Source of the DNA: Marinomonas sp. SBI8L
Lineage (GTDB): Bacteria > Pseudomonadota > Gammaproteobacteria > Pseudomonadales > Marinomonadaceae
Length of the DNA: 64,000 nucleotides
Assembly (NCBI RefSeq): GCF_001624705.1
Contig: NZ_JSEO01000002.1
Location: forward strand, 124,001 to 188,000
Reading direction: 5' to 3'
Program-made: the position numbers and the translations under genes
Part shown: positions 1-64,000 of the stretch, in pieces
Position numbering within the stretch: position 1 is the stretch's first letter
How the letters are laid out: each line of letters begins with the position of its first letter
The notes under the pieces: generated by a model
Told to the model about the DNA's origin: nothing
Databases searched by the model: none
Seen by the model: only the letters and a program-made list of their open reading frames with translations

Positions 1-1
1 T

Positions 2-1123
2 GATTACCAGTGGAGCCAAGATAGGGCTGTGGTATTGGACTCATTAGATTTATGTCTAATTTTAATTAGCCCGAAAGAGTATGACATTAGTGAAGAGCTT
101 AATTGGTTGCATAATAGTCTAAGTGGTCCATTTAATTATGAGAATATGTTTTTAGATATTGAATTAACGATTGGTGTCAGTAAACTGCATGACTCAGAAA
201 AAGTAGACCGTGTAATAAGGCGTGCACAAGTTGCTTCTAAAGAAGCATCACAAAGGCGTTTAAAAGTGTTACATTACCATAACAAATTAGGCCAAGACCC
301 TGAATTAACAGGGATTATAATGTCTAAATTGAAAATGGCATTAGACCAAGGTCGATTACAGCTTGCATTTCAGCCACAGGTAAATACTCATAATGGGAGT
401 TTATTTGGTGTTGAGGCCTTGGTTCGTTGGAAGGATGATGAGTATGGTTGGATTCCTCCTGATGTCTTTGTGCCTATAGCTGAGCAGTGTCGATTAATTA
501 CACCTTTGACTGCATTTGTAGTGAAAGAATCGTGTGCTTTTTATCAAAGATTTTATCAAGAGACTGGTCAGGAAATTGCTATATCAATAAATTTATCGGC
601 TAGAAACCTATCTGATGAATTTTTGATACAAGAAGTCTCAAGTATTATTGAGAAATATCGTGTTCCACCAAGGTTAGTTACTTTTGAGGTGACAGAAACT
701 GCTATCATTGGTGATATAGAAAAAAGTCGTAATGCCCTTGAGGATCTTTTGGACTTGGGGGTTAAGATGGCGCTGGATGACTTTGGAACGGGTTATTCTT
801 CTTTAGTGTATCTTAAAGAGTTGCCTTTTACTGAATTGAAAATTGACAAAGGATTTTTAGTTAAGGATGACAAGGCACAACACAATGCAAGTCTCGTCGA
901 AGCAGCGGTGATGCTAGGTAAGGCTTTGAATATGGAAGTGATAGCAGAAGGTGTTGAAAGTCTCGAAATGGCTGAACAGCTTGCAGGCTATGGCTGCCAA
1001 CTTTGCCAAGGTTTTTATTTTGCGAAACCTATGTCAGAGACAGATTTTGGATTGTGGTACAAAGGATATGACAATAAACGGAATATTATTGGAACAAAAC
1101 ATGAAATCACCTATGAAACGTGA
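2..1123 (+). CDS. GGDEF/EAL c-di-GMP phosphodiesterase, 5'-partial
   Basis: The frame is open from base 2, so the start lies outside the window. The first ~90 residues look like the tail of a GGDEF domain. The rest is a full EAL domain: EALVRW near 413-430, the FEVTE glutamate, the DDFGTGYSS loop, the LKID lysine and the AEGVES glutamate are all present. The EAL part is therefore expected to hydrolyse cyclic di-GMP to pGpG. The GGDEF active site is not visible. The 3' end overlaps the TetR-type gene by 23 bases, which suggests co-transcription. Confidence 0.9.
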   Translation, partial: DYQWSQDRAVVLDSLDLCLILISPKEYDISEELNWLHNSLSGPFNYENMFLDIELTIGVSKLHDSEKVDRVIRRAQVASKEASQRRLKVLHYHNKLGQDPELTGIIMSKLKMALDQGRLQLAFQPQVNTHNGSLFGVEALVRWKDDEYGWIPPDVFVPIAEQCRLITPLTAFVVKESCAFYQRFYQETGQEIAISINLSARNLSDEFLIQEVSSIIEKYRVPPRLVTFEVTETAIIGDIEKSRNALEDLLDLGVKMALDDFGTGYSSLVYLKELPFTELKIDKGFLVKDDKAQHNASLVEAAVMLGKALNMEVIAEGVESLEMAEQLAGYGCQLCQGFYFAKPMSETDFGLWYKGYDNKRNIIGTKHEITYET

Positions 1124-1766
1124 ACTAACTCTAGATAGATTACGCATGTCTGCGCAAACTATGATCTTACAATCTAATTGGAATGAAGTGGGCGTTCAGG
1201 ACATTGCTAAGTTGGCAAATGTTAGTATTGGCACCTTTTATAACTATTTTGATAGTAAAGATGCCGCTTTGGATGACCTTAAAAAAGTATTGAGTGATGT
1301 CTTGTATCACGATCTTGATGCTTTATTAAAAGTAGAGATGGATCCAGTTTCGCAATTAACCTTGCTTATTAAATACTTTTTTGAGCTTGCGAATTCAAAA
1401 GCTGTATGGGCTCAGTATATTTTAGGTGGTACTGAGTTCTCTGATCGTCTTGAGCCTGGTGTGGATCAACTTTTATCACCCATTTTACAAGCAGGCAAAG
1501 CAAAAGGGCTATTCTCTATAGAAGTTGATGAAGTTGTTGTAGACTTTGTTGAAAAGGGTATGTTCGGTTTGCTAAGGCAAGCGCTGGAAAATCAGGACAG
1601 AGGTCAAGAAATTGCAGTAAGCTGTGCTGAACTTGTATTAAGATTAGTAGGTGTTCCTCCTACTATTTCGAAAGATGCAGCTAAAAAAGTATGTCCTTGT
1701 ACACCATTATATACTTTACCTGTTTCTGTTTTATCACTAAACCAAACTAAAAATGACTATGCATAA
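1101..1766 (+). CDS. TetR/AcrR family transcriptional regulator
   Basis: The N-terminal helix-turn-helix is typical of TetR proteins: VQDIAKLANVSIGTFYNYF followed by a DSK turn. The length is 221 residues. The frame is open further upstream, but ATG 1101 is chosen because it places the HTH about 30 residues from the N terminus and has a TTGGA-like ribosome site before it. The start lies inside the end of the EAL gene. The C-terminal ligand domain is not recognised, so the inducer is unknown. A Cys-Pro-Cys triplet lies near the C terminus. Confidence 0.85.
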   Translation: MKSPMKRELTLDRLRMSAQTMILQSNWNEVGVQDIAKLANVSIGTFYNYFDSKDAALDDLKKVLSDVLYHDLDALLKVEMDPVSQLTLLIKYFFELANSKAVWAQYILGGTEFSDRLEPGVDQLLSPILQAGKAKGLFSIEVDEVVVDFVEKGMFGLLRQALENQDRGQEIAVSCAELVLRLVGVPPTISKDAAKKVCPCTPLYTLPVSVLSLNQTKNDYA

Positions 1767-2028
1767 AGCGTTACCAGAAGTTGTTTTATATGGAACACTA
1801 GGGTGTCATCTTTGTGATGATGCTCTTGCCTTAGGAAGGGCTGCTCTTCCTAAGGATGTTTCAATAAAACAAATAGATATTGTTGAAAATGAAAGCTTGA
1901 TGAGTGCCATGGCGACGAGGATTCCTGTCATGAAGCTTGGCGATCAAGAGCTAAATTGGCCTTTTGAGGCGAGTGATATTCAGAAAATCTGGCGTCAGCA
2001 CTCACCAAAGCGTCGCTATTTACTCTAA
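1753..2028 (+). CDS. Glutaredoxin-like (DUF836-type) protein
   Basis: This 91-residue protein has a thioredoxin-fold start (VVLYGTLGCHLCDDA) with a CHLC redox pair at about residues 19-22, and the TRIPVMKLGDQELNWPF segment supplying the cis-proline. These match the short glutaredoxin-like DUF836 family, whose substrates are mostly unknown. It overlaps the TetR stop by 14 bases, and its 3' end overlaps the convergent tatD gene by 9 bases. ATG 1759 is an alternative start. A thiol-redox role is inferred from family only. Confidence 0.8.
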   Translation: MTMHKALPEVVLYGTLGCHLCDDALALGRAALPKDVSIKQIDIVENESLMSAMATRIPVMKLGDQELNWPFEASDIQKIWRQHSPKRRYLL

Positions 2029-2808
2029 ATTAAGGTTTAAATTGAAAAGCTTTTCTGTGTTTTGACGGCTTGCCTGAATTAATTCATCGTCTGACAGATT
2101 AAGTTGATTCGCAATTTGAGTTGCTATGTGAGGTAAAAATTTAGGGTGATTCTTTTTAGGTCTTGGTCTAAGTGTTCTTGGTAGCAAGTAAGGTGAATCA
2201 GTCTCGATCAAGATTTTATCTTGAGGTATGTACTTGATTGCTTCTTGAAGGTCTTGTCCTCTTCGTTCATCACAAACCCAGCCAGTGATTCCAATATAAA
2301 GCCCTAAATCTAGATAACGCTTCAATGTGTTTTTATTTGCTGTAAAGCAGTGTAATACCCCATGTACTTCGCTTGAAAAGTGAGATTTTAAAATGTTGAT
2401 TAAGGTTTCTTCAGCATCTCTTTCATGGAGGTATAAGGGGGATTTTAACTCTTTAGCAAGTTGGATTTGTTCGTTAAAAGCGATTATTTGGTTATCTTGA
2501 GTTGAGTAATTACGGTTAAAATCGAGGCCAGTCTCACCAATAGCAACTGCTTTTGTGCTCGCTTTATGTAAAGCAGTGATCCTATTTGCTGAATCTAGGT
2601 TCCATGAATCTGCATGATGAGGGTGACAGCCTAATGTAATGTAGATGCCATCAAATTTTTTTACAAGCTCAAAAAGCTGCTCGCTTTCTTCAATATTCGA
2701 CGCGATTGCTATTATGTTGCTAACACCTGCTAGTTGCCAGTCAATCATGTTTTGCTCAAGGTTGTTGAGCAAAGAGGGGTGAGTAAGGTTTACGCCAATA
2801 TCTATCAT
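2020..2808 (-). CDS. tatD: TatD family metal-dependent hydrolase/DNase
   Basis: The 262-residue protein has an amidohydrolase-like fold start (MIDIGVNLTH), an LGCHPHHA motif, the GETGLDF glutamate, HCFTAN and a terminal ETDSPYL aspartate. This is the full metal-ligand set of TatD nucleases, which act as 3'-5' DNases in repair. Its start codon overlaps the stop of the upstream HDOD gene (TAATG), so the two are translationally coupled. It could be a TatD paralogue (YcfH/YjjV type); the family is certain, the exact orthologue less so. Confidence 0.88.
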   Translation of the reverse strand: MIDIGVNLTHPSLLNNLEQNMIDWQLAGVSNIIAIASNIEESEQLFELVKKFDGIYITLGCHPHHADSWNLDSANRITALHKASTKAVAIGETGLDFNRNYSTQDNQIIAFNEQIQLAKELKSPLYLHERDAEETLINILKSHFSSEVHGVLHCFTANKNTLKRYLDLGLYIGITGWVCDERRGQDLQEAIKYIPQDKILIETDSPYLLPRTLRPRPKKNHPKFLPHIATQIANQLNLSDDELIQASRQNTEKLFNLNLNLE

Positions 2809-3998
2809 TAAAACTGCAACTCTTTTGCTTGTTTGATGCTTTCAATATAAAGCGACTTCATTTCTGCTTTATCAAGACCTGCTTGTGTTAAAGCTTCCAA
2901 GGGGAGGCTTTCCCACTGCCCACGTTCGTATTGTTGAACCATTTTAAGAGTGTTTCCAAGGGGACCTTTAAACTGAGTAAGTGCAAGAGACAAATTCTTA
3001 TCAAGAGGTATTTCATTTAATAGCTGCTCTATGCTTTCACCAAAAAAAGAAGGAAGGTATGAGAATAGACCAACTATAAAAGCATGAGCTTCACCTGGGT
3101 AAAGCTTTTTAGCTACTTGCTGGCAAAACATTGCTCTGGTGAGGGCCATTTGACACAAGCAGTCAGGTTTACCATCAATAGCGTTAAAAACAGCCATGCT
3201 AAACCATTTCATTACATCCCTAAGGCCTATTACTTCTAGCGCTCTTTGAACACTTGATACTTGGAAGTTTTGATAGCTGGGTGCTCGTTTAGTAAGTTTT
3301 ATTATTTTGTAAGCTAAAGTAGCGTCTTTTTCAATGATGGCTGCTAATTCGTTAATATTACTGTTAGCTTCATTTACCTTGGCAAGGAACTCAATAACAA
3401 GTGCTTTATATAAATGTGTTTTCTTGCCATGAATATCTTCTTTTGCAGTATGGAAGTTGCCTGAAAAGAGGGTTATCTTTGGTATCTGTTGTGCGGCATC
3501 ATTATGCTGGCTTAGATTGATCTGATTGGCGAGTAAACAGACATCTTTATAGAAAGAGTCGTCAAGCAACTTAATTGTGTTACGTAAACCCATTTCTTTA
3601 AGGTTAAATTTAACATAACTAATGTAAGGCATAATTGCTAAAGGAACAGATTCAGGAGTTGCATTAATTAAACCGAGTTTATAGCCATCTTCATGTAATA
3701 ATGCGATATGTTCGATTAGACTGTCTGGAAAGGGTGACGGGGCCCTAAAAAAAAGTACATAATTATCTAAGGAAAAAGCGGGCGGTTTTAATAACACATC
3801 AATGCTAATGTCAATGAAGGCTTTTGTGTTATTAGTTACAATATCAAGATCAAGGTCCGTGATTAACGTGTGTAATAGGTTGTTACTACTTTCTAAATCA
3901 GAAAGTTTATTGTCAGGATAAAGGATTGAATAGGCTTCAATATGTCCTTTTCTATTTAAAATGGCTTGTCGTGCAAGCAGCACGGATTGTTCTTGCAT
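2808..3998 (-). CDS. EAL-HDOD (YuxH-type) signalling protein
   Basis: The N-terminal ~190 residues begin LLARQAILNRKGHIEAYSIL, the pattern of degenerate EAL domains in YuxH-type proteins; the catalytic EAL motif is missing, so phosphodiesterase activity is unlikely. Residues ~205-390 form an HDOD domain (LAAIIEKDATLAYKIIKLT and RALEVIGLRDVMKW). HDOD proteins often act in c-di-GMP and motility networks. The protein is 396 residues long, divergent from cheV across a 115-base spacer, and coupled to tatD at its 3' end. Confidence 0.85.
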   Translation of the reverse strand: MQEQSVLLARQAILNRKGHIEAYSILYPDNKLSDLESSNNLLHTLITDLDLDIVTNNTKAFIDISIDVLLKPPAFSLDNYVLFFRAPSPFPDSLIEHIALLHEDGYKLGLINATPESVPLAIMPYISYVKFNLKEMGLRNTIKLLDDSFYKDVCLLANQINLSQHNDAAQQIPKITLFSGNFHTAKEDIHGKKTHLYKALVIEFLAKVNEANSNINELAAIIEKDATLAYKIIKLTKRAPSYQNFQVSSVQRALEVIGLRDVMKWFSMAVFNAIDGKPDCLCQMALTRAMFCQQVAKKLYPGEAHAFIVGLFSYLPSFFGESIEQLLNEIPLDKNLSLALTQFKGPLGNTLKMVQQYERGQWESLPLEALTQAGLDKAEMKSLYIESIKQAKELQF

Positions 3999-4070
3999 GA
4001 AAATGTCTCAAATATAGTGGTCAATAACTAAATAAGTACTGTAACAGCTTACGCAATTCAATATCATGTT

Positions 4071-4076
4071 TATAAT
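4071..4076 (+). promoter_or_regulatory. Candidate -10 box for cheV
   Basis: A perfect TATAAT hexamer lies 38 bases upstream of the cheV start in the divergent spacer. No good -35 hexamer sits at the right distance, so this is a weak prediction. Confidence 0.3.
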
Positions 4077-4113
4077 AAACACAATGCTAGATTTAATAAC
4101 TTTGGAGTAACGC

Positions 4114-5049
4114 ATGGCGGGAATGTTAGAAGCCGTAGATCAGAGGACGCAACTTGTAGGGGAAAATAGATTAGAGTTGCTCATGTTTCGCCTCAATGGA
4201 ATGCAACTTTTTGCAATCAATGTGTTTAAAGTACAAGAGGTAGTGCAGCTACCGAAACTTAATCTAATGCCACAGCGTCATCCTTCTGTCGGCGGAGTTA
4301 CTCATTTCCGTGGTAAAACAATTCCTGTAATTGATTTGTCACAGGCAATTGGGCTGCGTCCTCTTTCTGATGAACAAACCTGTAATTTAATTGTATCAGA
4401 GTACAATAACTCCATTCAGGGGTTCATGGTTGGTGAAGTAGACCGAATTATCAATATGAACTGGAATGAGATTCTTCCACCACCAGACGGTGTAGGACGT
4501 CAAAATTATTTAACGGCGATTACTAAAGTAAATGAACGTATTGTTGAAATCATTGATGTTGAGAAAGTGTTGGCTGAAATATCTCCATACGATAGTCGTA
4601 TCAGTGATGAAATTATTGATAAAGACCTTCTTTCATTAGCTAAAGGGCTTGAGGTTCTAGTTGTAGATGACTCTTCGGTTGGTCTTCACCAATGTCAGAT
4701 AACTTTAGATTCTTTGGGGATTAAGGTTCATACAGCAACAGATGGTAAGAAAGGTCTGGAGATGCTTAAGAAATGGGCTGCTGATAACGAAGATGTGCCT
4801 AATAAGCTGCTGATGATGATTACTGATGCTGAAATGCCTGAGATGGATGGTTATCGATTAACGAAAGAAGTGCGTGATGATCCAAGGCTTAAAGACCTTT
4901 ACATTGTTTTGCATACTTCATTAAGTGGCAGTTTTAATAAAGCTATGGTCCAAAAGGTTGGTTGTAATGATTACTTGTCTAAATTTCAGCCAGATAAGTT
5001 GGCGGCCATCGTACAAGATAGAATTAGAGATGTTGTGAGTCGTGACTGA
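4114..5049 (+). CDS. cheV: Chemotaxis coupling protein CheV (CheW-REC)
   Basis: The 311 residues comprise a CheW-like domain (~20-165; FAINVFKVQEVVQLP, FRGKTIPVIDL) and a receiver domain (~180-308). The receiver keeps the acidic pair (VVDDSS), the phosphoacceptor Asp in ITDAEMPEMDG, the Thr in LHTSLSG and the Lys in LSKFQP, so it should be phosphorylatable. CheV links chemoreceptors to CheA and allows phosphorylation-dependent adaptation. TTGGAGTAA upstream is a good ribosome site. A strong terminator follows. Confidence 0.95.
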   Translation: MAGMLEAVDQRTQLVGENRLELLMFRLNGMQLFAINVFKVQEVVQLPKLNLMPQRHPSVGGVTHFRGKTIPVIDLSQAIGLRPLSDEQTCNLIVSEYNNSIQGFMVGEVDRIINMNWNEILPPPDGVGRQNYLTAITKVNERIVEIIDVEKVLAEISPYDSRISDEIIDKDLLSLAKGLEVLVVDDSSVGLHQCQITLDSLGIKVHTATDGKKGLEMLKKWAADNEDVPNKLLMMITDAEMPEMDGYRLTKEVRDDPRLKDLYIVLHTSLSGSFNKAMVQKVGCNDYLSKFQPDKLAAIVQDRIRDVVSRD

Positions 5050-5071
5050 TTTTATTAAGTGTTAATGAAAT

Positions 5072-5098
5072 AAGGCAGCATTCGCTGCCTTATTTTTT
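5072..5098 (+). terminator. Intrinsic terminator after cheV
   Basis: An 8-bp perfect stem (AAGGCAGC/GCTGCCTT) with a 4-base loop is followed by A and six T residues, 22 bases after the cheV stop. Confidence 0.9.
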
Positions 5099-5113
5099 GT
5101 GTTGGAGAAAAGT

Positions 5114-5914
5114 TTGGATTTACTTTGGTTACTGCCTCTTGTTTTTGTGCTTGCGTTAATATCGGGTGTTTATTACAAGTTAAACCGTGTGAGCTTGTCA
5201 TTAATCCTTATTCCGGGAATGTTGGGGTTTGAGTCTTTATTGCCGGTAAGTGTTGAAGATTCATTATTAATTTTAATTGCCTCTTGCTTGGCTGCAAGTT
5301 TGCCTTTTTGTGTTTTATCTTTTGTGTCGGCCGCGAAAAATTTTAAAGGGGACTTTGAGGTGGTTCCAAGGTTTGCAACAAGAGTTAGCTTAAGTTCAAT
5401 TTTAATTGCACAAATTTTAGGTATTGTTCCATCAATCTATGTTTACAGCTTCTATTGCATTCTTTTAGCTTTATTTGCAATGTCATTGATTTTAGGTCCA
5501 TACCTTAACAGGGAAAAGTATTTTCAAGAGAGCTTTAGTGGTCGTTTTTGGTATCTTTCGCTACTTTCTTTGCCGTTAGGGGCGGCTGGAATGGAATGGC
5601 GAAAGGTTTTACCTATCAAATCTAATGCAGAAGGGTTTGACTACTTTTTGACCTTAAGCATGTTTGTTGTTTTTCCTGCCTTACTAGGCTTCGTTTTTCC
5701 TGCATTACCAGTTACAGTTTTTGAATCACAGCAATGGCAGCAAAACTGGATGATTGGTTATATATGCTGGCCGCTATCAATTCTAGTATTTTGCGGTTCT
5801 TACATTGGAAATGCTTTGGTTAAAAACACGCAGAACCAAACTGATAAAGCATGGTTGCACTATATACTCGCTCTATTTCTTCTTGCCATCGTAATTAGAA
5901 GTATTATCACTTAG
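5114..5914 (+). CDS. TauE/SafE-like integral membrane protein
   Basis: This is a highly hydrophobic protein of ~266 residues with about eight predicted membrane segments in two halves separated by a short polar loop (LNREKYFQE). That layout, and the GAAGMEWRKV turn at the start of the second half, suggest a divergent TauE/SafE-type anion exporter, but no diagnostic motif is clear. GTG 5099 would also open the frame; TTG 5114 is preferred because GGAG lies 6 bases before it. It sits just after the cheV terminator. Confidence 0.6.
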   Translation: MDLLWLLPLVFVLALISGVYYKLNRVSLSLILIPGMLGFESLLPVSVEDSLLILIASCLAASLPFCVLSFVSAAKNFKGDFEVVPRFATRVSLSSILIAQILGIVPSIYVYSFYCILLALFAMSLILGPYLNREKYFQESFSGRFWYLSLLSLPLGAAGMEWRKVLPIKSNAEGFDYFLTLSMFVVFPALLGFVFPALPVTVFESQQWQQNWMIGYICWPLSILVFCGSYIGNALVKNTQNQTDKAWLHYILALFLLAIVIRSIIT

Positions 5915-6042
5915 CCCTTTGCTTGTTTATGAGAGAATTCGCGTGATAAAATTAACTGTAATTATATACATGAGTTAATTCTTTCGAGTGCGTGTTAGTC
6001 ACTTGATGATATTTCTTTGTTTGAATCTAAATTGGATATTAA

Positions 6043-7044
6043 ATGACTGAAAATAAACCAGATTTTGGTGTTCTTCTTGTAAACTTGGGAACCCCTGATG
6101 CACCTACTGCAAAAGCAGTAAAAAAGTATCTAAGAGAGTTTTTATCAGACCCTAGAGTAGTTGATTTAACTCCCTTAATTTGGAAGCCCATTTTAAATCT
6201 AGTTATTTTAAATATCAGGCCGAAGAAAGTTGCCGAACTGTATGAAAAAGTTTGGTTTGATGACGGTTCTCCTCTCTTGGTTTTAGGTAAACGTTTAGCT
6301 CAGAAACTGGCTGCTAACTTTGAAGAAGCGGGGCAAAACATTCCTATCGTGAATGCAATGACATACGGTAATCCAAGTATTACTGATGGCATAGCAGACT
6401 TACGTAAGCAAGGTGTTGAGAATATAGTCATATTGCCTATGTATCCTCAGTTCTCTGGTACAACAACTGCGGCTGTATATGATGCGGTTTTTAAATCTCT
6501 TTCTAAGAGCTCAGACTGGCCATCTCTTCACTTTATTCGTGATTATGCAAATCAGCCACTGTATATCAAAGCATTAGCGAATAGTGTCCGTAATCAGTGG
6601 CAAATCCAAGGTGAAAAGCGCCACTTGTTATTCTCATATCATGGCATCCCTAAGCGCTACGTTACTAACGGTGATCCATATGAGAAACACTGTAATGAAA
6701 CAAGCGAATTGGTTGCTAAAGAATTGGGTCTATCTCCTTCAGAGTGGACTCACTCTTATCAATCTAGGTTTGGGCGTGAAGAATGGTTACAGCCTTATGC
6801 AGATGAAACACTTAAGACGCTGGCTCAAGGTGGTGTTAAGTCGCTGAATGTTATTAGCCCAGCCTTTGCTGTTGATTGTTTAGAAACACTTGAAGAGATT
6901 TGTTTTGAGTTAAAAGAAGTGTTTGAAGAGGCGGGTGGTGAAAAGTATGACTATATTTTTGCTCTAAATGATAATGATGATCATGCGGCTCTTTATCGCG
7001 AACTGATACTGAAAAATTCTAGCCAATGGTGTTCTGATAAATGA
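6043..7044 (+). CDS. hemH: Ferrochelatase
   Basis: HemH inserts Fe(II) into protoporphyrin IX, the last step of protoheme synthesis. Diagnostic segments are GVLLVNLGTPDAPT, the RVVDLTPLIWKP region, the YPQFSGTTTAA loop, the FSYHGIPKRY histidine and the NVISPAFAVDCLETLEEI acidic region. The 333-residue length is normal. The gene overlaps the downstream HAD gene by ATGA. A heme role fits the later hemN and cbb3 oxidase genes. Confidence 0.97.
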   Translation: MTENKPDFGVLLVNLGTPDAPTAKAVKKYLREFLSDPRVVDLTPLIWKPILNLVILNIRPKKVAELYEKVWFDDGSPLLVLGKRLAQKLAANFEEAGQNIPIVNAMTYGNPSITDGIADLRKQGVENIVILPMYPQFSGTTTAAVYDAVFKSLSKSSDWPSLHFIRDYANQPLYIKALANSVRNQWQIQGEKRHLLFSYHGIPKRYVTNGDPYEKHCNETSELVAKELGLSPSEWTHSYQSRFGREEWLQPYADETLKTLAQGGVKSLNVISPAFAVDCLETLEEICFELKEVFEEAGGEKYDYIFALNDNDDHAALYRELILKNSSQWCSDK

Positions 7045-7763
7045 GTCAAACTGATAATAAATATGCCATCTCAACAATCGCTTTTGATGCTGATGATACC
7101 TTGTGGCGAAATGAAGAAATTTTTATGAAGGCACAAGAAACCTTTATTAATATGCTAACTGAATATCATGATGAGGCATATATATCATCTCATCTAGCTG
7201 AGATTCAGGTTAGAAATTTGTCATTGTTTGGGTATGGGATAAAAGGTTTCACTCTTTCTATGATTGAAACGGCAATTGAGTTATCCGAAGGGCGTATTAG
7301 AGGTCATGAAATTCATGACATTATTACTTTGGCTAAAGACATGGTTGCAGCTCCGATTCATCTTTTACCTCATGTGGTTGATACTGTAAAAGCTTTAAAA
7401 GGCAAGTATCAGCTTATGGTGATTACTAAAGGTGATTTGCTGGATCAAGAAGGTAAACTTGCTCGATCTGGAATCGCAGATTTGTTTGATTACATTGAAA
7501 TAGTATCAGAAAAGAAGCCATCCTCTTATCAGGATATCTTAACGCGTTACCAGATTCCAAAAGAGTCGTTTTTAATGCTTGGTAATTCTATGCGATCAGA
7601 TGTATTACCTTTATTGGATATTGGTGTTAAAGCGATACATGTTCCATACCATAGTACTTGGGCGCATGAGCAAGTTGATGAGAGTGAACTGACTGCTTAC
7701 GGTGAAATTGAAACATTTGAAAATATTTCAGAACTTTTGCCTTGGTTAGCCAAAAATGCTTAG
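7041..7763 (+). CDS. HAD-family hydrolase
   Basis: Motif I is FDADDTLW (nucleophile and acid Asp residues), motif II is LMVITKGD and motif III/IV is SEKKPSSYQDIL with a later MLGNSMRSDVLP. These define a class I HAD phosphatase of 240 residues. The substrate is not evident. Its start overlaps the hemH stop, so it probably shares the hemH transcript. Confidence 0.88.
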   Translation: MSQTDNKYAISTIAFDADDTLWRNEEIFMKAQETFINMLTEYHDEAYISSHLAEIQVRNLSLFGYGIKGFTLSMIETAIELSEGRIRGHEIHDIITLAKDMVAAPIHLLPHVVDTVKALKGKYQLMVITKGDLLDQEGKLARSGIADLFDYIEIVSEKKPSSYQDILTRYQIPKESFLMLGNSMRSDVLPLLDIGVKAIHVPYHSTWAHEQVDESELTAYGEIETFENISELLPWLAKNA

Positions 7764-7791
7764 TTATGACATTGAACAATTAGAGGTTGGC

Positions 7792-8175
7792 ATGAAAAGA
7801 ATAGTTGAAACGACGCTGATAGTATTTTGCTTAAGTGTTCCATATGTAAGTGCCGCCGATACGGATGTTGATAAAGCATTAGATAAAACGAAAGAGGGTG
7901 CGATCGAGTTATTTGAAATCGCAAAAGAGAAAAGTGCTCAGATTGGAGAAAACATACTAGACAAGAGTGCTGAGTTAGGTGACGAAGCTAATAAAAAAGC
8001 TGAAAAAACTGGAGAAGCTTTTTGGAATAAAATGAAAGAAATAGGTTCAGCATCTAAAAAGCTAGCTGAAGATGGCACAGAAAAGTTAAAAGATTTTGCA
8101 TGTGATTTATCTGATAAGGCTTGTTTGGATGCTGCAAAACAAGAGTCACCTCAAAACTTAGATAGTTCGATTTAG
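7792..8175 (+). CDS. Small periplasmic helical protein, unknown function
   Basis: The protein has 127 residues. A signal peptide (MKRIVETTLIVFCLSVPYVSAA) is followed by a Lys/Glu/Ala-rich helical body with heptad-like repeats (DKTKEGAIELFEIAKEKSAQ) and two Cys near the C terminus. The frame opens at 7756 inside the HAD gene, but ATG 7792 is preceded by AGAGGT and begins with the signal peptide. No family is recognised; it resembles small stress-type coiled-coil proteins only in composition. Confidence 0.65.
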   Translation: MKRIVETTLIVFCLSVPYVSAADTDVDKALDKTKEGAIELFEIAKEKSAQIGENILDKSAELGDEANKKAEKTGEAFWNKMKEIGSASKKLAEDGTEKLKDFACDLSDKACLDAAKQESPQNLDSSI

Positions 8176-8185
8176 CGCTCCTTTT

Positions 8186-8671
8186 ATGAGTAAAAAGAAT
8201 GGCGGAACTTGGGAAAACGAATTTGTTAACCAGGACAGTGCTTACGTAGAAAATGCTAGTGTTAGGTATCGCTGCCCCAAATGTCAGTCTTTTTTACAAA
8301 AACGTAATGGCAAAAAAGGAGAGTTTTGGGGGTGTAGTAGTTTTCCTGTATGTGATTACACTGCAAATGATGAAAATGGAAAACCTGTTCGTCAAAAACG
8401 ATATCTTTGTCCAGACTGCCAGTCCCCTCTAAAAAAACATACGTACAAAGAAAATGTTTTTTGGGGGTGTACAAATTACCCTGACTGTAAGGTAACAATT
8501 GAGGATGAGGACGGAGTACCGACACCTCAAAAAAAATACCCTTGTAGGAAGTGTGGCCACTATCTAGTTAAGAAAAAAGGGCCCAAAGGGTATTTCTGGG
8601 GGTGCATTAAGTATCCAGAATGTCGTCATACACTAGATGACTTCGATGGCAAACCTAAATTAAAAAAATAA
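8186..8671 (+). CDS. Stand-alone triple topoisomerase-type zinc-ribbon protein
   Basis: Three tandem modules of ~45 residues each have the C-x2-C ... WGC-x6-C pattern of topoisomerase I C-terminal zinc ribbons: CPKCQ/WGCSSFPVC, CPDCQ/WGCTNYPDC and CRKCG/WGCIKYPEC. No toprim or catalytic domain is attached. A single-stranded DNA or RNA binding role is inferred from the domain. The three modules are clearly internal repeats of one another. Confidence 0.85.
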   Translation: MSKKNGGTWENEFVNQDSAYVENASVRYRCPKCQSFLQKRNGKKGEFWGCSSFPVCDYTANDENGKPVRQKRYLCPDCQSPLKKHTYKENVFWGCTNYPDCKVTIEDEDGVPTPQKKYPCRKCGHYLVKKKGPKGYFWGCIKYPECRHTLDDFDGKPKLKK

Positions 8672-8803
8672 CCCTGTTAAAAATTGCTGCAAAAATGCAC
8701 AAGTCTTATTGGTATTGCTATTAAAGCGCGCCTTTTTACAAAACCTTCTTCTTTTTCTAATTAATGATAGCTAGAATGTCAGCTTGATTTAAAAGGGTGT
8801 TTA

Positions 8804-9181
8804 ATGAATTCAACGAAATATGATCATGTAATCTTACTTGCTCATGGAAGCCCAGATAGTATCTGGAAAAAACCATTCCAATCCTTGCAACAAAGAGTAA
8901 GTGACGAGTATGGGGCAGGTAAGACAAGTTTGGCATTTATGGAGCTGACTGATCCTACTTTAGAGCAAGTTATCGCAGCGTTAAGTGATGACTGTAGACA
9001 CATCGCTGTATTACCAATATTTTTAGCTGTTGGTAGGCATTTAAGGGTTGATGTGCCTGCTCAAGTTAAAGCTTTAGAAACGGATCAGTTGAAAATAGAT
9101 TTACTCAAACCAATAGGCGATAGCCCTTTATTGCAAGATGCTATGTTGCAAGTGATTGCAAATCAACTGGGCGAAAGCTAG
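8804..9181 (+). CDS. CbiX/SirB-type chelatase-like protein
   Basis: This 125-residue protein matches the short CbiX fold: HVILLAHGSPD with the metal-site His near the N terminus, FMELTDPTLEQVIAAL, and IAVLPIFLAVGRHLRVDVP with the second His. Short members are single-domain halves of class II chelatases, which insert cobalt or iron into sirohydrochlorin. No cobalamin or siroheme genes are adjacent, so the physiological metal cannot be told. AGGG precedes the ATG. Confidence 0.85.
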   Translation: MNSTKYDHVILLAHGSPDSIWKKPFQSLQQRVSDEYGAGKTSLAFMELTDPTLEQVIAALSDDCRHIAVLPIFLAVGRHLRVDVPAQVKALETDQLKIDLLKPIGDSPLLQDAMLQVIANQLGES

Positions 9182-9235
9182 ATGCATCATTACTTTCAAC
9201 CAAGTTCCCAAGTTTTGACACAGGTATGATGATAT

Positions 9236-10621
9236 ATGCTCTTTAAGCATTTACCCGATGAGATATTTCAGGCCTTAAGTGGCTCAAACAAACAGCTAGT
9301 GGAAGCTGTACTGTTTGATTTATCAGATGTTTTTTATGATTACGCAGAAGACCCAATAAAAGATAAATCAACCATTATTGAAGCAATTGAAGATAGTTTG
9401 CATAAGGTTGATATCTTATCTTGGCAAGAAGATCAAAAAGAGTCGTTTGAATCCCCTAAAACCATTCATGATTATGCGCTGCGTATCTATCATAGATTAG
9501 TTAACACGGGCTGGCTGGTTGAAGAGCAAGAGCTTTACCGCGTTAGTGTGCTGATGACACCCCAAATCTCTATGCTGTTGAAATCTCTGGTTGAAATAAG
9601 TCGTCACGGTAAACGTAATTATGGTGCTACTGTATTAAGTATTTTAAGTAATTTAGAGTCAGTGGCATTATCACCGTTAGAGCGCGGTGTAACGTTAAAT
9701 CAGGCTGCAGCAGCTGCTCGTGATTTTTCTGCTCACCTCAATCAAATTCTCCTAGGTATTCGTTCTCTTCAGCGAGAGCTTTTTGCTAGCCGAGACCCAA
9801 AAGCGATAGTATCTGGTTTCTTCGAATTATTTGTCGAAGGGATCTTAATCGCAGACTATAAGACCCTTAAAACAAGCAACAACCCCTTTCGTTTTAGGCG
9901 TCAAATTTTAGAGTTAGTACAAAACTTTTTGGCAGACAGTGATTCTCTATATGCAATTTCTCAATGCTATAGCGAGCAACAGCTTATATCTATTGAAAAA
10001 GCTCAGGCGCTTGTAGAGAAAGACTGTCGTGCAATTTTACAAACCTTTAATAATATCGAGCAGCGATTAGAGCGAATTGATGAGTATAGGTACCGTCTAG
10101 AAAAGCGTGCCGCAGATACCGCTCGATATATGGACAGCTCTCGACCTGGTATGGCAACAAAGATTGCTAACATAATCACTAATGTTGCTCGTCATGACTC
10201 GGTACCTGTTTTAAAACAAATGTTAGGCGTTAAAGTGTTAGGTATGGAGTCGGCCGCGACACCAAGTCGAAGAAGAGAACCGCCAGCACCTAGGGTGGTA
10301 ACACCTGCCAGTGTGTCAGAGAATGCAATTAAGATACGTGATGCACAAAGACGCTTCCATGAAGCTAGACAAGTAACGGTTGCAAAACTACAAAGTTATC
10401 TGCAACGCCAAATGACAGAACTAGCAGAAAAGCATATTACTGAATTTAGCATTAATTCTGTTGAAGATTTTGTGTGCTTTGATCACTTGCGATATGTAGG
10501 TTCTTTGGGTGTTAATGCCAAAATAATTGAGAATGAATTCGAAATAAAATTTAGTGAACAGTATCTCGATGTGCACCAGTTTGTTGAGTGCCGAGAGTTT
10601 GTTGTGGTTCGCAGGAGATAG
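9236..10621 (+). CDS. mksF: Condensin subunit MksF (kleisin-like)
   Basis: First gene of a three-gene MukBEF-like condensin operon. At 461 residues it has the helical make-up of MksF/MukF kleisins and an Arg/Pro linker (~residues 340-360) before a C-terminal domain. Identification rests on the position before an MksE-sized gene and a large SMC ATPase plus the overall length; primary motifs are weak. MksF bridges the MksB heads and binds MksE in chromosome organisation or plasmid restriction. Confidence 0.85.
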   Translation: MLFKHLPDEIFQALSGSNKQLVEAVLFDLSDVFYDYAEDPIKDKSTIIEAIEDSLHKVDILSWQEDQKESFESPKTIHDYALRIYHRLVNTGWLVEEQELYRVSVLMTPQISMLLKSLVEISRHGKRNYGATVLSILSNLESVALSPLERGVTLNQAAAAARDFSAHLNQILLGIRSLQRELFASRDPKAIVSGFFELFVEGILIADYKTLKTSNNPFRFRRQILELVQNFLADSDSLYAISQCYSEQQLISIEKAQALVEKDCRAILQTFNNIEQRLERIDEYRYRLEKRAADTARYMDSSRPGMATKIANIITNVARHDSVPVLKQMLGVKVLGMESAATPSRRREPPAPRVVTPASVSENAIKIRDAQRRFHEARQVTVAKLQSYLQRQMTELAEKHITEFSINSVEDFVCFDHLRYVGSLGVNAKIIENEFEIKFSEQYLDVHQFVECREFVVVRRR

Positions 10622-10623
10622 AA

Positions 10624-11262
10624 ATGTTAAGAGAATTAAAAAAAGTTGTTGAAGAGTCTGGTAAAGACGCTCAAGAGTTTCAACAAGCTGCGAACTACTT
10701 GTTATCTCATCAGTTTGTTAGTGCTTATAAGCACGGACAGCGTAAATACTTCTTATTAATAGAAGCATATCAAAATTATTTCTCGAACGTCTTTGACGCT
10801 TTGGGGATGAAATTATACGTAAACGAAAATGAAAGACTGTTAGGTTTGTTGCCAGTTGAAAGAGAAGCATTTGTGAGACTTAAAACTGATGAGACATTGT
10901 TTCTTTTAATCTTACGTCAAATTTATGAAGAGAAAATTGAAAACTTTGAAGTCGATAATGGCTTTGTAGCAACTAATACTCACGCTATCTTAGAAAGATA
11001 CGTGCAATTAGTTAAGCGTGAAATTCCTACCGAAACACGCTTTAAAGATATTTTAACCTTGTTAAGTCGCCATGGTGTTTTGATAAAAGGTAAGGCGTAC
11101 GAAGAAGATAGTAAAAACCTAGCTGTGCATGTCACACCAGTAGTTCGACTTGTTGTAACAGAAGCTTATTTACGTCAGCTTGAGTCTTTTAATGGTTCTG
11201 ATCAGGAACAAGACGAAGACCAAGATGAATCGATTCAACTAGATGCCACAAGTGAAGAGTAG
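10624..11262 (+). CDS. mksE: Condensin subunit MksE
   Basis: A 212-residue protein between the kleisin and SMC genes, the normal MksE position and size. It is a winged-helix-rich acidic protein with an Asp/Glu-rich tail (QEQDEDQDES). The frame extends upstream to GTG 10588, but ATG 10624 has an AGGAGA ribosome site and starts 2 bases after the mksF stop. Known role: accessory subunit of the MksB-MksF complex. Confidence 0.85.
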   Translation: MLRELKKVVEESGKDAQEFQQAANYLLSHQFVSAYKHGQRKYFLLIEAYQNYFSNVFDALGMKLYVNENERLLGLLPVEREAFVRLKTDETLFLLILRQIYEEKIENFEVDNGFVATNTHAILERYVQLVKREIPTETRFKDILTLLSRHGVLIKGKAYEEDSKNLAVHVTPVVRLVVTEAYLRQLESFNGSDQEQDEDQDESIQLDATSEE

Positions 11263-11269
11263 GTAGAAA

Positions 11270-14200
11270 ATGAAAAAACTTAGCAGAATTGTATTAGTTA
11301 ACTGGTACCTACTCGGCGCAGAAGAAATCGAAATAAGAGGAAATACAGCGATTATTGGACCAACTGGTTCAGGTAAATCTTCTTTATTAGATGCTATTCA
11401 AACTGTCTTAACGGGTGCAAGTAAAAGACACTTAAATTACAACGCTAGTGCCAATGATGGTAAAGCAAGTGGTCGAAGTATTCGCTCTTATATCTTGGGT
11501 ATGATTGATTCTGGCCAACAAGATGCGAAAGTGTTTGGTACGTCGCCAAGACAAGATGCGGTGAGTTATTTAGGTTTGGTATTTACTGATTCAAATACAG
11601 GTAATGAATCAACTATTGGTTTAAGTCTGTCTGCCTCATTATCCTCTCCTGAAGAGGACGTATTAGGTCGTTTTGTTTTATCTAATTATGGTGTGGTGAA
11701 AGGCGACTTTATTGAAGAGCTTGAAGGTAGAAGTTTCAAAGCAAAACCCTGGTTAGATGTTCGTGAGGCTATGAAAAAGGTCTGCTTAGATCCATTTATT
11801 AAGTCAGGCAGTGCCTCTGCAACTCAATATATTAATCGCTACCTCGAAGAGTTAAGTCCAAGCCCTGATCAACTAATAACTTTAGATGGCTTTTTGAAAA
11901 ACTTTAAAAATGCCCTTAAATTTGTACCTATTGCTTCACCAACTCGTTTTGTTCAAGACTTTGTTTTAGCTGAGCAGCCATTGCAGGTGAGTGCTTATCA
12001 AAAGTCTTTAAATGAATACAGACAACTTGAAACAAAAACTCAAGAAGTTGCAAAACGAATAGACGACTTAAACTTAATAGCGGTTGATTGCGAGAAAAAA
12101 CGCCAACAAGAAAAAGCGAATATCAATTATCAATGGGTAGCAACAGAGGCGCGTTTTGATGAGTTAGGTAGTAAGCAAGATGAAATTCAGGATAAATATG
12201 AGGTTCATCAAGAGCGTGATGATGAAATTCAGCTTGAGCTAGGCACACAAAACGATTTATCAAAACAACTTCAAAGCCAACTTGTTAGGCTTGAGCAGCA
12301 GTATGAACATTCAGATGTTGGTTTAAAGTTACAGCAGCTTGAGCAAAGTCGTAAATTATTAGACCTTCAAGGGCAACAAGATAAGAAGAGTCTGTTGCAA
12401 TGCAAGCAGATGCTGACCCTTTTGGCTTCTTTATACGATTATGAAGATTTACTTTCTAATGAGATTCTTGGTTTATCAGCTCGAGCTGGTGACTTATACA
12501 AAAAAATAAACGATCAGGGACAGCTTGAGGTTGAATCACACCAGTTTGATAAGGTTCTTGCGGAATTATCTAACTTACTAGATAGAGAAAAAACAGAACT
12601 CTTTAGACAAAGGTCTGAGCTTAACCGGACCATTTTGAATCTAAAGGATGACTGCAAGCAGTTAGAGTCAGACGTTTCTTCCTTAAAAGGGGGTTCAAGT
12701 CCTTTATCAGGTAATACCAAAAAACTTATTTCTTTACTGAAGCAAACAGGCATTGAAGCAACCCCTTTGAGTCATTTAGCAGAAGTAACTGACCATAAAT
12801 GGCAGGATGCGATAGAGGGATATCTTGGACAGCAAAGGGAAGCGCTTATTGTTAATCCTGAAGATGCTGAAGAGGCGATTAGGGTATTTAGGGCTCATCG
12901 TAAGCAGCTCATGGGTTGTCGAGTAATAGATACAACTCAAACTAGACTTTGGTTGAATCGTGGTGATAGATCATCCTTGTTACAATACATACGTTGTAAT
13001 AATGATCATGCTCAAGCTTACTTGAATCGTCGCCTTGGTGGTATTAAGCCTGTCGATACAGAAAGGCAGTTGCTGCGTGAAGATAGTGCTATGACATATG
13101 ATGGCATGCTGAAGCTTTCAGGAACGATTTCTACAATTCGTTTCACACCTCATATGATGGTTGGTATCAATACGGATGGAATGCGCCAATCACGTGAGTC
13201 TCAATTGCAAAAGTTGAGCGGTGAGTTGATGGACCTGTTGCAGACAGATCAAAGATTAGAGAAGGCTGATACATTATTAAGCCGTGTTGTGGCGAATCAT
13301 CATGTTGATGCAGATGCTTTAAAACAACATAGTAATGCTTTAAATAAACAGCAGCATGATATTAGTTTAATTGATGATGAAATCCATTTGTTGCAACAAA
13401 AAGATGACACTGAACTGCAAGAGAAAATCGACCTGCTTAAAGAACGTATTGCAACAGTTGAGTTGGAACAAAAGAAACTGGACAGAGAGCGTCAACAAAT
13501 TGCTGAGCAATACGGTAGTTTAAATACGCAAAAGGCTCAGTTAAGTGCCGCGTTATCCACATTGGATGAAGATAGAACGCGTCTTAAAAATCATCAATTC
13601 TATCAAGCTGAGTTTGCAAGTGAGCGTTATGAGCTACTTGAATCAAGTATGGTCAATGGTGCTGCAATCTACAAAGAAGCCATGAGTAGGGCTGAAAAAG
13701 CACAAGAAAAAGCTCGCAATTTTGATCAAAAAGTCAGAAAAGAAGTCGCAGACCACTACGCTAAATATCATAACGCAGATATCGACTCTGACATACAACT
13801 AGACTATTTGGAGTCTCGTTTTGAAGAGTTTGAAAATTACATTCAGCATCAAGTAAAAGTACTATCTGAAACTGAATTAGCTCGTTACGCAAAAAGGGCT
13901 GAGTTAGCGAGAAAAGAGGCTGAAGAAACATTTAGAAGTGATTATGTTTCAAAACTGAAAGATTCTCTTGATCAGGTTGCTCATATAATCAGGGAATTGA
14001 ATCATAGTTTAAAACGCCGTCCATTTAACTCAGAAGTGTATCAATTCAGATACTATGCAAATGGTGATATGAAGGATATTTTGGACTTGGTTGAAAGGTT
14101 TAGTAGCCAAGACCAAGCCAATGTTGGTGGACTGTTTGACCCAGCAAGTGCTGAAAATTCTGATCATGCAAAAGCAATAGAGTCTATTCATGAATTAATC

Positions 14201-14683
14201 AGTAATGAAGATAAGCAGCAAGATTTAGCTGACTACCGTAAGTTTTATAACTTTGAAGTTGATATTCTGGATCAAGAGGGTAATAAGAAAACAACTTTGA
14301 GCCAACGAATTCAAACTGGTTCAGGTGGTGAGCACCAAATTCCATTTTATCTAGCCATTGCTGCAGCTCTATCTACAACATACCGACTACATGAAACGGT
14401 AGAAGGCGATATAGTTGGCGGATTTTCATTAGCTATGTTTGATGAGGCATTCAATAAGATTGATATGGCAAAAACATCAACATGTATGGGCTTTATGAAA
14501 GACATTGGCTTGCAAGTAATTGCAGCAGCGCCAGATGATAAGCGAGCTGTAATGGCGGCAAACATGGATACCATTATAAGTGTTTGGCGAGAAGGTGGTG
14601 CTGTTTCTCTAGATGTATCTTATCCAAAATCTAAAGGACGAAAATTGTTAACAGGCCAAGTTGAAAATTTGGAAATAAGTTAA
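11270..14683 (+). CDS. mksB: Condensin SMC ATPase MksB
   Basis: This is an SMC-type ATPase of 1137 residues. A Walker A (GPTGSGKSS) lies at ~30-38, long coiled coils run from ~230 to 470 and ~640 to 900 with a globular hinge-like region between, the ABC signature TGSGGEHQIPF is at ~1013 and the Walker B (LAMFDEAFNKID) at ~1053. The size suits MksB rather than MukB (~1480). It starts 7 bases after mksE. No MksG/JetD-type toprim gene follows; the next gene is bolA. Confidence 0.93.
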   Translation: MKKLSRIVLVNWYLLGAEEIEIRGNTAIIGPTGSGKSSLLDAIQTVLTGASKRHLNYNASANDGKASGRSIRSYILGMIDSGQQDAKVFGTSPRQDAVSYLGLVFTDSNTGNESTIGLSLSASLSSPEEDVLGRFVLSNYGVVKGDFIEELEGRSFKAKPWLDVREAMKKVCLDPFIKSGSASATQYINRYLEELSPSPDQLITLDGFLKNFKNALKFVPIASPTRFVQDFVLAEQPLQVSAYQKSLNEYRQLETKTQEVAKRIDDLNLIAVDCEKKRQQEKANINYQWVATEARFDELGSKQDEIQDKYEVHQERDDEIQLELGTQNDLSKQLQSQLVRLEQQYEHSDVGLKLQQLEQSRKLLDLQGQQDKKSLLQCKQMLTLLASLYDYEDLLSNEILGLSARAGDLYKKINDQGQLEVESHQFDKVLAELSNLLDREKTELFRQRSELNRTILNLKDDCKQLESDVSSLKGGSSPLSGNTKKLISLLKQTGIEATPLSHLAEVTDHKWQDAIEGYLGQQREALIVNPEDAEEAIRVFRAHRKQLMGCRVIDTTQTRLWLNRGDRSSLLQYIRCNNDHAQAYLNRRLGGIKPVDTERQLLREDSAMTYDGMLKLSGTISTIRFTPHMMVGINTDGMRQSRESQLQKLSGELMDLLQTDQRLEKADTLLSRVVANHHVDADALKQHSNALNKQQHDISLIDDEIHLLQQKDDTELQEKIDLLKERIATVELEQKKLDRERQQIAEQYGSLNTQKAQLSAALSTLDEDRTRLKNHQFYQAEFASERYELLESSMVNGAAIYKEAMSRAEKAQEKARNFDQKVRKEVADHYAKYHNADIDSDIQLDYLESRFEEFENYIQHQVKVLSETELARYAKRAELARKEAEETFRSDYVSKLKDSLDQVAHIIRELNHSLKRRPFNSEVYQFRYYANGDMKDILDLVERFSSQDQANVGGLFDPASAENSDHAKAIESIHELISNEDKQQDLADYRKFYNFEVDILDQEGNKKTTLSQRIQTGSGGEHQIPFYLAIAAALSTTYRLHETVEGDIVGGFSLAMFDEAFNKIDMAKTSTCMGFMKDIGLQVIAAAPDDKRAVMAANMDTIISVWREGGAVSLDVSYPKSKGRKLLTGQVENLEIS

Positions 14684-14710
14684 TAATTGTTAGCAAATTT
14701 GAGTATTTAT

Positions 14711-15016
14711 ATGATAATTAAAGAACAAATCTTACAAAGTGTTACAAAAGCGTTTACTATAGAATATCTAGATGTTAAGAATGAAAGTTATATGCACAAT
14801 GTGCCTGAGGGTAGTGAATCCCATTTCAAATTAACACTTGTTAGTGATGACTTTGTTGGGAAGAGATTAGTTCAAAGGCATCAAACTGTATATAAAGTAT
14901 TAGCGCAACAAATGGGCATGATCCACGCCTTAGCGCTTCATATTTACACCCTTGATGAGTGGCAATCTAGACAAGAAAATGCCCCTTTATCTCCAAAGTG
15001 CCATGGAGGCGAATAG
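14711..15016 (+). CDS. bolA: BolA family protein
   Basis: The protein has 101 residues. It matches BolA: HNVPEGSESHFKLTLVSDDF, the FVGKRLVQRHQTVYKVL segment and the HALALHIYTLDEW ending. The His of that motif is the usual Fe-S/glutaredoxin ligand. BolA proteins partner monothiol glutaredoxins and affect morphology and biofilm genes. The frame extends to 14687, but ATG 14711 fits the family N terminus. It lies 27 bases after mksB and may be read from that operon. Confidence 0.88.
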   Translation: MIIKEQILQSVTKAFTIEYLDVKNESYMHNVPEGSESHFKLTLVSDDFVGKRLVQRHQTVYKVLAQQMGMIHALALHIYTLDEWQSRQENAPLSPKCHGGE

Positions 15017-15040
15017 ACTTTTAGTCATTTGTGAAGTGAT

Positions 15041-15343
15041 ATGAGTATAACTGTAACTGTTGAACAGAACTCAGAGCGAGTAGGTATTAGGGTTGTTGGC
15101 AGCTTCGATTTTTCATTGTTTAATGACTTTCGCTCTGCTTACTCCGATTATCTTACAGGGTTCAAAGAGCTTGTGGTTGATATGCAGGCTGTAGAATACT
15201 TAGATAGTGCTGCCTTAGGTATGTTACTCAGTATGCGTAATTCTGTTTCAAGTGATACGGATATCATAATTGCAAACTCAAATTCTTTTATACGAAATAT
15301 TCTTATGATTTCTAGATTTGATAAAAGGTTTACAATAACTTAA
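15041..15343 (+). CDS. STAS-domain anti-sigma factor antagonist
   Basis: A 100-residue single STAS domain with the conserved phosphoacceptor serine in VVDMQAVEYLDSAALGML. Such proteins are phosphorylated by a kinase/anti-sigma factor and reactivated by a PP2C phosphatase. The stop codon overlaps the start of a REC-PP2C phosphatase gene, so the two form a partner-switching pair similar to HsbA-HsbR of Pseudomonas. The kinase partner is not in this window. Confidence 0.88.
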   Translation: MSITVTVEQNSERVGIRVVGSFDFSLFNDFRSAYSDYLTGFKELVVDMQAVEYLDSAALGMLLSMRNSVSSDTDIIIANSNSFIRNILMISRFDKRFTIT

Positions 15344-16500
15344 TGGACTTGAATAGCATGAAGCTACTGGTTGTTGATAGTGAAGAGATTTATCGAGACA
15401 TTATTTCTACTTGTGTAGAATCTCGTGGCCTTCAAACTAAAACAGCAGCCTCTATGGATGAAGCGCTCGCATTATATAATGAATGGGAGCCTGACTTAAT
15501 TACGTTAGAAGTCTTGTCTCCTTCTGGTGATGGCATTAAGTTGATAAAGCAACTTAAAGATGTTGCCCAAGATAGAATTATCCCAATAATGGTGATTACC
15601 TTTAAGTCTGATGATGCGACAATGAATGCATGTATCAAGGCTGGAGCGGATGATTTTCTTGCGAAACCTTTCAATGATATTTTATTTAATACGCGTTTAA
15701 GCACACATTTGCGTAACGTGATGTTTAGTAAAGAAACTTTTCAGAAAAATCGTGACCTAATTTATTTTCAAAGTATGATTGAGCGTGAACATAGAATGGC
15801 GCACCAAGTGTTGGCGCATGCTATGGATCGTAGTGAAGATCATGATGAAAAGGTAGCTGTAACGCGATTAGCAGCAACAACCTTTAATGGTGATATTGCT
15901 TTGATAAAGCGTCGTGAAGACGGTGCGTTACTTTTGTTTGTTGGTGACTTCACGGGCCATGGTTTACCTGCTTCTATTGGTGCTTTACCTCTTACGCAGG
16001 CTTTTTTTAAAGCAGCGAGTGATAATACCAGTGTTGCTCAACTGGCAAACCATTTTAATAGTATTTTAATCGATATATTGCCTGATTATATGTTTTGTGC
16101 GGCTTATATTATGTTGCTAAAACCAAATGATTGTTTAGAGTTTTGGGGTGGTGGTATGCCGCATGCTTTTATCATTGGTCAAGATTATATCGATATGGAA
16201 GGTATTCATTCCAAACATATGCCTTTGGGCATACTGTCTAGAGATGAGTTTGAAGACACAACAACTGAAGTAAACTTATGCTCTGGCTCAAGAGTTGTGA
16301 TTGCCTCTGATGGTGTGCTGGAAATGTGTAATGATGAAGGTGTTATGTTGGGTGATGAGCAATTTAAATCAATTTTAGCTAGTCCTGACAACTGTATTTC
16401 TATTGACAGCTTTCAGTCGGCTTTAATAGAGCAATTACTCTCTTATCAAGGTAAAGCAGAGCAGCTTGACGATATAACACTTCTTTCTATTAATACATAA
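15343..16500 (+). CDS. REC-PP2C (SpoIIE/RsbU-type) phosphatase with atypical receiver
   Basis: Residues ~6-120 are a receiver domain and ~170-385 a PP2C/SpoIIE phosphatase (FVGDFTGHGLPASIGALP; a late VIASDGVLEM Asp). The receiver keeps the Thr (VITF) and Lys (LAKPF) switch residues. However, the phosphoacceptor position reads Glu (LITLEVLSPSGDG), and the second acidic-pair residue is Ser (VVDSEE). It is therefore unlikely to be phosphorylated and may be locked on or used only for binding. The partner is probably the overlapping STAS protein. A bidirectional terminator follows. Confidence 0.9.
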   Translation: MDLNSMKLLVVDSEEIYRDIISTCVESRGLQTKTAASMDEALALYNEWEPDLITLEVLSPSGDGIKLIKQLKDVAQDRIIPIMVITFKSDDATMNACIKAGADDFLAKPFNDILFNTRLSTHLRNVMFSKETFQKNRDLIYFQSMIEREHRMAHQVLAHAMDRSEDHDEKVAVTRLAATTFNGDIALIKRREDGALLLFVGDFTGHGLPASIGALPLTQAFFKAASDNTSVAQLANHFNSILIDILPDYMFCAAYIMLLKPNDCLEFWGGGMPHAFIIGQDYIDMEGIHSKHMPLGILSRDEFEDTTTEVNLCSGSRVVIASDGVLEMCNDEGVMLGDEQFKSILASPDNCISIDSFQSALIEQLLSYQGKAEQLDDITLLSINT

Positions 16501-16531
16501 GAATAACCAAATTTCACTTGGTTATTCTTAT
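16499..16531. terminator. Bidirectional hairpin between convergent genes
   Basis: A perfect 11-bp inverted repeat (AGAATAACCAA/TTGGTTATTCT) with a 7-base loop lies between the PP2C gene and the convergent UPF0149 gene. T-runs are short on both sides. Confidence 0.65.
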
Positions 16532-16541
16532 GTTTAATTAG

Positions 16542-17195
16542 TTACTTTTTCTTGCTTTTACTCTTGCCTGTCTTCTTTTTGTTGTTTGTATTGCGCTTGT
16601 TGTGGTTAGGCTTGTTTGTCTTTTTTTCTGGCTCTGTTCTTAGGGCAAGATAAAGATCTGTCACAACTTCAGGAATCTGTTCTATACAAGATTGAGTTAA
16701 TTTTTGATTGCTTTTTATTTGGCTAACTTCTTCGTCTTCGAATAGATCAGAAGCAACCATAAAAGGAAGGAGTAATTCGGCAATCGCGTCTTCCTTATCG
16801 TTTTCAAACCAGAAACGTTCGGTTAAAAACACACCTTCCATAAAGCCAGAAGCCCACTCTTGTAATTCGCTCAGTTCTTCAGGGTTTTCTGCAAGTGTAA
16901 GTTCACAAGGGACAATAAATTCATCTTCAGACTCTAGCTCTTTTTGTATGTCTAGGTGAAGGCGCTCTAGAAGTGTTGTGATTTGTTTTTCTTGCTTTTC
17001 GTTGGAGAAGTTTGGAGTTTGTTCAAAAATGATCTCTATCCAATTTTTAGGCGGATGGGCTGCTGGGCAAACACTTAATGCAGTTAAAAAGCCATGGGCC
17101 ATTACAAAATTTTGGCACTCTTCGTGAACAGAATCTGATTCTAAAAAGTCTTCTAATGTTTCAAGTTCTAAATCATCAAGTGGTTGATGTGACAT
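16542..17195 (-). CDS. UPF0149/YecA-type protein with Lys-rich tail
   Basis: The protein has 217 residues. The N-terminal 185 match the UPF0149 (YgfB/YecA) helical fold: LDDLELETLEDFLES, a HGFLTALSVCPAAHPP motif and a LPFMVASDLFEDEE segment. The last ~30 residues are almost only Lys, Asn, Thr and Ser (nuclear-tail-like KKKTGKSKSKKK), which may bind nucleic acid. There is no SEC-C zinc motif at the end, unlike many YecA proteins. Function is unknown. Confidence 0.8.
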   Translation of the reverse strand: MSHQPLDDLELETLEDFLESDSVHEECQNFVMAHGFLTALSVCPAAHPPKNWIEIIFEQTPNFSNEKQEKQITTLLERLHLDIQKELESEDEFIVPCELTLAENPEELSELQEWASGFMEGVFLTERFWFENDKEDAIAELLLPFMVASDLFEDEEVSQIKSNQKLTQSCIEQIPEVVTDLYLALRTEPEKKTNKPNHNKRNTNNKKKTGKSKSKKK

Positions 17196-17290
17196 TTTTT
17201 AATCCTACAAAAATAATGGCGAATATTTTAACTAAAAGATTTATGAAAATCGATGCGAAAATAATGACTTTATAAGATAATCACTTATCT

Positions 17291-19027
17291 ATGAAAATGA
17301 TTAAGCAGTTATTAGAAAAATTTGGCCATCAAGACTTTTTGCCGCTTCAAGAAGAAGCGATAAAAACCATCATAGATGGACAAGATTTGTTGTTAGTATC
17401 CCCAACAGGCGGGGGGAAATCACTTGTATATCAGCTTCCTGCAATAAGGTTAGAAGGTGTGGCTGTTGTTGTATGTCCTCTGTTAGCGCTTATGTCACAG
17501 CAAGTTGAGAAGTTGAAATCTATTGGTGTAAGAGCTGAGTTTTTAAACTCTACTTTAAACCTTGGTGAACAAGATGACCTGGCTTATTCATTAAGAGCTC
17601 AGTCAATAGACCTACTTTTTTTATCTCCAGAAAAGCTGTTGCAACCATCCGTTATTGGTTTGTTAGAGCATGCAAAGGTCTCATTCTTTGCAATTGATGA
17701 AGCCCACTGTATCTCTCAATGGGGTCAAAGTTTTCGGCCGGAGTATGGCAGTTTAGGCTTGATCAGAAAAAACTTTTCAAATGTGCCTATTGTCGCAATG
17801 AGTGGCAGTGCTGATACAAAAACACAATCCGAGATTTTACGATCCTTATCTTTGCAGTCGCCAAAGATTCTTCAGCAAAGTTACAACCGAGAGAATATAG
17901 AGTTAACCATCTCTCAAAAGCGTTTAGCTAATAAACAACTATTGAACTTTATTAATCATGAGCCGCATCTTGGTTCAGGGATTGTCTATTGTCGTTCGAG
18001 GCGCAAGGTTGAAGAGCTGAGTCTTTGGTTAAATGAACAAGGTATATCTAGTCTTTATTTTCATGCAAACATTTCTGACAAAGATAAAGAAAAGAACCTG
18101 AAATTATTTTCTAAGAATGACAATATCGTTATGGTTGCAACGTCTGCCTTTGGGATGGGGGTAGACTTCGATAAAGTACGTTTTGTTGTGCATATGGATC
18201 TCCCAAATAGTGTTGAAAACTATTATCAAGAAATTGGCCGAGCAGGGCGTGATGGTCGTTCTGCAAGAGCGCTACTTTTGTATGGTTTACAGGATATGCA
18301 AAAGCTATTGCAGTTTGAGATGGAAGTGAATTTCACCTCTGAATCTGATTGGCAGAGAACATTATCTTTTTGCAAAATATTAGAGCAAAGAGGTTGTAGG
18401 CGTAAGAGTCTTTTAGCGCATTTTGGTGAAGAAACCCTTGATTGCGGGAATTGTGATAGATGCAAAAATAAAGAAATAGAGCACAATGTCACTATAGCTG
18501 CTCAAAAGTTTTTATCTTTACTGCATAAGACTAAAGGGGGGGTTCCGTTTGGCGTTTTAATTCAAATTTTATTAGGAAAAAAAACAAAAGCCGTAGACTC
18601 TTGTTTTGGTCAGACGATGAGTCTGTTTGGTCAAGGAACTGAGCTTAATGAAACTAGTTGGAAAAAACTGGTGCGTTACCTGATTGCAAATGAATATATC
18701 ATGATACAGCAATTTTCACCTTTTCAGCTCGCTCTTCATGAAAAAGCAAAAGCTATTCTTAAGTCTAACATTCAGGTGGTGATTAATGAGGATTACTTCC
18801 ATCCTAATCATGAAGTTTTGCCTATGCCAGAATATAAAAAGAAATTAATTCAGTGGCATACAAACACTGGAGAAGAGGTTTTCTCACCTAAGCAGTTAGA
18901 CCTAGTTGCAGAGCATAAACCTAAGAGTTTAGCTGCTATGAGTCGGCTGACGGGGCTTGCTAAACATGTTTTGGAGCCTCTATCACCACCTATTTATGGC
19001 TCATCAAGTATTGGCGCTATTAGCTAA
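17291..19027 (+). CDS. RecQ-family ATP-dependent DNA helicase
   Basis: The 578 residues contain the RecQ helicase core: Walker A SPTGGGKSLVY (~35), the DEAHCISQWG box (~136), MVATSAFGMGVD and the QEIGRAGRDG arginine-finger region. A zinc-binding set (CRRKSLLAHFG ... CGNCDRCKN) follows at ~385-405. The C-terminal third is an RQC-like or unassigned region with no clear HRDC domain. It overlaps sprT by TAATG, a pairing that points to genome maintenance. Confidence 0.92.
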   Translation: MKMIKQLLEKFGHQDFLPLQEEAIKTIIDGQDLLLVSPTGGGKSLVYQLPAIRLEGVAVVVCPLLALMSQQVEKLKSIGVRAEFLNSTLNLGEQDDLAYSLRAQSIDLLFLSPEKLLQPSVIGLLEHAKVSFFAIDEAHCISQWGQSFRPEYGSLGLIRKNFSNVPIVAMSGSADTKTQSEILRSLSLQSPKILQQSYNRENIELTISQKRLANKQLLNFINHEPHLGSGIVYCRSRRKVEELSLWLNEQGISSLYFHANISDKDKEKNLKLFSKNDNIVMVATSAFGMGVDFDKVRFVVHMDLPNSVENYYQEIGRAGRDGRSARALLLYGLQDMQKLLQFEMEVNFTSESDWQRTLSFCKILEQRGCRRKSLLAHFGEETLDCGNCDRCKNKEIEHNVTIAAQKFLSLLHKTKGGVPFGVLIQILLGKKTKAVDSCFGQTMSLFGQGTELNETSWKKLVRYLIANEYIMIQQFSPFQLALHEKAKAILKSNIQVVINEDYFHPNHEVLPMPEYKKKLIQWHTNTGEEVFSPKQLDLVAEHKPKSLAAMSRLTGLAKHVLEPLSPPIYGSSSIGAIS

Positions 19028-19509
19028 TGTATAGAGAGGAGTTTGAGCTATCAGTGACAGAGGCTGTTTTATCATCAATTGCTAAGGCGAATAGATATTT
19101 TCAAACAGATATTAAGATGGTGAATATTAAATTTAATCAAAGGGGGTCTGCAGCAGGTACAGCCTATTTACAGCGACATGAGGTCAGATTTAATTATGAT
19201 ATGTATCTGCAAAATCCAAATGAGTTTTTGAAAACAGTTATACCTCATGAGGTTGCTCATATTTTTGTTTATCAATTGTATGGACCTAAAGTTAGGCCTC
19301 ATGGTAAAGAGTGGAAGAGCGTGATGCTTAATGTTTTCAACTTAATACCGAGTCGAACCCATAACTTTTCGGTTAAAGCGCCACTTAAGAGTTTTCTTTA
19401 TGAGTGTGACTGTATGGAACATGCTTTAACTATTAGACGGCACAACCGAATACTTAAAGGTAGTGAATATCAGTGCCGTAAATGCAAAGGAAAGTTGAGG
19501 GCAAAGTAA
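19027..19509 (+). CDS. sprT: SprT family zinc metalloprotease-like protein
   Basis: A 160-residue protein with the zinc site HEVAHIFVYQLYG (HExxH) and a following HGKEWKSVM His, then a C-terminal zinc ribbon (CDCMEH ... YQCRKCKGKL). This is the SprT/Spartan-like architecture; Spartan degrades DNA-protein crosslinks, while the bacterial role is less certain. The coupling to a RecQ helicase supports a DNA-repair link. Confidence 0.9.
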   Translation: MYREEFELSVTEAVLSSIAKANRYFQTDIKMVNIKFNQRGSAAGTAYLQRHEVRFNYDMYLQNPNEFLKTVIPHEVAHIFVYQLYGPKVRPHGKEWKSVMLNVFNLIPSRTHNFSVKAPLKSFLYECDCMEHALTIRRHNRILKGSEYQCRKCKGKLRAK

Positions 19510-19515
19510 ATTTAT

Positions 19516-19546
19516 CCTCATATCAAGAAGATATTAATTTGATATG
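19516..19546. repeat. Inverted repeat after sprT
   Basis: TCATATCAA and TTGATATGA form a perfect 9-bp inverted repeat separated by ~13 bases. There is no T-run; it may be an operator or a weak hairpin between sprT and the next small gene. Confidence 0.4.
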
Positions 19547-19604
19547 AATCATTATTAAGGTATTATCTTGGCAAAATTTATCGCTATGTTTGCTTGGAGA
19601 TGAT

Positions 19605-19757
19605 ATGAACAACACACTTAAACTTTTTGCTGGATTTGCTATGGGTTTAGCAACCGCTGTAATGGCTAATTTCGCGCCTATGATAGTGCCTGCAATGTTA
19701 GCTGTAATAGCCGCAGCTGTAATTATCGATTCTCTTGGAATCAACAAGCAAGCATAA
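19605..19757 (+). CDS. 50-residue hydrophobic small protein
   Basis: ATG 19605 follows a GGAGA ribosome site by 4-5 bases and opens a 50-codon frame. The product has two hydrophobic stretches (LKLFAGFAMGLATAVMANF and MIVPAMLAVIAAAVIIDSLG) with a short polar tail (NKQA), so it is probably a two-pass inner-membrane micro-protein. No family is recognised. It stands alone between sprT and ttcA. Confidence 0.6.
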   Translation: MNNTLKLFAGFAMGLATAVMANFAPMIVPAMLAVIAAAVIIDSLGINKQA

Positions 19758-19913
19758 TGCTTTTTAGGGCTAACTTAGTTAGCTCTATATATCCTTTCTA
19801 ATTCTCCCTTCGTAAAAATTTCTTTTTATTTCCCTAATAGATTCAATTAATTGGATGCGGTGGATTTGTTACTGTTGTAGAATGTCGCTATTTGTAATTA
19901 TGTGAAAGTAGCA

Positions 19914-20750
19914 ATGGATTTATCAACGAGCCCGAAAGAAAAAACAGAACTAAATAAGCTTCATAAGCGCTTAAGAAGGCAAACTGGACAAGCAATCGCT
20001 GACTTCAATATGATAGAAGATGATGACAAGGTCATGGTCTGCTTATCAGGCGGTAAAGATTCTTATACTATGTTGGAGATTCTTAGAAACCTCCAAGCAA
20101 GTGCTCCAATTGAATTTAGTATTGTTGCTGTTAATTTAGATCAAAAACAACCTGGTTTTCCTGAGCATATTTTACCTGAATACTTATCTTCAATTGGCGT
20201 TGATTTTCATATTCTAGAACGTGACACTTATAGTATCGTTAAAGAATTAGTGCCAGAAGGGAAGACGACCTGTGGTTTGTGCTCTCGCTTAAGGCGTGGT
20301 TCTTTATATGGCTTCGCAGATGAGATTGGTGCAACTAAAATTGCCCTTGGTCATCATAGAGATGACATATTAGAAACCTTGTTTTTGAATATGTTTTTTG
20401 GTGGAAAAATCAAGTCAATGCCACCTAAGTTGTTAAGTGATGATGGCCGTCATATGGTGATTAGGCCGTTAGCTTATTGTAAGGAAAAAGATATAGAGGC
20501 TTTTTCTGAGTTAAAAGAATACCCTATTATTCCTTGTAATCTTTGTGGCTCTCAAGAAAATTTACAGCGTCAAGTAATCAAAAATATGTTACAACAATGG
20601 GATAAAGAATACCCAGGCCGTACCGATACGCTTTTTACAAGTATGCAAAATATCGTACCATCGCATATGGCTGACACGAGTTTATTTGATTTTAAAGATT
20701 TATCTATTAGTCCTGATGCCTTAGATAAATTAAATATAATTTCACTATAG
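19914..20750 (+). CDS. ttcA: tRNA 2-thiocytidine biosynthesis protein TtcA
   Basis: TtcA thiolates cytidine 32 of some tRNAs with an Fe-S cluster and ATP. The PP-loop is [11 protein letters not shown], the paired cysteines are in [11 protein letters not shown], the [15 protein letters not shown] motif is intact and a late Cys motif (IPCNLCGSQ) is present. With start ATG 19914 the length is 278. GTG 19902 is in frame but the family N terminus supports 19914. Confidence 0.95.
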
Positions 20751-20759
20751 GATATATTG

Positions 20760-21311
20760 ATGAGTTTTAATAAATATGCAATTACATTTGCGCTTGGTTT
20801 GTTAAGTGTTGGAGCGAATGCATCCAGTGTTTCAGGTACATTATCTGACGATACGGCCAAATTAAATGCGTCTTTAAGTATTGATCCAATAGAAATAGAA
20901 GCAGGCGCCTTATATCTCTCTGAAGGTGGTAAGTCTGGTTATCTCGGTGTAATGATAGTTGATAAAGCAGATCCTATTGAAGTAGGTGTTGGTGCTAGAC
21001 TACGTGCTGTGGAAGGTGATTTAGGTGTAAATGACTCTGGTTATGCCATTGGATTAGGTGGTTACTACCGTTATATTATCCCACAAGCTAACCGTGTGAG
21101 CTTATATGCTTCTGGTTATTACTACCCTGGACTTTTTACCTATGGTGATATGAAAAGACAGCATGAGGCTGACCTAAGGGTTGAGTATTATGCAACACGT
21201 AATGCAAGAATTTACTTTAGCTATAGTGTTGTTAAGACAGAGTTTAATGATTATAGTGAGAAATATACATTAGATGAAGGTGTGCACTTTGGTGTAGCAG
21301 CTTATTTCTAA
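20760..21311 (+). CDS. YfaZ-like outer membrane protein
   Basis: A signal peptide (ITFALGLLSVGANA) precedes alternating hydrophobic/polar strands and a C-terminal aromatic residue (HFGVAAYF), the pattern of a small beta-barrel. The sequence GLGGYYRYIIP and the ENE of YfaZ-type proteins suggest the YfaZ family of unknown function. The length is 183. It is followed by a strong bidirectional terminator shared with apt. Confidence 0.7.
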   Translation: MSFNKYAITFALGLLSVGANASSVSGTLSDDTAKLNASLSIDPIEIEAGALYLSEGGKSGYLGVMIVDKADPIEVGVGARLRAVEGDLGVNDSGYAIGLGGYYRYIIPQANRVSLYASGYYYPGLFTYGDMKRQHEADLRVEYYATRNARIYFSYSVVKTEFNDYSEKYTLDEGVHFGVAAYF

Positions 21312-21332
21312 ACAAGCTTAGTTGATATCAAT

Positions 21333-21363
21333 AAAAAGGGCGCTAGATTAGCGCCCTTTTTTT
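21333..21363. terminator. Bidirectional intrinsic terminator
   Basis: A perfect GC-rich stem (AAAAGGGCGCT/AGCGCCCTTTT) with a short loop and A/T-runs on both sides serves the convergent yfaZ-like and apt genes. Confidence 0.92.
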
Positions 21364-21904
21364 ATTCACCTTCAAAGGCGCAAAGACTATAGACAGGTAT
21401 CTCTAAGTCGCTGATGATTTGACTGCCTTTCAAATCAGGTAGATCAATAATTGCCGCAACTTCCTTGATATTAGCGCCTTGTGATTTTAATAGGCTGATA
21501 GCAGCAGTCAGAGTGCCACCTGTAGCGATTAAATCATCAAAGAGTAATACTTGGTCGCCTTCAGATACAGCACCTTCTTGAATTTCTAACTCGGCCTCCC
21601 CATATTCCAAGGCATACTTTTGAGAAATTGTTGCACCAGGTAGTTTGCCTTTTTTTCTTACCAAAATTAATGGCTTCTGTAGCTCATAAGCGAGTATTGA
21701 AGCAATTAGAAAGCCACGTGCATCAATACATGCGATGTGACTAATATCGGTTGAAATGTATCTGTGAATATAAGCATCGACTACCATTCTCAAACCCTTA
21801 GGGTCTGAGAATATAGGTGTAATATCTCTAAAGCTGATCCCTTGTTTTGGCCAGTCTTCAACAGTTTGAATTAAAGATTTGATGTAAAAATCATCGTAAA
21901 GCAT
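21362..21904 (-). CDS. apt: Adenine phosphoribosyltransferase
   Basis: Apt converts adenine and PRPP to AMP. The PRPP-binding motif VLLFDDLIATGGT is intact, the N-terminal DWPKQGISFRDITPIF segment is diagnostic and the length is 180. It is the last gene of the hemN-fnr-apt run; the same order is known in Pseudomonas. The terminator overlaps its stop. Confidence 0.96.
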   Translation of the reverse strand: MLYDDFYIKSLIQTVEDWPKQGISFRDITPIFSDPKGLRMVVDAYIHRYISTDISHIACIDARGFLIASILAYELQKPLILVRKKGKLPGATISQKYALEYGEAELEIQEGAVSEGDQVLLFDDLIATGGTLTAAISLLKSQGANIKEVAAIIDLPDLKGSQIISDLEIPVYSLCAFEGE

Positions 21905-21925
21905 TATATCGCCTTGTATTAGCTA

Positions 21926-22687
21926 TCAAATACTTTCAATTTTATCACAATCTTCTGACATGCCGATTAGTTTTTGCATTTGATCTAGGTCGATAATGCT
22001 AATTTCTTTACCGTCTACTTGGATCATGCCGTTTTTTTGGAATCGAGTAATGACTCGACTAACGGTTTCAACAGCTAAACCTAAATAGTTGCCAATTTCA
22101 CCTCGTGACATAGCAAGTCTAAATGATGTGGCAGAGTAGCCACGCTTTTTAAAGCGAGCGCTTAAGTTAAGTAGTAGGGAGGCAACTTTCTCATCAGCAT
22201 TTTTCTTGCCAAGTAACACCATCATTTGTTGGTCGTCACAGATCTTACGGCTCATTACTTTAAAGAGCTGATGCTTAAGAGTTGGAATTTGCTCAGAAAG
22301 CTGCTCCAAATGAGAAAATGGGATTTCACAAACCGTTGTTGTCTCGAGAGCTTTTGCAGAAACTGGGTAAATGTTTTTATCGATACCGCTTAGGCCAAGT
22401 AATTCGCTTGGGCAATAAAAGCCAGTAATTTGTTCTTCACCAGAATTAGTAATGTTAAAGGTTTTTAGTGTACCTGTTCTTACTGCATACACAGACTCAA
22501 ATTCGTCTCCCTGACGAAATAAGATGTCTCCTTTTTTCAAAGGTTTTTTACGTTCAATGATCTGATCTAATCGATTCACATCGTCATCAGCTAAAGAAAT
22601 TGGCAGGCAAAGCGCGCTTAGACTGCAATTTTGACATTGAGATGTAAGCTTGCTGTTAAATCGAGCGTTGTTAAGAGCTACAGACAT
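21926..22687 (-). CDS. fnr: Fnr/Anr-type oxygen-sensing transcription regulator
   Basis: The protein has 253 residues. N-terminal cysteines at ~18, 21 and 27 (CQNCSLSALC) plus a fourth in GFYCPSELL (~111) match the [4Fe-4S] ligand set of Fnr/Anr. The cyclic-nucleotide-type fold follows, and the HTH contains ETVSR, whose E, S and R read TTGAT half-sites. It should activate microaerobic genes when oxygen falls, including hemN and probably the cbb3 operon. It lies 29 bases downstream of hemN. Confidence 0.95.
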   Translation of the reverse strand: MSVALNNARFNSKLTSQCQNCSLSALCLPISLADDDVNRLDQIIERKKPLKKGDILFRQGDEFESVYAVRTGTLKTFNITNSGEEQITGFYCPSELLGLSGIDKNIYPVSAKALETTTVCEIPFSHLEQLSEQIPTLKHQLFKVMSRKICDDQQMMVLLGKKNADEKVASLLLNLSARFKKRGYSATSFRLAMSRGEIGNYLGLAVETVSRVITRFQKNGMIQVDGKEISIIDLDQMQKLIGMSEDCDKIESI

Positions 22688-22716
22688 AATGATCTCCCTG
22701 AACTTGATCTATGTTT

Positions 22717-24084
22717 CTAAATTACTTTAGAGTATGAAATTACGTTATTTAAATATTTATCAAAAGTCATGCAAATGCAGCGGATTAAAAGTCTTCCTGA
22801 GTCAGTTACCTTAATATGGAGGTTTGGCTCATTTGTTAACTCAATAATGCTGTCTTCTTCTAGTTTTCTAAGTTCTGATAGTTCATTTTTAAAGTAATTT
22901 GAAAATACAATATTAAACTCACTCTCTACATCACTTGAATCTAGTTCAAAGTTGCAAATTAAAGACATAATTACCTTATGTCTTATTTGGTCGTCACGAT
23001 TACTCATGTATCCCTTCATAATCGCTAACTGGCCGTTTTCAATGCTTTTGCGATAATCTTTTGTTGCCGTATGGTTTTGAACATATGTATTACCTATTTG
23101 GCTAATGGCTGATGTGCCGAAAGCCAATAGGTCACAGTTTGCATGTGTCGTATATCCTTGGAAATTCCGTTTCAACTCTCCTTTATTTTGTGCTTGTGCC
23201 AACGCATCCTTGGGTTTGGCAAAATGATCCATTCCTATGTATTGATAGCCCGCACTGGTAAGCATATCTATGCATAATTTAAGAATGGCTAATTTAGTAT
23301 CTGTGTCTGGTAATTGATCTTCTGGAATCTGTCTTTGTGAGGCAAAACGCTTAGGTAAGTGTGCATAGTTAAATACCGATATCCTATCTGGGTCAAGTTC
23401 GATGACTTGGTTTAGCGTTTGCTTAAAACTTTCTACACTCTGATATGGGAGTCCATAAATAAGGTCAAAGTTTATTGAATGATAGCCAAGTTGACGGCTA
23501 TGCTGCATTAGGCTGTCGATTAGCTCATAGCTTTGTATGCGGTTAATGGTTGTTTGAACTCTTTTATCAAAATCTTGAATGCCGAAGCTTAGTCGGTTAA
23601 ACCCTAATTCTCGAAGAGCTTCTAGTTTTTCTAGGCTTACTTCTCTTGGGTCAACCTCAATGCTGTATTCACCTTTGTCATCAGGTAGCAGGTTAAATTC
23701 TTGCTTGATATAGCTGATTAGTTTTTTGAAGGCTTCAACTGATAAAAAAGTAGGTGTGCCGCCACCAAAATGAAGTTGTTGAACTTCTCTTTCGTTGCTA
23801 AGCATCAAGGACTTTAATCTGATTTCTTCGATTAAAAGCTCTAAATATTCATCACCCTTTTTGTAATTTGATGTGATGACTTTGTTGCAAGCACAGTAAT
23901 AGCAAAGCTTTGCGCAGTAGGGTACATGGAAGTAAAGGCTCAACGGCTTGTTTGAAGGCGTAAGCATTTCTTCAATTAATGAAAGTTTGCTAATACTGCT
24001 ATTGAATTGGGGTGCAGTAGGGTAAGAGGTATATCTAGGACCCGAAATATTATATTTTTGAATGAGTTGTGTATTCCAGAGCAT
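22717..24084 (-). CDS. hemN: Oxygen-independent coproporphyrinogen III oxidase
   Basis: A radical-SAM enzyme of 455 residues converting coproporphyrinogen III to protoporphyrinogen IX without oxygen. The CxxxCxxC cluster is in HVPYCAKLCYYCACN, and GGGTPTFLS and the SFGIQDFDKRVQ motif are present. It is the first gene of the hemN-fnr-apt set and has an Fnr-type box upstream. Confidence 0.97.
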   Translation of the reverse strand: MLWNTQLIQKYNISGPRYTSYPTAPQFNSSISKLSLIEEMLTPSNKPLSLYFHVPYCAKLCYYCACNKVITSNYKKGDEYLELLIEEIRLKSLMLSNEREVQQLHFGGGTPTFLSVEAFKKLISYIKQEFNLLPDDKGEYSIEVDPREVSLEKLEALRELGFNRLSFGIQDFDKRVQTTINRIQSYELIDSLMQHSRQLGYHSINFDLIYGLPYQSVESFKQTLNQVIELDPDRISVFNYAHLPKRFASQRQIPEDQLPDTDTKLAILKLCIDMLTSAGYQYIGMDHFAKPKDALAQAQNKGELKRNFQGYTTHANCDLLAFGTSAISQIGNTYVQNHTATKDYRKSIENGQLAIMKGYMSNRDDQIRHKVIMSLICNFELDSSDVESEFNIVFSNYFKNELSELRKLEEDSIIELTNEPNLHIKVTDSGRLLIRCICMTFDKYLNNVISYSKVI

Positions 24085-24140
24085 CTAAACGTCCTATTAA
24101 AAATTCTTATAGTATTTTAACTGCTAAGGAGATTTAAAAA

Positions 24141-24154
24141 TTGATATATGTCAG
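24141..24154 (-). promoter_or_regulatory. Putative Fnr/Anr box upstream of hemN
   Basis: On the minus strand the site reads CTGACATATATCAA, one base from TTGAC-N4-ATCAA. A TAAAAT -10-like hexamer (24119-24114) lies about 31 bases closer to hemN, the spacing expected of a class II Fnr promoter centred at -41.5. Confidence 0.65.
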
Positions 24155-24186
24155 TCTTTTGGTTGGCGTGTTTTATAAATATAGCG

Positions 24187-24870
24187 CTATCGAGTAAATA
24201 CGTCTTGTATTAAGTTTTGGAAAAAAGGAAATGTCCATACGGCGTAAATGAGCATAAAGATTCCACTGACAGTATTTAGGTGATACTGCTTCCAGCTATC
24301 TTTTAGGCTTTTACTGAAAATTCCAGTTGCTAGCATAGCAGGCATGGTCCCAAGGCCAAAAGCAAGCATAAGTATAATTGCTTCTAGTGGCGTTGATCTT
24401 GCTGAAATCCAGATTAGGCTTGAATAAACGAGGCCACAAGGAAGCCAGCCCCATACGAAACCTGCTAAAAATGCCTGTTTACGAGTTCTGATGGGTAATA
24501 GTTTTTTGGCAAAAGGCGAGATATATTGCCAGCCAAACGACCCAAGCTTTTCAACTTTGAGTATTAATTGCGACTGTTTTAGGAGATAAAGCCCCATTAA
24601 GAAAAGAACTGTTGCAGCTATGGTTCTTAGTGCATAGCTTGCGCTTTCATAATAATCTGTAAAAGACTGGAAAAAAAAACTAAAGATAAGCGCTAAAATT
24701 GTATAGCTAGTAATTCGACCTAGATTATAGTTTAGTTGGGTTGTAAATAAGCCTTTGTTGCTAGATGTGTTGAAAGATAAGGCGCTTATAATTCCGCCAC
24801 ACATTCCAAAGCAGTGACCAGCGCCGGCAAGGCCAATTAAAAAGGCGGTTAGGAGATCAAATTGGCTCAT
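24187..24870 (-). CDS. TauE/SafE-like membrane protein of the cco assembly cluster
   Basis: A 227-residue polytopic protein with about six membrane segments and the AGHCFGMCGGIISAL start motif, also FVWGWLPCGLVYSSL. This is the 'urease accessory/sulfite exporter-like' DsbD-type membrane family found next to ccoS in many proteobacteria and implicated in cbb3 copper or redox maturation. Its start overlaps the ccoS stop (ATGA). Confidence 0.85.
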   Translation of the reverse strand: MSQFDLLTAFLIGLAGAGHCFGMCGGIISALSFNTSSNKGLFTTQLNYNLGRITSYTILALIFSFFFQSFTDYYESASYALRTIAATVLFLMGLYLLKQSQLILKVEKLGSFGWQYISPFAKKLLPIRTRKQAFLAGFVWGWLPCGLVYSSLIWISARSTPLEAIILMLAFGLGTMPAMLATGIFSKSLKDSWKQYHLNTVSGIFMLIYAVWTFPFFQNLIQDVFTR

Positions 24871-25025
24871 TTTTCTTTATCGTTATCATCTTCTTCAAAG
24901 AGAATTCTTTGACCTTCGCGGTCAAGGTCTTCAAATTGGTCTTTTTTTACAGCCCAAGTAAAAATAGCAACAGCAATAAAAACAAAGACTGCTGCGATAG
25001 GAATTAGCAGGTATAAGCTTTCCAT
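24867..25025 (-). CDS. ccoS: cbb3 oxidase maturation protein CcoS
   Basis: A 52-residue micro-protein preceded by GGAGAAAAA. One N-terminal membrane helix (LYLLIPIAAVFVFIAVAIFTW) is followed by an acidic tail (DQFEDLDREGQRILFEED), the typical CcoS pattern. CcoS is needed for cofactor insertion into cbb3 oxidase. It lies between ccoI and the TauE/SafE gene and overlaps the latter. Confidence 0.92.
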   Translation of the reverse strand: MESLYLLIPIAAVFVFIAVAIFTWAVKKDQFEDLDREGQRILFEEDDNDKEK

Positions 25026-25040
25026 TTTTTCTCCAACAAA

Positions 25041-27419
25041 TTATCTAGATAATCGACTAGCATTAAGTGCGACGAGTAAAGAGCTAAGAGCCATACCTAT
25101 CGCTGCAGCCCAAGCCGGAACATAGCCTAGAATTGCAGCAGGTAACATGATGGCGTTATAGCTAGCTGCCCAAAACAAATTCTGTTTTATGATGATTTGG
25201 CATTTCTTAGCTAGCTTTATCGAATGATTAATTGTTTCAATTTGGCTATTTATTAAGACAGCATCAGCATGGATTTTTGCCAGATCAGAGCTTGCGGCCA
25301 TGGCAATAGAGGTGTTTGCTCCAGCAAGAGAGGGTACATCATTTAATCCATCTCCCACCATTAATATGTTAGCTTTGTCTTTTTGTGTGTTGATCCATTG
25401 CCATTTTTCTTCTGGTGAAACTTGGCACTTAAAATGATCAAACTTTTCTGGTTTTAAAACTGATCTTGCTGATTCACTTGTATCACCAGTTAGCAAGCTC
25501 ACTTGAATCTTATTGTTTCTTAGATCGCTTATTGCTTCTTGGCAATGAGGTCTTAGTCTGTCTTGTAGATAGATGGTTCCAATGACACCAGTATTTTCTT
25601 TAGCTAAATATAAGGTTAACCCAGTAAATTCAGAAGGGCTTGTTTTTATATTCTTGCTCAAGCTAGAAACAAACTTTAAGTTACCTAAAAGGTAACGCTC
25701 ACCATTTATTTTTCCTTCGACGCCTAAGCCTGTGTGATTAATTATATCCTCAGCTTGAATAGGCGATGACTGTCTAAATGCTTTTGCGATTGGGTGAATT
25801 GACTCTCTTTCAAGTGCGCTTGCTATTTGAAGACAAAACGTATCATCAGTAGAGTCAATATGACTAATATCGAACTGACCATGGGTGAGTGTGCCTGTTT
25901 TATCGAATATTATGTGACTGCATTTTGCAAGTGACTCAATTACGTGGCCACGTGTGACTAATAATCCAAATTCTTTTAGCTTATTTGTTGCTGATGTGAG
26001 TGCGACTGGCGTCGCTAAAGAAAGTGCGCATGGGCATGTTACAACCAATACACTAATCATTATCCAATAGGCCTCATCTGAGCCTGCAAGTGTCCAACCT
26101 ATAAATGTTAAGCTTGCACAAATGAGTACAAGAATGACGAAATAATGAGCTACATTGTCAGCAATCTTTGCTATTTTAGGCTTTTCACTTAACGCTCTAT
26201 CTGTAAGTCGTTCGATTGCAGCTGCTCGTGTTTGTTTGCCAATAGCAGAAACTAGTATTTCAATATTTTGTTCAACATTTATGGTTTGAGCAACCACATT
26301 ATCACCAACAGCTTTGGTGATAGGGAGATATTCTCCTGTTAGGCTTGATTCATCAATGCTGGTGCTACCTTTAGAAATGACGCCATCTACAGGGATATTT
26401 TCACCTGATTTTATCAATATGGTGTCACCGAGTGATATTTTGCTTAACGGGATTTCTTTTACGGGTTCGTTTTCTTTAATTAACCAGGCGCTTGATAGTT
26501 CTTGTTGGTTACGGTTATTGCTATAAGATTTATGTCTTGCTGCTTCTTCTAAAAAACGACCTAATAGTAGGAAGAAGGTGAACATTGTGACTGAGTCAAA
26601 ATAAACATGTCCAGTCTTACTAAGCATTGAATATATGCTAGCAGTGTATGCAAGTCCTATCCCCAGGGAGACGGGCAAATCCATTGTAAAGTGACGTGTT
26701 TTTAAATCCCTTAGGGCGGCTTTAAAGAAAGGGAAGCCTGAATATAAAACTACAGGTGTGGCAAATGCAAAACTTAGCCAACTTATTAAAGTTTTAAGGC
26801 TTTGGTCCATACCTTGAATGTCACCAGCATAAAGTGCTATGGCACTCATCATTACCTGCATCATACCAACGCCCGCTACACCAAGGCGTATAATGGATGT
26901 TTTTTTAGCTTTTTTGATATCTATATCGGTTTGGTCTGCACGATAAGGGCTTGCCTGATAGCCAAGAAGTTGTACTTCTTTTGCAATATCAGTGATATCA
27001 ATTTTTTTTGGTTGCCATTCAAGAGTGGCTAAAGAGGTGCTTAAATTAATATGAATACTAGAAATGCCTTCAAGTTGTTGAAGTCTAGTTTCAATTAGCC
27101 AAGCGCAGGCTGCACAAGTCATGCCTTTAAGGCTAATTTGAATATGATGAATATTACCGTTCTCAAAAACATATAAAGGATAGAGATCTGGGTCTTTGAT
27201 TAATGAGAACTTATTGTCTAGCTCGGATGTGTTTTGAGCGTTTTGAGCTTTTTCGGTTCGATGTTGATAGTAGTTGCTTAAATCTGCACCTTGAATAAAC
27301 TCTGCAATGGCTTGGCATCCATAGCAACAGAAATCGACAACTTGGTTGTCGATTTCACTTTGGATATTTAGGTCTTTCGGGACGTCTTCACCGCAATGGT
27401 AGCAAGGCTTTTGACTCAT
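25041..27419 (-). CDS. ccoI: Copper-translocating P-type ATPase CcoI/FixI
   Basis: A 792-residue P1B-ATPase. N-terminal cysteines (CYHCGEDVP; CCYGCQAI) precede a heavy-metal domain (MTCAACAWLIE). Membrane helices carry the CPC transport motif (VVTCPCALSLATP); the phosphorylated Asp is in DKTGTLTHG, and the hinge GDGLNDVPSLAGA is intact. It supplies copper for cbb3 oxidase assembly. Its start overlaps the ccoH stop. Confidence 0.95.
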   Translation of the reverse strand: MSQKPCYHCGEDVPKDLNIQSEIDNQVVDFCCYGCQAIAEFIQGADLSNYYQHRTEKAQNAQNTSELDNKFSLIKDPDLYPLYVFENGNIHHIQISLKGMTCAACAWLIETRLQQLEGISSIHINLSTSLATLEWQPKKIDITDIAKEVQLLGYQASPYRADQTDIDIKKAKKTSIIRLGVAGVGMMQVMMSAIALYAGDIQGMDQSLKTLISWLSFAFATPVVLYSGFPFFKAALRDLKTRHFTMDLPVSLGIGLAYTASIYSMLSKTGHVYFDSVTMFTFFLLLGRFLEEAARHKSYSNNRNQQELSSAWLIKENEPVKEIPLSKISLGDTILIKSGENIPVDGVISKGSTSIDESSLTGEYLPITKAVGDNVVAQTINVEQNIEILVSAIGKQTRAAAIERLTDRALSEKPKIAKIADNVAHYFVILVLICASLTFIGWTLAGSDEAYWIMISVLVVTCPCALSLATPVALTSATNKLKEFGLLVTRGHVIESLAKCSHIIFDKTGTLTHGQFDISHIDSTDDTFCLQIASALERESIHPIAKAFRQSSPIQAEDIINHTGLGVEGKINGERYLLGNLKFVSSLSKNIKTSPSEFTGLTLYLAKENTGVIGTIYLQDRLRPHCQEAISDLRNNKIQVSLLTGDTSESARSVLKPEKFDHFKCQVSPEEKWQWINTQKDKANILMVGDGLNDVPSLAGANTSIAMAASSDLAKIHADAVLINSQIETINHSIKLAKKCQIIIKQNLFWAASYNAIMLPAAILGYVPAWAAAIGMALSSLLVALNASRLSR

Positions 27420-27892
27420 AATTTAAATTGAGCGTAATTAGAATCAGTAAGATTTAATCTTGCGCCAATTTGCCAGCCAACAGCTGATTCCAAGTATAAA
27501 TTCCAAATGCCTGAAATAGATTTTTTGAGGTTGCCTCTATATTGATTATCGGCAATACGATTTAAGGTCAAGGTGAAATCTTTATCCGAAATAGCCGAGT
27601 TAAAAAAGTTAAGTGTTAGGGTTTCTTCTTGAGCATTTTGACTCGTTAGAATAACTTCGCCAGTGGTGTTATCAATAACAATTGAAGCTCCGATATTAAG
27701 CTCGGTGGCCAGGTTACGTTTATCTAAAACTGTGTTAATACCTAGGCCTTCTTTATAGTAGTTGTCAACGACCATGTCATTGGGTGAGTTTAAAGCATAT
27801 GAAATTTGTATTACGGCAACAAACATAGAGCTTACAGGAATAGCTATAACAAACCAGGGCCAAAACTGTTTATACCAAGGGGTCGGTTTCAC
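27416..27892 (-). CDS. ccoH: cbb3 oxidase assembly protein CcoH/FixH
   Basis: The protein has 158 residues. One N-terminal membrane anchor (WPWFVIAIPVSSMFVAVIQI) with a Trp/Pro-rich start, then a periplasmic beta domain containing NDMVVDNYYKEGLGIN. This NYYK motif is typical of FixH. It stabilises assembly intermediates of cbb3 oxidase and overlaps ccoI. Confidence 0.9.
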   Translation of the reverse strand: MKPTPWYKQFWPWFVIAIPVSSMFVAVIQISYALNSPNDMVVDNYYKEGLGINTVLDKRNLATELNIGASIVIDNTTGEVILTSQNAQEETLTLNFFNSAISDKDFTLTLNRIADNQYRGNLKKSISGIWNLYLESAVGWQIGARLNLTDSNYAQFKL

Positions 27893-27911
27893 TTAAAATT
27901 TTCCTCTCATT

Positions 27912-27933
27912 AAGGTGCCCAAAAGGGCACCTT
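27912..27933. repeat. Hairpin between ccoG and ccoH
   Basis: A perfect 9-bp stem (AAGGTGCCC/GGGCACCTT) with an AAAA loop lies in the 53-base ccoG-ccoH gap. On the transcribed (minus) strand no T-run follows, so it is a partial terminator or processing element at best. Confidence 0.6.
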
Positions 27934-27945
27934 TGTTTAAGTGTG

Positions 27946-29358
27946 TTAGTTTACAGGGCCAAGGAAACGGCTTTCTGTGGTTTTACTAACATCAAAGTCT
28001 TCATCGATAGAGCTAATAGTAAAACTGATTTTGTTCTTTTGTACTTTCAAAACGTGAGGTGGAACCTGAATTGAAAGGGGAATAGAGCGAACTTCACCAG
28101 ATGTTACGTAGATTTTCTTGCGGCCTATTACTTTAATGCCATCCAAGCCTTCAACTTCAAGTTTGAAAGTGTGGTCTGATTGGTCCATATTCATTACTTT
28201 AATGGTATAAATATTTTCAATCATGCCGCTAGGGGTCGTATTATATAGGCGATTTCTATCCTTTAAAACATCTAATCCAAGTGCTTCACGATCTGTCGCA
28301 ATATAAGCAAAACTAATTACCATAATAAATAGTGCAATGGCGTATCCAATAGATTTTGGTCTCCACACTTTTGTCTTTTTCCCTTCTAGGCTATTTTCAG
28401 TGGTGTAACTGATTAAACCTTTAGGGTAGTTCATTTTCTCCATTACTGAATCGCATGCGTCGATACATAATGCGCAGCCTATGCACTGTATTTGAAGTCC
28501 TTCACGGATGTCTATGCCGGCAGGGCAAACATGGACACATTGATTACAGTCGATGCAATCGCCAAGGTTAAGTGCTTTTAGATCTGCGCGACGCTTACGT
28601 TTGCCGCGGTTTTCTCCGCGAGCTTCATCATAAGAAATTACCAAGGTGTTTGTATCAAACATAACTGATTGGAAGCGAGCATAAGGGCACATGAAAGAGC
28701 AAACTTGCTCTCTCATCCAGCCTGCAAATAAATAAGTGGCACCAGTAAAAAATGCGATCCAAAAATAAGCCCAAGGGTGTGCTTCTAGGGTGAATATTTC
28801 AATGGAAAGATCGCGAATTGGAGTGAAGTAGCCAACAAATGCTAACCCTGTTAAAGCTGAAAACAATACCCACAGAGCATGCTTGTTGAATTTCTTAAAA
28901 AACTTAGAGCGCGACATTGGTTGCTTATCAAGGGCGATACGCTGGTTACGGTTGCCTTCGGTTTTCTCTTCAATCCACATGAAAATCATGGTCCACACTG
29001 TTTGTGGGCATGTGTAGCCACACCAGACTCGACCAAAAAGTGTAGTCATTAGAAATAAAGCGAATGCCGCTATGATTAACAGCCAGGCGAGCAAGACAAA
29101 ATCTTGTGGCCAGTAAGTAACATTGAAAATATGGAATTGACGACTAGGGAGGTCAAAAAATACAGCCTGACGATCGCCTAAATTAATCCATGGTGTTAAG
29201 AAGTAGCCTGCCATCAAAACCCAAAGAATCTTAGTCCTTATAGATTGAAAGAAGCCTTGAATTCGGCGGGTATAGATTTTTGTACGTTTTTGATAAAGGT
29301 CGTATTCAACAACATCATTATCTAGATTCTTTAATGGAATCTGCTGACTCATAGCCAT
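27946..29358 (-). CDS. ccoG: cbb3 oxidase accessory protein CcoG (polyferredoxin)
   Basis: The 470 residues have five or so membrane helices, the FGRVWCGYTCPQTVW and EQVCSFMCPYARFQ cysteine motifs, then two ferredoxin clusters (CIDCNQCVHVCPAGID and CIGCALCIDACD). The C terminus is a periplasmic Ig-like domain. CcoG is a cupric reductase delivering Cu(I) to the oxidase. It lies upstream of ccoH, ccoI and ccoS. Confidence 0.96.
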   Translation of the reverse strand: MAMSQQIPLKNLDNDVVEYDLYQKRTKIYTRRIQGFFQSIRTKILWVLMAGYFLTPWINLGDRQAVFFDLPSRQFHIFNVTYWPQDFVLLAWLLIIAAFALFLMTTLFGRVWCGYTCPQTVWTMIFMWIEEKTEGNRNQRIALDKQPMSRSKFFKKFNKHALWVLFSALTGLAFVGYFTPIRDLSIEIFTLEAHPWAYFWIAFFTGATYLFAGWMREQVCSFMCPYARFQSVMFDTNTLVISYDEARGENRGKRKRRADLKALNLGDCIDCNQCVHVCPAGIDIREGLQIQCIGCALCIDACDSVMEKMNYPKGLISYTTENSLEGKKTKVWRPKSIGYAIALFIMVISFAYIATDREALGLDVLKDRNRLYNTTPSGMIENIYTIKVMNMDQSDHTFKLEVEGLDGIKVIGRKKIYVTSGEVRSIPLSIQVPPHVLKVQKNKISFTISSIDEDFDVSKTTESRFLGPVN

Positions 29359-29418
29359 TCATCCTGTAAACAGATTAATAGAAAGTGACAGGAGAATAAT
29401 ACAGAAAAGAGGAGAGGA

Positions 29419-29445
29419 TCGAGTGTGACATGGTGTCACACTCGA
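29419..29445. repeat. Perfect 12-bp hairpin between ccoP and ccoG
   Basis: TCGAGTGTGACA and TGTCACACTCGA are exact inverted repeats around a 3-base loop in the 96-base ccoP-ccoG spacer. There is no T-run on either strand, so it may protect the 3' end of the ccoNOQP mRNA or bind a dimeric regulator. Confidence 0.75.
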
Positions 29446-29454
29446 GAAGAAGCA

Positions 29455-30354
29455 TTACTCTTGATGAGAAAGGCTGTATACGTAAGCGGAGACAATGTGA
29501 GTTTTGTCTTCACCTAGGATTTCATTCCATGCTGGCATTTTGCCTGCACGTCCGTTACGCAGCGTTTGCATAACTTGCTGCTGAGTGCCGCCATATAACC
29601 AAATATCATCAGTTAGGTTTGGCGCGCCGAACAGTTTATTACCTTTACCATCTTGGCCGTGGCAAGCAACACAGTTTGCGGCAAAAATATCTTTACCTTT
29701 TGCGACTGCGTCGTTGTCAGTAGCTTTACCTGAAAGGCTTAGTACGTATTGAGTGGCATCGTTGATGCCTTGCTCGCCAAGACTTGCGCCCCATGCCGGC
29801 ATAGCTGCTGTTCTACCGTGTAAGATGGTAGTTTTGATTTCGCTTGCTTCACCGCCATATAGCCAATCGTTGTCAGTCAGGTTAGGGAAGCCGTAGCTGC
29901 CAGTCGCTGCTGAACCGTGACAAATTGCACAGTTATTTGAGAATAAGCGTTGACCTAGGCGCATTGCCTTTTCGTCTTGGCTTAGTTCAACAAGGTCTGT
30001 ACTTTGGTATTTAGCAAATAAAGGCCCAAACTCTTGTTCTGCTTTAGCAACTTCACGCTCGTATTGGTTGATTTGAGTCCAACCAAGTAGGCCTTTAAAG
30101 TTACCAAGACCTGGGTAAAGAGCTAGGTAGATAAGTGCAAAAACAACAGTAATGACGAACTTCCAGTACCACCAGCGCGGTAGTGGGTTGTCAAGCTCTT
30201 CAATGCCGTCATAAACGTGTCCTGTAGTAGGTACTTCACCGTTAGGGTGTTTTTTATTACTACGAACACTCGCTAGTAACCAGTAGCAGCCAAAGATAGA
30301 GCCAAGTGTGATGGCAATAATCCAGGCGCTCCAAAAAGGAGTTAATTCATTCAT
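29455..30354 (-). CDS. ccoP: cbb3 cytochrome c oxidase diheme subunit III
   Basis: Two N-terminal membrane helices (~8-28 and ~63-83) are followed by two c-type heme domains with CAICH (~138) and CVACH (~225) and paired Met-containing motifs (AAMPAWG, GKMPAWN). At 299 residues it matches CcoP, which passes electrons to CcoO and CcoN. Its start overlaps the ccoQ stop. Confidence 0.97.
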   Translation of the reverse strand: MNELTPFWSAWIIAITLGSIFGCYWLLASVRSNKKHPNGEVPTTGHVYDGIEELDNPLPRWWYWKFVITVVFALIYLALYPGLGNFKGLLGWTQINQYEREVAKAEQEFGPLFAKYQSTDLVELSQDEKAMRLGQRLFSNNCAICHGSAATGSYGFPNLTDNDWLYGGEASEIKTTILHGRTAAMPAWGASLGEQGINDATQYVLSLSGKATDNDAVAKGKDIFAANCVACHGQDGKGNKLFGAPNLTDDIWLYGGTQQQVMQTLRNGRAGKMPAWNEILGEDKTHIVSAYVYSLSHQE

Positions 30355-30530
30355 TTTTGTTTATTCTCCACGGATTGCTTTTTAGGCATATCTTCATCTT
30401 CATCAAAAGGAAGGTTTGCAGCTTCGTTGAAGTCACCTTTCTTTCTTTTGCTGAATGCCCATAACGTAACAGCGATAAAAGCAACGAATGCTAATACTGT
30501 TGCGATACTTCTAAGCGTATTAATGTCCAT
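30351..30530 (-). CDS. ccoQ: cbb3 oxidase subunit CcoQ
   Basis: A 59-residue protein: one membrane helix (IATVLAFVAFIAVTLWAFS), then KRKKGDFNEAANLPFDED, the usual CcoQ juxtamembrane motif. It lies between ccoO and ccoP and overlaps ccoP by ATGA. It stabilises the oxidase complex. The ribosome site GGACTC is weak. Confidence 0.93.
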   Translation of the reverse strand: MDINTLRSIATVLAFVAFIAVTLWAFSKRKKGDFNEAANLPFDEDEDMPKKQSVENKQK

Positions 30531-30539
30531 AATTGAGTC

Positions 30540-31142
30540 CTAGCGTTTGATTACTGTGCCAAGTTGCTGAAGGTAAGCAACTAGGGCATCAATCTCACGT
30601 TTGCCACGAACGTCTTCTTTCGCTGTTGTAATCTGCTCATCGGTGAAAGGTACACCAACAGAACGTAGAGCTAGCATCTTGTCTGCAGTTGAGTTGCCAT
30701 CAAGAGTGCTGTTAAACAACCAAGGGAAAGAAGGCATGTTTGACTCAGGTACAACATCACGTGGGTTGTATAAGTGAGCACGGTGCCATTCATCACTGTA
30801 ACGTTGACCAACACGAGCTAGGTCAGGGCCAGTACGCTTAGAGCCCCAAAGGTGAGGGTGATCGTAAACAGATTCACCAGCAACACTATAAGGCCCGTAA
30901 CGTTCAGTTTCTGCTCTGAATGGACGAATCATTTGTGTGTGACAGCCAACACAACCTTCACGGATATAGATATCACGACCTTCAAGCTCTAATGCTGTTA
31001 AAGGTTTTAGGTTTTCCACAGGCTGAGTGGTTTTTTGCATAAAAAACAGAGGTACGATTTCTACCATAGCACCGAAGCTGATTGCTACTATGATTAGGGC
31101 AATCATAAGGCCAATGTTCTTTTCGATTATTTCATGACGCAT
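30540..31142 (-). CDS. ccoO: cbb3 cytochrome c oxidase monoheme subunit II
   Basis: The 200 residues have one N-terminal membrane helix and a single c-type heme motif in [15 protein letters not shown], with the distal Met probably in SNMPSFPWL. The sequences around [14 protein letters not shown] match CcoO/FixO. It passes electrons from CcoP to the CcoN heme-copper centre. It lies 10 bases after ccoN. Confidence 0.97.
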
Positions 31143-31153
31143 TTAAAAGCCCC

Positions 31154-32596
31154 TTATGCTGCTTGTGTATTTGCTGTGTTTGCAAGCTCTTGCTCTTTTT
31201 GGCAAGCACGTACAGTAAGGTAGGTGTTAACAGCCATTAATAGCATACCTGTTAAGAATAGAACGCCACCAATTACACGTACTGTCCAACCTGGCTTACT
31301 TGCATCAACAGCTTCAACAAAGCTGTATACCAAAGAACCGTCTTGGTTAAATGCACGCCACATTAGGCCTTGCATAATGCCGTTTACCCACATTGAAGCG
31401 ATGTAAAGTACAGTACCAATTGTTGCTAGCCAGAAGTGAACGTTAATAAGTTTGATTGAGTGCATTTCGCCAGCTTTACGGCCAAATACTACAGGCATCA
31501 TGTGGTAAACAGCACCGATACTAACCATTGCAACCCAGCCTAAAGCACCAGCGTGTACGTGACCAATAGTCCAGTCAGTGTAGTGTGAAAGCGCGTTAAC
31601 TGTTTTGATAGCCATCATTGGGCCTTCGAAGGTAGACATACCGTAGAAAGACAATGAAACAACTAAGAAACGTAGGATAGGGTCAGTACGTAGCTTGTGC
31701 CAAGCACCTGAAAGTGTCATTACACCGTTGATCATACCACCCCAAGAAGGTGCAAGTAGAATCAAAGACATTACCATACCAACACTTTGAGTCCACTCAG
31801 GAAGTGCAGTGTAATGTAAGTGGTGAGGGCCAGCCCAGATGTAAAGGGAAATCAACGCCCAAAAGTGTACGATTGACAAACGATATGAGAATACTGGACG
31901 ACCAGTTTGTTTAGGTACAAAGTAGTACATGATACCTAAGAAACCAGCTGTTAAGAAGAAACCTACAGCGTTATGACCGTACCACCACTGTACCATGGCA
32001 TCGATTGCGCCAGAGTAAATGGAGTAGGACTTAAATAAGCCAGCAGTCACAGATAAGCTGTTGAAAATGTGAAGCACTGCTACAGTTACGATGAATGCAC
32101 CGAAGAACCAGTTAGCCACATAGATGTGCTTCATTTTACGTTGCATAATAGTGCCAAAGAAAACAACGGCATATACAACCCAGACGATAGTAATAAGAAT
32201 ATCGATAGGCCACTCTAATTCAGCGTACTCTTTAACTTGAGTAAAACCTAAAGGTAGAGTGATTGCCGCAGCGACGATAACTGTTTGCCAACCCCAAAAG
32301 GTAAAGCTAGCTAAAGTATCAGACCAAAGACGCGCTTGCGTTGTTCTTTGTACTACGAAATAAGACGTTGCGAAAAGTGCGCAACCGCCGAATCCGAAAA
32401 TTACTGCGTTAGTGTGTAATGGTCGTAAACGACCAAAGTGTAGATATTCAATACCTGCGAAAATGTCTGGCCATACGAGTTGTGACGCGATTAATACGCC
32501 TAACCCCATGCCAACGACACCCCAAACGACTGTCATGATGGTGAATGCACGCACCACACTATAGTTGTAGGTTGGATGATCAAAAGCTGTGCTCAT
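31154..32596 (-). CDS. ccoN: cbb3 cytochrome c oxidase subunit I
   Basis: The catalytic heme-copper subunit (about 480 residues, twelve membrane helices). His ligands occur in [15 protein letters not shown], the [16 protein letters not shown] Cu-B region and the [10 protein letters not shown] helix. The frame opens at GTG 32608, but ATG 32596 after GGAAGAAA gives the normal MSTAF start. CcoN works under low oxygen. No clear Fnr box was found in the 200 bases upstream, although fnr is nearby. Confidence 0.97.
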
Positions 32597-32828
32597 AGTT
32601 TCTTCCACAATCCACGAAGAGTGATTGACCTTGTAATTAATTGAAATGCCCGTATTAAGTTACTTCTTACAAAGACTTGGTAAGACCGACTTAAAAAGTC
32701 TCGAGTAATTAGTAAATCATACTGAAGCGGTGAGTAAACTAGCCGCGCTATTATAAGCGTTTTTGATCTTTTTTCTATTGGAGTAAGTTGTTTTTAATGG
32801 CTTTTCTTTGTCATATGGCAATATTTTT

Positions 32829-33434
32829 ATGAGTAAGTTTTCTTTTTATATGGCCCATGGTGCGGGTCTTGGACATAGTGGTGGTTTTTTAGACAAATTT
32901 GGCGTGACATTTTGTCGCACACAAAAAATGAACTATTTGCCACTTACCTTTGAATATATGTCAGAAATCGAGGCCAGTGGTAAGCGTAGACCACCAACAC
33001 GGTTTCCACAACTTGTCGATGAGTTTCGAGATAAGTTAGACCAAAATGCTTCTTTAAACTCACTTGTTGTAGCTGGTAAATCCATGGGTGGGCGTGTTGC
33101 ATCGCAACTATCGTCAGATGAAAGAGTGGTAGCAATTGTGTGTTTAGGGTTTCCGTTTTATCAACAAGGTAAGCCAGAAAAACATCGCTTGTCTTTTTTA
33201 CATGAAATTAACAAACCTTGTTTGATCATACAGGGGACTCGTGATGCATTTGGTAAGCCTGAATGGGTTAAACAACAAGCGTTAAACCCAAACATTAAAG
33301 TGCATTGGTTTGAAGGCGCTGATCATGATTTTAATATGTTAAAATCGCTGAACAAAAATCAATCGCAAGTCATTGAAGAAATCAATGACTTAATTAAATC
33401 TTGGGTTGACTCAGACTTTAATATTGAAGCTTGA
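32829..33434 (+). CDS. Alpha/beta hydrolase (KANL3/Tex30-type)
   Basis: The core motifs are MAHGAGLGHS near the start, the nucleophile elbow VAGKSMGGRVAS, LIIQGTRDAFG with the catalytic Asp, and EGADHDF with the His. This is the bacterial KANL3/Tex30-like hydrolase family of ~200 residues; the substrate is unknown. ATG 32829 is preferred over in-frame TTG 32808. A 12-codon mini-ORF at 32797-32832 overlaps this start by ATGA. Confidence 0.85.
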   Translation: MSKFSFYMAHGAGLGHSGGFLDKFGVTFCRTQKMNYLPLTFEYMSEIEASGKRRPPTRFPQLVDEFRDKLDQNASLNSLVVAGKSMGGRVASQLSSDERVVAIVCLGFPFYQQGKPEKHRLSFLHEINKPCLIIQGTRDAFGKPEWVKQQALNPNIKVHWFEGADHDFNMLKSLNKNQSQVIEEINDLIKSWVDSDFNIEA

Positions 33435-33459
33435 AATTAAAATGAGGATATGAGTAATA

Positions 33460-33702
33460 ATGGACACTATAGAACATGATAGTTTTTTGGATGCAGTTGG
33501 GCTTTATTGTCCAGAGCCTGTCATGCTTTTGCACGTTGAAATGAGAAAGATTAAAGCTGAACAAATACTTAAGGTTGAAGCGACTGATCCATCGACCACT
33601 CGAGATATTGTAAAGTTTTGCCAGTTTTTAGGGCATGAACTTATTCAGCAAAACGAAGAAGAAGGACACTTTTTTTATTGGATTAAGAAAAAGAAAAAGT
33701 GA
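33460..33702 (+). CDS. tusA: Sulfurtransferase TusA-family protein
   Basis: An 80-residue TusA-like protein with the persulfide Cys in [18 protein letters not shown] and a typical [22 protein letters not shown]. TusA carries sulfur from IscS for tRNA 2-thiouridine and other uses. The C terminus ends in a Lys run. It lies 25 bases after the hydrolase gene. Confidence 0.92.
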
Positions 33703-33893
33703 ATAAAGATATAACTTAAACTTAGTTTTCATATAGTGGAGAAATAACAAAAAATCATATCTGTAATTGTTTGTTTTATACACGATTCTTACATACTCTC
33801 GACATTCCATAACAATAAAAAGCAATTTTGCGCGCTTATAAGTCATTAATTTACGTTTAGTGTTTGTATTGTGCGCTTATTAATAAGGAATAG

Positions 33894-34841
<948 letters not shown>

Positions 34842-34854
34842 TGATTGGTGAGTT

Positions 34855-35895
34855 ATGAATATTTCCCTAACTAAGAAAGTCTGCTTAATCGTGTTTGGTG
34901 GACTTGCATTTCTTGGTTTGGCGAAGTGGACAGGTGTTGCTTATCAAGCAGCGCCTGTCTTACAGACCAATCAAGATCAAGGCTCTTTAACTAATAACCA
35001 AATTTCAAATAAATCAGTTGAATCATTCGTTTTGTCATCTTCAGAAAAAGCCGACATAAAGGCTCAACTGAATGTTGCACAAAATAATGAATACAATCGC
35101 TTCAAAGATAAATTTGAATGGATAGGCTCACAATCCTCGTTAAGGGGAACCAGTATAGCTGGCTCATATCCTATTGATGCAGAAGGGCATTTACTTCCTC
35201 ATATTAGTATTAGGCACAGATTTGATTATTTTATGACGCTGCTTGGTGAATTATCGTATGAACAACTCATTGAGTTAATAAAAGAAGATATCAAGCTATC
35301 ACTTGAAGAGCCTGCTCTTAGTGAGGCGCTTTCATTGCTGGAAAATTATCAGGCTTATAAATATGCATTAAAGGCATTAGATGATGAATTTTCAAACTAT
35401 CAAGTTAGCCTAAATGATAAGACTGCAATCATAAATAGGCAGATTAGCTTATACCAAGAAATAGATAAATTGCGCTATGAATATTTTGAACTTGATTATC
35501 GGTTGGCATTCTTTGCACAAGATATTGCAGATGAACAAGCGTTAATCGCAAATTTACAAGGTAATGATAAAAACCGTGAAGAGGATAAAACCAAACTTAC
35601 TGGCTTAATAAATACACTAGAACTAACAAGTAAGGAAACGGGAGAAAGCTTATTTGATCTACAAGTAAAAGAGTTCGGAGTGGAAGCCGCCCAAAGGCTT
35701 GCTAATGTTAGAGAGTCGCGAAATGAGCTCAATACAAGAGTTAAAGAATATTTAAAGCAAAAGGAAGGTATCTTAAATTCAGGTCTATCTACCCAAGATC
35801 AAAGTTTAGAATTAAAGTACTTAATTGAATCAAACTTCAGTTTAAGTGAGCAAAAGCGACTTAATGCTTTGGTTGCTATGCTAGAGCAACAATAA
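34855..35895 (+). CDS. lifO: Lipase-specific foldase (Lif)
   Basis: A 346-residue inner-membrane-anchored chaperone. An N-terminal helix (LIVFGGLAFLGLAKW) is followed by a Gln/Asn-rich linker, then a helical extended body. The diagnostic Lif motif is RHRFDYFMTLLGE at ~123-135, close to the RxxFDY(F/C)L consensus. Lif folds LipA in the periplasm before type II secretion. Immediately after lipA, as in Pseudomonas and Burkholderia. Confidence 0.93.
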   Translation: MNISLTKKVCLIVFGGLAFLGLAKWTGVAYQAAPVLQTNQDQGSLTNNQISNKSVESFVLSSSEKADIKAQLNVAQNNEYNRFKDKFEWIGSQSSLRGTSIAGSYPIDAEGHLLPHISIRHRFDYFMTLLGELSYEQLIELIKEDIKLSLEEPALSEALSLLENYQAYKYALKALDDEFSNYQVSLNDKTAIINRQISLYQEIDKLRYEYFELDYRLAFFAQDIADEQALIANLQGNDKNREEDKTKLTGLINTLELTSKETGESLFDLQVKEFGVEAAQRLANVRESRNELNTRVKEYLKQKEGILNSGLSTQDQSLELKYLIESNFSLSEQKRLNALVAMLEQQ

Positions 35896-35992
35896 GCTTG
35901 CGATATTATTAAGTTATTGATTTATTATGAAATTTATTTCAAATTAAAGATTTTAATAAATTATTAGTAGATAAACTCCTTTGACTAAGTAG

Positions 35993-36021
35993 TTGACACC
36001 TTCAATTTGTCTAGGCAATAT
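35993..36021 (+). promoter_or_regulatory. Candidate sigma70 promoter of the thi operon
   Basis: A perfect TTGACA lies 17 bases before CAATAT, about 35 bases upstream of the TPP riboswitch. The -10 match is only partial. Confidence 0.5.
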
Positions 36022-36057
36022 CACGCAAAATTTGCTTAACAGCAATACATATTTAGT

Positions 36058-36145
36058 TAGTCGGGGTGCTCTTTTTGAGCTGAGACTGAGGTTCGCCTCT
36101 AGACCCGTTGAACCTGACCCAGTTAATACTGGCGTAGGGAACTGG
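36058..36145 (+). ncRNA. TPP riboswitch (thi box)
   Basis: The aptamer contains the expected blocks in order: CGGGGTGCT, GAGCTGAGA, ACCCGTTGAACCTGA and GGCGTAGGGAACT, with a P3-type stem between. It binds thiamine pyrophosphate. The start codon of thiD is ~75 bases downstream. Confidence 0.95.
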
Positions 36146-36190
36146 CAAGCCTCATCTCTTTTAGACAATTTCGATCTGTCTGTCTTTTTT

Positions 36191-36215
36191 AGGCTCCAGT
36201 TTTAATTAGGAGCCT
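36191..36215 (+). promoter_or_regulatory. SD-sequestering hairpin of the TPP riboswitch
   Basis: AGGCTCC and GGAGCCT form a perfect 7-bp stem that includes the thiD ribosome site (GGAG, 36209-36212, 6 bases before ATG). This suggests translational control when TPP is bound. An upstream weak hairpin with a T-rich tail at ~36162-36190 may add termination. Confidence 0.75.
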
Positions 36216-36218
36216 TAT

Positions 36219-37043
36219 ATGCAAACGCGCAATCAACCTCATATTTCGTTAACCATTGCTGGATCTGATAGTGGTGGTGGAGCAGGTATTCAAGCCGATA
36301 TTAAAGCCATGTCTGCAACTGGGTCATTTGCATGTTCAGTGATCACAGCATTAACAGCGCAAAATACGCAAGGTGTTAGCGCCATACATCCTGTGCCGCA
36401 ATCGTTTGTTGAAGACCAGCTTGAGAGTATTTTTTCTGATATGAAAGTTGATGCCGTTAAAATTGGCATGCTGTCAGATGCAGATACAATTCTCATGATT
36501 GCTCAAATACTAAAAAAGTACCAACCAAAAGCAGTAATTTTAGATCCTGTTATGGTGGCAACAAGCGGCGATGTACTTTTAGAATCGCAAGCAATTTCAA
36601 GCCTCGTTAATCACCTCATTCCTTTGGCTGATTTAATCACGCCAAATCTATATGAAGCGCAAGTCTTATTAGGGAGAGCTGTTAACGCTTTTCCAAAATC
36701 TAATGCAGAGTTAGAAAGTACAGCCAATGCTCTTTTGTCGCTTGGCTCTCAAGGCGTTTTATTAAAAGGAGGGCATATGGACACTCAAGACAGCACAGAT
36801 GTTTGGGTGACCGAAAATCAAATTGAGTACTTTTCTAAAACAAGGGTGGCCACAACTAACACTCATGGAACGGGTTGCACCTTATCTTCAGCTATAACGA
36901 GCTATCTGGCACAAGGCTTTTCTATGTCTGAATCGATTAGAAGAGCGAAGGAATATATTTCACAAGCTTTAGTCGCCGCTAAGAATTATCAATTAGGTCA
37001 AGGTAGCGGGCCTGTTGATCACTTTTTTATGCTTAAGGCGTGA
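36219..37043 (+). CDS. thiD: Hydroxymethylpyrimidine/phosphomethylpyrimidine kinase
   Basis: ThiD phosphorylates HMP and HMP-P for thiamine synthesis. Diagnostic segments are LTIAGSDSGGGAGIQADIK, ALTAQNTQGV, DPVMVATSGD and the GTGCTLSSAI anion hole. At 274 residues it is normal and is not fused to ThiE. First gene of a riboswitch-controlled nine-gene operon. Confidence 0.97.
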   Translation: MQTRNQPHISLTIAGSDSGGGAGIQADIKAMSATGSFACSVITALTAQNTQGVSAIHPVPQSFVEDQLESIFSDMKVDAVKIGMLSDADTILMIAQILKKYQPKAVILDPVMVATSGDVLLESQAISSLVNHLIPLADLITPNLYEAQVLLGRAVNAFPKSNAELESTANALLSLGSQGVLLKGGHMDTQDSTDVWVTENQIEYFSKTRVATTNTHGTGCTLSSAITSYLAQGFSMSESIRRAKEYISQALVAAKNYQLGQGSGPVDHFFMLKA

Positions 37044-37046
37044 TAG

Positions 37047-37874
37047 ATGTCAGCTTGTAATGTTTTAGCATCAAACCTCACTAAACAAAATGAATACCTA
37101 GTAACAGCTAGTCTCAAGTATGAGGCTAGTCAAAGCTATATCTACCAAAATATCGAGCTCAGATTACCGTTAAATCAAGTGACCTGTTTGTTAGGGCATA
37201 GTGGCTGTGGCAAGTCTAGTTTATTAAAGCATTTAGTAGGGCTACATAAGAATGCTTGTGTTAATGATTTATTGATACAAACAGGTGTGCATTCAAGTCT
37301 TGATGTAAAAGGCTTCCAGCATGAGCTCGCTTATATGGCGCAGCAGGATCTATTACTGCCCTGGTTATCAGTTATTGATAATGTGTTGCTTGCTTATGAT
37401 CTTAAACGACCAATCTTGAAGAAAAAAAGTCAATTCAATCAGGCGTTAAAAAGTCGAGCGCAAGAAATTTTAGAGCAAGTCGGTTTACCTGATAAAGCTG
37501 ATAAGAAAGTGTTTACCTTGTCAGGCGGTATGAGACAGAGAGTCGCTTTAGCGAGAACCTTAATTCAAGATAAATCGATTATTTTAATGGATGAGCCATT
37601 TTCGTCAGTTGATGCCATAACACGCGATAAGTTGCAGCAGTTGAGTAGCCACCTATTTAAAAACAAGACTGTGCTTTTAGTGACACATGACCCACTTGAA
37701 GCCTTAGTTATGGGGCATAACATTTTACATTTTTCAAATAAAACTGAAAAAGAAACGACTCTCAAAACACTAGAGCCTATGCCTTTACCTAATTCTTTAC
37801 CTCCACGAAATATTGGTAATGAAGTTTCTGGTTATCATGGGCAATTGATGCAGATAATGCAGGCAAGGCAATGA
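37047..37874 (+). CDS. thiZ: ABC transporter ATPase (ThiZ-like)
   Basis: The 275 residues have Walker A (LGHSGCGKSSLL), a Q-loop (AYMAQQDLLLPWL), the signature LSGGMRQRVALAR and Walker B (IILMDEPFSSVD). Its place between thiD and a permease in a thiamine operon identifies it as ThiZ, which energises uptake of a thiamine pyrimidine precursor. It starts 3 bases after thiD and overlaps the permease gene by ATGA. Confidence 0.9.
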   Translation: MSACNVLASNLTKQNEYLVTASLKYEASQSYIYQNIELRLPLNQVTCLLGHSGCGKSSLLKHLVGLHKNACVNDLLIQTGVHSSLDVKGFQHELAYMAQQDLLLPWLSVIDNVLLAYDLKRPILKKKSQFNQALKSRAQEILEQVGLPDKADKKVFTLSGGMRQRVALARTLIQDKSIILMDEPFSSVDAITRDKLQQLSSHLFKNKTVLLVTHDPLEALVMGHNILHFSNKTEKETTLKTLEPMPLPNSLPPRNIGNEVSGYHGQLMQIMQARQ

Positions 37875-38632
37875 ATAAATTTATCAATACAAGCTTTGGC
37901 CGAGTGCTCGTAATAAGTTTCCTACTAGTTTTATTTTGGTGGTTGGTAGTAGCTGTAACTCAAGTTCCTAGCTTTATTCTTCCGCCACCAGAGAAAGTTT
38001 TTACAAGATTTTGGCAGTTAACAGATGTGTTATACCCACATTTTTTGGTGACTCTAATTGAGATTGTCTTTGGTGTGTTGCTGGGAGTGTCAGCCGGATT
38101 AATTTTTGCGATTTTAATGGTTTACTTTAAGCCTGTTCGTATTTGGCTTTTGCCTGTATTGCTTTTCAGCCAGGCGATTCCTGTGTTTGCCATAGCGCCT
38201 ATCCTAGTTCTTTGGTTTGGTTATGGGATAGTTTCGAAAGTCATTATGGCCGCGGTCATTATCTTCTTTCCTATTCTAATGACATCATTTGATGGTTTAA
38301 GGCAATCATCAAAAGATTATCTTGAGCTTGCTCAATCAATGCAAGCTAATCGTCTAAGTATTCTTTTTAGAATTCAACTTCCTGCTGCTTTACCTGTCAT
38401 GGCGTCAGGGCTTCGAATGGCGATGGTTGTTGCCCCAATTGGCGCAATCATAGGTGAGTGGGTTGGCTCATCTCAAGGGTTGGGCTACTTCATGCTTTAT
38501 GCCAATGCGCGAATGCAAGTGGCAGATATGTTCGCAGCACTATTCGTATTATGTCTACTTTCGATTTCACTTTATTACCTTGCTGATCAGTGTCTCAAGA
38601 AACTGATTTTTTGGCAGCAAGACAATAGTTAA
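37871..38632 (+). CDS. thiX: ABC transporter permease (ThiX-like)
   Basis: A 253-residue BPD-type permease with six membrane segments. The EAA loop is LELAQSMQANRLSILFRIQLPAALP. It belongs with the adjacent ThiZ ATPase and ThiY binding protein, of the type that imports formylaminopyrimidine. The substrate assignment comes from operon context and the family. Confidence 0.9.
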   Translation: MNKFINTSFGRVLVISFLLVLFWWLVVAVTQVPSFILPPPEKVFTRFWQLTDVLYPHFLVTLIEIVFGVLLGVSAGLIFAILMVYFKPVRIWLLPVLLFSQAIPVFAIAPILVLWFGYGIVSKVIMAAVIIFFPILMTSFDGLRQSSKDYLELAQSMQANRLSILFRIQLPAALPVMASGLRMAMVVAPIGAIIGEWVGSSQGLGYFMLYANARMQVADMFAALFVLCLLSISLYYLADQCLKKLIFWQQDNS

Positions 38633-38669
38633 TAGCACCCAGTTATCACCCTTAAATAAGAGAAATATT

Positions 38670-39605
38670 ATGACTATGTTAAAGAAGTTAAATGCATTAA
38701 TAGCGGGTTCATTACTCAGTTTGAGTGTTCAGGCTCAAGAGAGTATTGATGTGATGTTAGATTGGTTTGTTAATCCAGATCACGCTGCTTTGATTATCGC
38801 GGAGCAAAAAGGCCTGTTTAAAGATCAGGGGTTAAAGGTTAACTTGCAAGAACCAGCAGACCCTAGCATGCCACCTAAATTAGTTGCTGCGGGTAAGGTT
38901 GATTTTGCAGTGACTTATCAGCCTGAACTAATACAAGATGTAGCTCACGGATTGCCACTTACTCGTATTTCAACCTTGATAGCAACACCACTTAACACGC
39001 TGATGGTTTTGAAAGATGGTGATATCAACTCATTAGCTGACCTTAAAGGTAAGTCTATTGGAACTGCTATTTCTGGTGGCGTCAGCGAAGCAACAATCGG
39101 TGTAATGCTTGAGAACTCAGGTCTAAGTTTAAGCGATGTATCTGTCATTAATGTTGGTTGGGCTTTATCCAGCTCTTTGGCATCTAAAAAAGTTGATGCC
39201 ATCTATGGTGGATATCGTAACTTTGAAATGCATCAGCTCGCGATGGAAGGTTTTGAAGGTAAAGCATTTTTTGTAGAAGAAGAGGGCGTGCCTCCATATG
39301 ATGAGTTAGTAGTTGTTGCAAACTCTCGTTCAGTTAATAAAACACAAGTAGCTAAGTTTAATCGAGCGCTAGAGCTTGCCACTCAATACATTGTTAACCA
39401 CCCAAATGAAGCTTGGGAGTTGTTCAAGTCATACAAAAAAGATCTTGATACTAAGCTTAATCAGCTTGCATGGAAAGATACCTTGGCTCGATTGGCGCTC
39501 CGCCCAGCGGCTTATGATGCTAATCGCTACCAATCCTATGCTGAGTTCTTACAGTCAGCTGGCATTATTTCAAAACTACCAAATACTAACGACTACCTTT
39601 TTTAA
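38670..39605 (+). CDS. thiY: NMT1/THI5-like periplasmic pyrimidine-binding protein
   Basis: The protein has 311 residues. A signal peptide ends near SVQAQES, then the family start VMLDWFVNPDHAALIIAEQKGLF. The NMT1/THI5-like fold binds N-formyl-4-amino-5-aminomethyl-2-methylpyrimidine in known ThiY proteins. Located between the transporter genes and tenA, which fits salvage of thiamine breakdown products. Confidence 0.92.
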   Translation: MTMLKKLNALIAGSLLSLSVQAQESIDVMLDWFVNPDHAALIIAEQKGLFKDQGLKVNLQEPADPSMPPKLVAAGKVDFAVTYQPELIQDVAHGLPLTRISTLIATPLNTLMVLKDGDINSLADLKGKSIGTAISGGVSEATIGVMLENSGLSLSDVSVINVGWALSSSLASKKVDAIYGGYRNFEMHQLAMEGFEGKAFFVEEEGVPPYDELVVVANSRSVNKTQVAKFNRALELATQYIVNHPNEAWELFKSYKKDLDTKLNQLAWKDTLARLALRPAAYDANRYQSYAEFLQSAGIISKLPNTNDYLF

Positions 39606-39678
39606 TTGGTACTTAACCTATTTTAAATTTAGGGTTTTAGCGCAAGTTTAAGTGTTAAGGCCCTTTGGAGTGATTTAT

Positions 39679-40401
39679 ATGTCAGATGCAAACACGATTA
39701 GTGAAAGCTTGGTGTCACTAAAAGGGTTAAATCGCCTTAGTGAAATGTTAGTGAAACCAAATGAAAAGGACTGGTTAGCTTATACGCAGCATGACTTTGT
39801 TAATCAGTTAGCGACAGGTGTCTTATCAAAGTCCGCTTTTCAGCATTATTTACAGCAAGATTATTTGTTCCTTAAACAATATGCCAGAGCTTATGCGCTT
39901 GCTATTTATAAAAGTGATTCGATTGAAGATATGCTGCCCAATCTTGCCTGTTTAACTGGTTTGGTAGAGCATGAAATTCAATTGCATATTAATTGTTGTA
40001 AAGAATGGGGGCTTGAAGAGAAAGCGCTTGATGAGCTAGAAGAAGGTGTTGCAACTGTTGCTTATACGCGTTTTGTATTAGATGCAGGTCAAGCAGGCGA
40101 TCTTACCGACTTACTTGTTGCTCTCGCTCCCTGTGCGTTAGGTTATGCTCAAATTGGATTCAGTCTAGATCAAGATGACAAAACCTTGAAGCAAGGCAAT
40201 CCCTATTTAGAATGGATTGAAACCTACGCATCAAGTGAGTTTATTGAGTCTGCTTTGGCACAAATGGCACATCTAGAAAGCTTATTGCAAAACATCCCTG
40301 CTGACTCACCTAGATGGGCTAAATTAAGTCGCATTTTTGCCACTGCAACTAGAATGGAAGCTGCATTTTGGCAGCAAGGTATAGATGTCAATGAAGGTTA
40401 A
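39679..40401 (+). CDS. tenA: Aminopyrimidine aminohydrolase / thiaminase II
   Basis: TenA converts aminopyrimidine to HMP for salvage. The catalytic Cys lies in ALAPCALGYAQIG; YLFLKQYARAYALA and the EHEIQLH segments match the family. The frame is open from 39652, but ATG 39679 has GGAG 8 bases upstream. At ~240 residues the size is normal. It overlaps thiO by 17 bases. Confidence 0.95.
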   Translation: MSDANTISESLVSLKGLNRLSEMLVKPNEKDWLAYTQHDFVNQLATGVLSKSAFQHYLQQDYLFLKQYARAYALAIYKSDSIEDMLPNLACLTGLVEHEIQLHINCCKEWGLEEKALDELEEGVATVAYTRFVLDAGQAGDLTDLLVALAPCALGYAQIGFSLDQDDKTLKQGNPYLEWIETYASSEFIESALAQMAHLESLLQNIPADSPRWAKLSRIFATATRMEAAFWQQGIDVNEG

Positions 40402-41407
40402 TATTGTCGGTGCTGGTGTGGCTGGGCTTTCCCTTGCTTGGCAACTCGTACAGCAAGGTGTTGAGGTTGAAATGTTTGAGCGAGGAGCAAGAGTGGGTGA
40501 AAAGGCCTGTTCTTGGTTTGCTGGTGGCATGCTTGCTCCATGGTGTGAAGCTGAAAATGCCGAACCTGTTGTACTCGAATATGGTAAAGAGTCATTGGCT
40601 TGGTGGCAAAATGCATTAGGTGAAAGCTTTGTAGATGCCAAAGGAACTTTGGTTTTTGCACAGCAAAGGGATAAAAAAGAGCTAAAACGTTTTGCAAGAC
40701 GTACACAAGCTTATGAGGTTGTTGGTCACGATGTTATTTCAAGTCTAGAGCCTGACTTAGCCTCTCAATATCAAGAAGCGCTATTTTTTAAAGATGAAGC
40801 GCATTTAGATCCTAGAAAAGCCTTAATCAGATTGACAGAAGTTGTTCAGGCGTTAGGCGTTAAAATCAACTTTGAACAAGAAGTTGAACCAGAGGATCTA
40901 CTGCCAGAAAAGGTAGTAGATTGTAGAGGCTATAATGCCGCTAAAACTGTGCAAAGCCTAAGACCTGTTAAAGGTGAGATGTTGTTGGTGAAAACCAATG
41001 AAATAAGCCTTTCTCGCCCTGTTAGGCTGCTCCATCCAAGAATTCCTTTATATGTTGTTCCGCGTGATGATCAGCATTTTATGATAGGCGCCACCATGAT
41101 TGAAAATGGGCATGGTCATCAGTTTAGTGTGCGCTCAATGTTAGAGTTGCTTGGTTCTGCTTATGCATTGCACCCAAGTTTTGCAGAAGCTGAAATTATT
41201 GAAATGGGCGTTGATTTGAGACCCGCTTTTATCGACAACTTACCAAGAGTTGAGCGAGACAATAATATTTGGCGTATTAATGGTCTATATCGTCACGGTT
41301 ATTTGTTAGCGCCTTACATGGCGAAACTCGCAGCGGATTCCATTATTAGTGATACACATGAAATTGAAAAACTCGCTGACTTCAAGATAAAGGAAGATAG
41401 GGCATGA
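40385..41407 (+). CDS. thiO: Glycine oxidase ThiO
   Basis: FAD-dependent amine oxidase (340 residues) that makes iminoglycine for the thiazole ring. The dinucleotide motif VNIVGAGVAGLSLAWQL is at the N terminus, with the ELLGSAYALHPSF and NGLYRHGYLLAPYMAKL FAD-site segments near the C terminus. It replaces the radical enzyme ThiH. ATG 40391 is an alternative start. Confidence 0.93.
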   Translation: MSMKVNIVGAGVAGLSLAWQLVQQGVEVEMFERGARVGEKACSWFAGGMLAPWCEAENAEPVVLEYGKESLAWWQNALGESFVDAKGTLVFAQQRDKKELKRFARRTQAYEVVGHDVISSLEPDLASQYQEALFFKDEAHLDPRKALIRLTEVVQALGVKINFEQEVEPEDLLPEKVVDCRGYNAAKTVQSLRPVKGEMLLVKTNEISLSRPVRLLHPRIPLYVVPRDDQHFMIGATMIENGHGHQFSVRSMLELLGSAYALHPSFAEAEIIEMGVDLRPAFIDNLPRVERDNNIWRINGLYRHGYLLAPYMAKLAADSIISDTHEIEKLADFKIKEDRA

Positions 41408-41601
41408 AGATATATTTAAATGGTGTTGAGACGACGGTAGACCATACCAAACTTGAGGCCGTACTCATTCAATTGGGTTATCAGGAAGTGACGATAGCGA
41501 CCGCAATTAATGGTGATTTTGTGCCTTTATCTCTGCGTAAAAATACTCAGATTAATGAAGGTGATAAACTTGAAGTATTAGCGCCCATGCAAGGTGGATA
41601 G
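41404..41601 (+). CDS. thiS: Thiamine sulfur carrier protein ThiS
   Basis: A 65-residue ubiquitin-like carrier ending in the Gly-Gly (MQGG) that is adenylylated and thiocarboxylated. The [19 protein letters not shown] start is typical. It overlaps thiO by ATGA and is followed by thiG after a single base. No thiF is seen in this window, so a ThiF/MoeB-type enzyme must be encoded elsewhere. Confidence 0.95.
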
Positions 41602-41602
41602 A

Positions 41603-42376
41603 ATGTTAGAAGTTTACGGTGAAAAATTTACCAATAGATTGCTTTTAGGTAGTGCGCAATACCCATCGCCGGCTATCTTGTCGGAGTCAATCAAGCAAAG
41701 TCAGAGCCAAATTGTCACAGTATCATTAAGGCGCGAAAGTGGGGGCGACCTTGCTGGTCAAGCATTTTGGCAAATCATCCAAGATTTAAAGCTTAAAGTA
41801 TTGCCCAACACAGCCGGTTGTTACACGGTAAAGGAAGCGGTGACGACAGCACATATGGCGCGTGAAGTTTTTAATACAGACTGGATTAAATTAGAAGTTA
41901 TAGGTGAAGAAGACACGCTACAACCTAACGTTTTTGAATTAGTTGAAGCCGCTAAAGTTTTAGTCGAGGATGGCTTTAAAGTATTCCCATACACCACGGA
42001 CGATCTCATTGTTGCCGATAAGCTACTACAGACTGGTTGCGAGGTATTAATGCCTTGGGGGGCGCCTATCGGTTCAGGTCGAGGTTTAAATAACCCATAT
42101 GCATTAAAAACTATGCGTTCGCATTTTCCTGATACGCCATTAATTGTTGATGCTGGTATCGGGGTGCCATCTCATGCTGCTCAAGCGATGGAAATGGGGT
42201 TTGATGCAGTTCTTCTTAATACCGCTGTTGCGGGTGCTGGTGATCCGGTTGCAATGGCTAAAGCATTTAACTTGGCAATAGAGGCGGGTTTGCTCGCTTA
42301 TGAAGCTGATCCGATTGATGCAAGAGATATGGCTGAGCCTTCAACGCCTATGATGGGGAAAGCTTTTTTAAGCTAA
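41603..42376 (+). CDS. thiG: Thiazole synthase ThiG
   Basis: ThiG joins DXP, iminoglycine and ThiS sulfur to form thiazole phosphate. The start is at ATG 41603, with the ribosome site GGTGGA at the thiS stop. Family segments: [26 protein letters not shown] (catalytic Lys) and [16 protein letters not shown]. At 257 residues it is complete. Confidence 0.97.
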
Positions 42377-42420
42377 TTCATTAAGGGCTATTAGAGTAGC
42401 TCCCTGATTGTAAAAAATTA

Positions 42421-43047
42421 ATGAGAAATAGAATGAAGAGCGCAATGACACAGCTAGATAGATTTTATCCCATTTTTGATTCTTATGATTGGCTCGAAAG
42501 ACTTGTGCCATTAGGTATCAAGCTAGTGCAACTTAGAATTAAAGATGAAAGCCAAGAGAGTATTAAATCTCAGATAGTAAAAGCGAAAGCATTGTGTCAT
42601 CAATATGAGTGTCAGCTGGTGATTAATGATTATTGGCAATTGGCGATAGAGCTAGGTTGTGATTATGTGCATTTAGGTCAAGAAGATTTGAATGTGGCTG
42701 ACATTGAGGCAATTAAATCTGCTGGCATTAAATTAGGTATCAGTACACATTGTGACGAAGAGTTAGAAAGAGCGCTGTTATTAAAACCGGATTACATCGC
42801 TTTAGGTCCTGTATATCCAACTATTTTGAAGAAAATGAAATGGCACCAACAAGGTGTCGAAAAGTTAACGCTTTGGAAAGAGCGTATTGGTGATGTTCCA
42901 CTAGTGGCTATTGGTGGCATGACAATCGCTAGAGCAGAAGGTGCTTTTAACGCTCAAGCAGATAGCGTGGCAGCCGTGACAGATATTACTTTGAATCCAA
43001 GTCCAGAATCACAAGTACAGGCCTGGTTAAAAGCCACTCGATTGTAA
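42421..43047 (+). CDS. thiE: Thiamine phosphate synthase
   Basis: ThiE couples HMP-PP with thiazole phosphate. The 208 residues contain LVQLRIKD, CQLVINDYWQLAIELGCDYVHLGQED, the YIALGPVYPT loop and VAIGGMT phosphate site. Last gene of the operon. It lies 44 bases after thiG, the largest gap in the operon. Confidence 0.95.
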   Translation: MRNRMKSAMTQLDRFYPIFDSYDWLERLVPLGIKLVQLRIKDESQESIKSQIVKAKALCHQYECQLVINDYWQLAIELGCDYVHLGQEDLNVADIEAIKSAGIKLGISTHCDEELERALLLKPDYIALGPVYPTILKKMKWHQQGVEKLTLWKERIGDVPLVAIGGMTIARAEGAFNAQADSVAAVTDITLNPSPESQVQAWLKATRL

Positions 43048-43355
43048 ATTTGGTTTTATATCAACTTATTGTGTTGGGTGAAAAATACCCAATTTCCGCT
43101 CGAACTTAGCTTGGCTGTGTATTTTTGGATAAAAAACATACAGCTAAGCCTATCCCCTCGTATTTTTACTTTTGTTTAATAAATATACATTATCTTTGAT
43201 AAATCCTGACCAAAAGGTCATGCAGTGATCTTTTGGTTTCAAAATATGAACCCGAGTTAAAAATGAACCCCATGTAATACTGCTTTGGCATAAGCCTTGT
43301 AGGTTAATTATTCACCAAATGTGATGTTAACTAATTAACTTAAAAGGAAAGATGT
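43048..43355. other. Spacer after the thi operon
   Basis: Two hairpins are visible: an imperfect long one at ~43106-43152 (CTTGGCTGT ... ACAGCTAAGCC) that probably ends the thi operon, and ACCAAAAG/CTTTTGGT around 43208-43237. No small gene is recognised. Confidence 0.5.
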
Positions 43356-44612
43356 ATGAAAGCACCAATTACAAGCTTATTACTACTTGGTAGTAGTTTG
43401 GGCTTCGCTGAGTTACAAATATCTGAAGTTCTTTACGACACACCGGGGACGGATTCAATTGAAGAGTGGATTGAAATCTACAATGCTGGGTGTGAGCAAG
43501 TTGATTTATCGAGTTATCAGCTTAAAGATAATGGGGCAACTCATACCTTATCAGGAACTTTGGCAGCAAATACTTATTTCACCATTGCTAAAAGCTCAAG
43601 TGGGTTTGAGGCTATGTATGGGTTTTCACCAGACGCCTCTGGATTGGCTCTGTCCTTAGGGAATTCGGGCGATTATGTTGAACTTTATAATGGTGGTGAT
43701 CTTGTTGATCTAGTGGCATGGGAAGGCAAGGTTTCAGGTTGGAATATTTCTGCTCAACATGTTTCTTTGTACCGTACTCAAACATCATCAGTGACAACGT
43801 CTTCTAATTGGGCAACAAGTAGTATCGATACCCCATCTACCGGCAACTTAACCCAAGATTGCAGTGGCGCAAGTGCAGGTGGTTCAGCTACTTATTCAGG
43901 TGATTATTATGATTCAGTATTAAGCTTGTCTGGTGCTAGTTTAAAAGCTGCATTGCAAGATTTACTCGAATCAAACCATACCAAGCTTAGTTACAGTGAG
44001 GTGTGGGATGCACTTCAATACACAGATGAAGATTTAACGAACAGCAATAATGTTGTTTTGCTCTATACAGGTCGTAGCCATTCAAAAACGGATAGAGATG
44101 GACAGTCTGGGTTTGATAATGACAGTTGGAATAGAGAACATGTTTGGCCTAAATCTTTAGGTTTCTCTTCGACCTCACAATACGGCTATACGGATATTCA
44201 CCATATTAGGCCCACTGATAAAACGGTAAACAGTTCACGTTCAAACAAAGACTACGATGAAGGCGGTAGCGCACAAGGAGAGGCTGCTGATACCTATGCA
44301 ACAAGTGAGAGCTTTGAACCAAGGGATGAGGTGAAAGGGGATGTTGCCCGTATGATCTTTTATATGGATGTTAGATATGACGGTTCTGACGGTAATATGA
44401 GTGATTTGTATCTAGTCAATAATACTAGTTCAGAAACGGATGATCCCTTCTTTGGTGTTGTTTGTACCATGTATACTTGGCATCAAGAAGATACTGTTGA
44501 TTCAAATGAAATGACTCGTAATGATCGTATTCAAGAGTGGCAGGGCAACCGTAACCCTTTGATTGATCACCCAGAGTGGGTAGATGAGTTCTACTCTAGT
44601 CAATGTAACTAG
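43356..44612 (+). CDS. Secreted LTD-endonuclease I
   Basis: A 418-residue protein. A signal peptide (ITSLLLLGSSLGFAE) leads to a lamin-tail domain (~22-150; EVLYDTPGTDSIEEWIEIYN, GDYVELYNGG) and a Ser/Gly-rich linker. Residues ~190-418 form an endonuclease I/NucM domain with WNREHVWPKS and DIHHIRPTD plus NSSRSNKDYD. It is a periplasmic or extracellular DNase, likely for nutrient DNA or biofilm DNA. AAGGAAAG is the ribosome site. Confidence 0.93.
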   Translation: MKAPITSLLLLGSSLGFAELQISEVLYDTPGTDSIEEWIEIYNAGCEQVDLSSYQLKDNGATHTLSGTLAANTYFTIAKSSSGFEAMYGFSPDASGLALSLGNSGDYVELYNGGDLVDLVAWEGKVSGWNISAQHVSLYRTQTSSVTTSSNWATSSIDTPSTGNLTQDCSGASAGGSATYSGDYYDSVLSLSGASLKAALQDLLESNHTKLSYSEVWDALQYTDEDLTNSNNVVLLYTGRSHSKTDRDGQSGFDNDSWNREHVWPKSLGFSSTSQYGYTDIHHIRPTDKTVNSSRSNKDYDEGGSAQGEAADTYATSESFEPRDEVKGDVARMIFYMDVRYDGSDGNMSDLYLVNNTSSETDDPFFGVVCTMYTWHQEDTVDSNEMTRNDRIQEWQGNRNPLIDHPEWVDEFYSSQCN

Positions 44613-44941
44613 CTGACATAGCGTATAAATGTGGCTGATAAGGATGTCGGCCCTAATTAAGCTAATGCTGATAGATTTAAAAAGAAATGTAACTTATTGT
44701 TTTTATGAGGGTATATGTAAGCTATTGTACCTCAGTGTATATATCTTTTGTGCTGGTCATCTGATATCTTGCTTAGTTAACAATTAAAAACATCATTAGG
44801 ATAAATTTAAAGTATTTTCAGTGCTTATAAAGTGAGTGCTTAAAAGTGAATTTATCTACAAAAATGAATTGAGTCACGATTAACAGTCGTATTTTTGACT
44901 ATGGTGTTATCTGTGTTAACTATTCATATAAGGGCATTATG
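44613..44941. other. Spacer upstream of the tubulin-like gene
   Basis: AT-rich, with no recognisable small gene or strong hairpin. Probably holds the promoter of the downstream gene. Confidence 0.4.
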
Positions 44942-46966
44942 ATGAGTAAGGATGTAGCATTAAATGAACATCTCTATTATACAGAAGAGAATTTAGACAA
45001 TATCCTTGAAAACCTTGATATTGTTCGTCGACAAATTTTCCCCAATCTGGATCCAGAAAGCGATATAAACGACCAAAACTTTCCTTCAGTCTGCCTTATT
45101 GGCTTAGGGCGTTGTGGTTCTAATATTGCGTTAGATGTAGCTACTCTTGTCTATAACGCTCGTAGTAATTATATGGCAGATTTAGAACTACAGGATAAAA
45201 CCAATGCAGAAGGTGAATTTCGTCCTATGCGATGGATTCAGAAGCACCTTCCAATTGAGATAAAAGGGGAGCCAAGACCTGTTTTCTTAATTGAGCCTGT
45301 GGTTATGCTGGGTGACCTTGATAAAGATATAGAAGGTAGAATTAGATTCTCTTCTCAAAATGGTCGCAGTAACTTTTTAGAAGAATATAAAAAATTACAG
45401 ATCATGGACCTCTCTGAAGTGCACGCTGGTGGTGCTGGTAACGCGCCTATCCTAGGTCAATATCTAGCAAAAATTATTCTTAATAAGAATACCAATAGCT
45501 TTAATAATAATGCTTGGCGTCATATGCATTCTTATTTAGTTGACTCTTGCGGTATTAAAGCCAACCAATCTCGCCTTTATTTTTACATTTTCAGCGCTGG
45601 TGGTGGTACAGGTTCTGGTATGGCCTCTGAATTTGGTTTGGCGCAACAATACTCATATATGAGTAAGACGTTTGACTATCATTCTGCGCAAAGTAAAGTA
45701 GTTGATAAGAGGCATAGTTTTGTTTTTGAACCAATCTTTACCTCAGGTATTTGTATTCTACCTAATATCTCAGGCGACAAAATTGAAGTGTCTGAAGCGC
45801 TTCATATCAACGCCGGTCGTTTACTTTGTAAATACTTATCAGAAGAGTGGGACTTCTCATATAATGTTGAGAGAGAAGATCACGACCATCCAAGTAATGT
45901 GATGCAGCGTATTCGTCCGTGGAACTCTATGATGCTTATATCTAATGACATCATGCGTTACGCAGAAGAGAATGATGGGTCAGGTGAGTCTGATATTGAT
46001 GTGAATACCATGGAGAAATATGCCAACCAATATATTTCTCAACAGATATTTAACATCTTAACCGCGCAAGCTGTCACTACAGATTATGATGAAGATTACT
46101 TCCGTCGTGCGGGTGTTGATATTGCTGAAACTATTCGTCTTGACGCGAATGACTTGTTCATGAGTTTGGCGGGTCCTGTAGCGATTGCTTATGCAGAAAG
46201 TGTTGTTACTAGCAGTAGCAAAGAAAACATCGATATTGATGACTTATTCTGTCGTTCGATTGACTTGCCACACTTTAACCAAGATACATCTGCGATTGAA
46301 GGTATCAGTATTTTACCTATTGAGTCTTCAAGTTACAGTGAAGCACTGAAAAATTACCGTGACTCAGGTTATGATACGTCTAGCTTGAATCATCTGCATT
46401 TCTTCAAGAACTGCTCTTCGGTTGTTTCTATTATTTCTTTGCCTAAGGATTACAAACTGTCCTTCACAGCATTGAACCGTTTAAAACTACATTTAAACAG
46501 CTTGTTCCCGAATACGACTTTGAAGCGTTATGCCTTGGTGATTGGCGCATCTGCAAACCTTTCATTAACTACCTTAGTTGCTAAGAGTCCTTGTCTAAGC
46601 GATGACTTCTTAACGCTTATGGTTGCTTATGTGAAACGATGTTTTGCACGTGATGAGTATCGTTTTAGTGATGAAGTCGATAAAGCTATCTTGAACTTCA
46701 TTACCACAGAAGAGTTTGATGAAGATGAAGTTGATCGTTATTTCAATACTCATGAGAATCCAGCAAAAATCTTGGATACAAATTGGTATGCGATTAAGCC
46801 AATGTATGAGAAGAAGTACCGTGAATTAATTGACGAGCAAGATAAGTTTGTTTCAATTAATGATATTCGCTTAGATGTTGAGAATGTTAAAAAATCGATC
46901 AAGTATCTAAGAGAAATCTATCGTCATAGAGTAAGTAAAACAAATGTTCTTTCTCTTAATGTTTAA
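44942..46966 (+). CDS. Tubulin/FtsZ-superfamily GTPase-like protein
   Basis: Length ~675. Nucleotide-fold motifs occur in the tubulin order: a glycine-rich T1-like loop (CLIGLGRCGSNIALD, ~53-66), GGAGNAP (~164-170), the signature T4 loop SAGGGTGSGMASEFG (~219-233), a T6-like MLISNDIMR (~332-340) resembling the FtsZ IPND motif, and a T7-like RLDANDLF (~400-407) keeping DxxD but with Arg for the first Asn. The C-terminal ~270 residues are unassigned and carry no membrane helix. It is not FtsZ, TubZ or BtubA, and closest in kind to the tubulin-like families of unknown role. ATG 44939 is 3 bases earlier; AGGG spacing favours 44942. It is monocistronic. Confidence 0.82.
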   Translation: MSKDVALNEHLYYTEENLDNILENLDIVRRQIFPNLDPESDINDQNFPSVCLIGLGRCGSNIALDVATLVYNARSNYMADLELQDKTNAEGEFRPMRWIQKHLPIEIKGEPRPVFLIEPVVMLGDLDKDIEGRIRFSSQNGRSNFLEEYKKLQIMDLSEVHAGGAGNAPILGQYLAKIILNKNTNSFNNNAWRHMHSYLVDSCGIKANQSRLYFYIFSAGGGTGSGMASEFGLAQQYSYMSKTFDYHSAQSKVVDKRHSFVFEPIFTSGICILPNISGDKIEVSEALHINAGRLLCKYLSEEWDFSYNVEREDHDHPSNVMQRIRPWNSMMLISNDIMRYAEENDGSGESDIDVNTMEKYANQYISQQIFNILTAQAVTTDYDEDYFRRAGVDIAETIRLDANDLFMSLAGPVAIAYAESVVTSSSKENIDIDDLFCRSIDLPHFNQDTSAIEGISILPIESSSYSEALKNYRDSGYDTSSLNHLHFFKNCSSVVSIISLPKDYKLSFTALNRLKLHLNSLFPNTTLKRYALVIGASANLSLTTLVAKSPCLSDDFLTLMVAYVKRCFARDEYRFSDEVDKAILNFITTEEFDEDEVDRYFNTHENPAKILDTNWYAIKPMYEKKYRELIDEQDKFVSINDIRLDVENVKKSIKYLREIYRHRVSKTNVLSLNV

Positions 46967-47003
46967 CTTATTAAAGTGAAATATAAATAGAGTTTGAGCA
47001 AAC

Positions 47004-47037
47004 AAAAAAAGGACGCGAAAGCGTCCTTTTTTTGTTT
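47004..47037. terminator. Bidirectional intrinsic terminator
   Basis: AAAAAAAGGACGC-GAAA-GCGTCCTTTTTTT is a perfect stem with a stable tetraloop and U-runs on both strands, separating the tubulin-like gene from the convergent amidotransferase gene. Confidence 0.96.
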
Positions 47038-47044
47038 AATGGTT

Positions 47045-47812
47045 TTAAACGAACACTGGTCGGCTAACTAAGCCTTGGTGACCAATAACACCCATATGGT
47101 TAGGGCATACGTGTTGCCAGCCTTTTGTTGAATGCTCTGAAGGCTCAGAGGCAAGCACTAGATGGCCATCAAAGAGTTTGTAATAAAGACTTGCTGGTTG
47201 GTCGTCGTTAGAATAACGAATGGTAGTCAGTTGTTCGCCATCAGAAATAACGGCAGTTAGTCTAAAGGCATCATCGATTTGATTATCAAGCATGATCTTC
47301 TCTATTTGCTTGATAGTGATTTGAACCGCTCGCTCAAGATCCTCTTCAAGGCCATTAGCAATTAACAGTAGGAAGATTAGCTCGGAGTCGGTGGCGCCTT
47401 TACGTTGATTGTAGAGGTGTTCTGGTATCAATCTGTCTAAATGCCAGCGAATGCTCTCATAGCCCCCAATTTGGCCATTGTGCATAAATAGCCAATTTTT
47501 ATAGGCGAAAGGGTGGCAGTTTGAACGATTAGTTGCAGTACCTGTAGATGCTCGGACATGAGCAAAGAAAAGTTTGCTTTTGATATGAGCGCTGAGGCTC
47601 TTGAGGTTGCAGTCACTCCAAGCTGGCATGATTTCATGATAGAGCCCAGGCTCGCTTCTTTCATCATACCAGCCTAAGCCAAAACCATCTGCGTTCACTG
47701 TAACTTGCGACTTCCTTGCGCTTAGGCTTTGGTCTATCAAAGAGTGTTCAGATTCAAATAAAAGAGATTCAAGGTAGATCTCTTCTCCCATGTAAGCAAC
47801 CCAGCGGCACAT
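47045..47812 (-). CDS. Class II glutamine amidotransferase (YafJ-type)
   Basis: The catalytic Cys is residue 2 (MCRWVAYMGEE), exposed after Met removal. The NADGFGLGWY, FFAHVRASTG and HNGQIGGYE motifs of the Ntn glutaminase fold are intact. The length is 255, without an attached synthetase domain. YafJ-like proteins act on unknown acceptors. Convergent with the tubulin-like gene. Confidence 0.9.
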   Translation of the reverse strand: MCRWVAYMGEEIYLESLLFESEHSLIDQSLSARKSQVTVNADGFGLGWYDERSEPGLYHEIMPAWSDCNLKSLSAHIKSKLFFAHVRASTGTATNRSNCHPFAYKNWLFMHNGQIGGYESIRWHLDRLIPEHLYNQRKGATDSELIFLLLIANGLEEDLERAVQITIKQIEKIMLDNQIDDAFRLTAVISDGEQLTTIRYSNDDQPASLYYKLFDGHLVLASEPSEHSTKGWQHVCPNHMGVIGHQGLVSRPVFV

Positions 47813-47892
47813 TGTTAATCTTCCTCTTTATTTCTTTTAGTTATAAGTATATATCTCGATCCCTGAGATATATTACAGTAAAAACAGCAAGG

Positions 47893-49575
47893 TTACATTT
47901 TGAAATACTCAATTTTGTCACAAAGTTGCTTAGCGAGTTTCGCTACTTTAGCCGCATCATCAGTAATTGTATGAATTGACTGAGTAGACTTAACCGCTAT
48001 CGCAGCAATGTTACTAACATTGGTGTTTACTTCAGATGTTACGCTCGCTTGTTGCTCTGCCGTTGCTGAGATTCGGTTATTCATATCACGAATCTTAGAC
48101 ACTGAGTTATTAATGCTTTCAAGAGATGTTTCTTCCTCTTTAACTACATCAACAACATTGGTTGAAATAGTATGGCTAGACTGCATTGCTTTAACCGCTT
48201 GGCTAGTACCTGATTGTAATTTACTAATCATTTGTTCAATTTGTTGTGTTGCATCCTGGGTGTTTTGCGCCAAGGTTCTTACTTCATCCGCTACCACTGC
48301 GAAGCCTCTACCTTGTTCACCTGCACGAGCGGCTTCAATGGCAGCATTTAATGCAAGTAGGTTAGTCTGCTCTGCAATACCCAAAATCACATTTAGAATT
48401 TGAGTGATATTGTTGGTATCTTCTTCAAGCTTGTTGATTGTTTGAGCAGCAGTATTAATTTCAGAAGCAAGGTTCTCGATTGAACTAATTGTACCAATAA
48501 CAATTTTATGGCCTTCATCTGCAGAAAGTGCAGCATCTTGTGCGGCAGAGCTGGCATCAGACGTAGATTCAGAAACATGCATAGCAGTTGACTGAATTTC
48601 ATTGATTGCTTGCGAAATTAAATCTGTTTCAGACTGTTGCTCTTCAACCATTTTAGATGAGTTCTTAGTCTCTTCATTAAGGTTGTCAGCAGCTTCAGTC
48701 AGCATGTGACTAGATAAAGAGACATCATTCAGTATGCTGCTTAATTGTTCAACTAAAGTGTCCATCGCAATTTCAAGCTGACCGATTTCATCTCTTTTAG
48801 CAGCAGAGCGCTGGCTTGAACTCTTATGAGTTAAATTACCAGCAGCAATTTCTTTCGCACGATTAACAGATTTCTGTAATGCACTGGAGATATTGCCGAC
48901 CATCAATAAACTGATCACGATACCAACAGCAATAGCAATAAAAGCAACGATAGAAGAGGTAATTAAATTCTGTTCTAGTTGATCATTTTGCTCTTGGTTT
49001 ACCTTGGTGACATAAGCATCAATTTTAGCAATGATCTGCTCCATGTCTGTATTTACTGCTTCTAAGCTAGCTTTAGCAGCTTTACGACTACGGTTAGCCT
49101 GCATAGTCTTAAGCTTGGTCCACCAACTATAAGTGGTACTACTGGACTCCAAGAAAGCGACTTGGTTCTCTTTAAGTGTATCAATGAGAACAAGCAACTC
49201 ATCTAGCTCAGTGTTTCTTGGCATAACGCCTAAGATATTGGTTACTTCTACTAGGCTAAGTTCTAATTCGCTTGTGAACTCTTTAAACGCTTCGGCTGAA
49301 CCTGCAATTTGTTCAACACCATAGCCACTTAATGACTTAGCAATGGAAACCTGAAAATAACCACGCTCAAACTCAACAGATTGTTTAAGAAGTAATTGAC
49401 GACTTTTTTCTAGGTTTTTAACTAACTCGAGACTGTGCGTTGAAAGGGTATTAAGCTCTTGCGCTACTTTTTTGCTTGAATAAGCAGAGTTGATAGTGAG
49501 CGCAATGATAAGAACCGCGAAGAGAGCTACTAATGAGAGGGTCTTCGTTTTAACGGATAAGTCTAACATAGTCAT
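47893..49575 (-). CDS. Methyl-accepting chemotaxis protein
   Basis: Length 560. One N-terminal membrane helix (~10-28), a helical periplasmic region of ~175 residues, a second helix ([18 protein letters not shown]), a HAMP linker and a cytoplasmic signalling domain. The hairpin tip contains [32 protein letters not shown]. No CheB/CheR pentapeptide tether at the C terminus. The ligand is unknown; the periplasmic part resembles four-helix-bundle sensors. Confidence 0.93.
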
Positions 49576-50021
49576 CTTTACCTAAACATTTAATGATTCG
49601 TCCCTGTTTTATAATTGATTTTGACCCAGAACATCCTGCTGTACGAGGGTATTTTTACAATCGATTACACTGATCAAGCTAAAGTTTACAGTTAATCAGC
49701 AAAAATAAAAGCGAATTTATAGTTATACAAAAATAAATTATTGTGATTAATGTGATTTATATCAGAAGCCTAAGGCAAGTTTAGTTAATAAAATTTTGAC
49801 TTGCGAATTCATAATGCGAAATAAAATTCGGTTTTGGTGTAAGCAAAATAGTTACTTAATAGCGACAATATTTATGCATTTAAGACATGAACTTAAAGCT
49901 AAAAAGGTATCTTAAAGGTGAAGCTTAGGTGGGATAATTGACTTTTAATAGAGTTGAAAAGAGTTTTAAATAAAAACAATAAGAGTGCGATTATGCTCGC
50001 ACCCTTATATTGAGTAATGAG
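49576..50021. other. AT-rich spacer upstream of the chemoreceptor
   Basis: No gene was found. The region holds the chemoreceptor promoter and, near 49980-50005, an imperfect hairpin (GAGTGCGA/TCGCACCC) followed on the minus strand by TTATTGTTTTTATTT, likely the hisI terminator. Confidence 0.45.
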
Positions 50022-50429
50022 TTAAACCATAGGTTTAGAATTAACAAATACCTTGTCGCCTTTCGCTTCAAAGAAAAAGCAGTTACGACGATTAGTATGG
50101 CAAGCAGGGCCTTTTTGCTCAACTTTAAGCAAAATGCAATCACCATCACAATCAAATGACATAGAAACAAGTGTTTGCCTGTGACCAGAGCTTTCGCCTT
50201 TACGCCAGTATGTTTGACGTGAACGTGACCAATAACAAACTTGCCCTGTTTCAAGGGTTTCTCTGATAGAGGCTTCATTCATATAAGCCAACATTAATAC
50301 TTCGCCCGTATCATGCTGTTGTGCAATGGCAGCAATTAAACCTGCATCATCTTTTTTTAGGTTGCTTAATACTTGATCTAACTCTAATTCAGAACCCTGC
50401 GGAAGGGTTTCAAACGCTTTTAAGCTCAT
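50022..50429 (-). CDS. hisI: Phosphoribosyl-AMP cyclohydrolase
   Basis: HisI opens the adenine ring in histidine synthesis. The 135 residues show VLMLAYMNEASIRETLETG, YWSRSRQTYWRKGESSGH and the zinc Cys/Asp set (FDCDGDCILL; KGPACHTNRRNCF). It is not fused to HisE. It overlaps the QueD-like gene upstream by ATGA, an unusual partner. Confidence 0.96.
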   Translation of the reverse strand: MSLKAFETLPQGSELELDQVLSNLKKDDAGLIAAIAQQHDTGEVLMLAYMNEASIRETLETGQVCYWSRSRQTYWRKGESSGHRQTLVSMSFDCDGDCILLKVEQKGPACHTNRRNCFFFEAKGDKVFVNSKPMV

Positions 50430-51289
50430 ACATTTACTACCTTATTGGAAATTGCGCCTTTGCCAATGCCTTCATAGGCATGTACTTCGATATCGTGACC
50501 TGGGTTTTCGTTTGCTAGCACCTTAGCTACATGGCTAGAAAGAGATTCAACGGTTGTATCCGTATGTACCATGTAAGTTTGAGAGCTTCTAATAATTAAT
50601 TCAAAATGACCTTGTTGGCTTTCATAAGCAAAATGATGGAAGCGGTGGCCATCTTCACTAATAATGCCAATTAAATCTTCCTCTGTACCTATGTAAATAT
50701 CATGCCAGCGTTTAGCCCAATCATTTTCTAATGCTTCGGATTTCTCGCCATCTTTGTATATATCAATAGTTGATCTATGACCATGAGCAATACGCTGGCA
50801 ATTACCGGCATGCTTTTTAAGGCCGTGGCTATACTGATATTGCGCACCTTCAATCTTTTCTGGTGTGAAAGTAATGCGCACACGAGCAAGATCGGCAGGC
50901 AGAATCGCCATGATTTGATCTTCACACCAAGTTGCCGCAGCTTCTGGTGTAATCACATCCATAGGTAATAGACAAAAAGCCTGTTTCGGAGCCGCACAGT
51001 AAAAATGGTTTTTACCGCCTTTGTCGAACTCAAATATGTGCTTATCTTCATTGTCAGTATTCATAGACACTGACGTGTTTTGATGGGGGATAGCTAAGCA
51101 ATGATCTATGTTTTCATCTAACCACTTTTTAATTAGCTTTTTAACGATACTGAAATCGCACACCATACTCTCATCGTTTAAATTACCTTCAAGTAACACA
51201 TCTGTTTGCCAGCTTTCACCCAAAAGGCCACGATCAGTATCAAACAAAGAAAAGTCAACGTGGGTTAAGTTTTTAACGAAAAGCTTCAA
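50426..51289 (-). CDS. Duplicated 6-pyruvoyltetrahydropterin synthase-like protein
   Basis: At 287 residues it is about twice QueD length. The first half carries a MVCDFSIVKKLIKKWLDENIDHCL stretch and TPEAAATWCEDQI, but its first-strand zinc His residues are lost (LLGESWQTDV). The second half begins YSHGLKKHAGNCQRIAHGHRS, which keeps the zinc His set and the catalytic Cys of QueD, followed by GHRFHHFAYESQQGHFELI and TVESLSSHVAKVL. So one active and one degenerate repeat are likely. The pterin or preQ0 substrate cannot be told. It is coupled to hisI. Confidence 0.8.
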   Translation of the reverse strand: MKLFVKNLTHVDFSLFDTDRGLLGESWQTDVLLEGNLNDESMVCDFSIVKKLIKKWLDENIDHCLAIPHQNTSVSMNTDNEDKHIFEFDKGGKNHFYCAAPKQAFCLLPMDVITPEAAATWCEDQIMAILPADLARVRITFTPEKIEGAQYQYSHGLKKHAGNCQRIAHGHRSTIDIYKDGEKSEALENDWAKRWHDIYIGTEEDLIGIISEDGHRFHHFAYESQQGHFELIIRSSQTYMVHTDTTVESLSSHVAKVLANENPGHDIEVHAYEGIGKGAISNKVVNV

Positions 51290-51568
51290 AGGTAACTCCT
51301 AGTATGAAGTTGGCAAGGCCGAACAAAGAATAGTTAAATGAATAGGGAATAATCAGCGAGGTATTTTACGCAATAAAAGCCGCTATATCTAATACTTCCT
51401 GTACGTATGGTTAGATATTGGATATATAAATTAAATTTATCTATAAAGAAGGGTAAAAATCTTAGCAAAGGGCAAAGCTGACTAATAAGTTGGAACTTAT
51501 TGATTTATAAGAGAAGTGTCTAAAAAACAAACAAGCTTTAAGTATTTGAAAAATAGTAGAAAAGACTG

Positions 51569-51596
51569 TTGCCAAATTGAATTAGCTAGGTATAAT
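51569..51596 (+). promoter_or_regulatory. Promoter of the SRP RNA gene
   Basis: TTGCCA and a perfect TATAAT are separated by 16 bases, ~33 bases before the mature RNA start. The rest of the spacer from 51290 is otherwise unremarkable. Confidence 0.7.
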
Positions 51597-51628
51597 TCGC
51601 TCCAAGGTCAAGCAGAGACCTCCTCAAT

Positions 51629-51738
51629 GGTACTTCTGCTGGTCCTCTCGCAACATGAAGTCGTTAATCTGGTCAGGTCCGGAAGGAAGCAGCCACAGCG
51701 ATGGATTTGTGTGCCGAGATGCGGCTGGTGGAAGTGCC
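51629..51738 (+). ncRNA. ffs: Signal recognition particle RNA (4.5S)
   Basis: The apical loop GGTCAGGTCCGGAAGGAAGCA is the bacterial SRP signature, followed by GCCACAGC and GTGTGCCGAGATG. The ends GGTACTTC and GAAGTGCC pair, giving ~110 nt. Ends are estimated from this pairing. A small hairpin (AGGTC/GACCT) precedes it and may be a processed leader. Confidence 0.95.
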
Positions 51739-51928
51739 TCCAATATCTTCGTAATGTTCGTTCAAAACTATATTCAAAATATCTCCTTACTTAATTCTCA
51801 AAAATTAGATTTACGTTGCATTATTCCTTTGGTTTTTAAATCTAAAGTTCAAAATTAGCTTTCTACACTCAAAACTCACAATCTTTCTAGCATTTTTAAT
51901 GCAAATCCACAAAAAATGTATTCTCAAT

Positions 51929-52556
51929 ACTACCGTTGTGGTCGAGCGCACAGTGAGAGAGCTAAACGGCGTATCCTGCATAGACCTAGAAGAAGCCGCA
52001 CCCACCAAGAAACAAATCATCTGTAGCCGATCCTTTGGCGAACGCATTATCGAAAAGCAAGTATTGCGCGAAGCCATCTGTAATAAGTGACTTGTGTTGC
52101 CTTCTCATCTGTAAAGAGCAGTTGCGGGGTGAAAAACGCCTCACCAAGGCCATCAGCATCTTCATACGCACCAGTGCCTATACCAAAGGCGAGCCGTATT
52201 ATTCCAATTCCATGTCCACGGCATTGCCCAACCCAACCGACAATACGAGAGACTTGCTCGAAGTCGCCAACGTATTGCTAGAGCGTATCTGGAAGCCCAG
52301 TTTTCGATACACCAAGATGGGTGTGATACTTATGGATTTTTACGAGCAGGGCGCACTACAAACGGATCTTTTTAGGCCCGACTCTGGGAGGACTGCGTCG
52401 AAGTCTTTAATGAGCGTGGTGGATAAGATCAAACACAGCGGCCTAGGAAGCGTTTTTTTTGCTTCGCAGGGGATCACACCACAGTGGTCTATGAAACGAG
52501 AGCATCTCTCGCCAGCGTACACAACACGGTGGGAGGATTTGAAAGTAGTTAGGTGA
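51929..52556 (+). pseudogene. Remnant of umuC (DNA polymerase V subunit), C-terminal part
   Basis: Two frames together reproduce the last ~half of UmuC. TTVVVERTVRELNGVSCIDLEE and CSRSFGERI come first; the frame ends at the stop 52088-52090. After a frame change the sequence continues with QLRGEKRLTKAISIFIRTS, EPYYSNSM, DLLEVANVLLERIW and QWSMKREHLSPAYTTRWED to the normal end. The N-terminal catalytic part and umuD are absent. A frameshift and a truncation make it non-functional. Confidence 0.9.
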
Positions 52557-52729
52557 ATATTTGTTCAGTTTTGGATTGCTGCTAACATCCTCATAGCTAG
52601 AAAGGTCTTCAGTTGATAAGTAACCTTTCTTCAAATTAATTAATCAGATGTGACGTTTTGAGTGCGGTGGATAAATCGGACCAAATGAGCGTGCGCATTA
52701 TTAAGCTGTTATATTCAAAAGGATAAGTT

Positions 52730-52933
52730 GTGCAAAATCATCTGTTAATAGAGTTCGCTAAAAGAAAACCTTTTCAACAAACACCTGAAATGCCTGAGGG
52801 TAGTGAATTTGATCACACTAGAGGAATATGGATGTATGAAAATAAACCATTAGTGAGCCATTCGTCGAAGTTCGGAACACAGGCAACTAAAAAGTGTGAT
52901 ATGGAAACAGGTGAGGATCAGAAAGGAGAATGA
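52730..52933 (+). CDS. Putative graspetide (RiPP) precursor peptide
   Basis: A 67-residue peptide begins at GTG 52730 with AGGATAAG upstream. The N-terminal ~45 residues would be the leader (IEFAKRKPFQQTPEMPEGSEFDH); the last 18 (T50 to E67) are rich in Thr, Asp, Glu and Lys (TKKCDMETGEDQKGE), the acceptor/donor residues for ester or amide macrocyclisation by ATP-grasp ligases. The stop overlaps the ligase start (ATGA). Precursor status is inferred from context and composition; no family match can be checked here. Confidence 0.65.
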   Translation: MQNHLLIEFAKRKPFQQTPEMPEGSEFDHTRGIWMYENKPLVSHSSKFGTQATKKCDMETGEDQKGE

Positions 52934-53862
52934 TTGGAACCTGCCTTATATTATCGAGTATTTACGACTTCTCAGTAGATCTGGTTATTCAAGAGCTAGA
53001 AAAAAGAAATACTGATTACTTGCGAATCAACAAAGAGAATCTCCACAATTATGAAATAAAATTAAATCCTGTAACAAAAGAACTACATATTGCATGTGAA
53101 GGGATAAATAGAACAATAATAAATGTAAAGTCAATTTGGTTTCGACAAGCTGTATTTTTGAGAAATACTCCTGGCGATGCCTTAAGCCTTGAAGAACAGC
53201 TATCTAGATCACAATGGTCAGCTTTTTTAAGAGGTTTAATGGTTTTTGAAGATTCATATTGGATGAATTGGCCTGCAAGTACTTATGCGGCAGAATCAAA
53301 ACCTTATCAATTGATGATTGCATCAGAAGTTGGGTTTAAAGTTCCAGATACAGAGATTGGGAATAGCTTTAGAGATTCAAAGATATTAAACAGCAAAGTT
53401 ATAGTGAAATCCTTAGACACTGTATTACTTCGAGAAGGCGATGACTGTTTGTTTACTTACACCTCTGATGTCGAACCGTCGGAACTTACCAACGATCGAA
53501 TTAGTAGCGCTCCACTAACTGTACAGCAGTATATTCCTGAAAAGACAGATATTAGGGTTACAATTATTGGTGATGACATTTTTGCAGTCAAAATTACATC
53601 TAATGGCGCTGGAATAGAAGATGACTGGAGACTCACAAAAAGAGAGCTTATAGAATATACAGATATTGAATTGCCTATTAATTTGATTGAGAAATGTAGG
53701 AAATACATGAAGAAGCTAAGTTTAAATTTTGGAGCTCTTGATTTTATTGAGAGCAATGGAAACTATTACTTCATTGAAATTAACCCTACAGGCGAATGGG
53801 GCTGGCTTTCTAATGAAGTAAGAAAAATCGAAACATATATTGCAAACGCATTATCACGATGA
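52930..53862 (+). CDS. ATP-grasp peptide ligase, MvdC/MvdD-like (graspetide synthetase)
   Basis: Length 310. An N-terminal pre-grasp part (CLILSSIYDFSVDLV ... IWFRQAVFLRN) is followed by an ATP-grasp fold: KVIVKSL (~156-162, ATP Lys), VQQYIPEKTDIRVTII (~198-213), FGALDFIESNGN and FIEINPTGEWGW (~281-292; Mg ligands E283 and N285). The IWFRQ and SKPYQLMIASEVGFKVPDTEI segments are typical of RiPP ATP-grasp ligases rather than RimK or D-Ala ligase. Ester or amide bond formation on the upstream peptide is inferred. Tight ATGA overlaps tie it to both neighbours. Confidence 0.85.
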   Translation: MIGTCLILSSIYDFSVDLVIQELEKRNTDYLRINKENLHNYEIKLNPVTKELHIACEGINRTIINVKSIWFRQAVFLRNTPGDALSLEEQLSRSQWSAFLRGLMVFEDSYWMNWPASTYAAESKPYQLMIASEVGFKVPDTEIGNSFRDSKILNSKVIVKSLDTVLLREGDDCLFTYTSDVEPSELTNDRISSAPLTVQQYIPEKTDIRVTIIGDDIFAVKITSNGAGIEDDWRLTKRELIEYTDIELPINLIEKCRKYMKKLSLNFGALDFIESNGNYYFIEINPTGEWGWLSNEVRKIETYIANALSR

Positions 53863-54503
53863 AATTAATACAGTTTCTTAAACAACTTCTAAGTACCCTT
53901 TTTCCATTTATTTATCTATATGGCTTAGAAAAAAGAAAGCTTGCTGAAGCTAATGATTGCTTAGCTGAGGCTAATTCTTTCTTTTATGATTTAGATAGAT
54001 CGGTGGTCGAGAGTCGACTAAAAGAAGAGCACTTAAGATCAAAGCTTATCGATGATAAAACTTCAAAATTCAATCTTGGTTTAAGTTTATGCCTGACAAT
54101 AATTGGAGTAGCGGCAACAACGGTTGCTAAATTATTACCTGATCACGAACTAAAACCACTAATAATAGCCTTTTTAAGCATTGCATCTTTATTCATGCTT
54201 ATTGGTGGTTTAGTTTCTTTATCAGCTTTTAAACTGATGCCTACATACGGATATGGAAGTAGGTTTGAGTACCTGAAATCGCGAAATGAAAGGGTAGAAA
54301 CAACTAAAGCCCTCATTGGTCAAGAAAATGTCAACTTGATAAAACAAGTTCGTAATGAAGTTGCATACCAATGCCTAAGAAATGGTTTTGTTAGTCTTTT
54401 TATTGCACTTATAGTTATAAGTTATACATCTGTACTTAATGCATACGTGACATCTCCAAAGGCAATGTCTTTAATCAGCTATTTAAAATGCTTGTTTAGT
54501 TAG
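53859..54503 (+). CDS. Coiled-coil membrane protein of the RiPP cassette
   Basis: 214 residues. A hydrophobic/basic start (FLKQLLSTLFPFIYLYGLE) and a coiled-coil stretch (KLAEANDCLAEANSF ... VESRLKEEHLRS) precede two close membrane helices (~72-93 and ~98-120), a cytoplasmic loop with PTYGYGSRFEYLKSRNER, and a third helix (~176-197). No transporter motif is seen. It overlaps the ligase gene by ATGA, so export, immunity or scaffold function for the modified peptide is possible. Confidence 0.6.
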   Translation: MKLIQFLKQLLSTLFPFIYLYGLEKRKLAEANDCLAEANSFFYDLDRSVVESRLKEEHLRSKLIDDKTSKFNLGLSLCLTIIGVAATTVAKLLPDHELKPLIIAFLSIASLFMLIGGLVSLSAFKLMPTYGYGSRFEYLKSRNERVETTKALIGQENVNLIKQVRNEVAYQCLRNGFVSLFIALIVISYTSVLNAYVTSPKAMSLISYLKCLFS

Positions 54504-54519
54504 CTGGTGATATTTTGAA

Positions 54520-54617
54520 CATAACAAGTCACTTAAAAGGACAAATAACAGTTGGTTTTTGCTCCTTCGTCGCTTATTTTAACCGACTATTATTTGCCTC
54601 TTAGTGAGGCGTTAATA
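54520..54617 (+). mobile_element. Orphan attC-like integron recombination site
   Basis: The left end ATAACAAGTCACTT and the right end AGTGAGGCGTTAA resemble Vibrio-type attC ends. Arms 54529-54555 and 54583-54607 are imperfect inverted repeats (TCACT, AAATAA, AGT-GG in both), differing by extra single bases, as in extrahelical bases of attC. The R-prime box GTTAATA departs from GTTRRRY, so activity is uncertain. It lies 16 bases after the membrane protein gene. No intI is in the window. Confidence 0.75.
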
Positions 54618-54689
54618 CTCATGATGATAAAGTGGCTAATTGATTGCTTCTTTTGCCTTACGAAAGCTAAATTTTTGTATGGACAAATG

Positions 54690-54824
54690 TTAGGTACAGC
54701 TCCCACTAAAAACCTGCAAATAACACACTCTATTTTCCGTTTGAATACAGCCTAAGGCTTTTTTCGAAAGGTATGAATAATTATTAAAAAACTATGAATA
54801 GAGTGTTAGTTACCGTTTTATAAG
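54690..54824 (+). repeat. Dispersed repeat, copy A
   Basis: TTAGGTACAGCT, then ACACTCTATTTTCCG, a GGCTTTTT block, a TATGAA..TTATTAA block and AATAGAGTGTTAGTTACCGTTTTA. Its ACACTCTATT and AATAGAGTGT ends are inverted repeats. It shares this order with copies near 61725 and 62600. Confidence 0.7.
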
Positions 54825-54879
54825 AAGAAAAAGCAATCTCTAATAAAGCGGTCTGGATGTTGACCTTAAACCCTCTTAG

Positions 54880-55127
54880 GTCTACCATTTAAATTCGCTG
54901 GCAAAATCCAGCGACGGGGTTTTCACCCCGTTTTATCGATGCGGCCTTAAACACGCCCCGCGTGTTTTTTTGTGGCCGGAGTCCGCTTGTTATGGTGGGT
55001 TTTTATTAGGCTAGCCTCGGCTAGGCCGTTTCCTTTGGGCGGTTGTGAAATCCTGATTTAGACCTGCCACCCTTTGAGAATCTCACCTCTTAGAGTGGTC
55101 AAATGATCTGACCAAAGGAGGCCATAG
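54880..55127 (+). promoter_or_regulatory. Structured phage-like leader of the KilA-N gene
   Basis: Contains in order: CGCTGG/CCAGCG, ACGGGG/CCCCGT + T-run, and a strong terminator stem ACACGC/GCGTGT + TTTTTTT (54951-54972). After TATGGTGGGTTTT come CTAGCC/GGCTAG, GGCCGTTTCCTTTG and CCTGCCACCC. From memory this resembles the leader of phage P4 ash-type genes. An AAAGGAGG ribosome site precedes the start codon. Noticeably more GC-rich than its surroundings. Confidence 0.6.
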
Positions 55128-55781
55128 ATGGCTCATATCACTATCTTCTCAAAACTGATCCGTACTCTCGATGGATTGTATTCCCTTAATGATCTGCATA
55201 AAGCTTCTGGTTCTGAAAAGAAGCATGAACCAAATCGCTTTATAAGAATTGAAAAAACTCAGTCATTGATAGCTGAAATCGAGCGATACCCAGAAATGGG
55301 CATCGGGGTAAACGCCATTAAAGGTGGCACAAATCAAGGCACTTGGGTCTGCAAAGAACTTGTCTATGCCTACGCTATGTGGATCAGTGCTAAGTTTCAC
55401 CTTCATGTCATTCGTGCATTCGATCGGCTTGCTCTCTCTTCTGATGCGCTTTCTTGCTCTGAGCTTCCTCACTCTAACCAAAACAATGAAGCGACTAAGA
55501 CCATGGCGAAGTTGCTTGAAGGGAATATCTTAGCGTTAGCGCAAAAGCGCTCTCAAAATAATACGCTTGTTGAAAATATCAAAATCGGTGAAGAGGTGAA
55601 TAAGCACCTTGGTGTAAGCAAACTTGATCAGGCAACTCCTGCTCAATTAGAGCAAGGCTTAATCTTCATCCAAACCGCGTTAGAAGGGGAGTACCTAAGC
55701 AGGGCAGACAATCCAACCAACGAATACGTCGCGTCAATGGAACGCAGGGTAGCATTGTTGAAAATAAAAGTACGAATATAG
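55128..55781 (+). CDS. KilA-N domain phage-type protein, 3'-frameshifted
   Basis: The N-terminal KilA-N domain is clear (LYSLNDLHKASGSEKKHEPNRFIR, GTNQGTWVCKELVYAYAMWISAKFHLHVIRAFD). The C-terminal half is helical. At ~55745 a net 13-base insertion relative to copy 2 shifts the frame to the stop at 55781. The ancestral frame would have run to the TAG at 55927-55929, giving the ending AHMYSKVY. KilA-N proteins are phage DNA-binding regulators or anti-repressors. Confidence 0.88.
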   Translation: MAHITIFSKLIRTLDGLYSLNDLHKASGSEKKHEPNRFIRIEKTQSLIAEIERYPEMGIGVNAIKGGTNQGTWVCKELVYAYAMWISAKFHLHVIRAFDRLALSSDALSCSELPHSNQNNEATKTMAKLLEGNILALAQKRSQNNTLVENIKIGEEVNKHLGVSKLDQATPAQLEQGLIFIQTALEGEYLSRADNPTNEYVASMERRVALLKIKVRI

Positions 55782-56028
55782 AATGAAACTCATCCACTCC
55801 CACACCACCGCGATGAAAAGAGACTTCCACGACTCCATCTTCCCAACACTCAAAACAACCAACCACAGATTATACGGCGACGCCCGAGAACACCTAGACA
55901 TCGCACACATGTACAGCAAAGTTTATTAGCGCGGGTGACCAACAAAAACGCCCCAGAAATGGTGGGGCGTTTTGGTTTGATAATAGATAGTTAGGTGCTT
56001 TAATAGACGTCCATTTCATGGCCAGCAA
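55704..56028 (+). repeat. KilA-N 3'-end module, copy 1
   Basis: The KilA-N C-terminal coding tail (NPTNEYVASMERR ... MYSKVY) with terminator 55945-55979 and ~50 further bases (GTTAGGTGCTTTAATAGACG) shared with copy 2. Confidence 0.9.
55945..55979 (+). terminator. Terminator of KilA-N copy 1
   Basis: AAAACGCCCC/GGGGCGTTTT with a 9-base loop; repeated nearly identically in copies 2 and 3. Confidence 0.9.
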
Positions 56029-56263
56029 GCGAAATTATAGCATTATGATTAACAAGTATTCGGTATTTTTGATTTCATTCATACTTAGTTTAGGTTTTAG
56101 TTATTTAATGATTAAAAAGTTTTTTTTAATTTTCATTATTTTTATATCATTAATATATTCGATCATTTTAATACTTCTACCTAGTAGGCTAATGTATAGG
56201 AAAAGCATTATTAATGGTTTGTTTATAGGTTTAATAGCTGGTTTTATATTTATACTATTTTAG
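56018..56263 (+). CDS. Small hydrophobic protein, cargo 1
   Basis: 81 residues from ATG 56018, or 72 from ATG 56045. Three hydrophobic stretches (VFLISFILSLGFSYLMI; FLIFIIFISLIYSIILILL; GLFIGLIAGFIFILF) separated by Lys/Arg, so a three-pass membrane protein. ATG 56018 lies in the repeated module, so the inner start may be the gene's own. Very AT-rich. No family recognised. Confidence 0.6.
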   Translation: MASKRNYSIMINKYSVFLISFILSLGFSYLMIKKFFLIFIIFISLIYSIILILLPSRLMYRKSIINGLFIGLIAGFIFILF

Positions 56264-56284
56264 TCTTTTTATCGGTAACCTTTA

Positions 56285-56599
56285 GCAGACAACCCAACCA
56301 ACGAATACATCGCTTCAATGGAACGCAGAGTGGAGCACTACGAATATAGAATGAAACTCATCCACTCCCACACCACCATAATGAAAAGAGACTTCAATGA
56401 AGTCATCTTCCCAACACTCAAAACAACCAACCACAGATTATACGGCTACGCCCGAGAATACCTACACATCGCACACATGTACAGCAAAGTTTATTAGCGC
56501 GGGTGATCAACAAAAACGCCCCAGAAATAGTGGGGCGTTTTGGTTTGATAATAGAGAGTTAGGTGCTTTAATAGACGCCAATTTCATGGCTAGCCAGTG
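56285..56599 (+). repeat. KilA-N 3'-end module, copy 2
   Basis: The tail of KilA-N remains an open frame (ADNPTNEYIASMERRVEHY ... AHMYSKVY, stop 56495-56497), followed by a terminator and the same ~50-base extension as copy 1. No KilA-N start is attached. Many third-base differences show it has diverged. Confidence 0.92.
56513..56546 (+). terminator. Terminator of KilA-N copy 2
   Basis: AAAACGCCCC/GGGGCGTTTT stem as in copy 1. Confidence 0.88.
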
Positions 56600-56662
56600 A
56601 GTTTTCTAAAAGCACCAACTTATTAAGCTGTGCATCAATAACCAAAAAAAAAGAATTAAAAA

Positions 56663-57073
56663 ATGAACACCTCAACGAATTTGATCATAATGTTTGTACT
56701 GACGGTAATTATTGCTACCGCTAGTATTATTTTTACGAAAGTAAGTACTGAACAATGTTCTTCCTTTAAATATGCAACACTATCCATTGATGAAGTATTG
56801 TTACTTGATGAAGATCGCGTTTTAGTTGGCACTAATTTGTCAATCTTTTGGTCGGATGGTATAGCGGCGGGTATGTGGCTTAACGATGAATTTTTATCAG
56901 GCAACATAAAATCATCAATTAAAACTTATTTTGGAATATCCAATTTAACGGCAATAAGTATTTTAAATAGCGTAGGTAAAGATGGATGGGAAGCTTTTAG
57001 CCATATTCAGAATACTCCTGAAGATAGACAGTTTACCAATGAATGGTATTTCAAAAAGTGTAATGCAGAGTAG
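56663..57073 (+). CDS. Membrane-anchored small protein, cargo 2
   Basis: 136 residues with one N-terminal membrane helix (LIIMFVLTVIIATASIIF) then a soluble domain ending in ILNSVGKDGWEAFSHIQNTPEDRQFTNEWYFKKC, a pattern like the short DUF4177-type beta proteins (GWE, then YFK). Function unknown. It follows KilA-N tail copy 2 and precedes a short tail fragment. Confidence 0.65.
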   Translation: MNTSTNLIIMFVLTVIIATASIIFTKVSTEQCSSFKYATLSIDEVLLLDEDRVLVGTNLSIFWSDGIAAGMWLNDEFLSGNIKSSIKTYFGISNLTAISILNSVGKDGWEAFSHIQNTPEDRQFTNEWYFKKCNAE

Positions 57074-57082
57074 GCATGATTG

Positions 57083-57114
57083 GCGATGAGTACATCGCCT
57101 TATTCGAACGAACG
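57083..57114 (+). repeat. KilA-N tail fragment between cargo genes
   Basis: GATGAGTACATCGCC and the following TCGAACG match the first bases of copy 3 (coding DEYIA.(L/F)ER), a ~30-base scrap of the module. Confidence 0.7.
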
Positions 57115-57143
57115 TAATTTAAAAATACTAGAAGGTTCTAACT

Positions 57144-57620
57144 ATGGGGACAAAAGAAGTCACAGCAATAGCAATTAAATTATTAGCCATCTGGTTGTTA
57201 ATAAACTTAGTGCTTTATATTCCAAGCCTGAGCTTAACTATCAGTTCACTCCAGAGTTACAATGAAAAAATGTTACCGCAAAGCCTCTACTTTGCGATGC
57301 TTGCTTCATCTATTTTCATTGGTTCTCTCGCTTCATACTTATTATTTCGAACATCTAATGCTGTACTTCGCTCACTCCCTGAACCCACTAAAGAAAACAC
57401 AACTGTCATTTCTCAACAGTTTCTCATTCAGCTTGCTGGCGCATTCTTTATTGTCTCAGCACTACAGAGCTTACCCGGAGTAATCATTGCATTAAACAAT
57501 CAAGAGGTAGGTATTTTCTATGTTTTAGGCTCGCTATTTGAGCTAGGAGTTGGGTTATACTTTTTTATCAAACCTACAGTTTGGGTTCATTGGTTTAATA
57601 TACTCAGGGGGCGTGCTTAG
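57144..57620 (+). CDS. Four-helix membrane protein, cargo 3
   Basis: 158 residues with four hydrophobic segments (LLAIWLLINLVLYIPSLSL; LYFAMLASSIFIGSLASYLLF; FLIQLAGAFFIVSALQSLPGVIIAL; FYVLGSLFELGVGLYFFIKP). AAGG precedes the start by ~8 bases. No family recognised. It sits between a KilA-N tail scrap and tail copy 3. Confidence 0.65.
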   Translation: MGTKEVTAIAIKLLAIWLLINLVLYIPSLSLTISSLQSYNEKMLPQSLYFAMLASSIFIGSLASYLLFRTSNAVLRSLPEPTKENTTVISQQFLIQLAGAFFIVSALQSLPGVIIALNNQEVGIFYVLGSLFELGVGLYFFIKPTVWVHWFNILRGRA

Positions 57621-57692
57621 TTTTTTGATATGTCGAAAACCACAAAATAAGTGAAGAGATTAACCGACATTAGGATCAGAGACGTTTGTGTG

Positions 57693-57960
57693 AACAACCC
57701 ATCAAACCGATGAGTACATCGCCTCACTCGAACGCCGCCTCGAAAGCTACGAAACACGGATGAAACTGATGCACTCCCACACCACTATAATGAAAAGAGA
57801 CTTCCAAGACACCATCTTCCCAACACTCAAAACAACCAACCACAGACTATACGGCGACGCCCGAGAACACCTACACGTCGCACACATGTACAGCAAAGTT
57901 TATTAGCGCGGGTGATCAACAAAAACGCCCCAGAAATGGTGGGGCGTTTTGGTTGAGAAG
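57693..57960 (+). repeat. KilA-N 3'-end module, copy 3
   Basis: The open tail DEYIASLERRLESYETRMK ... VAHMYSKVY with stop TAG 57904-57906. It is the most diverged copy in its first part, but nearly identical near the terminator (57922-57955). It ends before the extension seen in copies 1 and 2. Confidence 0.92.
57922..57955 (+). terminator. Terminator of KilA-N copy 3
   Basis: AAAACGCCCC/GGGGCGTTTT with the same loop as copy 1. Confidence 0.9.
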
Positions 57961-58151
57961 GCGTTATTAGTTGCATGTAAAATCAAATTAACTTGAATAG
58001 GTTGATGTAAACGTTTTATTACTCATCTATGAACGATAAGTGAGTCTATTTGTGCTAGACATATACTTTAGTTACTAAGAATTACTTGTTATCCCGTTTG
58101 TCTGAACTGTACATTAATTACTTGATCTCATTCCTATTTAAGGCTACTCAA

Positions 58152-59441
58152 ATGAGCATTCGCTTAAAACTGTCTCTTCTTTTAACTCTTCTCTTTGTGT
58201 CGTCTATTGGTAACGTTGTTTTTACATATATCGTAGAGTCTTATTGGGAGGAGAAGATGAAATGGGTTAATCACGAACATGAAATAATCCATACTTCAGA
58301 AAGTTTTATAAGTAGTTTGATGGATGCTGAGACAGGCCAAAGAGGATACCTTTTAACGGGAGATGTTGATTATTTAGAGCCTTATTATTCAGGTGTTGTC
58401 AATGTAGAAGCGACACTTGAAAGGTTGATTGATATGACAAAGAGTCACTTAACTCAGCAAGAGCGTCTGGCCCTTGTTAGTAAGTTAACGAAGCAAAAGC
58501 TAGAAAATTTAGAGAAGACGATAGACTTGATGCAGAGTGGAAATCGCGTTGATGCTTTCGCTATTTTTAATACAGGTGCGAATAAAAAAATCATGCTTGA
58601 AATTAGAAAGGTGATAACCAAGTTTAGTCATGAAGAGCGTCTGTTGTTAGAGCAACGTAAAGGTGACTTTAGAGAGAGCCGAGCGATGATTACGACGTTG
58701 GTCATTATTGAATTTTTTGTTTTTATATTTATGGGGGTAATAACTGCGATCTTTATTAAGGGAAGCTTGTTTAACCCTTTGAAGCTACTTATGAAAAGTA
58801 CGTCGAAGATGGAAAAAGGCATAAAACAAGATGTATCAGAATTTTTTCCTAATGATGAAATGGGCTATTTGCTTTCTCGCTTTCATAAAATGAGCGAGAA
58901 GGTTTTCGAAAAAACTGAAAGCCTGACTTTTAATGCAACACACGACGAGCTAACGGGTTTAAGAAATCGGGTTGATATCCATAATGAGATTAATAATGCC
59001 ATTATGTATCTTGAAAATACGAACCGTAAATTAGCGATAATTTTTATCGATTTAAATAAGTTCAAAGAACTAAATGATAGCTTAGGTCATGATACTGGCG
59101 ACTTTGTTCTAAAGGTCGCTTCAGAGCGCCTAGTGGGGGCTGTAAGAGCTAGCGATGTTGTGTTTCGTTATGGTGGGGACGAGTTCATTGTGATGATTAA
59201 GCGCTTTGATGAGCTATCTCAAATAGAATCTATCACTTCTAATATCTTAAAAGCATTTGAACCTTCTGTATCATTTCGTGGCAATACTATTGGTATTTCA
59301 TTAAGTATGGGTGTTGCTATTTCACCAGGTGATTCAATAGATAGCGACGAAATAATTAAGTATGCAGATATTGCCATGTATGAGGCGAAACGTGACGAAG
59401 AGACTGATTATAAGCTGTTTGATCGGTCGATGATTAAGTAA
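58152..59441 (+). CDS. CHASE3-HAMP-GGDEF diguanylate cyclase
   Basis: ~429 residues. A first membrane helix (SLLLTLLFVSSIGNVVF), a CHASE3-type periplasmic domain (ETGQRGYLLTGDVDYLEPY), a second helix (VIIEFFVFIFMGVITAIFI), a HAMP linker and a GGDEF domain with RYGGDEFIV intact, so an active cyclase is expected. The I-site RxxD is not obvious. The frame is open from TTG 58086; ATG 58152 gives a normal membrane-anchor start. It is likely resident, not cargo. Confidence 0.9.
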   Translation: MSIRLKLSLLLTLLFVSSIGNVVFTYIVESYWEEKMKWVNHEHEIIHTSESFISSLMDAETGQRGYLLTGDVDYLEPYYSGVVNVEATLERLIDMTKSHLTQQERLALVSKLTKQKLENLEKTIDLMQSGNRVDAFAIFNTGANKKIMLEIRKVITKFSHEERLLLEQRKGDFRESRAMITTLVIIEFFVFIFMGVITAIFIKGSLFNPLKLLMKSTSKMEKGIKQDVSEFFPNDEMGYLLSRFHKMSEKVFEKTESLTFNATHDELTGLRNRVDIHNEINNAIMYLENTNRKLAIIFIDLNKFKELNDSLGHDTGDFVLKVASERLVGAVRASDVVFRYGGDEFIVMIKRFDELSQIESITSNILKAFEPSVSFRGNTIGISLSMGVAISPGDSIDSDEIIKYADIAMYEAKRDEETDYKLFDRSMIK

Positions 59442-59592
59442 GTAGGTAATGCTGAGTTATAAAATCCAATTTTGGTATATGAGATATAAAGATAATTTAT
59501 ACTTCTTAAGTATTCCTTAAGCTTCATCTCTTATCATAAATGCATTGAGAAACACGCATTGATAGATACTGAGTTGGAGTGAAAAGATACAA

Positions 59593-59718
59593 ATGAACCT
59601 TAATTGTTGCAAAAACAAACTGCTGAATAGAATACGACGTAATTGGTTTCAGAAAATACTTTATATCAGTGTCTACCAATGTAGGCATTGTAAGAAAAAA
59701 GTTAAAATCAAAAAATAA
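59593..59718 (+). CDS. Micro-protein with CC...CxxC zinc-ribbon-like motif (plus copy)
   Basis: 41 residues: Cys-Cys near residue 5, NWFQK, YISVYQCRHCKKK and a KIKK end. The four Cys could bind one zinc. A similar 39-residue protein lies on the other strand at 59879-59998; they share CC(K/N)N, R.WFQ(K/R), Y.S.Y.C..C and KI(K/R)K. The ribosome site is weak (GGAG 12 bases before the ATG or AAAAGA nearer). Confidence 0.6.
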   Translation: MNLNCCKNKLLNRIRRNWFQKILYISVYQCRHCKKKVKIKK

Positions 59719-59878
59719 CATTATTTATTAAGCAATAGTGATTACTACTTATGAGTATTTTTCTCCATACATAAAGTTCTATCGATAATTAAAAAAGTCT
59801 TAGTATTATTAGAACGATTCTTACTAATTCTAAATAACGTTAAGATATTTATTCTATTTGTTATTTTGGTGAATCAAG
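59719..59878. other. Spacer between the micro-protein genes
   Basis: AT-rich, no further frame or hairpin of note. Confidence 0.3.
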
Positions 59879-59998
59879 TTATTTTCTTATTTTAAGTGTG
59901 CTGCCACAGTTCGAGCATTTATAAATGCTGGTATAAAACAGTCTTTGAAACCATGTTCTATGAACCTGTGTCAGTTGTCGGTTGTTACAACACTGCAT
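59879..59998 (-). CDS. Micro-protein with CC...CxxC zinc-ribbon-like motif (minus copy)
   Basis: 39 residues with a good ribosome site (GGAG 7 bases before ATG on the minus strand): QCCNNRQL, HRTWFQRLFYTSIYKCSNCGSTLKIRK. The CxxCG pattern is a typical zinc knuckle. It is homologous to the plus-strand 41-residue frame and arranged tail-to-tail with it. No function known. Confidence 0.65.
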   Translation of the reverse strand: MQCCNNRQLTQVHRTWFQRLFYTSIYKCSNCGSTLKIRK

Positions 59999-60218
59999 TT
60001 TAAACTCCAATTGATCAGGTTTTCATTAATCTTATAACTAAATAATCAAGATGGCTAATGTAAATAATATAATCGTGTATTCTTAATTGTTATAACTAAA
60101 TACATAATTTGATTTATCTGAAAAACAATCGATAATTAAACTGCTTTAAAACTGAACTATTTTCAAGTTTTTAAGATATCGTAACTTTCTTTTAATCATC
60201 ATATGTAGGGAAATAATT
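59999..60218. other. AT-rich spacer
   Basis: No gene recognised. GGGAAATAATT just before 60219 is the ribosome site of the next gene. Confidence 0.3.
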
Positions 60219-60554
60219 ATGTCATTAGAAAGCACCACGTGGACCTATCCTAGTGAATCTGGCCCGAGCACAACTGTCGTTTTTGGACCAAGTGAGAACT
60301 CTTCTGGTAACCCTGGAGGTTACGGCACTACCACAGTTAACTATTCAGGTGCTGGCCCTGTTGTAAATGACATAATGTGGATGGAAGACGGTAAAGGACG
60401 CTTTATGTTTCAAGTTAAAGGGTCATCAGACCATGCAAGTATAGAACTTCCAACGGTAACGGGTACTTATACAGGGAGTATTGCCATTGGTTGGGGAAGT
60501 AACTTTAATGCTATATGGGGCACTTGGGATGTTGCCATGACTAAACATACTTAA
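60219..60554 (+). CDS. Ser/Gly/Thr-rich small beta protein, unknown
   Basis: 111 residues with no signal peptide or membrane helix. Rich in Ser, Gly, Thr and Trp (TTWTYPSESGPSTTVVF; GSIAIGWGSNFNAIWGTWDVAM), which suggests a small beta-sandwich or lectin-like fold. No family recognised. The first of three unrelated genes followed by near-identical terminators. Confidence 0.6.
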   Translation: MSLESTTWTYPSESGPSTTVVFGPSENSSGNPGGYGTTTVNYSGAGPVVNDIMWMEDGKGRFMFQVKGSSDHASIELPTVTGTYTGSIAIGWGSNFNAIWGTWDVAMTKHT

Positions 60555-60581
60555 TCCTTTCGACTCTTTAGTAACTAAATT

Positions 60582-60605
60582 AGCAGCCAATAGGCTGCTT
60601 TTTTT
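60582..60605 (+). terminator. Terminator of the 60219 gene
   Basis: AGCAGCC-AATA-GGCTGCT with a T-run of seven. Confidence 0.93.
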
Positions 60606-60643
60606 GGCCTTGAGATAGCTCCATTATTTCTGATATGAATTGG

Positions 60644-60705
60644 TTAGGTACAAATATTACTAGTAAGGTATTATTTTTAATAAAAAAACTCTATTTACAA
60701 CCCAC
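60644..60705 (+). repeat. Degenerate dispersed repeat, copy D
   Basis: TTAGGTACA-ATATTACTA and ACTCTATTT keep the order of copies A and C, but the rest is not recognisable. The spacer 60555-60819 holds nothing else besides the terminator. Confidence 0.45.
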
Positions 60706-60819
60706 AATTTTTTAGTTTTTTGTGAAAAATTATTGATAATTAGATGGTTTTTTTTAAATCTAATGAAAAAAATTAATAAGTACATTATTATGGTGTTAGG
60801 TAAATAATGGAGATGCCGT

Positions 60820-61572
60820 ATGAATAATCTAACCGTAATGTTATCAATTTCTTCTTTTTTAATAATTATAGTTTTTATAGTAATTATGAGACATCAAGGA
60901 AAAGAAATTGTAATTAAAAGCACGGATCTTGTACTTGCTTTGATTCCTATATTAATTTATTTATTTTTATCGGGACAGATAAAGTCCATAACAGTAGGTG
61001 ATTTTTCATTAGTGTCTGCATTAAAAAAGGCGAGTCTTATGAAAGTTGAAAAATCAGTAACGCAACTACCTGTAGATATCATACCAGTAGGGGATAAATC
61101 AACGTATGAAAAAATTCCCTATCTAATAAAGTCCCAAGTTGTAGGCCTTAAGTTTAAAATGGGTTATGAAGGCTATGATGCTGATCAGATAAAATATTAT
61201 GTTGAATCACTCGGGAAATATACATTTTTTAAATATCTAATCATTGAAAACGAATCCGGTCACTTTGTGGCTATTAGTAACATTGAAGAGTTTTATAAGC
61301 CTTACAATAAAATCGAATCAGAAAACAATGTTGAAAAGCTAATATTAGCTATAGAGTCAAATTCGGTTCACGAATTATTGAAGGTGAGCAATTTTGTTCA
61401 AGATAGTATTAATATAAATACTGAAAAACGTGATGCATTGAAAAAGATGCAAATTAATAACACAAAATCACTTCCTGTTGTTGGAAATAGTATGAAACTT
61501 ATTGGTGTAGTGACCCAAGAAAATTTAGCCGCCAGCTTAGTTGTAGAAATCGCTGATCAAGTTAATAGATAG
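60820..61572 (+). CDS. Membrane-anchored protein of unknown function
   Basis: 250 residues. Two N-terminal membrane helices (MLSISSFLIIIVFIVIM; LVLALIPILIYLFLSGQI) precede a ~190-residue soluble part with PYLIKSQVVGLKFKM, YYVESLGKYTFFKYLIIEN and NTKSLPVVGNSMKLIGVVTQE. The last is CBS-like in look only. GGAG precedes the start codon. The stop is followed by an attC-like half-site. Confidence 0.65.
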   Translation: MNNLTVMLSISSFLIIIVFIVIMRHQGKEIVIKSTDLVLALIPILIYLFLSGQIKSITVGDFSLVSALKKASLMKVEKSVTQLPVDIIPVGDKSTYEKIPYLIKSQVVGLKFKMGYEGYDADQIKYYVESLGKYTFFKYLIIENESGHFVAISNIEEFYKPYNKIESENNVEKLILAIESNSVHELLKVSNFVQDSININTEKRDALKKMQINNTKSLPVVGNSMKLIGVVTQENLAASLVVEIADQVNR

Positions 61573-61579
61573 CTCTCTT

Positions 61580-61602
61580 TAACAAGTCATTCAAGTGGAT
61601 AC
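61580..61602 (+). mobile_element. Degenerate half attC-like site
   Basis: TAACAAGTCATTCAAGTGGA closely resembles the left end of the 54520 attC (TAACAAGTCACTTAAAAGGA). The matching right half is not found before the terminator. Confidence 0.4.
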
Positions 61603-61616
61603 CTCATCAAATGGTG

Positions 61617-61641
61617 AAGCAGCCACTCGGCTGCTTTTTTT
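61617..61641 (+). terminator. Terminator of the 60820 gene
   Basis: AAGCAGCC-ACTC-GGCTGCTT followed by a T-run. Confidence 0.93.
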
Positions 61642-61721
61642 GCTTTAAATAAGCTTATTTTCTTCTAAATAGGTATCGATTAGCTTTAAAAATACTGAAG
61701 TAGCATGATTAAATTGCTAAA

Positions 61722-61823
61722 AAGCCCTTCTATTTTCCGCCTGTATAACGCCCGTGGCTTTTAGTACTAGGTATGAAAACTTATTAATAATCAGTTGTTT
61801 AGAGTGCCAATTTTCTTTTTGTA
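61722..61823 (+). repeat. Dispersed repeat, copy B
   Basis: TCTATTTTCCGCC, CGCCCGTGGCTTTTAGT and GGTATGAAAACTTATTAATAATCA are near-identical to copy C; the flanking TTAGGTACAG block is missing. Confidence 0.75.
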
Positions 61824-62118
61824 AGAGGAGAAGGAAATCTCAAGAAAATGAGGCGATCTTCAATCTAAAACCGGTCTGCGAAGTATATATTTCTCATTAA
61901 TATAAGAAAGTGTGAGTTAGGCTTTGTTATTGAGAAAAATAAACATGTAGAATCAACTGTTAATGATCGTACTCAAATGTGATAAGCCAAGGAGGGTCAA
62001 TTATGCAAGCAGCCTTCCTTGACCAAATACATTAAATGTAGTGTTTTTTGTATGATAAATATATTGTATGAATGAGGCTATGAATTTCAAATTTAGGCTC
62101 TAAAAATAAGAGGGAAAA
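61824..62118. other. Spacer upstream of the 62119 gene
   Basis: No gene recognised. GGAGGGTCAATT followed by ATG opens only a 10-codon frame at 62004, part of an inverted repeat (AAGGAGGGTCAA / TTCCTTGACC); possibly a leftover gene start. Confidence 0.35.
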
Positions 62119-62433
62119 ATGCGAGTTTTTATTATTTTTTTGATGTTTTTTGTTTCAATATCATCTTACGCTGACTCTGCAGACGATGGTGTCGTTAGTG
62201 AAGTATATGCAGATAATTCTGGAAAATTTGCAATAAAGCTAAGAAATGGATCTTCTAATGCAATTAATGAGTGCTCTTCTTATAATGGATGGATTGGGTC
62301 TCATAGTGCTTCGCAAGTATTAATATCAACAATATTGGCTGCAAAGGCAACGAATACAACTATAACAGCGGTTTATTCAGGCTGTGCTCCTGGTGGACAT
62401 TGGGCCAATCTTATTGCTGTCTATACGAAGTAA
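62119..62433 (+). CDS. Small secreted protein with two Cys
   Basis: 104 residues. A signal peptide (FIIFLMFFVSISSYADS) leads to a mature domain with GVVSEVYADNSGKFAIKLRNGSS, NECSSYNGWIGSH, ILAAKATNTTITAVYSGC and GGHWANLIAVY. The two Cys could form a disulfide. It resembles small periplasmic beta proteins found scattered in gammaproteobacteria, but I cannot name the family. GAGGG is the ribosome site. Confidence 0.65.
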   Translation: MRVFIIFLMFFVSISSYADSADDGVVSEVYADNSGKFAIKLRNGSSNAINECSSYNGWIGSHSASQVLISTILAAKATNTTITAVYSGCAPGGHWANLIAVYTK

Positions 62434-62536
62434 TGCTAAGTGGCTATTTACACCGGAGTTGTTTTAAGTTGCTTCTGTTTCAGTATATCAATTTAAAGAA
62501 AACTGCTGATGCTGGCATTAATGCATATGATTCGAA

Positions 62537-62560
62537 AGCAGCCAATAGGCTGTTTTTTTT
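62537..62560 (+). terminator. Terminator of the 62119 gene
   Basis: AGCAGCC-AATA-GGCTGTT plus a T-run; the same core as at 60582 with one end mismatch. It lies over 100 bases after the stop. Confidence 0.85.
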
Positions 62561-62599
62561 CGACCTGAAAAAATTAAATTTCTTATAAATAGACATATT

Positions 62600-62735
62600 T
62601 TAGGTACAGCTATTACTAATATTATGTGATAAAGACACTCTATTTTCCGCCCGTATCCCGCCCGTGGCTTTTAGTGCTAGGCATGAAAATTTATTAATAA
62701 TCATTTGGATAGAGTATTAATTGCCGTTTTGTGAA
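62600..62735 (+). repeat. Dispersed repeat, copy C
   Basis: TTAGGTACAGCTATTACTA, ACACTCTATTTTCCGCCCGT, CGCCCGTGGCTTTTAGT, TTATTAATAATCA and GATAGAGTATTAATTGCCGTTTT. It is the best-preserved full copy with A. Confidence 0.78.
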
Positions 62736-63190
62736 TAGAAAAAAATTAAATTGAAGAAATACGCGCGCTAGGCTTGAAACCCTAGGTGTTAGGCGTTGCA
62801 TTTTCTTCACGCTGTTATGTTTGTGTTTACAGCAACCAACTTTAAAGGGCTCGCAGATTGCGGGCCTTTCTCATTTCTAAGCCCTTCATTCGTGTGGGGC
62901 TTATCGTTTCTGGAATGGATGCGATCTATGACGCTTTTTGCCTGATAAGCTTTTGAGGTGGTTGTTTTAAGTATTTGTCGCTCAGCTTATGGCTGAAGCT
63001 AGTTTGCTCATTTCACAATTAACTCATTTTATAAGCGATACCATGTTTTATTGTTAAAACGCGCTAGGCGCTCTGTTACCAAATATCCTTACGGAATATT
63101 TACGATTGATATACATTGATTATACTGAATGAAGTTCATTTTAACTTTTTCATTTTCAATGGCTTATTGTATCAAGAGACTTAACTATTA
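62736..63190. other. Spacer before the final gene
   Basis: Contains hairpins GGGCTCGC-AGATT-GCGGGCC with TTTCT (near 62849-62872) and TAAGCCC/GGGCTTA (62879-62908). A GTTAGGC heptamer at ~62788 fits an attC R box, but without a partner. No gene recognised. Confidence 0.4.
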
Positions 63191-63955
63191 ATGAAAGCGC
63201 TTAACAATCGTATTTTATCCTGTGTTAGTAAACTTGCTGTCCTTTCCTTTATCTCTTTATTTTCGTTAGGTGCCTCTTCGTCTGAGTCAAAAGTGATTGT
63301 CTTTGGCTCAAATGAAAAGCTGGTAGAGCAGTATGTTGCTCAATATCTCATTGAGAATATATATGATTCATTGGGGTTACAGTTAGTAGTTGTGCCGCTG
63401 CCTCCGGCTAGAGCAAAAAAGTCAAATTTAAACAGAAGGGTTGATGGGGAAATAGCGAGAATTACTCCCTATGGCAATGATAAGCCAAGTCTTACTAGAA
63501 TTGAGCCAAGTTATTATTATCTAGAAACGGCTGCCTATTGCTTAATTGATTCTGAGTTGAGAATAACAAGCTCGAAAGATCTAGAAGGCTTAACCGTGGC
63601 AAGCATTCGCGGTGTTGCTCATTCGGATGCCGCCACAGCAAAGTTGAAAACAGTTCATAAGTTAGATTCAGCCATACAGTTATTTGAATTTTTAAAATTT
63701 AAACGAGCTGATGTTGTCATAGACACTGAAATCAACGGAAGAAGAATTTTACTAAAAGATGAATATCGCCCATTTATTAAAAGGTGCGGTGTGTTTAAGC
63801 GATTTGAACTTTTTAATTATATAAATGAAAACAGATTAGAAATGCGTCAAAAAGTGTCCAATAAAATTAAAGAGTTACATGATTCTGGTAGGTTAAACGA
63901 GCTTATTATAGAGGCTGAAAAGAAGGCCTTGCTGCTTGGTCCAGAACACTTTTAA
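63191..63955 (+). CDS. Periplasmic solute-binding-like protein
   Basis: 254 residues. A signal peptide (LAVLSFISLFSLGASSSES) precedes a type II binding-protein fold (SBP_bac_3-like): LGLQLVVVPLPPARAKKSN, VDGEIARITPY, LTRIEPSYYYLETAAYC, SKDLEGLTVASIRGVAHSD and KIKELHDSGRLNELIIEAE. Such orphan proteins without ABC genes are common in marine bacteria and may sense amino acids or fused signals. No transport partner is in the window. Confidence 0.8.
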   Translation: MKALNNRILSCVSKLAVLSFISLFSLGASSSESKVIVFGSNEKLVEQYVAQYLIENIYDSLGLQLVVVPLPPARAKKSNLNRRVDGEIARITPYGNDKPSLTRIEPSYYYLETAAYCLIDSELRITSSKDLEGLTVASIRGVAHSDAATAKLKTVHKLDSAIQLFEFLKFKRADVVIDTEINGRRILLKDEYRPFIKRCGVFKRFELFNYINENRLEMRQKVSNKIKELHDSGRLNELIIEAEKKALLLGPEHF

Positions 63956-64000
63956 GTAAACCATTTCAGTAGGATTCAGCTATTTCTATTTCAAGGCCTC

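What the first reader, a model, noticed from the sequence alone, without database searches (positions are those of the whole stretch)
52730..54503. Three-gene graspetide-type RiPP cassette with an unassigned membrane protein
The sequence shows a 67-residue peptide with a Thr/Asp/Glu-rich tail, an MvdC/MvdD-like ATP-grasp ligase and a coiled-coil three-helix membrane protein, each overlapping the next by four bases. Established: ATP-grasp ligases of this family form omega-ester or amide rings in an adjacent precursor. Inference: the peptide is the substrate, its C-terminal TKKCDMETGED region is the core, and the membrane protein is a new partner for export, immunity or anchoring. No protease or ABC exporter is present.
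Basis: partly seen in the sequence, partly recalled or inferred. Interest (0 to 1): 0.9.

Follow-up and report, generated by a model that had tools for sequence, protein, structure and literature searches.

The report
Mobile graspetide and membrane-effector module
Three tightly linked genes encode a small peptide, an enzyme that probably ties the peptide's tail into rings, and a membrane protein distantly related to bacterial antiviral effectors; the trio moves as a unit between unrelated bacteria, plasmids and phages and may be an antiviral system controlled by a modified peptide.

Summary
Window 52730-54503 holds a 67-aa peptide gene, an ATP-grasp ligase and a three-helix membrane protein, each overlapping the next by 4 bases. 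Fifteen distinct loci (Pseudomonadota, a Deltaproteobacteria MAG, Bacillota, Bacteroidota) keep the arrangement. The peptide's C-terminal tail, [T/S]KKxDxETGED(Q/L)KG(E/Q), is nearly invariant while its leader drifts; synonymous codons vary, so selection acts on the peptide. The ligase belongs with graspetide synthetases, not RimK. Distant relatives with multi-core precursors carry a homologous membrane protein. Some of these match PycTM, the membrane effector of Pycsar phage defence; the window's own subfamily does so only through this intermediate. The module travels as a sharply bounded 1.83-kb unit: beside attC-like integron sites, as phage morons, and in plasmid regions with Lamassu, Gabija, Dsr1, short-pAgo/SIR2 and Qat genes, or Septu in Pedobacter. 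No exporter or leader peptidase was recognised nearby. Natural knockouts suggest that neither half is toxic alone. Best reading: a mobile, probably antiviral module in which a graspetide controls a membrane effector (0.45). Graspetides are known, as is a membrane partner in thuringinin loci, read there as a transporter. Ring formation, gating and defence are untested.

The parts
52730..52933 (+). 67-aa precursor peptide gene (GTG start); leader residues 1-52 with conserved M..HxL and PxG..YDxxxGxW
   Evidence: H4, L6, G32, W34 invariant in 14 aligned loci; leader mean column identity 0.47 against 0.88 for residues 53-67
52886..52930 (+). predicted core: residues 53-67, TKKCDMETGEDQKGE
   Evidence: K54, K55, D57, E59, T60, G61, E62, D63, K65, G66 invariant in 14 of 14 aligned loci and kept in L024, whose position 64 is L; synonymous codons differ
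52930..53862 (+). graspetide-type ATP-grasp ligase, 310 aa
   Evidence: TIGR04187 2e-54; profile matches AMdnB (7m4s) 2e-48, CdnC (7mgv) 6e-44, ATP grasp ligases 5ig9/5ig8; D271, E283 and N285 invariant in 13 of 13
53859..54503 (+). membrane protein, 214 aa: charged N-terminal region, ExxRxxxIDxK motif before helix 1, three hydrophobic helices (about residues 73-95, 98-123, 172-195)
   Evidence: R60 and K67 invariant in 21 of 21 aligned membrane partners
52698..54528 (+). mobile unit: the stretch shared at DNA level with L001 (96.5%) and, from 52708 to 54527, with L002 (78.3%); flanks unrelated
54522..54615 (+). attC-like recombination site after the stop of the membrane gene
   Evidence: TAACAAG ... 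GGCGTTAA; bottom strand of 54518-54620 folds with z -4.03, though its outer arms do not pair in the predicted fold; 83% identical copy (125 bp) on another contig of the same genome

Best explanation
This is a self-contained mobile module, most likely an antiviral (or anti-mobile-element) system. Shown: a peptide with a nearly invariant C-terminal Thr/Ser-Lys-Asp-Glu tail, a graspetide-type ATP-grasp ligase and a three-helix membrane protein are inherited and transferred together. Inferred: the ligase ties the tail into one or more ester or amide rings; the modified peptide stays in the cell; it acts on its own membrane partner, a PycTM/SLATT-like effector, through the cytosolic ExxRxxxIDxK region and the 50-residue loop between helices 2 and 3. 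When infection is sensed (by ligase or peptide, unknown) the modified peptide triggers the effector, which damages the membrane and stops the infected cell. The graspetide would play the part that a cyclic nucleotide plays in Pycsar.
For: Graspetide chemistry: ligase family and solved relatives; invariant tail with only T/S exchange at the first hydroxyl position. One functional unit: distances of the three proteins correlate at r 0.96-0.98 over 11 loci, which also fits plain joint transfer; DNA homology stops at the unit's edges. Effector-like membrane protein: in the wider family (A7) the PADLOC PycTM model PDLC02364 is reported for 5 of 9 members at E 1 or better (4e-7 L026, 3e-5 L022, 0.007 L016, 0.04 L023; the fifth not itemised); hhalign A7 against 12 PycTM proteins P 4e-5 over 144 columns, score 39 against at most 21 in 40 local shuffles; A1 against A7 P 1e-6 (single comparisons, so E equals P). 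Context: Lamassu LmuA/LmuB, Dsr1 plus Gabija, short pAgo plus SIR2 plus Qat, and Septu PtuA/PtuB near the module. Same-method control: of ORFs of 330 aa or more in the four plasmid regions around the module, 45 scanned, PADLOC at 1e-50 hits at least 8 different defence proteins (Dsr1, seen at 2e-56, would be a ninth); in four distant regions of the same plasmids 44 scanned, two families hit, one ORF each (AbiEii, mad3). Phage-borne in a Mu-like contig (L020) and upstream of a lysis cassette (L024). attC-like sites in window, L001 and L002; integrons are reported as stores of antiphage systems (PMC12409362, passages read). Natural knockouts: ligase split by IS66 with the membrane ORF intact (L015); membrane ORF frameshifted with peptide and ligase intact (L011, L012).
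Against: The window's own membrane subfamily (A1) does not match PycTM directly (E 0.12), and the merged alignment A9, when cropped, did not exceed its shuffle maximum (28.8 against 30.4; uncropped 34.0). No PycTM hit for the four single-core membrane proteins given to PADLOC (window, L006, L009, L024) nor for L017, L018, L019 and L027 of the wider family. The context is not universal: the fourth plasmid region (Martelella) has only AbiE by annotation and a helicase with partial GajB similarity; Halomonas L003 lies between ORFs that look like housekeeping genes (by eye); the window's neighbours show no known defence family in Pfam (not scanned with PADLOC). The sample is small and partly dependent: L009, L011 and L012 share one neighbourhood, L008 and L010 one side; control regions were picked by me, not at random. 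No sensor of infection is evident. The IS66 insertion in L015 may silence the membrane gene, and L011/L012 are one event. No structure could be predicted. No experiment exists.
Confidence: 0.45

Rival explanations
1. A secreted graspetide (antimicrobial or signal) whose membrane partner exports it or gives immunity.
For: Graspetides are mostly discussed as secreted products (recalled); membrane proteins of thuringinin loci were read as transporters (PMC8939145 section 7). In 1 of 14 aligned precursors (Pedobacter L006) a GGG stands right before the core.
Against: No leader peptidase or C39 exporter was recognised in the ORF lists and annotations read (by eye and by product name), and the other 13 aligned precursors have no GG right before the core. 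The core is nearly invariant across phyla, unlike a weapon under diversifying selection. Martelella keeps peptide and ligase intact with a frameshifted membrane gene, so immunity is not needed there. Three helices and 214 aa are small for a peptide exporter (inference).
Confidence: 0.2
2. Toxin-antitoxin-like arrangement: the membrane protein is a standing toxin and the modified peptide keeps it shut; infection removes the peptide and frees the toxin.
For: Same genes, order, mobility and defence context; overlapping genes would secure stoichiometry.
Against: L015 keeps an intact membrane ORF behind a ligase broken by IS66, which a standing toxin should not allow unless the insertion also silences it.
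Confidence: 0.15
3. The membrane protein is only a scaffold or partner subunit needed by the ligase, and the graspetide's target lies elsewhere (for example a phage or host protease).
For: Partner-protein-dependent graspetide synthetases exist (MirC, PMC13097080; abstract, passages and section 7 read); a membrane scaffold was reported for microviridin (only the title of Weiz 2011 seen, in a reference list).
Against: Several known synthetases work alone (recalled). The PycTM-like match of part of the wider family and the defence context are not explained by a scaffold.
Confidence: 0.15

Closest known systems
Graspetides, above all multi-core thuringinin-like groups (Lee groups 3-6 as cited in PMC8939145)
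   Same: MvdC/MvdD-type ATP-grasp ligase next to a precursor with Thr donors and Asp/Glu acceptors; an uncharacterised membrane protein in the loci, mostly without known peptide transporters
   Different: Single core at the very C-terminus, nearly invariant, spelled TKKxDxETGED(Q)KG; sporadic across phyla on mobile elements; homology to the thuringinin membrane protein not tested here (no thuringinin locus obtained)
Pycsar membrane effector PycTM (PF18967) and related SLATT/2TM effectors
   Same: Short membrane protein with a D-x-K motif before helix 1; two members of the wider family match a PADLOC PycTM model over almost the whole domain (L022, L026); found among defence genes
   Different: No nucleotide cyclase in the module; the partner is a peptide and a peptide ligase; the window subfamily reaches PycTM only through the intermediate family
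Partner-protein-dependent graspetides (rosaritide MirC, corallotide; PMC13097080)
   Same: A third protein strictly co-occurring with precursor and synthetase
   Different: Those partners are a PPIase-like protein and a 2OG oxygenase, not a membrane protein

Membership tests
Graspetides (RiPP class) | ATP-grasp ligase of the MvdC/MvdD/TIGR04187 kind | tested here: met
   TIGR04187 2e-54, AMdnB structure profile 2e-48; RimK family 3e-5 (best of the non-graspetide models 1e-5, MptN); scores lie below NCBIfam curated cut-offs, as for a divergent branch
Graspetides (RiPP class) | Adjacent precursor with conserved Thr/Ser donors and Asp/Glu acceptors in a core | tested here: met
   15 of 15 close loci; position 53 is T in 11 and S in 4 (L024 counted); T60, D57, E59, E62 and D63 invariant
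Graspetides (RiPP class) | Side-chain ester or amide rings (loss of 18 Da each) | not testable with these tools
   needs mass spectrometry
Graspetides (RiPP class) | Leader motif Phhx(1,2)h (present in about half of precursors, PMC8939145 section 5, so not strictly defining) | tested here: not met
   the conserved P22 is followed by E/K/S/A/D and then G/D/N, not by hydrophobic residues
Pycsar | Membrane effector of the PycTM family | tested here: inconclusive
   matched by part of the wider family, E 0.12 for the window's subfamily directly
Pycsar | PycC cyclase in the operon | tested here: not met
   the overlapping genes are peptide, ligase and membrane gene; neighbours of L001-L005 were read by eye only
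Integron gene cassette | attC site after the last gene, same orientation, with sharp ends | tested here: met
   for window, L001 and L002: motif, fold and homology boundary. Weak points: no trained attC model was run, only the downstream site of L001 pairs its outer arms fully, and the loose motif also hits by chance inside the L003 ligase
Integron gene cassette | Integron integrase IntI in the host genome | tested here: not met
   only weak sub-cut-off matches (as in 14 of 14 control genomes); a lone cassette without an integrase remains possible
Anti-phage defence system | Protects a host from phage | not testable with these tools
   context only

The most novel reading that the evidence does not exclude
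The module is an immune system in which a ribosomally made, ring-closed peptide replaces the cyclic nucleotide as the switch of a membrane effector: a peptide-gated analogue of Pycsar/CBASS, spread as integron cassettes, plasmid genes and phage morons, with a multi-core branch (LLTKTxxxQExDDD repeats) carrying the same kind of effector.
Probability: 0.33. Interest if true: 0.92.

Novelty: new variant of a known kind. Interest (0 to 1): 0.74.

Why it matters
The biological roles of most graspetides are unknown, and an uncharacterised membrane protein in thuringinin loci has been read as a transporter. A compact mobile trio with a nearly invariant core and an effector-like membrane protein turns that into a direct test: does a graspetide switch an antiviral membrane effector? 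If so, peptides made by the ribosome join nucleotides as internal alarm signals of bacterial immunity. Even if not, a nearly invariant 15-residue tail shared by Pseudomonadota, Bacillota and Bacteroidota needs a conserved target to explain it.

Tried and rejected
RimK-like or amino-acid ligase: rejected by family scores. Tail conserved only because it overlaps the ligase start: rejected, because synonymous codons vary across the tail. Direct homology of the window's membrane protein to PycTM: not significant (E 0.12). Pfam hits of single membrane proteins (AflR, TauE, Claudin_2, DUF2721 and others) were below cut-off or inconsistent between members and were set aside. A solved-structure search of the membrane family gave only a 41-residue stretch of a solute carrier at E 0.03 and a ribosomal protein at 0.27, not credited. 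Viral-contig scans with the window ligase, the window membrane protein and A4 found nothing; A2 gave two loci and A3 one, on a contig already held. A class-wide search with the membrane profile found only the window's own genome (1 of 369). A link to thuringinin cluster 18 could not be tested: no Bacillus locus appeared in the 60 of 92 rows listed. Of the 13 non-own TIGR04187 matches, I gave 10 to a script: 3 (L026-L028) carry the membrane partner, 1 (L029) does not, 6 were not resolved; 3 (L035, L038, L039) were not looked at. A first version of the defence-context comparison mixed PADLOC hits on one side with product names on the other; it was replaced by the same scan on both sides.

Full report
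Observation.

Relatives. A scan of 84,980 species genomes with the window ligase confirmed six relatives: L001 97% (Piscirickettsiaceae MAG), L002 79% (Zhongshania), L003 63% (Halomonas), L004 58% (Deltaproteobacteria MAG), L005 44% (Thermoanaerobacterium) and L006 41% (Pedobacter). In 6 of 6 the peptide gene lies just upstream and a membrane gene just downstream; in L005 the membrane ORF stops at 114 aa near the contig end. Plasmid searches added L008, L009, L010, L011 (with the near-copy L012; CP070278 has the same scores but was not fetched), L013 and L015; viral contigs added L020 (the same contig as L025 and L075) and L024. That makes 15 distinct close loci with the window. All 15 have the peptide; L020 was first found through its peptide, then independently through its ligase. 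The membrane ORF is intact in 13 of 15 (not in L005 and L011).

Peptide. Over 14 aligned loci (A3, without L024) the leader (residues 1-52) has a mean column identity of 0.47 and the tail (53-67) 0.88. K54, K55, D57, E59, T60, G61, E62, D63, Q64, K65 and G66 are invariant, and position 53 is T in 11 and S in 3. L024 reads SKKCDIETGEDLKGE, so Q64 is not absolute. Codons in the tail differ synonymously between loci, so the constraint is on the peptide. The T/S exchange at 53 is what an ester donor would allow (inference). In the Pedobacter precursor a GGG stands right before the core; the others have no GG there.

Ligase. NCBIfam scores: TIGR04187 2e-54, MvdC 2e-44, MvdD 2e-37, grasp-with-spasm 1e-25, MptN 1e-5, RimK family 3e-5, all below the curated cut-offs. 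A profile of 13 ligases finds AMdnB (7m4s, 2e-48), CdnC (7mgv), 5ig9, 5ig8, 9bou and 7drm among solved structures. D271, E283 and N285 are invariant; that these are the metal-binding residues of the ATP-grasp fold is recalled.

Membrane protein. Hydropathy gives helices at about 73-95, 98-123 and 172-195. The N-terminal 72 residues hold 12 K/R (and 11 D/E) and the 121-175 loop 9 K/R, against 1 and 2 in the other loops, which suggests a cytosolic N-terminus and a cytosolic helix 2-3 loop. Alone, no library names it. Distant relatives of the ligase carry multi-core precursors (repeats such as LLTKTxxxQExDDD, or MTKTSEGIDQSE in L027) and, downstream, a similar membrane protein: L016, L017, L018, L019 (Leptospira phage LE1), L022, L023, L026, L027, L028. 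R60 and K67 are the same in 21 of 21 aligned membrane partners. Profile comparison links the two sets (A1 against A4, E 5e-5, probability 68; A1 against A7, E 1e-6, probability 91); these E-values are for one comparison and so equal P-values. The PADLOC PycTM model PDLC02364 is reported for 5 of 9 members of the second set at E 1 or better: 4e-7 (L026), 3e-5 over residues 63-193 (L022), 0.007 (L016), 0.04 (L023) and one not itemised; L017, L018, L019 and L027 have no PycTM hit, nor have the single-core proteins of window, L006, L009 and L024. Against 12 PycTM (PF18967) proteins, A7 gives E 4e-5, probability 69, over 144 columns; 40 local shuffles gave a maximum score of 21 against 39. A1 against PycTM directly gives E 0.12, and the merged set A9 gives 34.0 uncropped but 28.8 cropped, below its shuffle maximum of 30.4. 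The Pedobacter protein hits an RT-associated SLATT model at E 0.02, too weak to count. So kinship to PycTM is an inference in two steps. In plasmids, close homologues of the second-set membrane protein appear in 5 records, each with the multi-core ligase at an adjoining position.

Mobility. DNA homology of the window to L001 is 96.5% over 52698-54528 only, and to L002 78.3% over 52708-54527. Right after the membrane gene, the window (54522-54615), L001 (7593-7704) and L002 (3618-3669) have TAACAA ... GTTA motifs like those of integron attC sites (likeness recalled); L001 has another just upstream of the peptide (5708-5783). Their bottom strands fold better than most shuffles (z -4.0 window, -4.1 L001 downstream, -3.2 L002, -2.2 L001 upstream, the last matched by 5 of 200 shuffles); only the downstream site of L001 pairs its outer arms fully. 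The loose motif also matches inside the L003 ligase and at the end of the L004 membrane gene, so motif alone proves little. A copy of the window site (83% over 125 bp) follows a 782-aa ORF (ATPase-like by eye) on another contig, with partial copies on two more contigs. No integron integrase passes the cut-off in the own genome. L020 lies between a tail-completion gene and a head protease gene of a Mu-like phage; L024 lies upstream of endolysin, spanin and terminase small-subunit genes.

Defence context. Annotation and PADLOC show: L040 (Rhizobium sp. ZX09) LmuA 0.7 kb upstream with LmuB beyond it, and AbiE (by annotation) 0.15 kb downstream; L041 (Agrobacterium) Dsr1 20 bp downstream (convergent) and then GajA/GajB; L042 (R. 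ruizarguesonis) short pAgo with SIR2 (SPARSA-like; name recalled) and Qat genes 4-14 kb downstream; L043 (Martelella) AbiE by annotation and a helicase with partial GajB similarity; L006 (Pedobacter) PtuA/PtuB about 1 kb downstream. Same-method control: ORFs of 330 aa or more were called in the four plasmid regions around the module and in four distant 41-kb regions of the same plasmids, and scanned with PADLOC at 1e-50. Around the module the 45 ORFs give LmuA, LmuB, GajA, GajB, QatA, QatC, a SIR2-APAZ protein and a pAgo, at least 8 proteins (3 of 28 families are not listed; Dsr1, 2e-56, would be a ninth); by the scans and the annotation these lie in 3 of 4 regions. The 44 control ORFs give two families, one ORF each: AbiEii and mad3. 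The L042 region is shorter (32 kb), the control places were picked by me, and the length cut leaves out smaller defence genes on both sides. The regions are not all independent: L009, L011 and L012 share the AbiE side, and L008 and L010 share the integrase side but differ downstream. Not all loci have such a context: L003 lies between ORFs that look like an aminotransferase and a photolyase (by eye), L013 has no annotation, neighbours of L001-L005 were read only as ORF lists, and the window's neighbours were scanned with Pfam but not with PADLOC.

Natural knockouts. In L015 an IS66 element splits the ligase, while peptide and membrane ORF (204 aa) are intact. In L011 and L012, near-copies and so one event, the membrane ORF is in two frames while peptide and ligase are intact. 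Taken together this fits a product that needs both halves, and argues against a pure immunity role and, more weakly, against a standing toxin.

Spread. The membrane profile finds a match in 1 of 369 genomes of the class, the window's own. TIGR04187 at 1e-20 or better is found in 13 of 398 genomes of the phylum, the own one included. The module is rare and patchy.

Literature. Makarova et al. 2022 (PMC8939145; sections 5, 7 and parts 1-2 of 3 of section 6 read) report 'cluster 18' membrane proteins in thuringinin loci and suggest transport; TGED does not occur in the main text. Carter et al. 2026 (PMC13097080; abstract, passages and section 7 read) add 19 groups to the earlier 24, some with proteins matching no Pfam or TIGRFAM model; section 7 describes no membrane partner of this kind, but the supplement was not available and some of these groups could include this trio. 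A link between RiPPs and phage defence has been proposed before from co-expression in ocean metagenomes, with other RiPP classes as examples (PMC11118758, passages read). Searches pairing ATP-grasp with SLATT (1 paper listed, not read), with antiphage and RiPP terms (19 of 19 listed), and with phage defence and abortive infection (15 of 92 listed), and passages of the DefensePredictor paper (PMC13092281), showed me no graspetide-based defence system. The library holds open-access papers only. Chromosomal integrons as stores of defence genes are described in PMC12409362 (passages). Pycsar itself is recalled.

Judgement. Graspetide-type modification of the tail: about 0.85. Role in conflict with phages or other mobile elements: about 0.6. 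Membrane protein as an effector switched on by the modified peptide: about 0.45. Chemistry, trigger and protection are all untested.

Noticed in passing
window 55704-58009: Three copies of a 262-nt repeat (93% and 78% identical to the first), each holding a terminator-like hairpin and preceded by a 47-nt repeat, follow a KilA-N gene (55128-55781) and separate small ORFs; it looks like repeated duplication of a gene end around inserted genes.
   Followed up: partly
L067:3371-5844 (own genome, contig C7): A 782-aa ORF (ATPase-like by eye) is directly followed by a copy of the window's attC-like site (83% over 125 bp), another possible lone cassette.
   Followed up: partly
L016, L017, L018, L019, L022, L023, L026, L028: A multi-core branch of graspetide precursors (LLTKTxxxQExDDD-like repeats) with the same kind of membrane partner, on plasmids and in Leptospira phage LE1.
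   Followed up: partly
L027:1040-3380: A third precursor type with GETVMTKTSEGIDQSE repeats, again with ligase and a 309-aa three-helix membrane protein.
   Followed up: no
L014:3638-8093: A Pedobacter plasmid carries an ATP-grasp ligase with a small acidic ORF near lasso peptide B2 and asparagine-synthase-like genes (names from the annotation).
   Followed up: no
L029 and L039 (same genome, contig C3): Two ATP-grasp ligases in tandem behind a small ORF with PFF and GGG motifs, a microviridin-like pair without the membrane partner.
   Followed up: no
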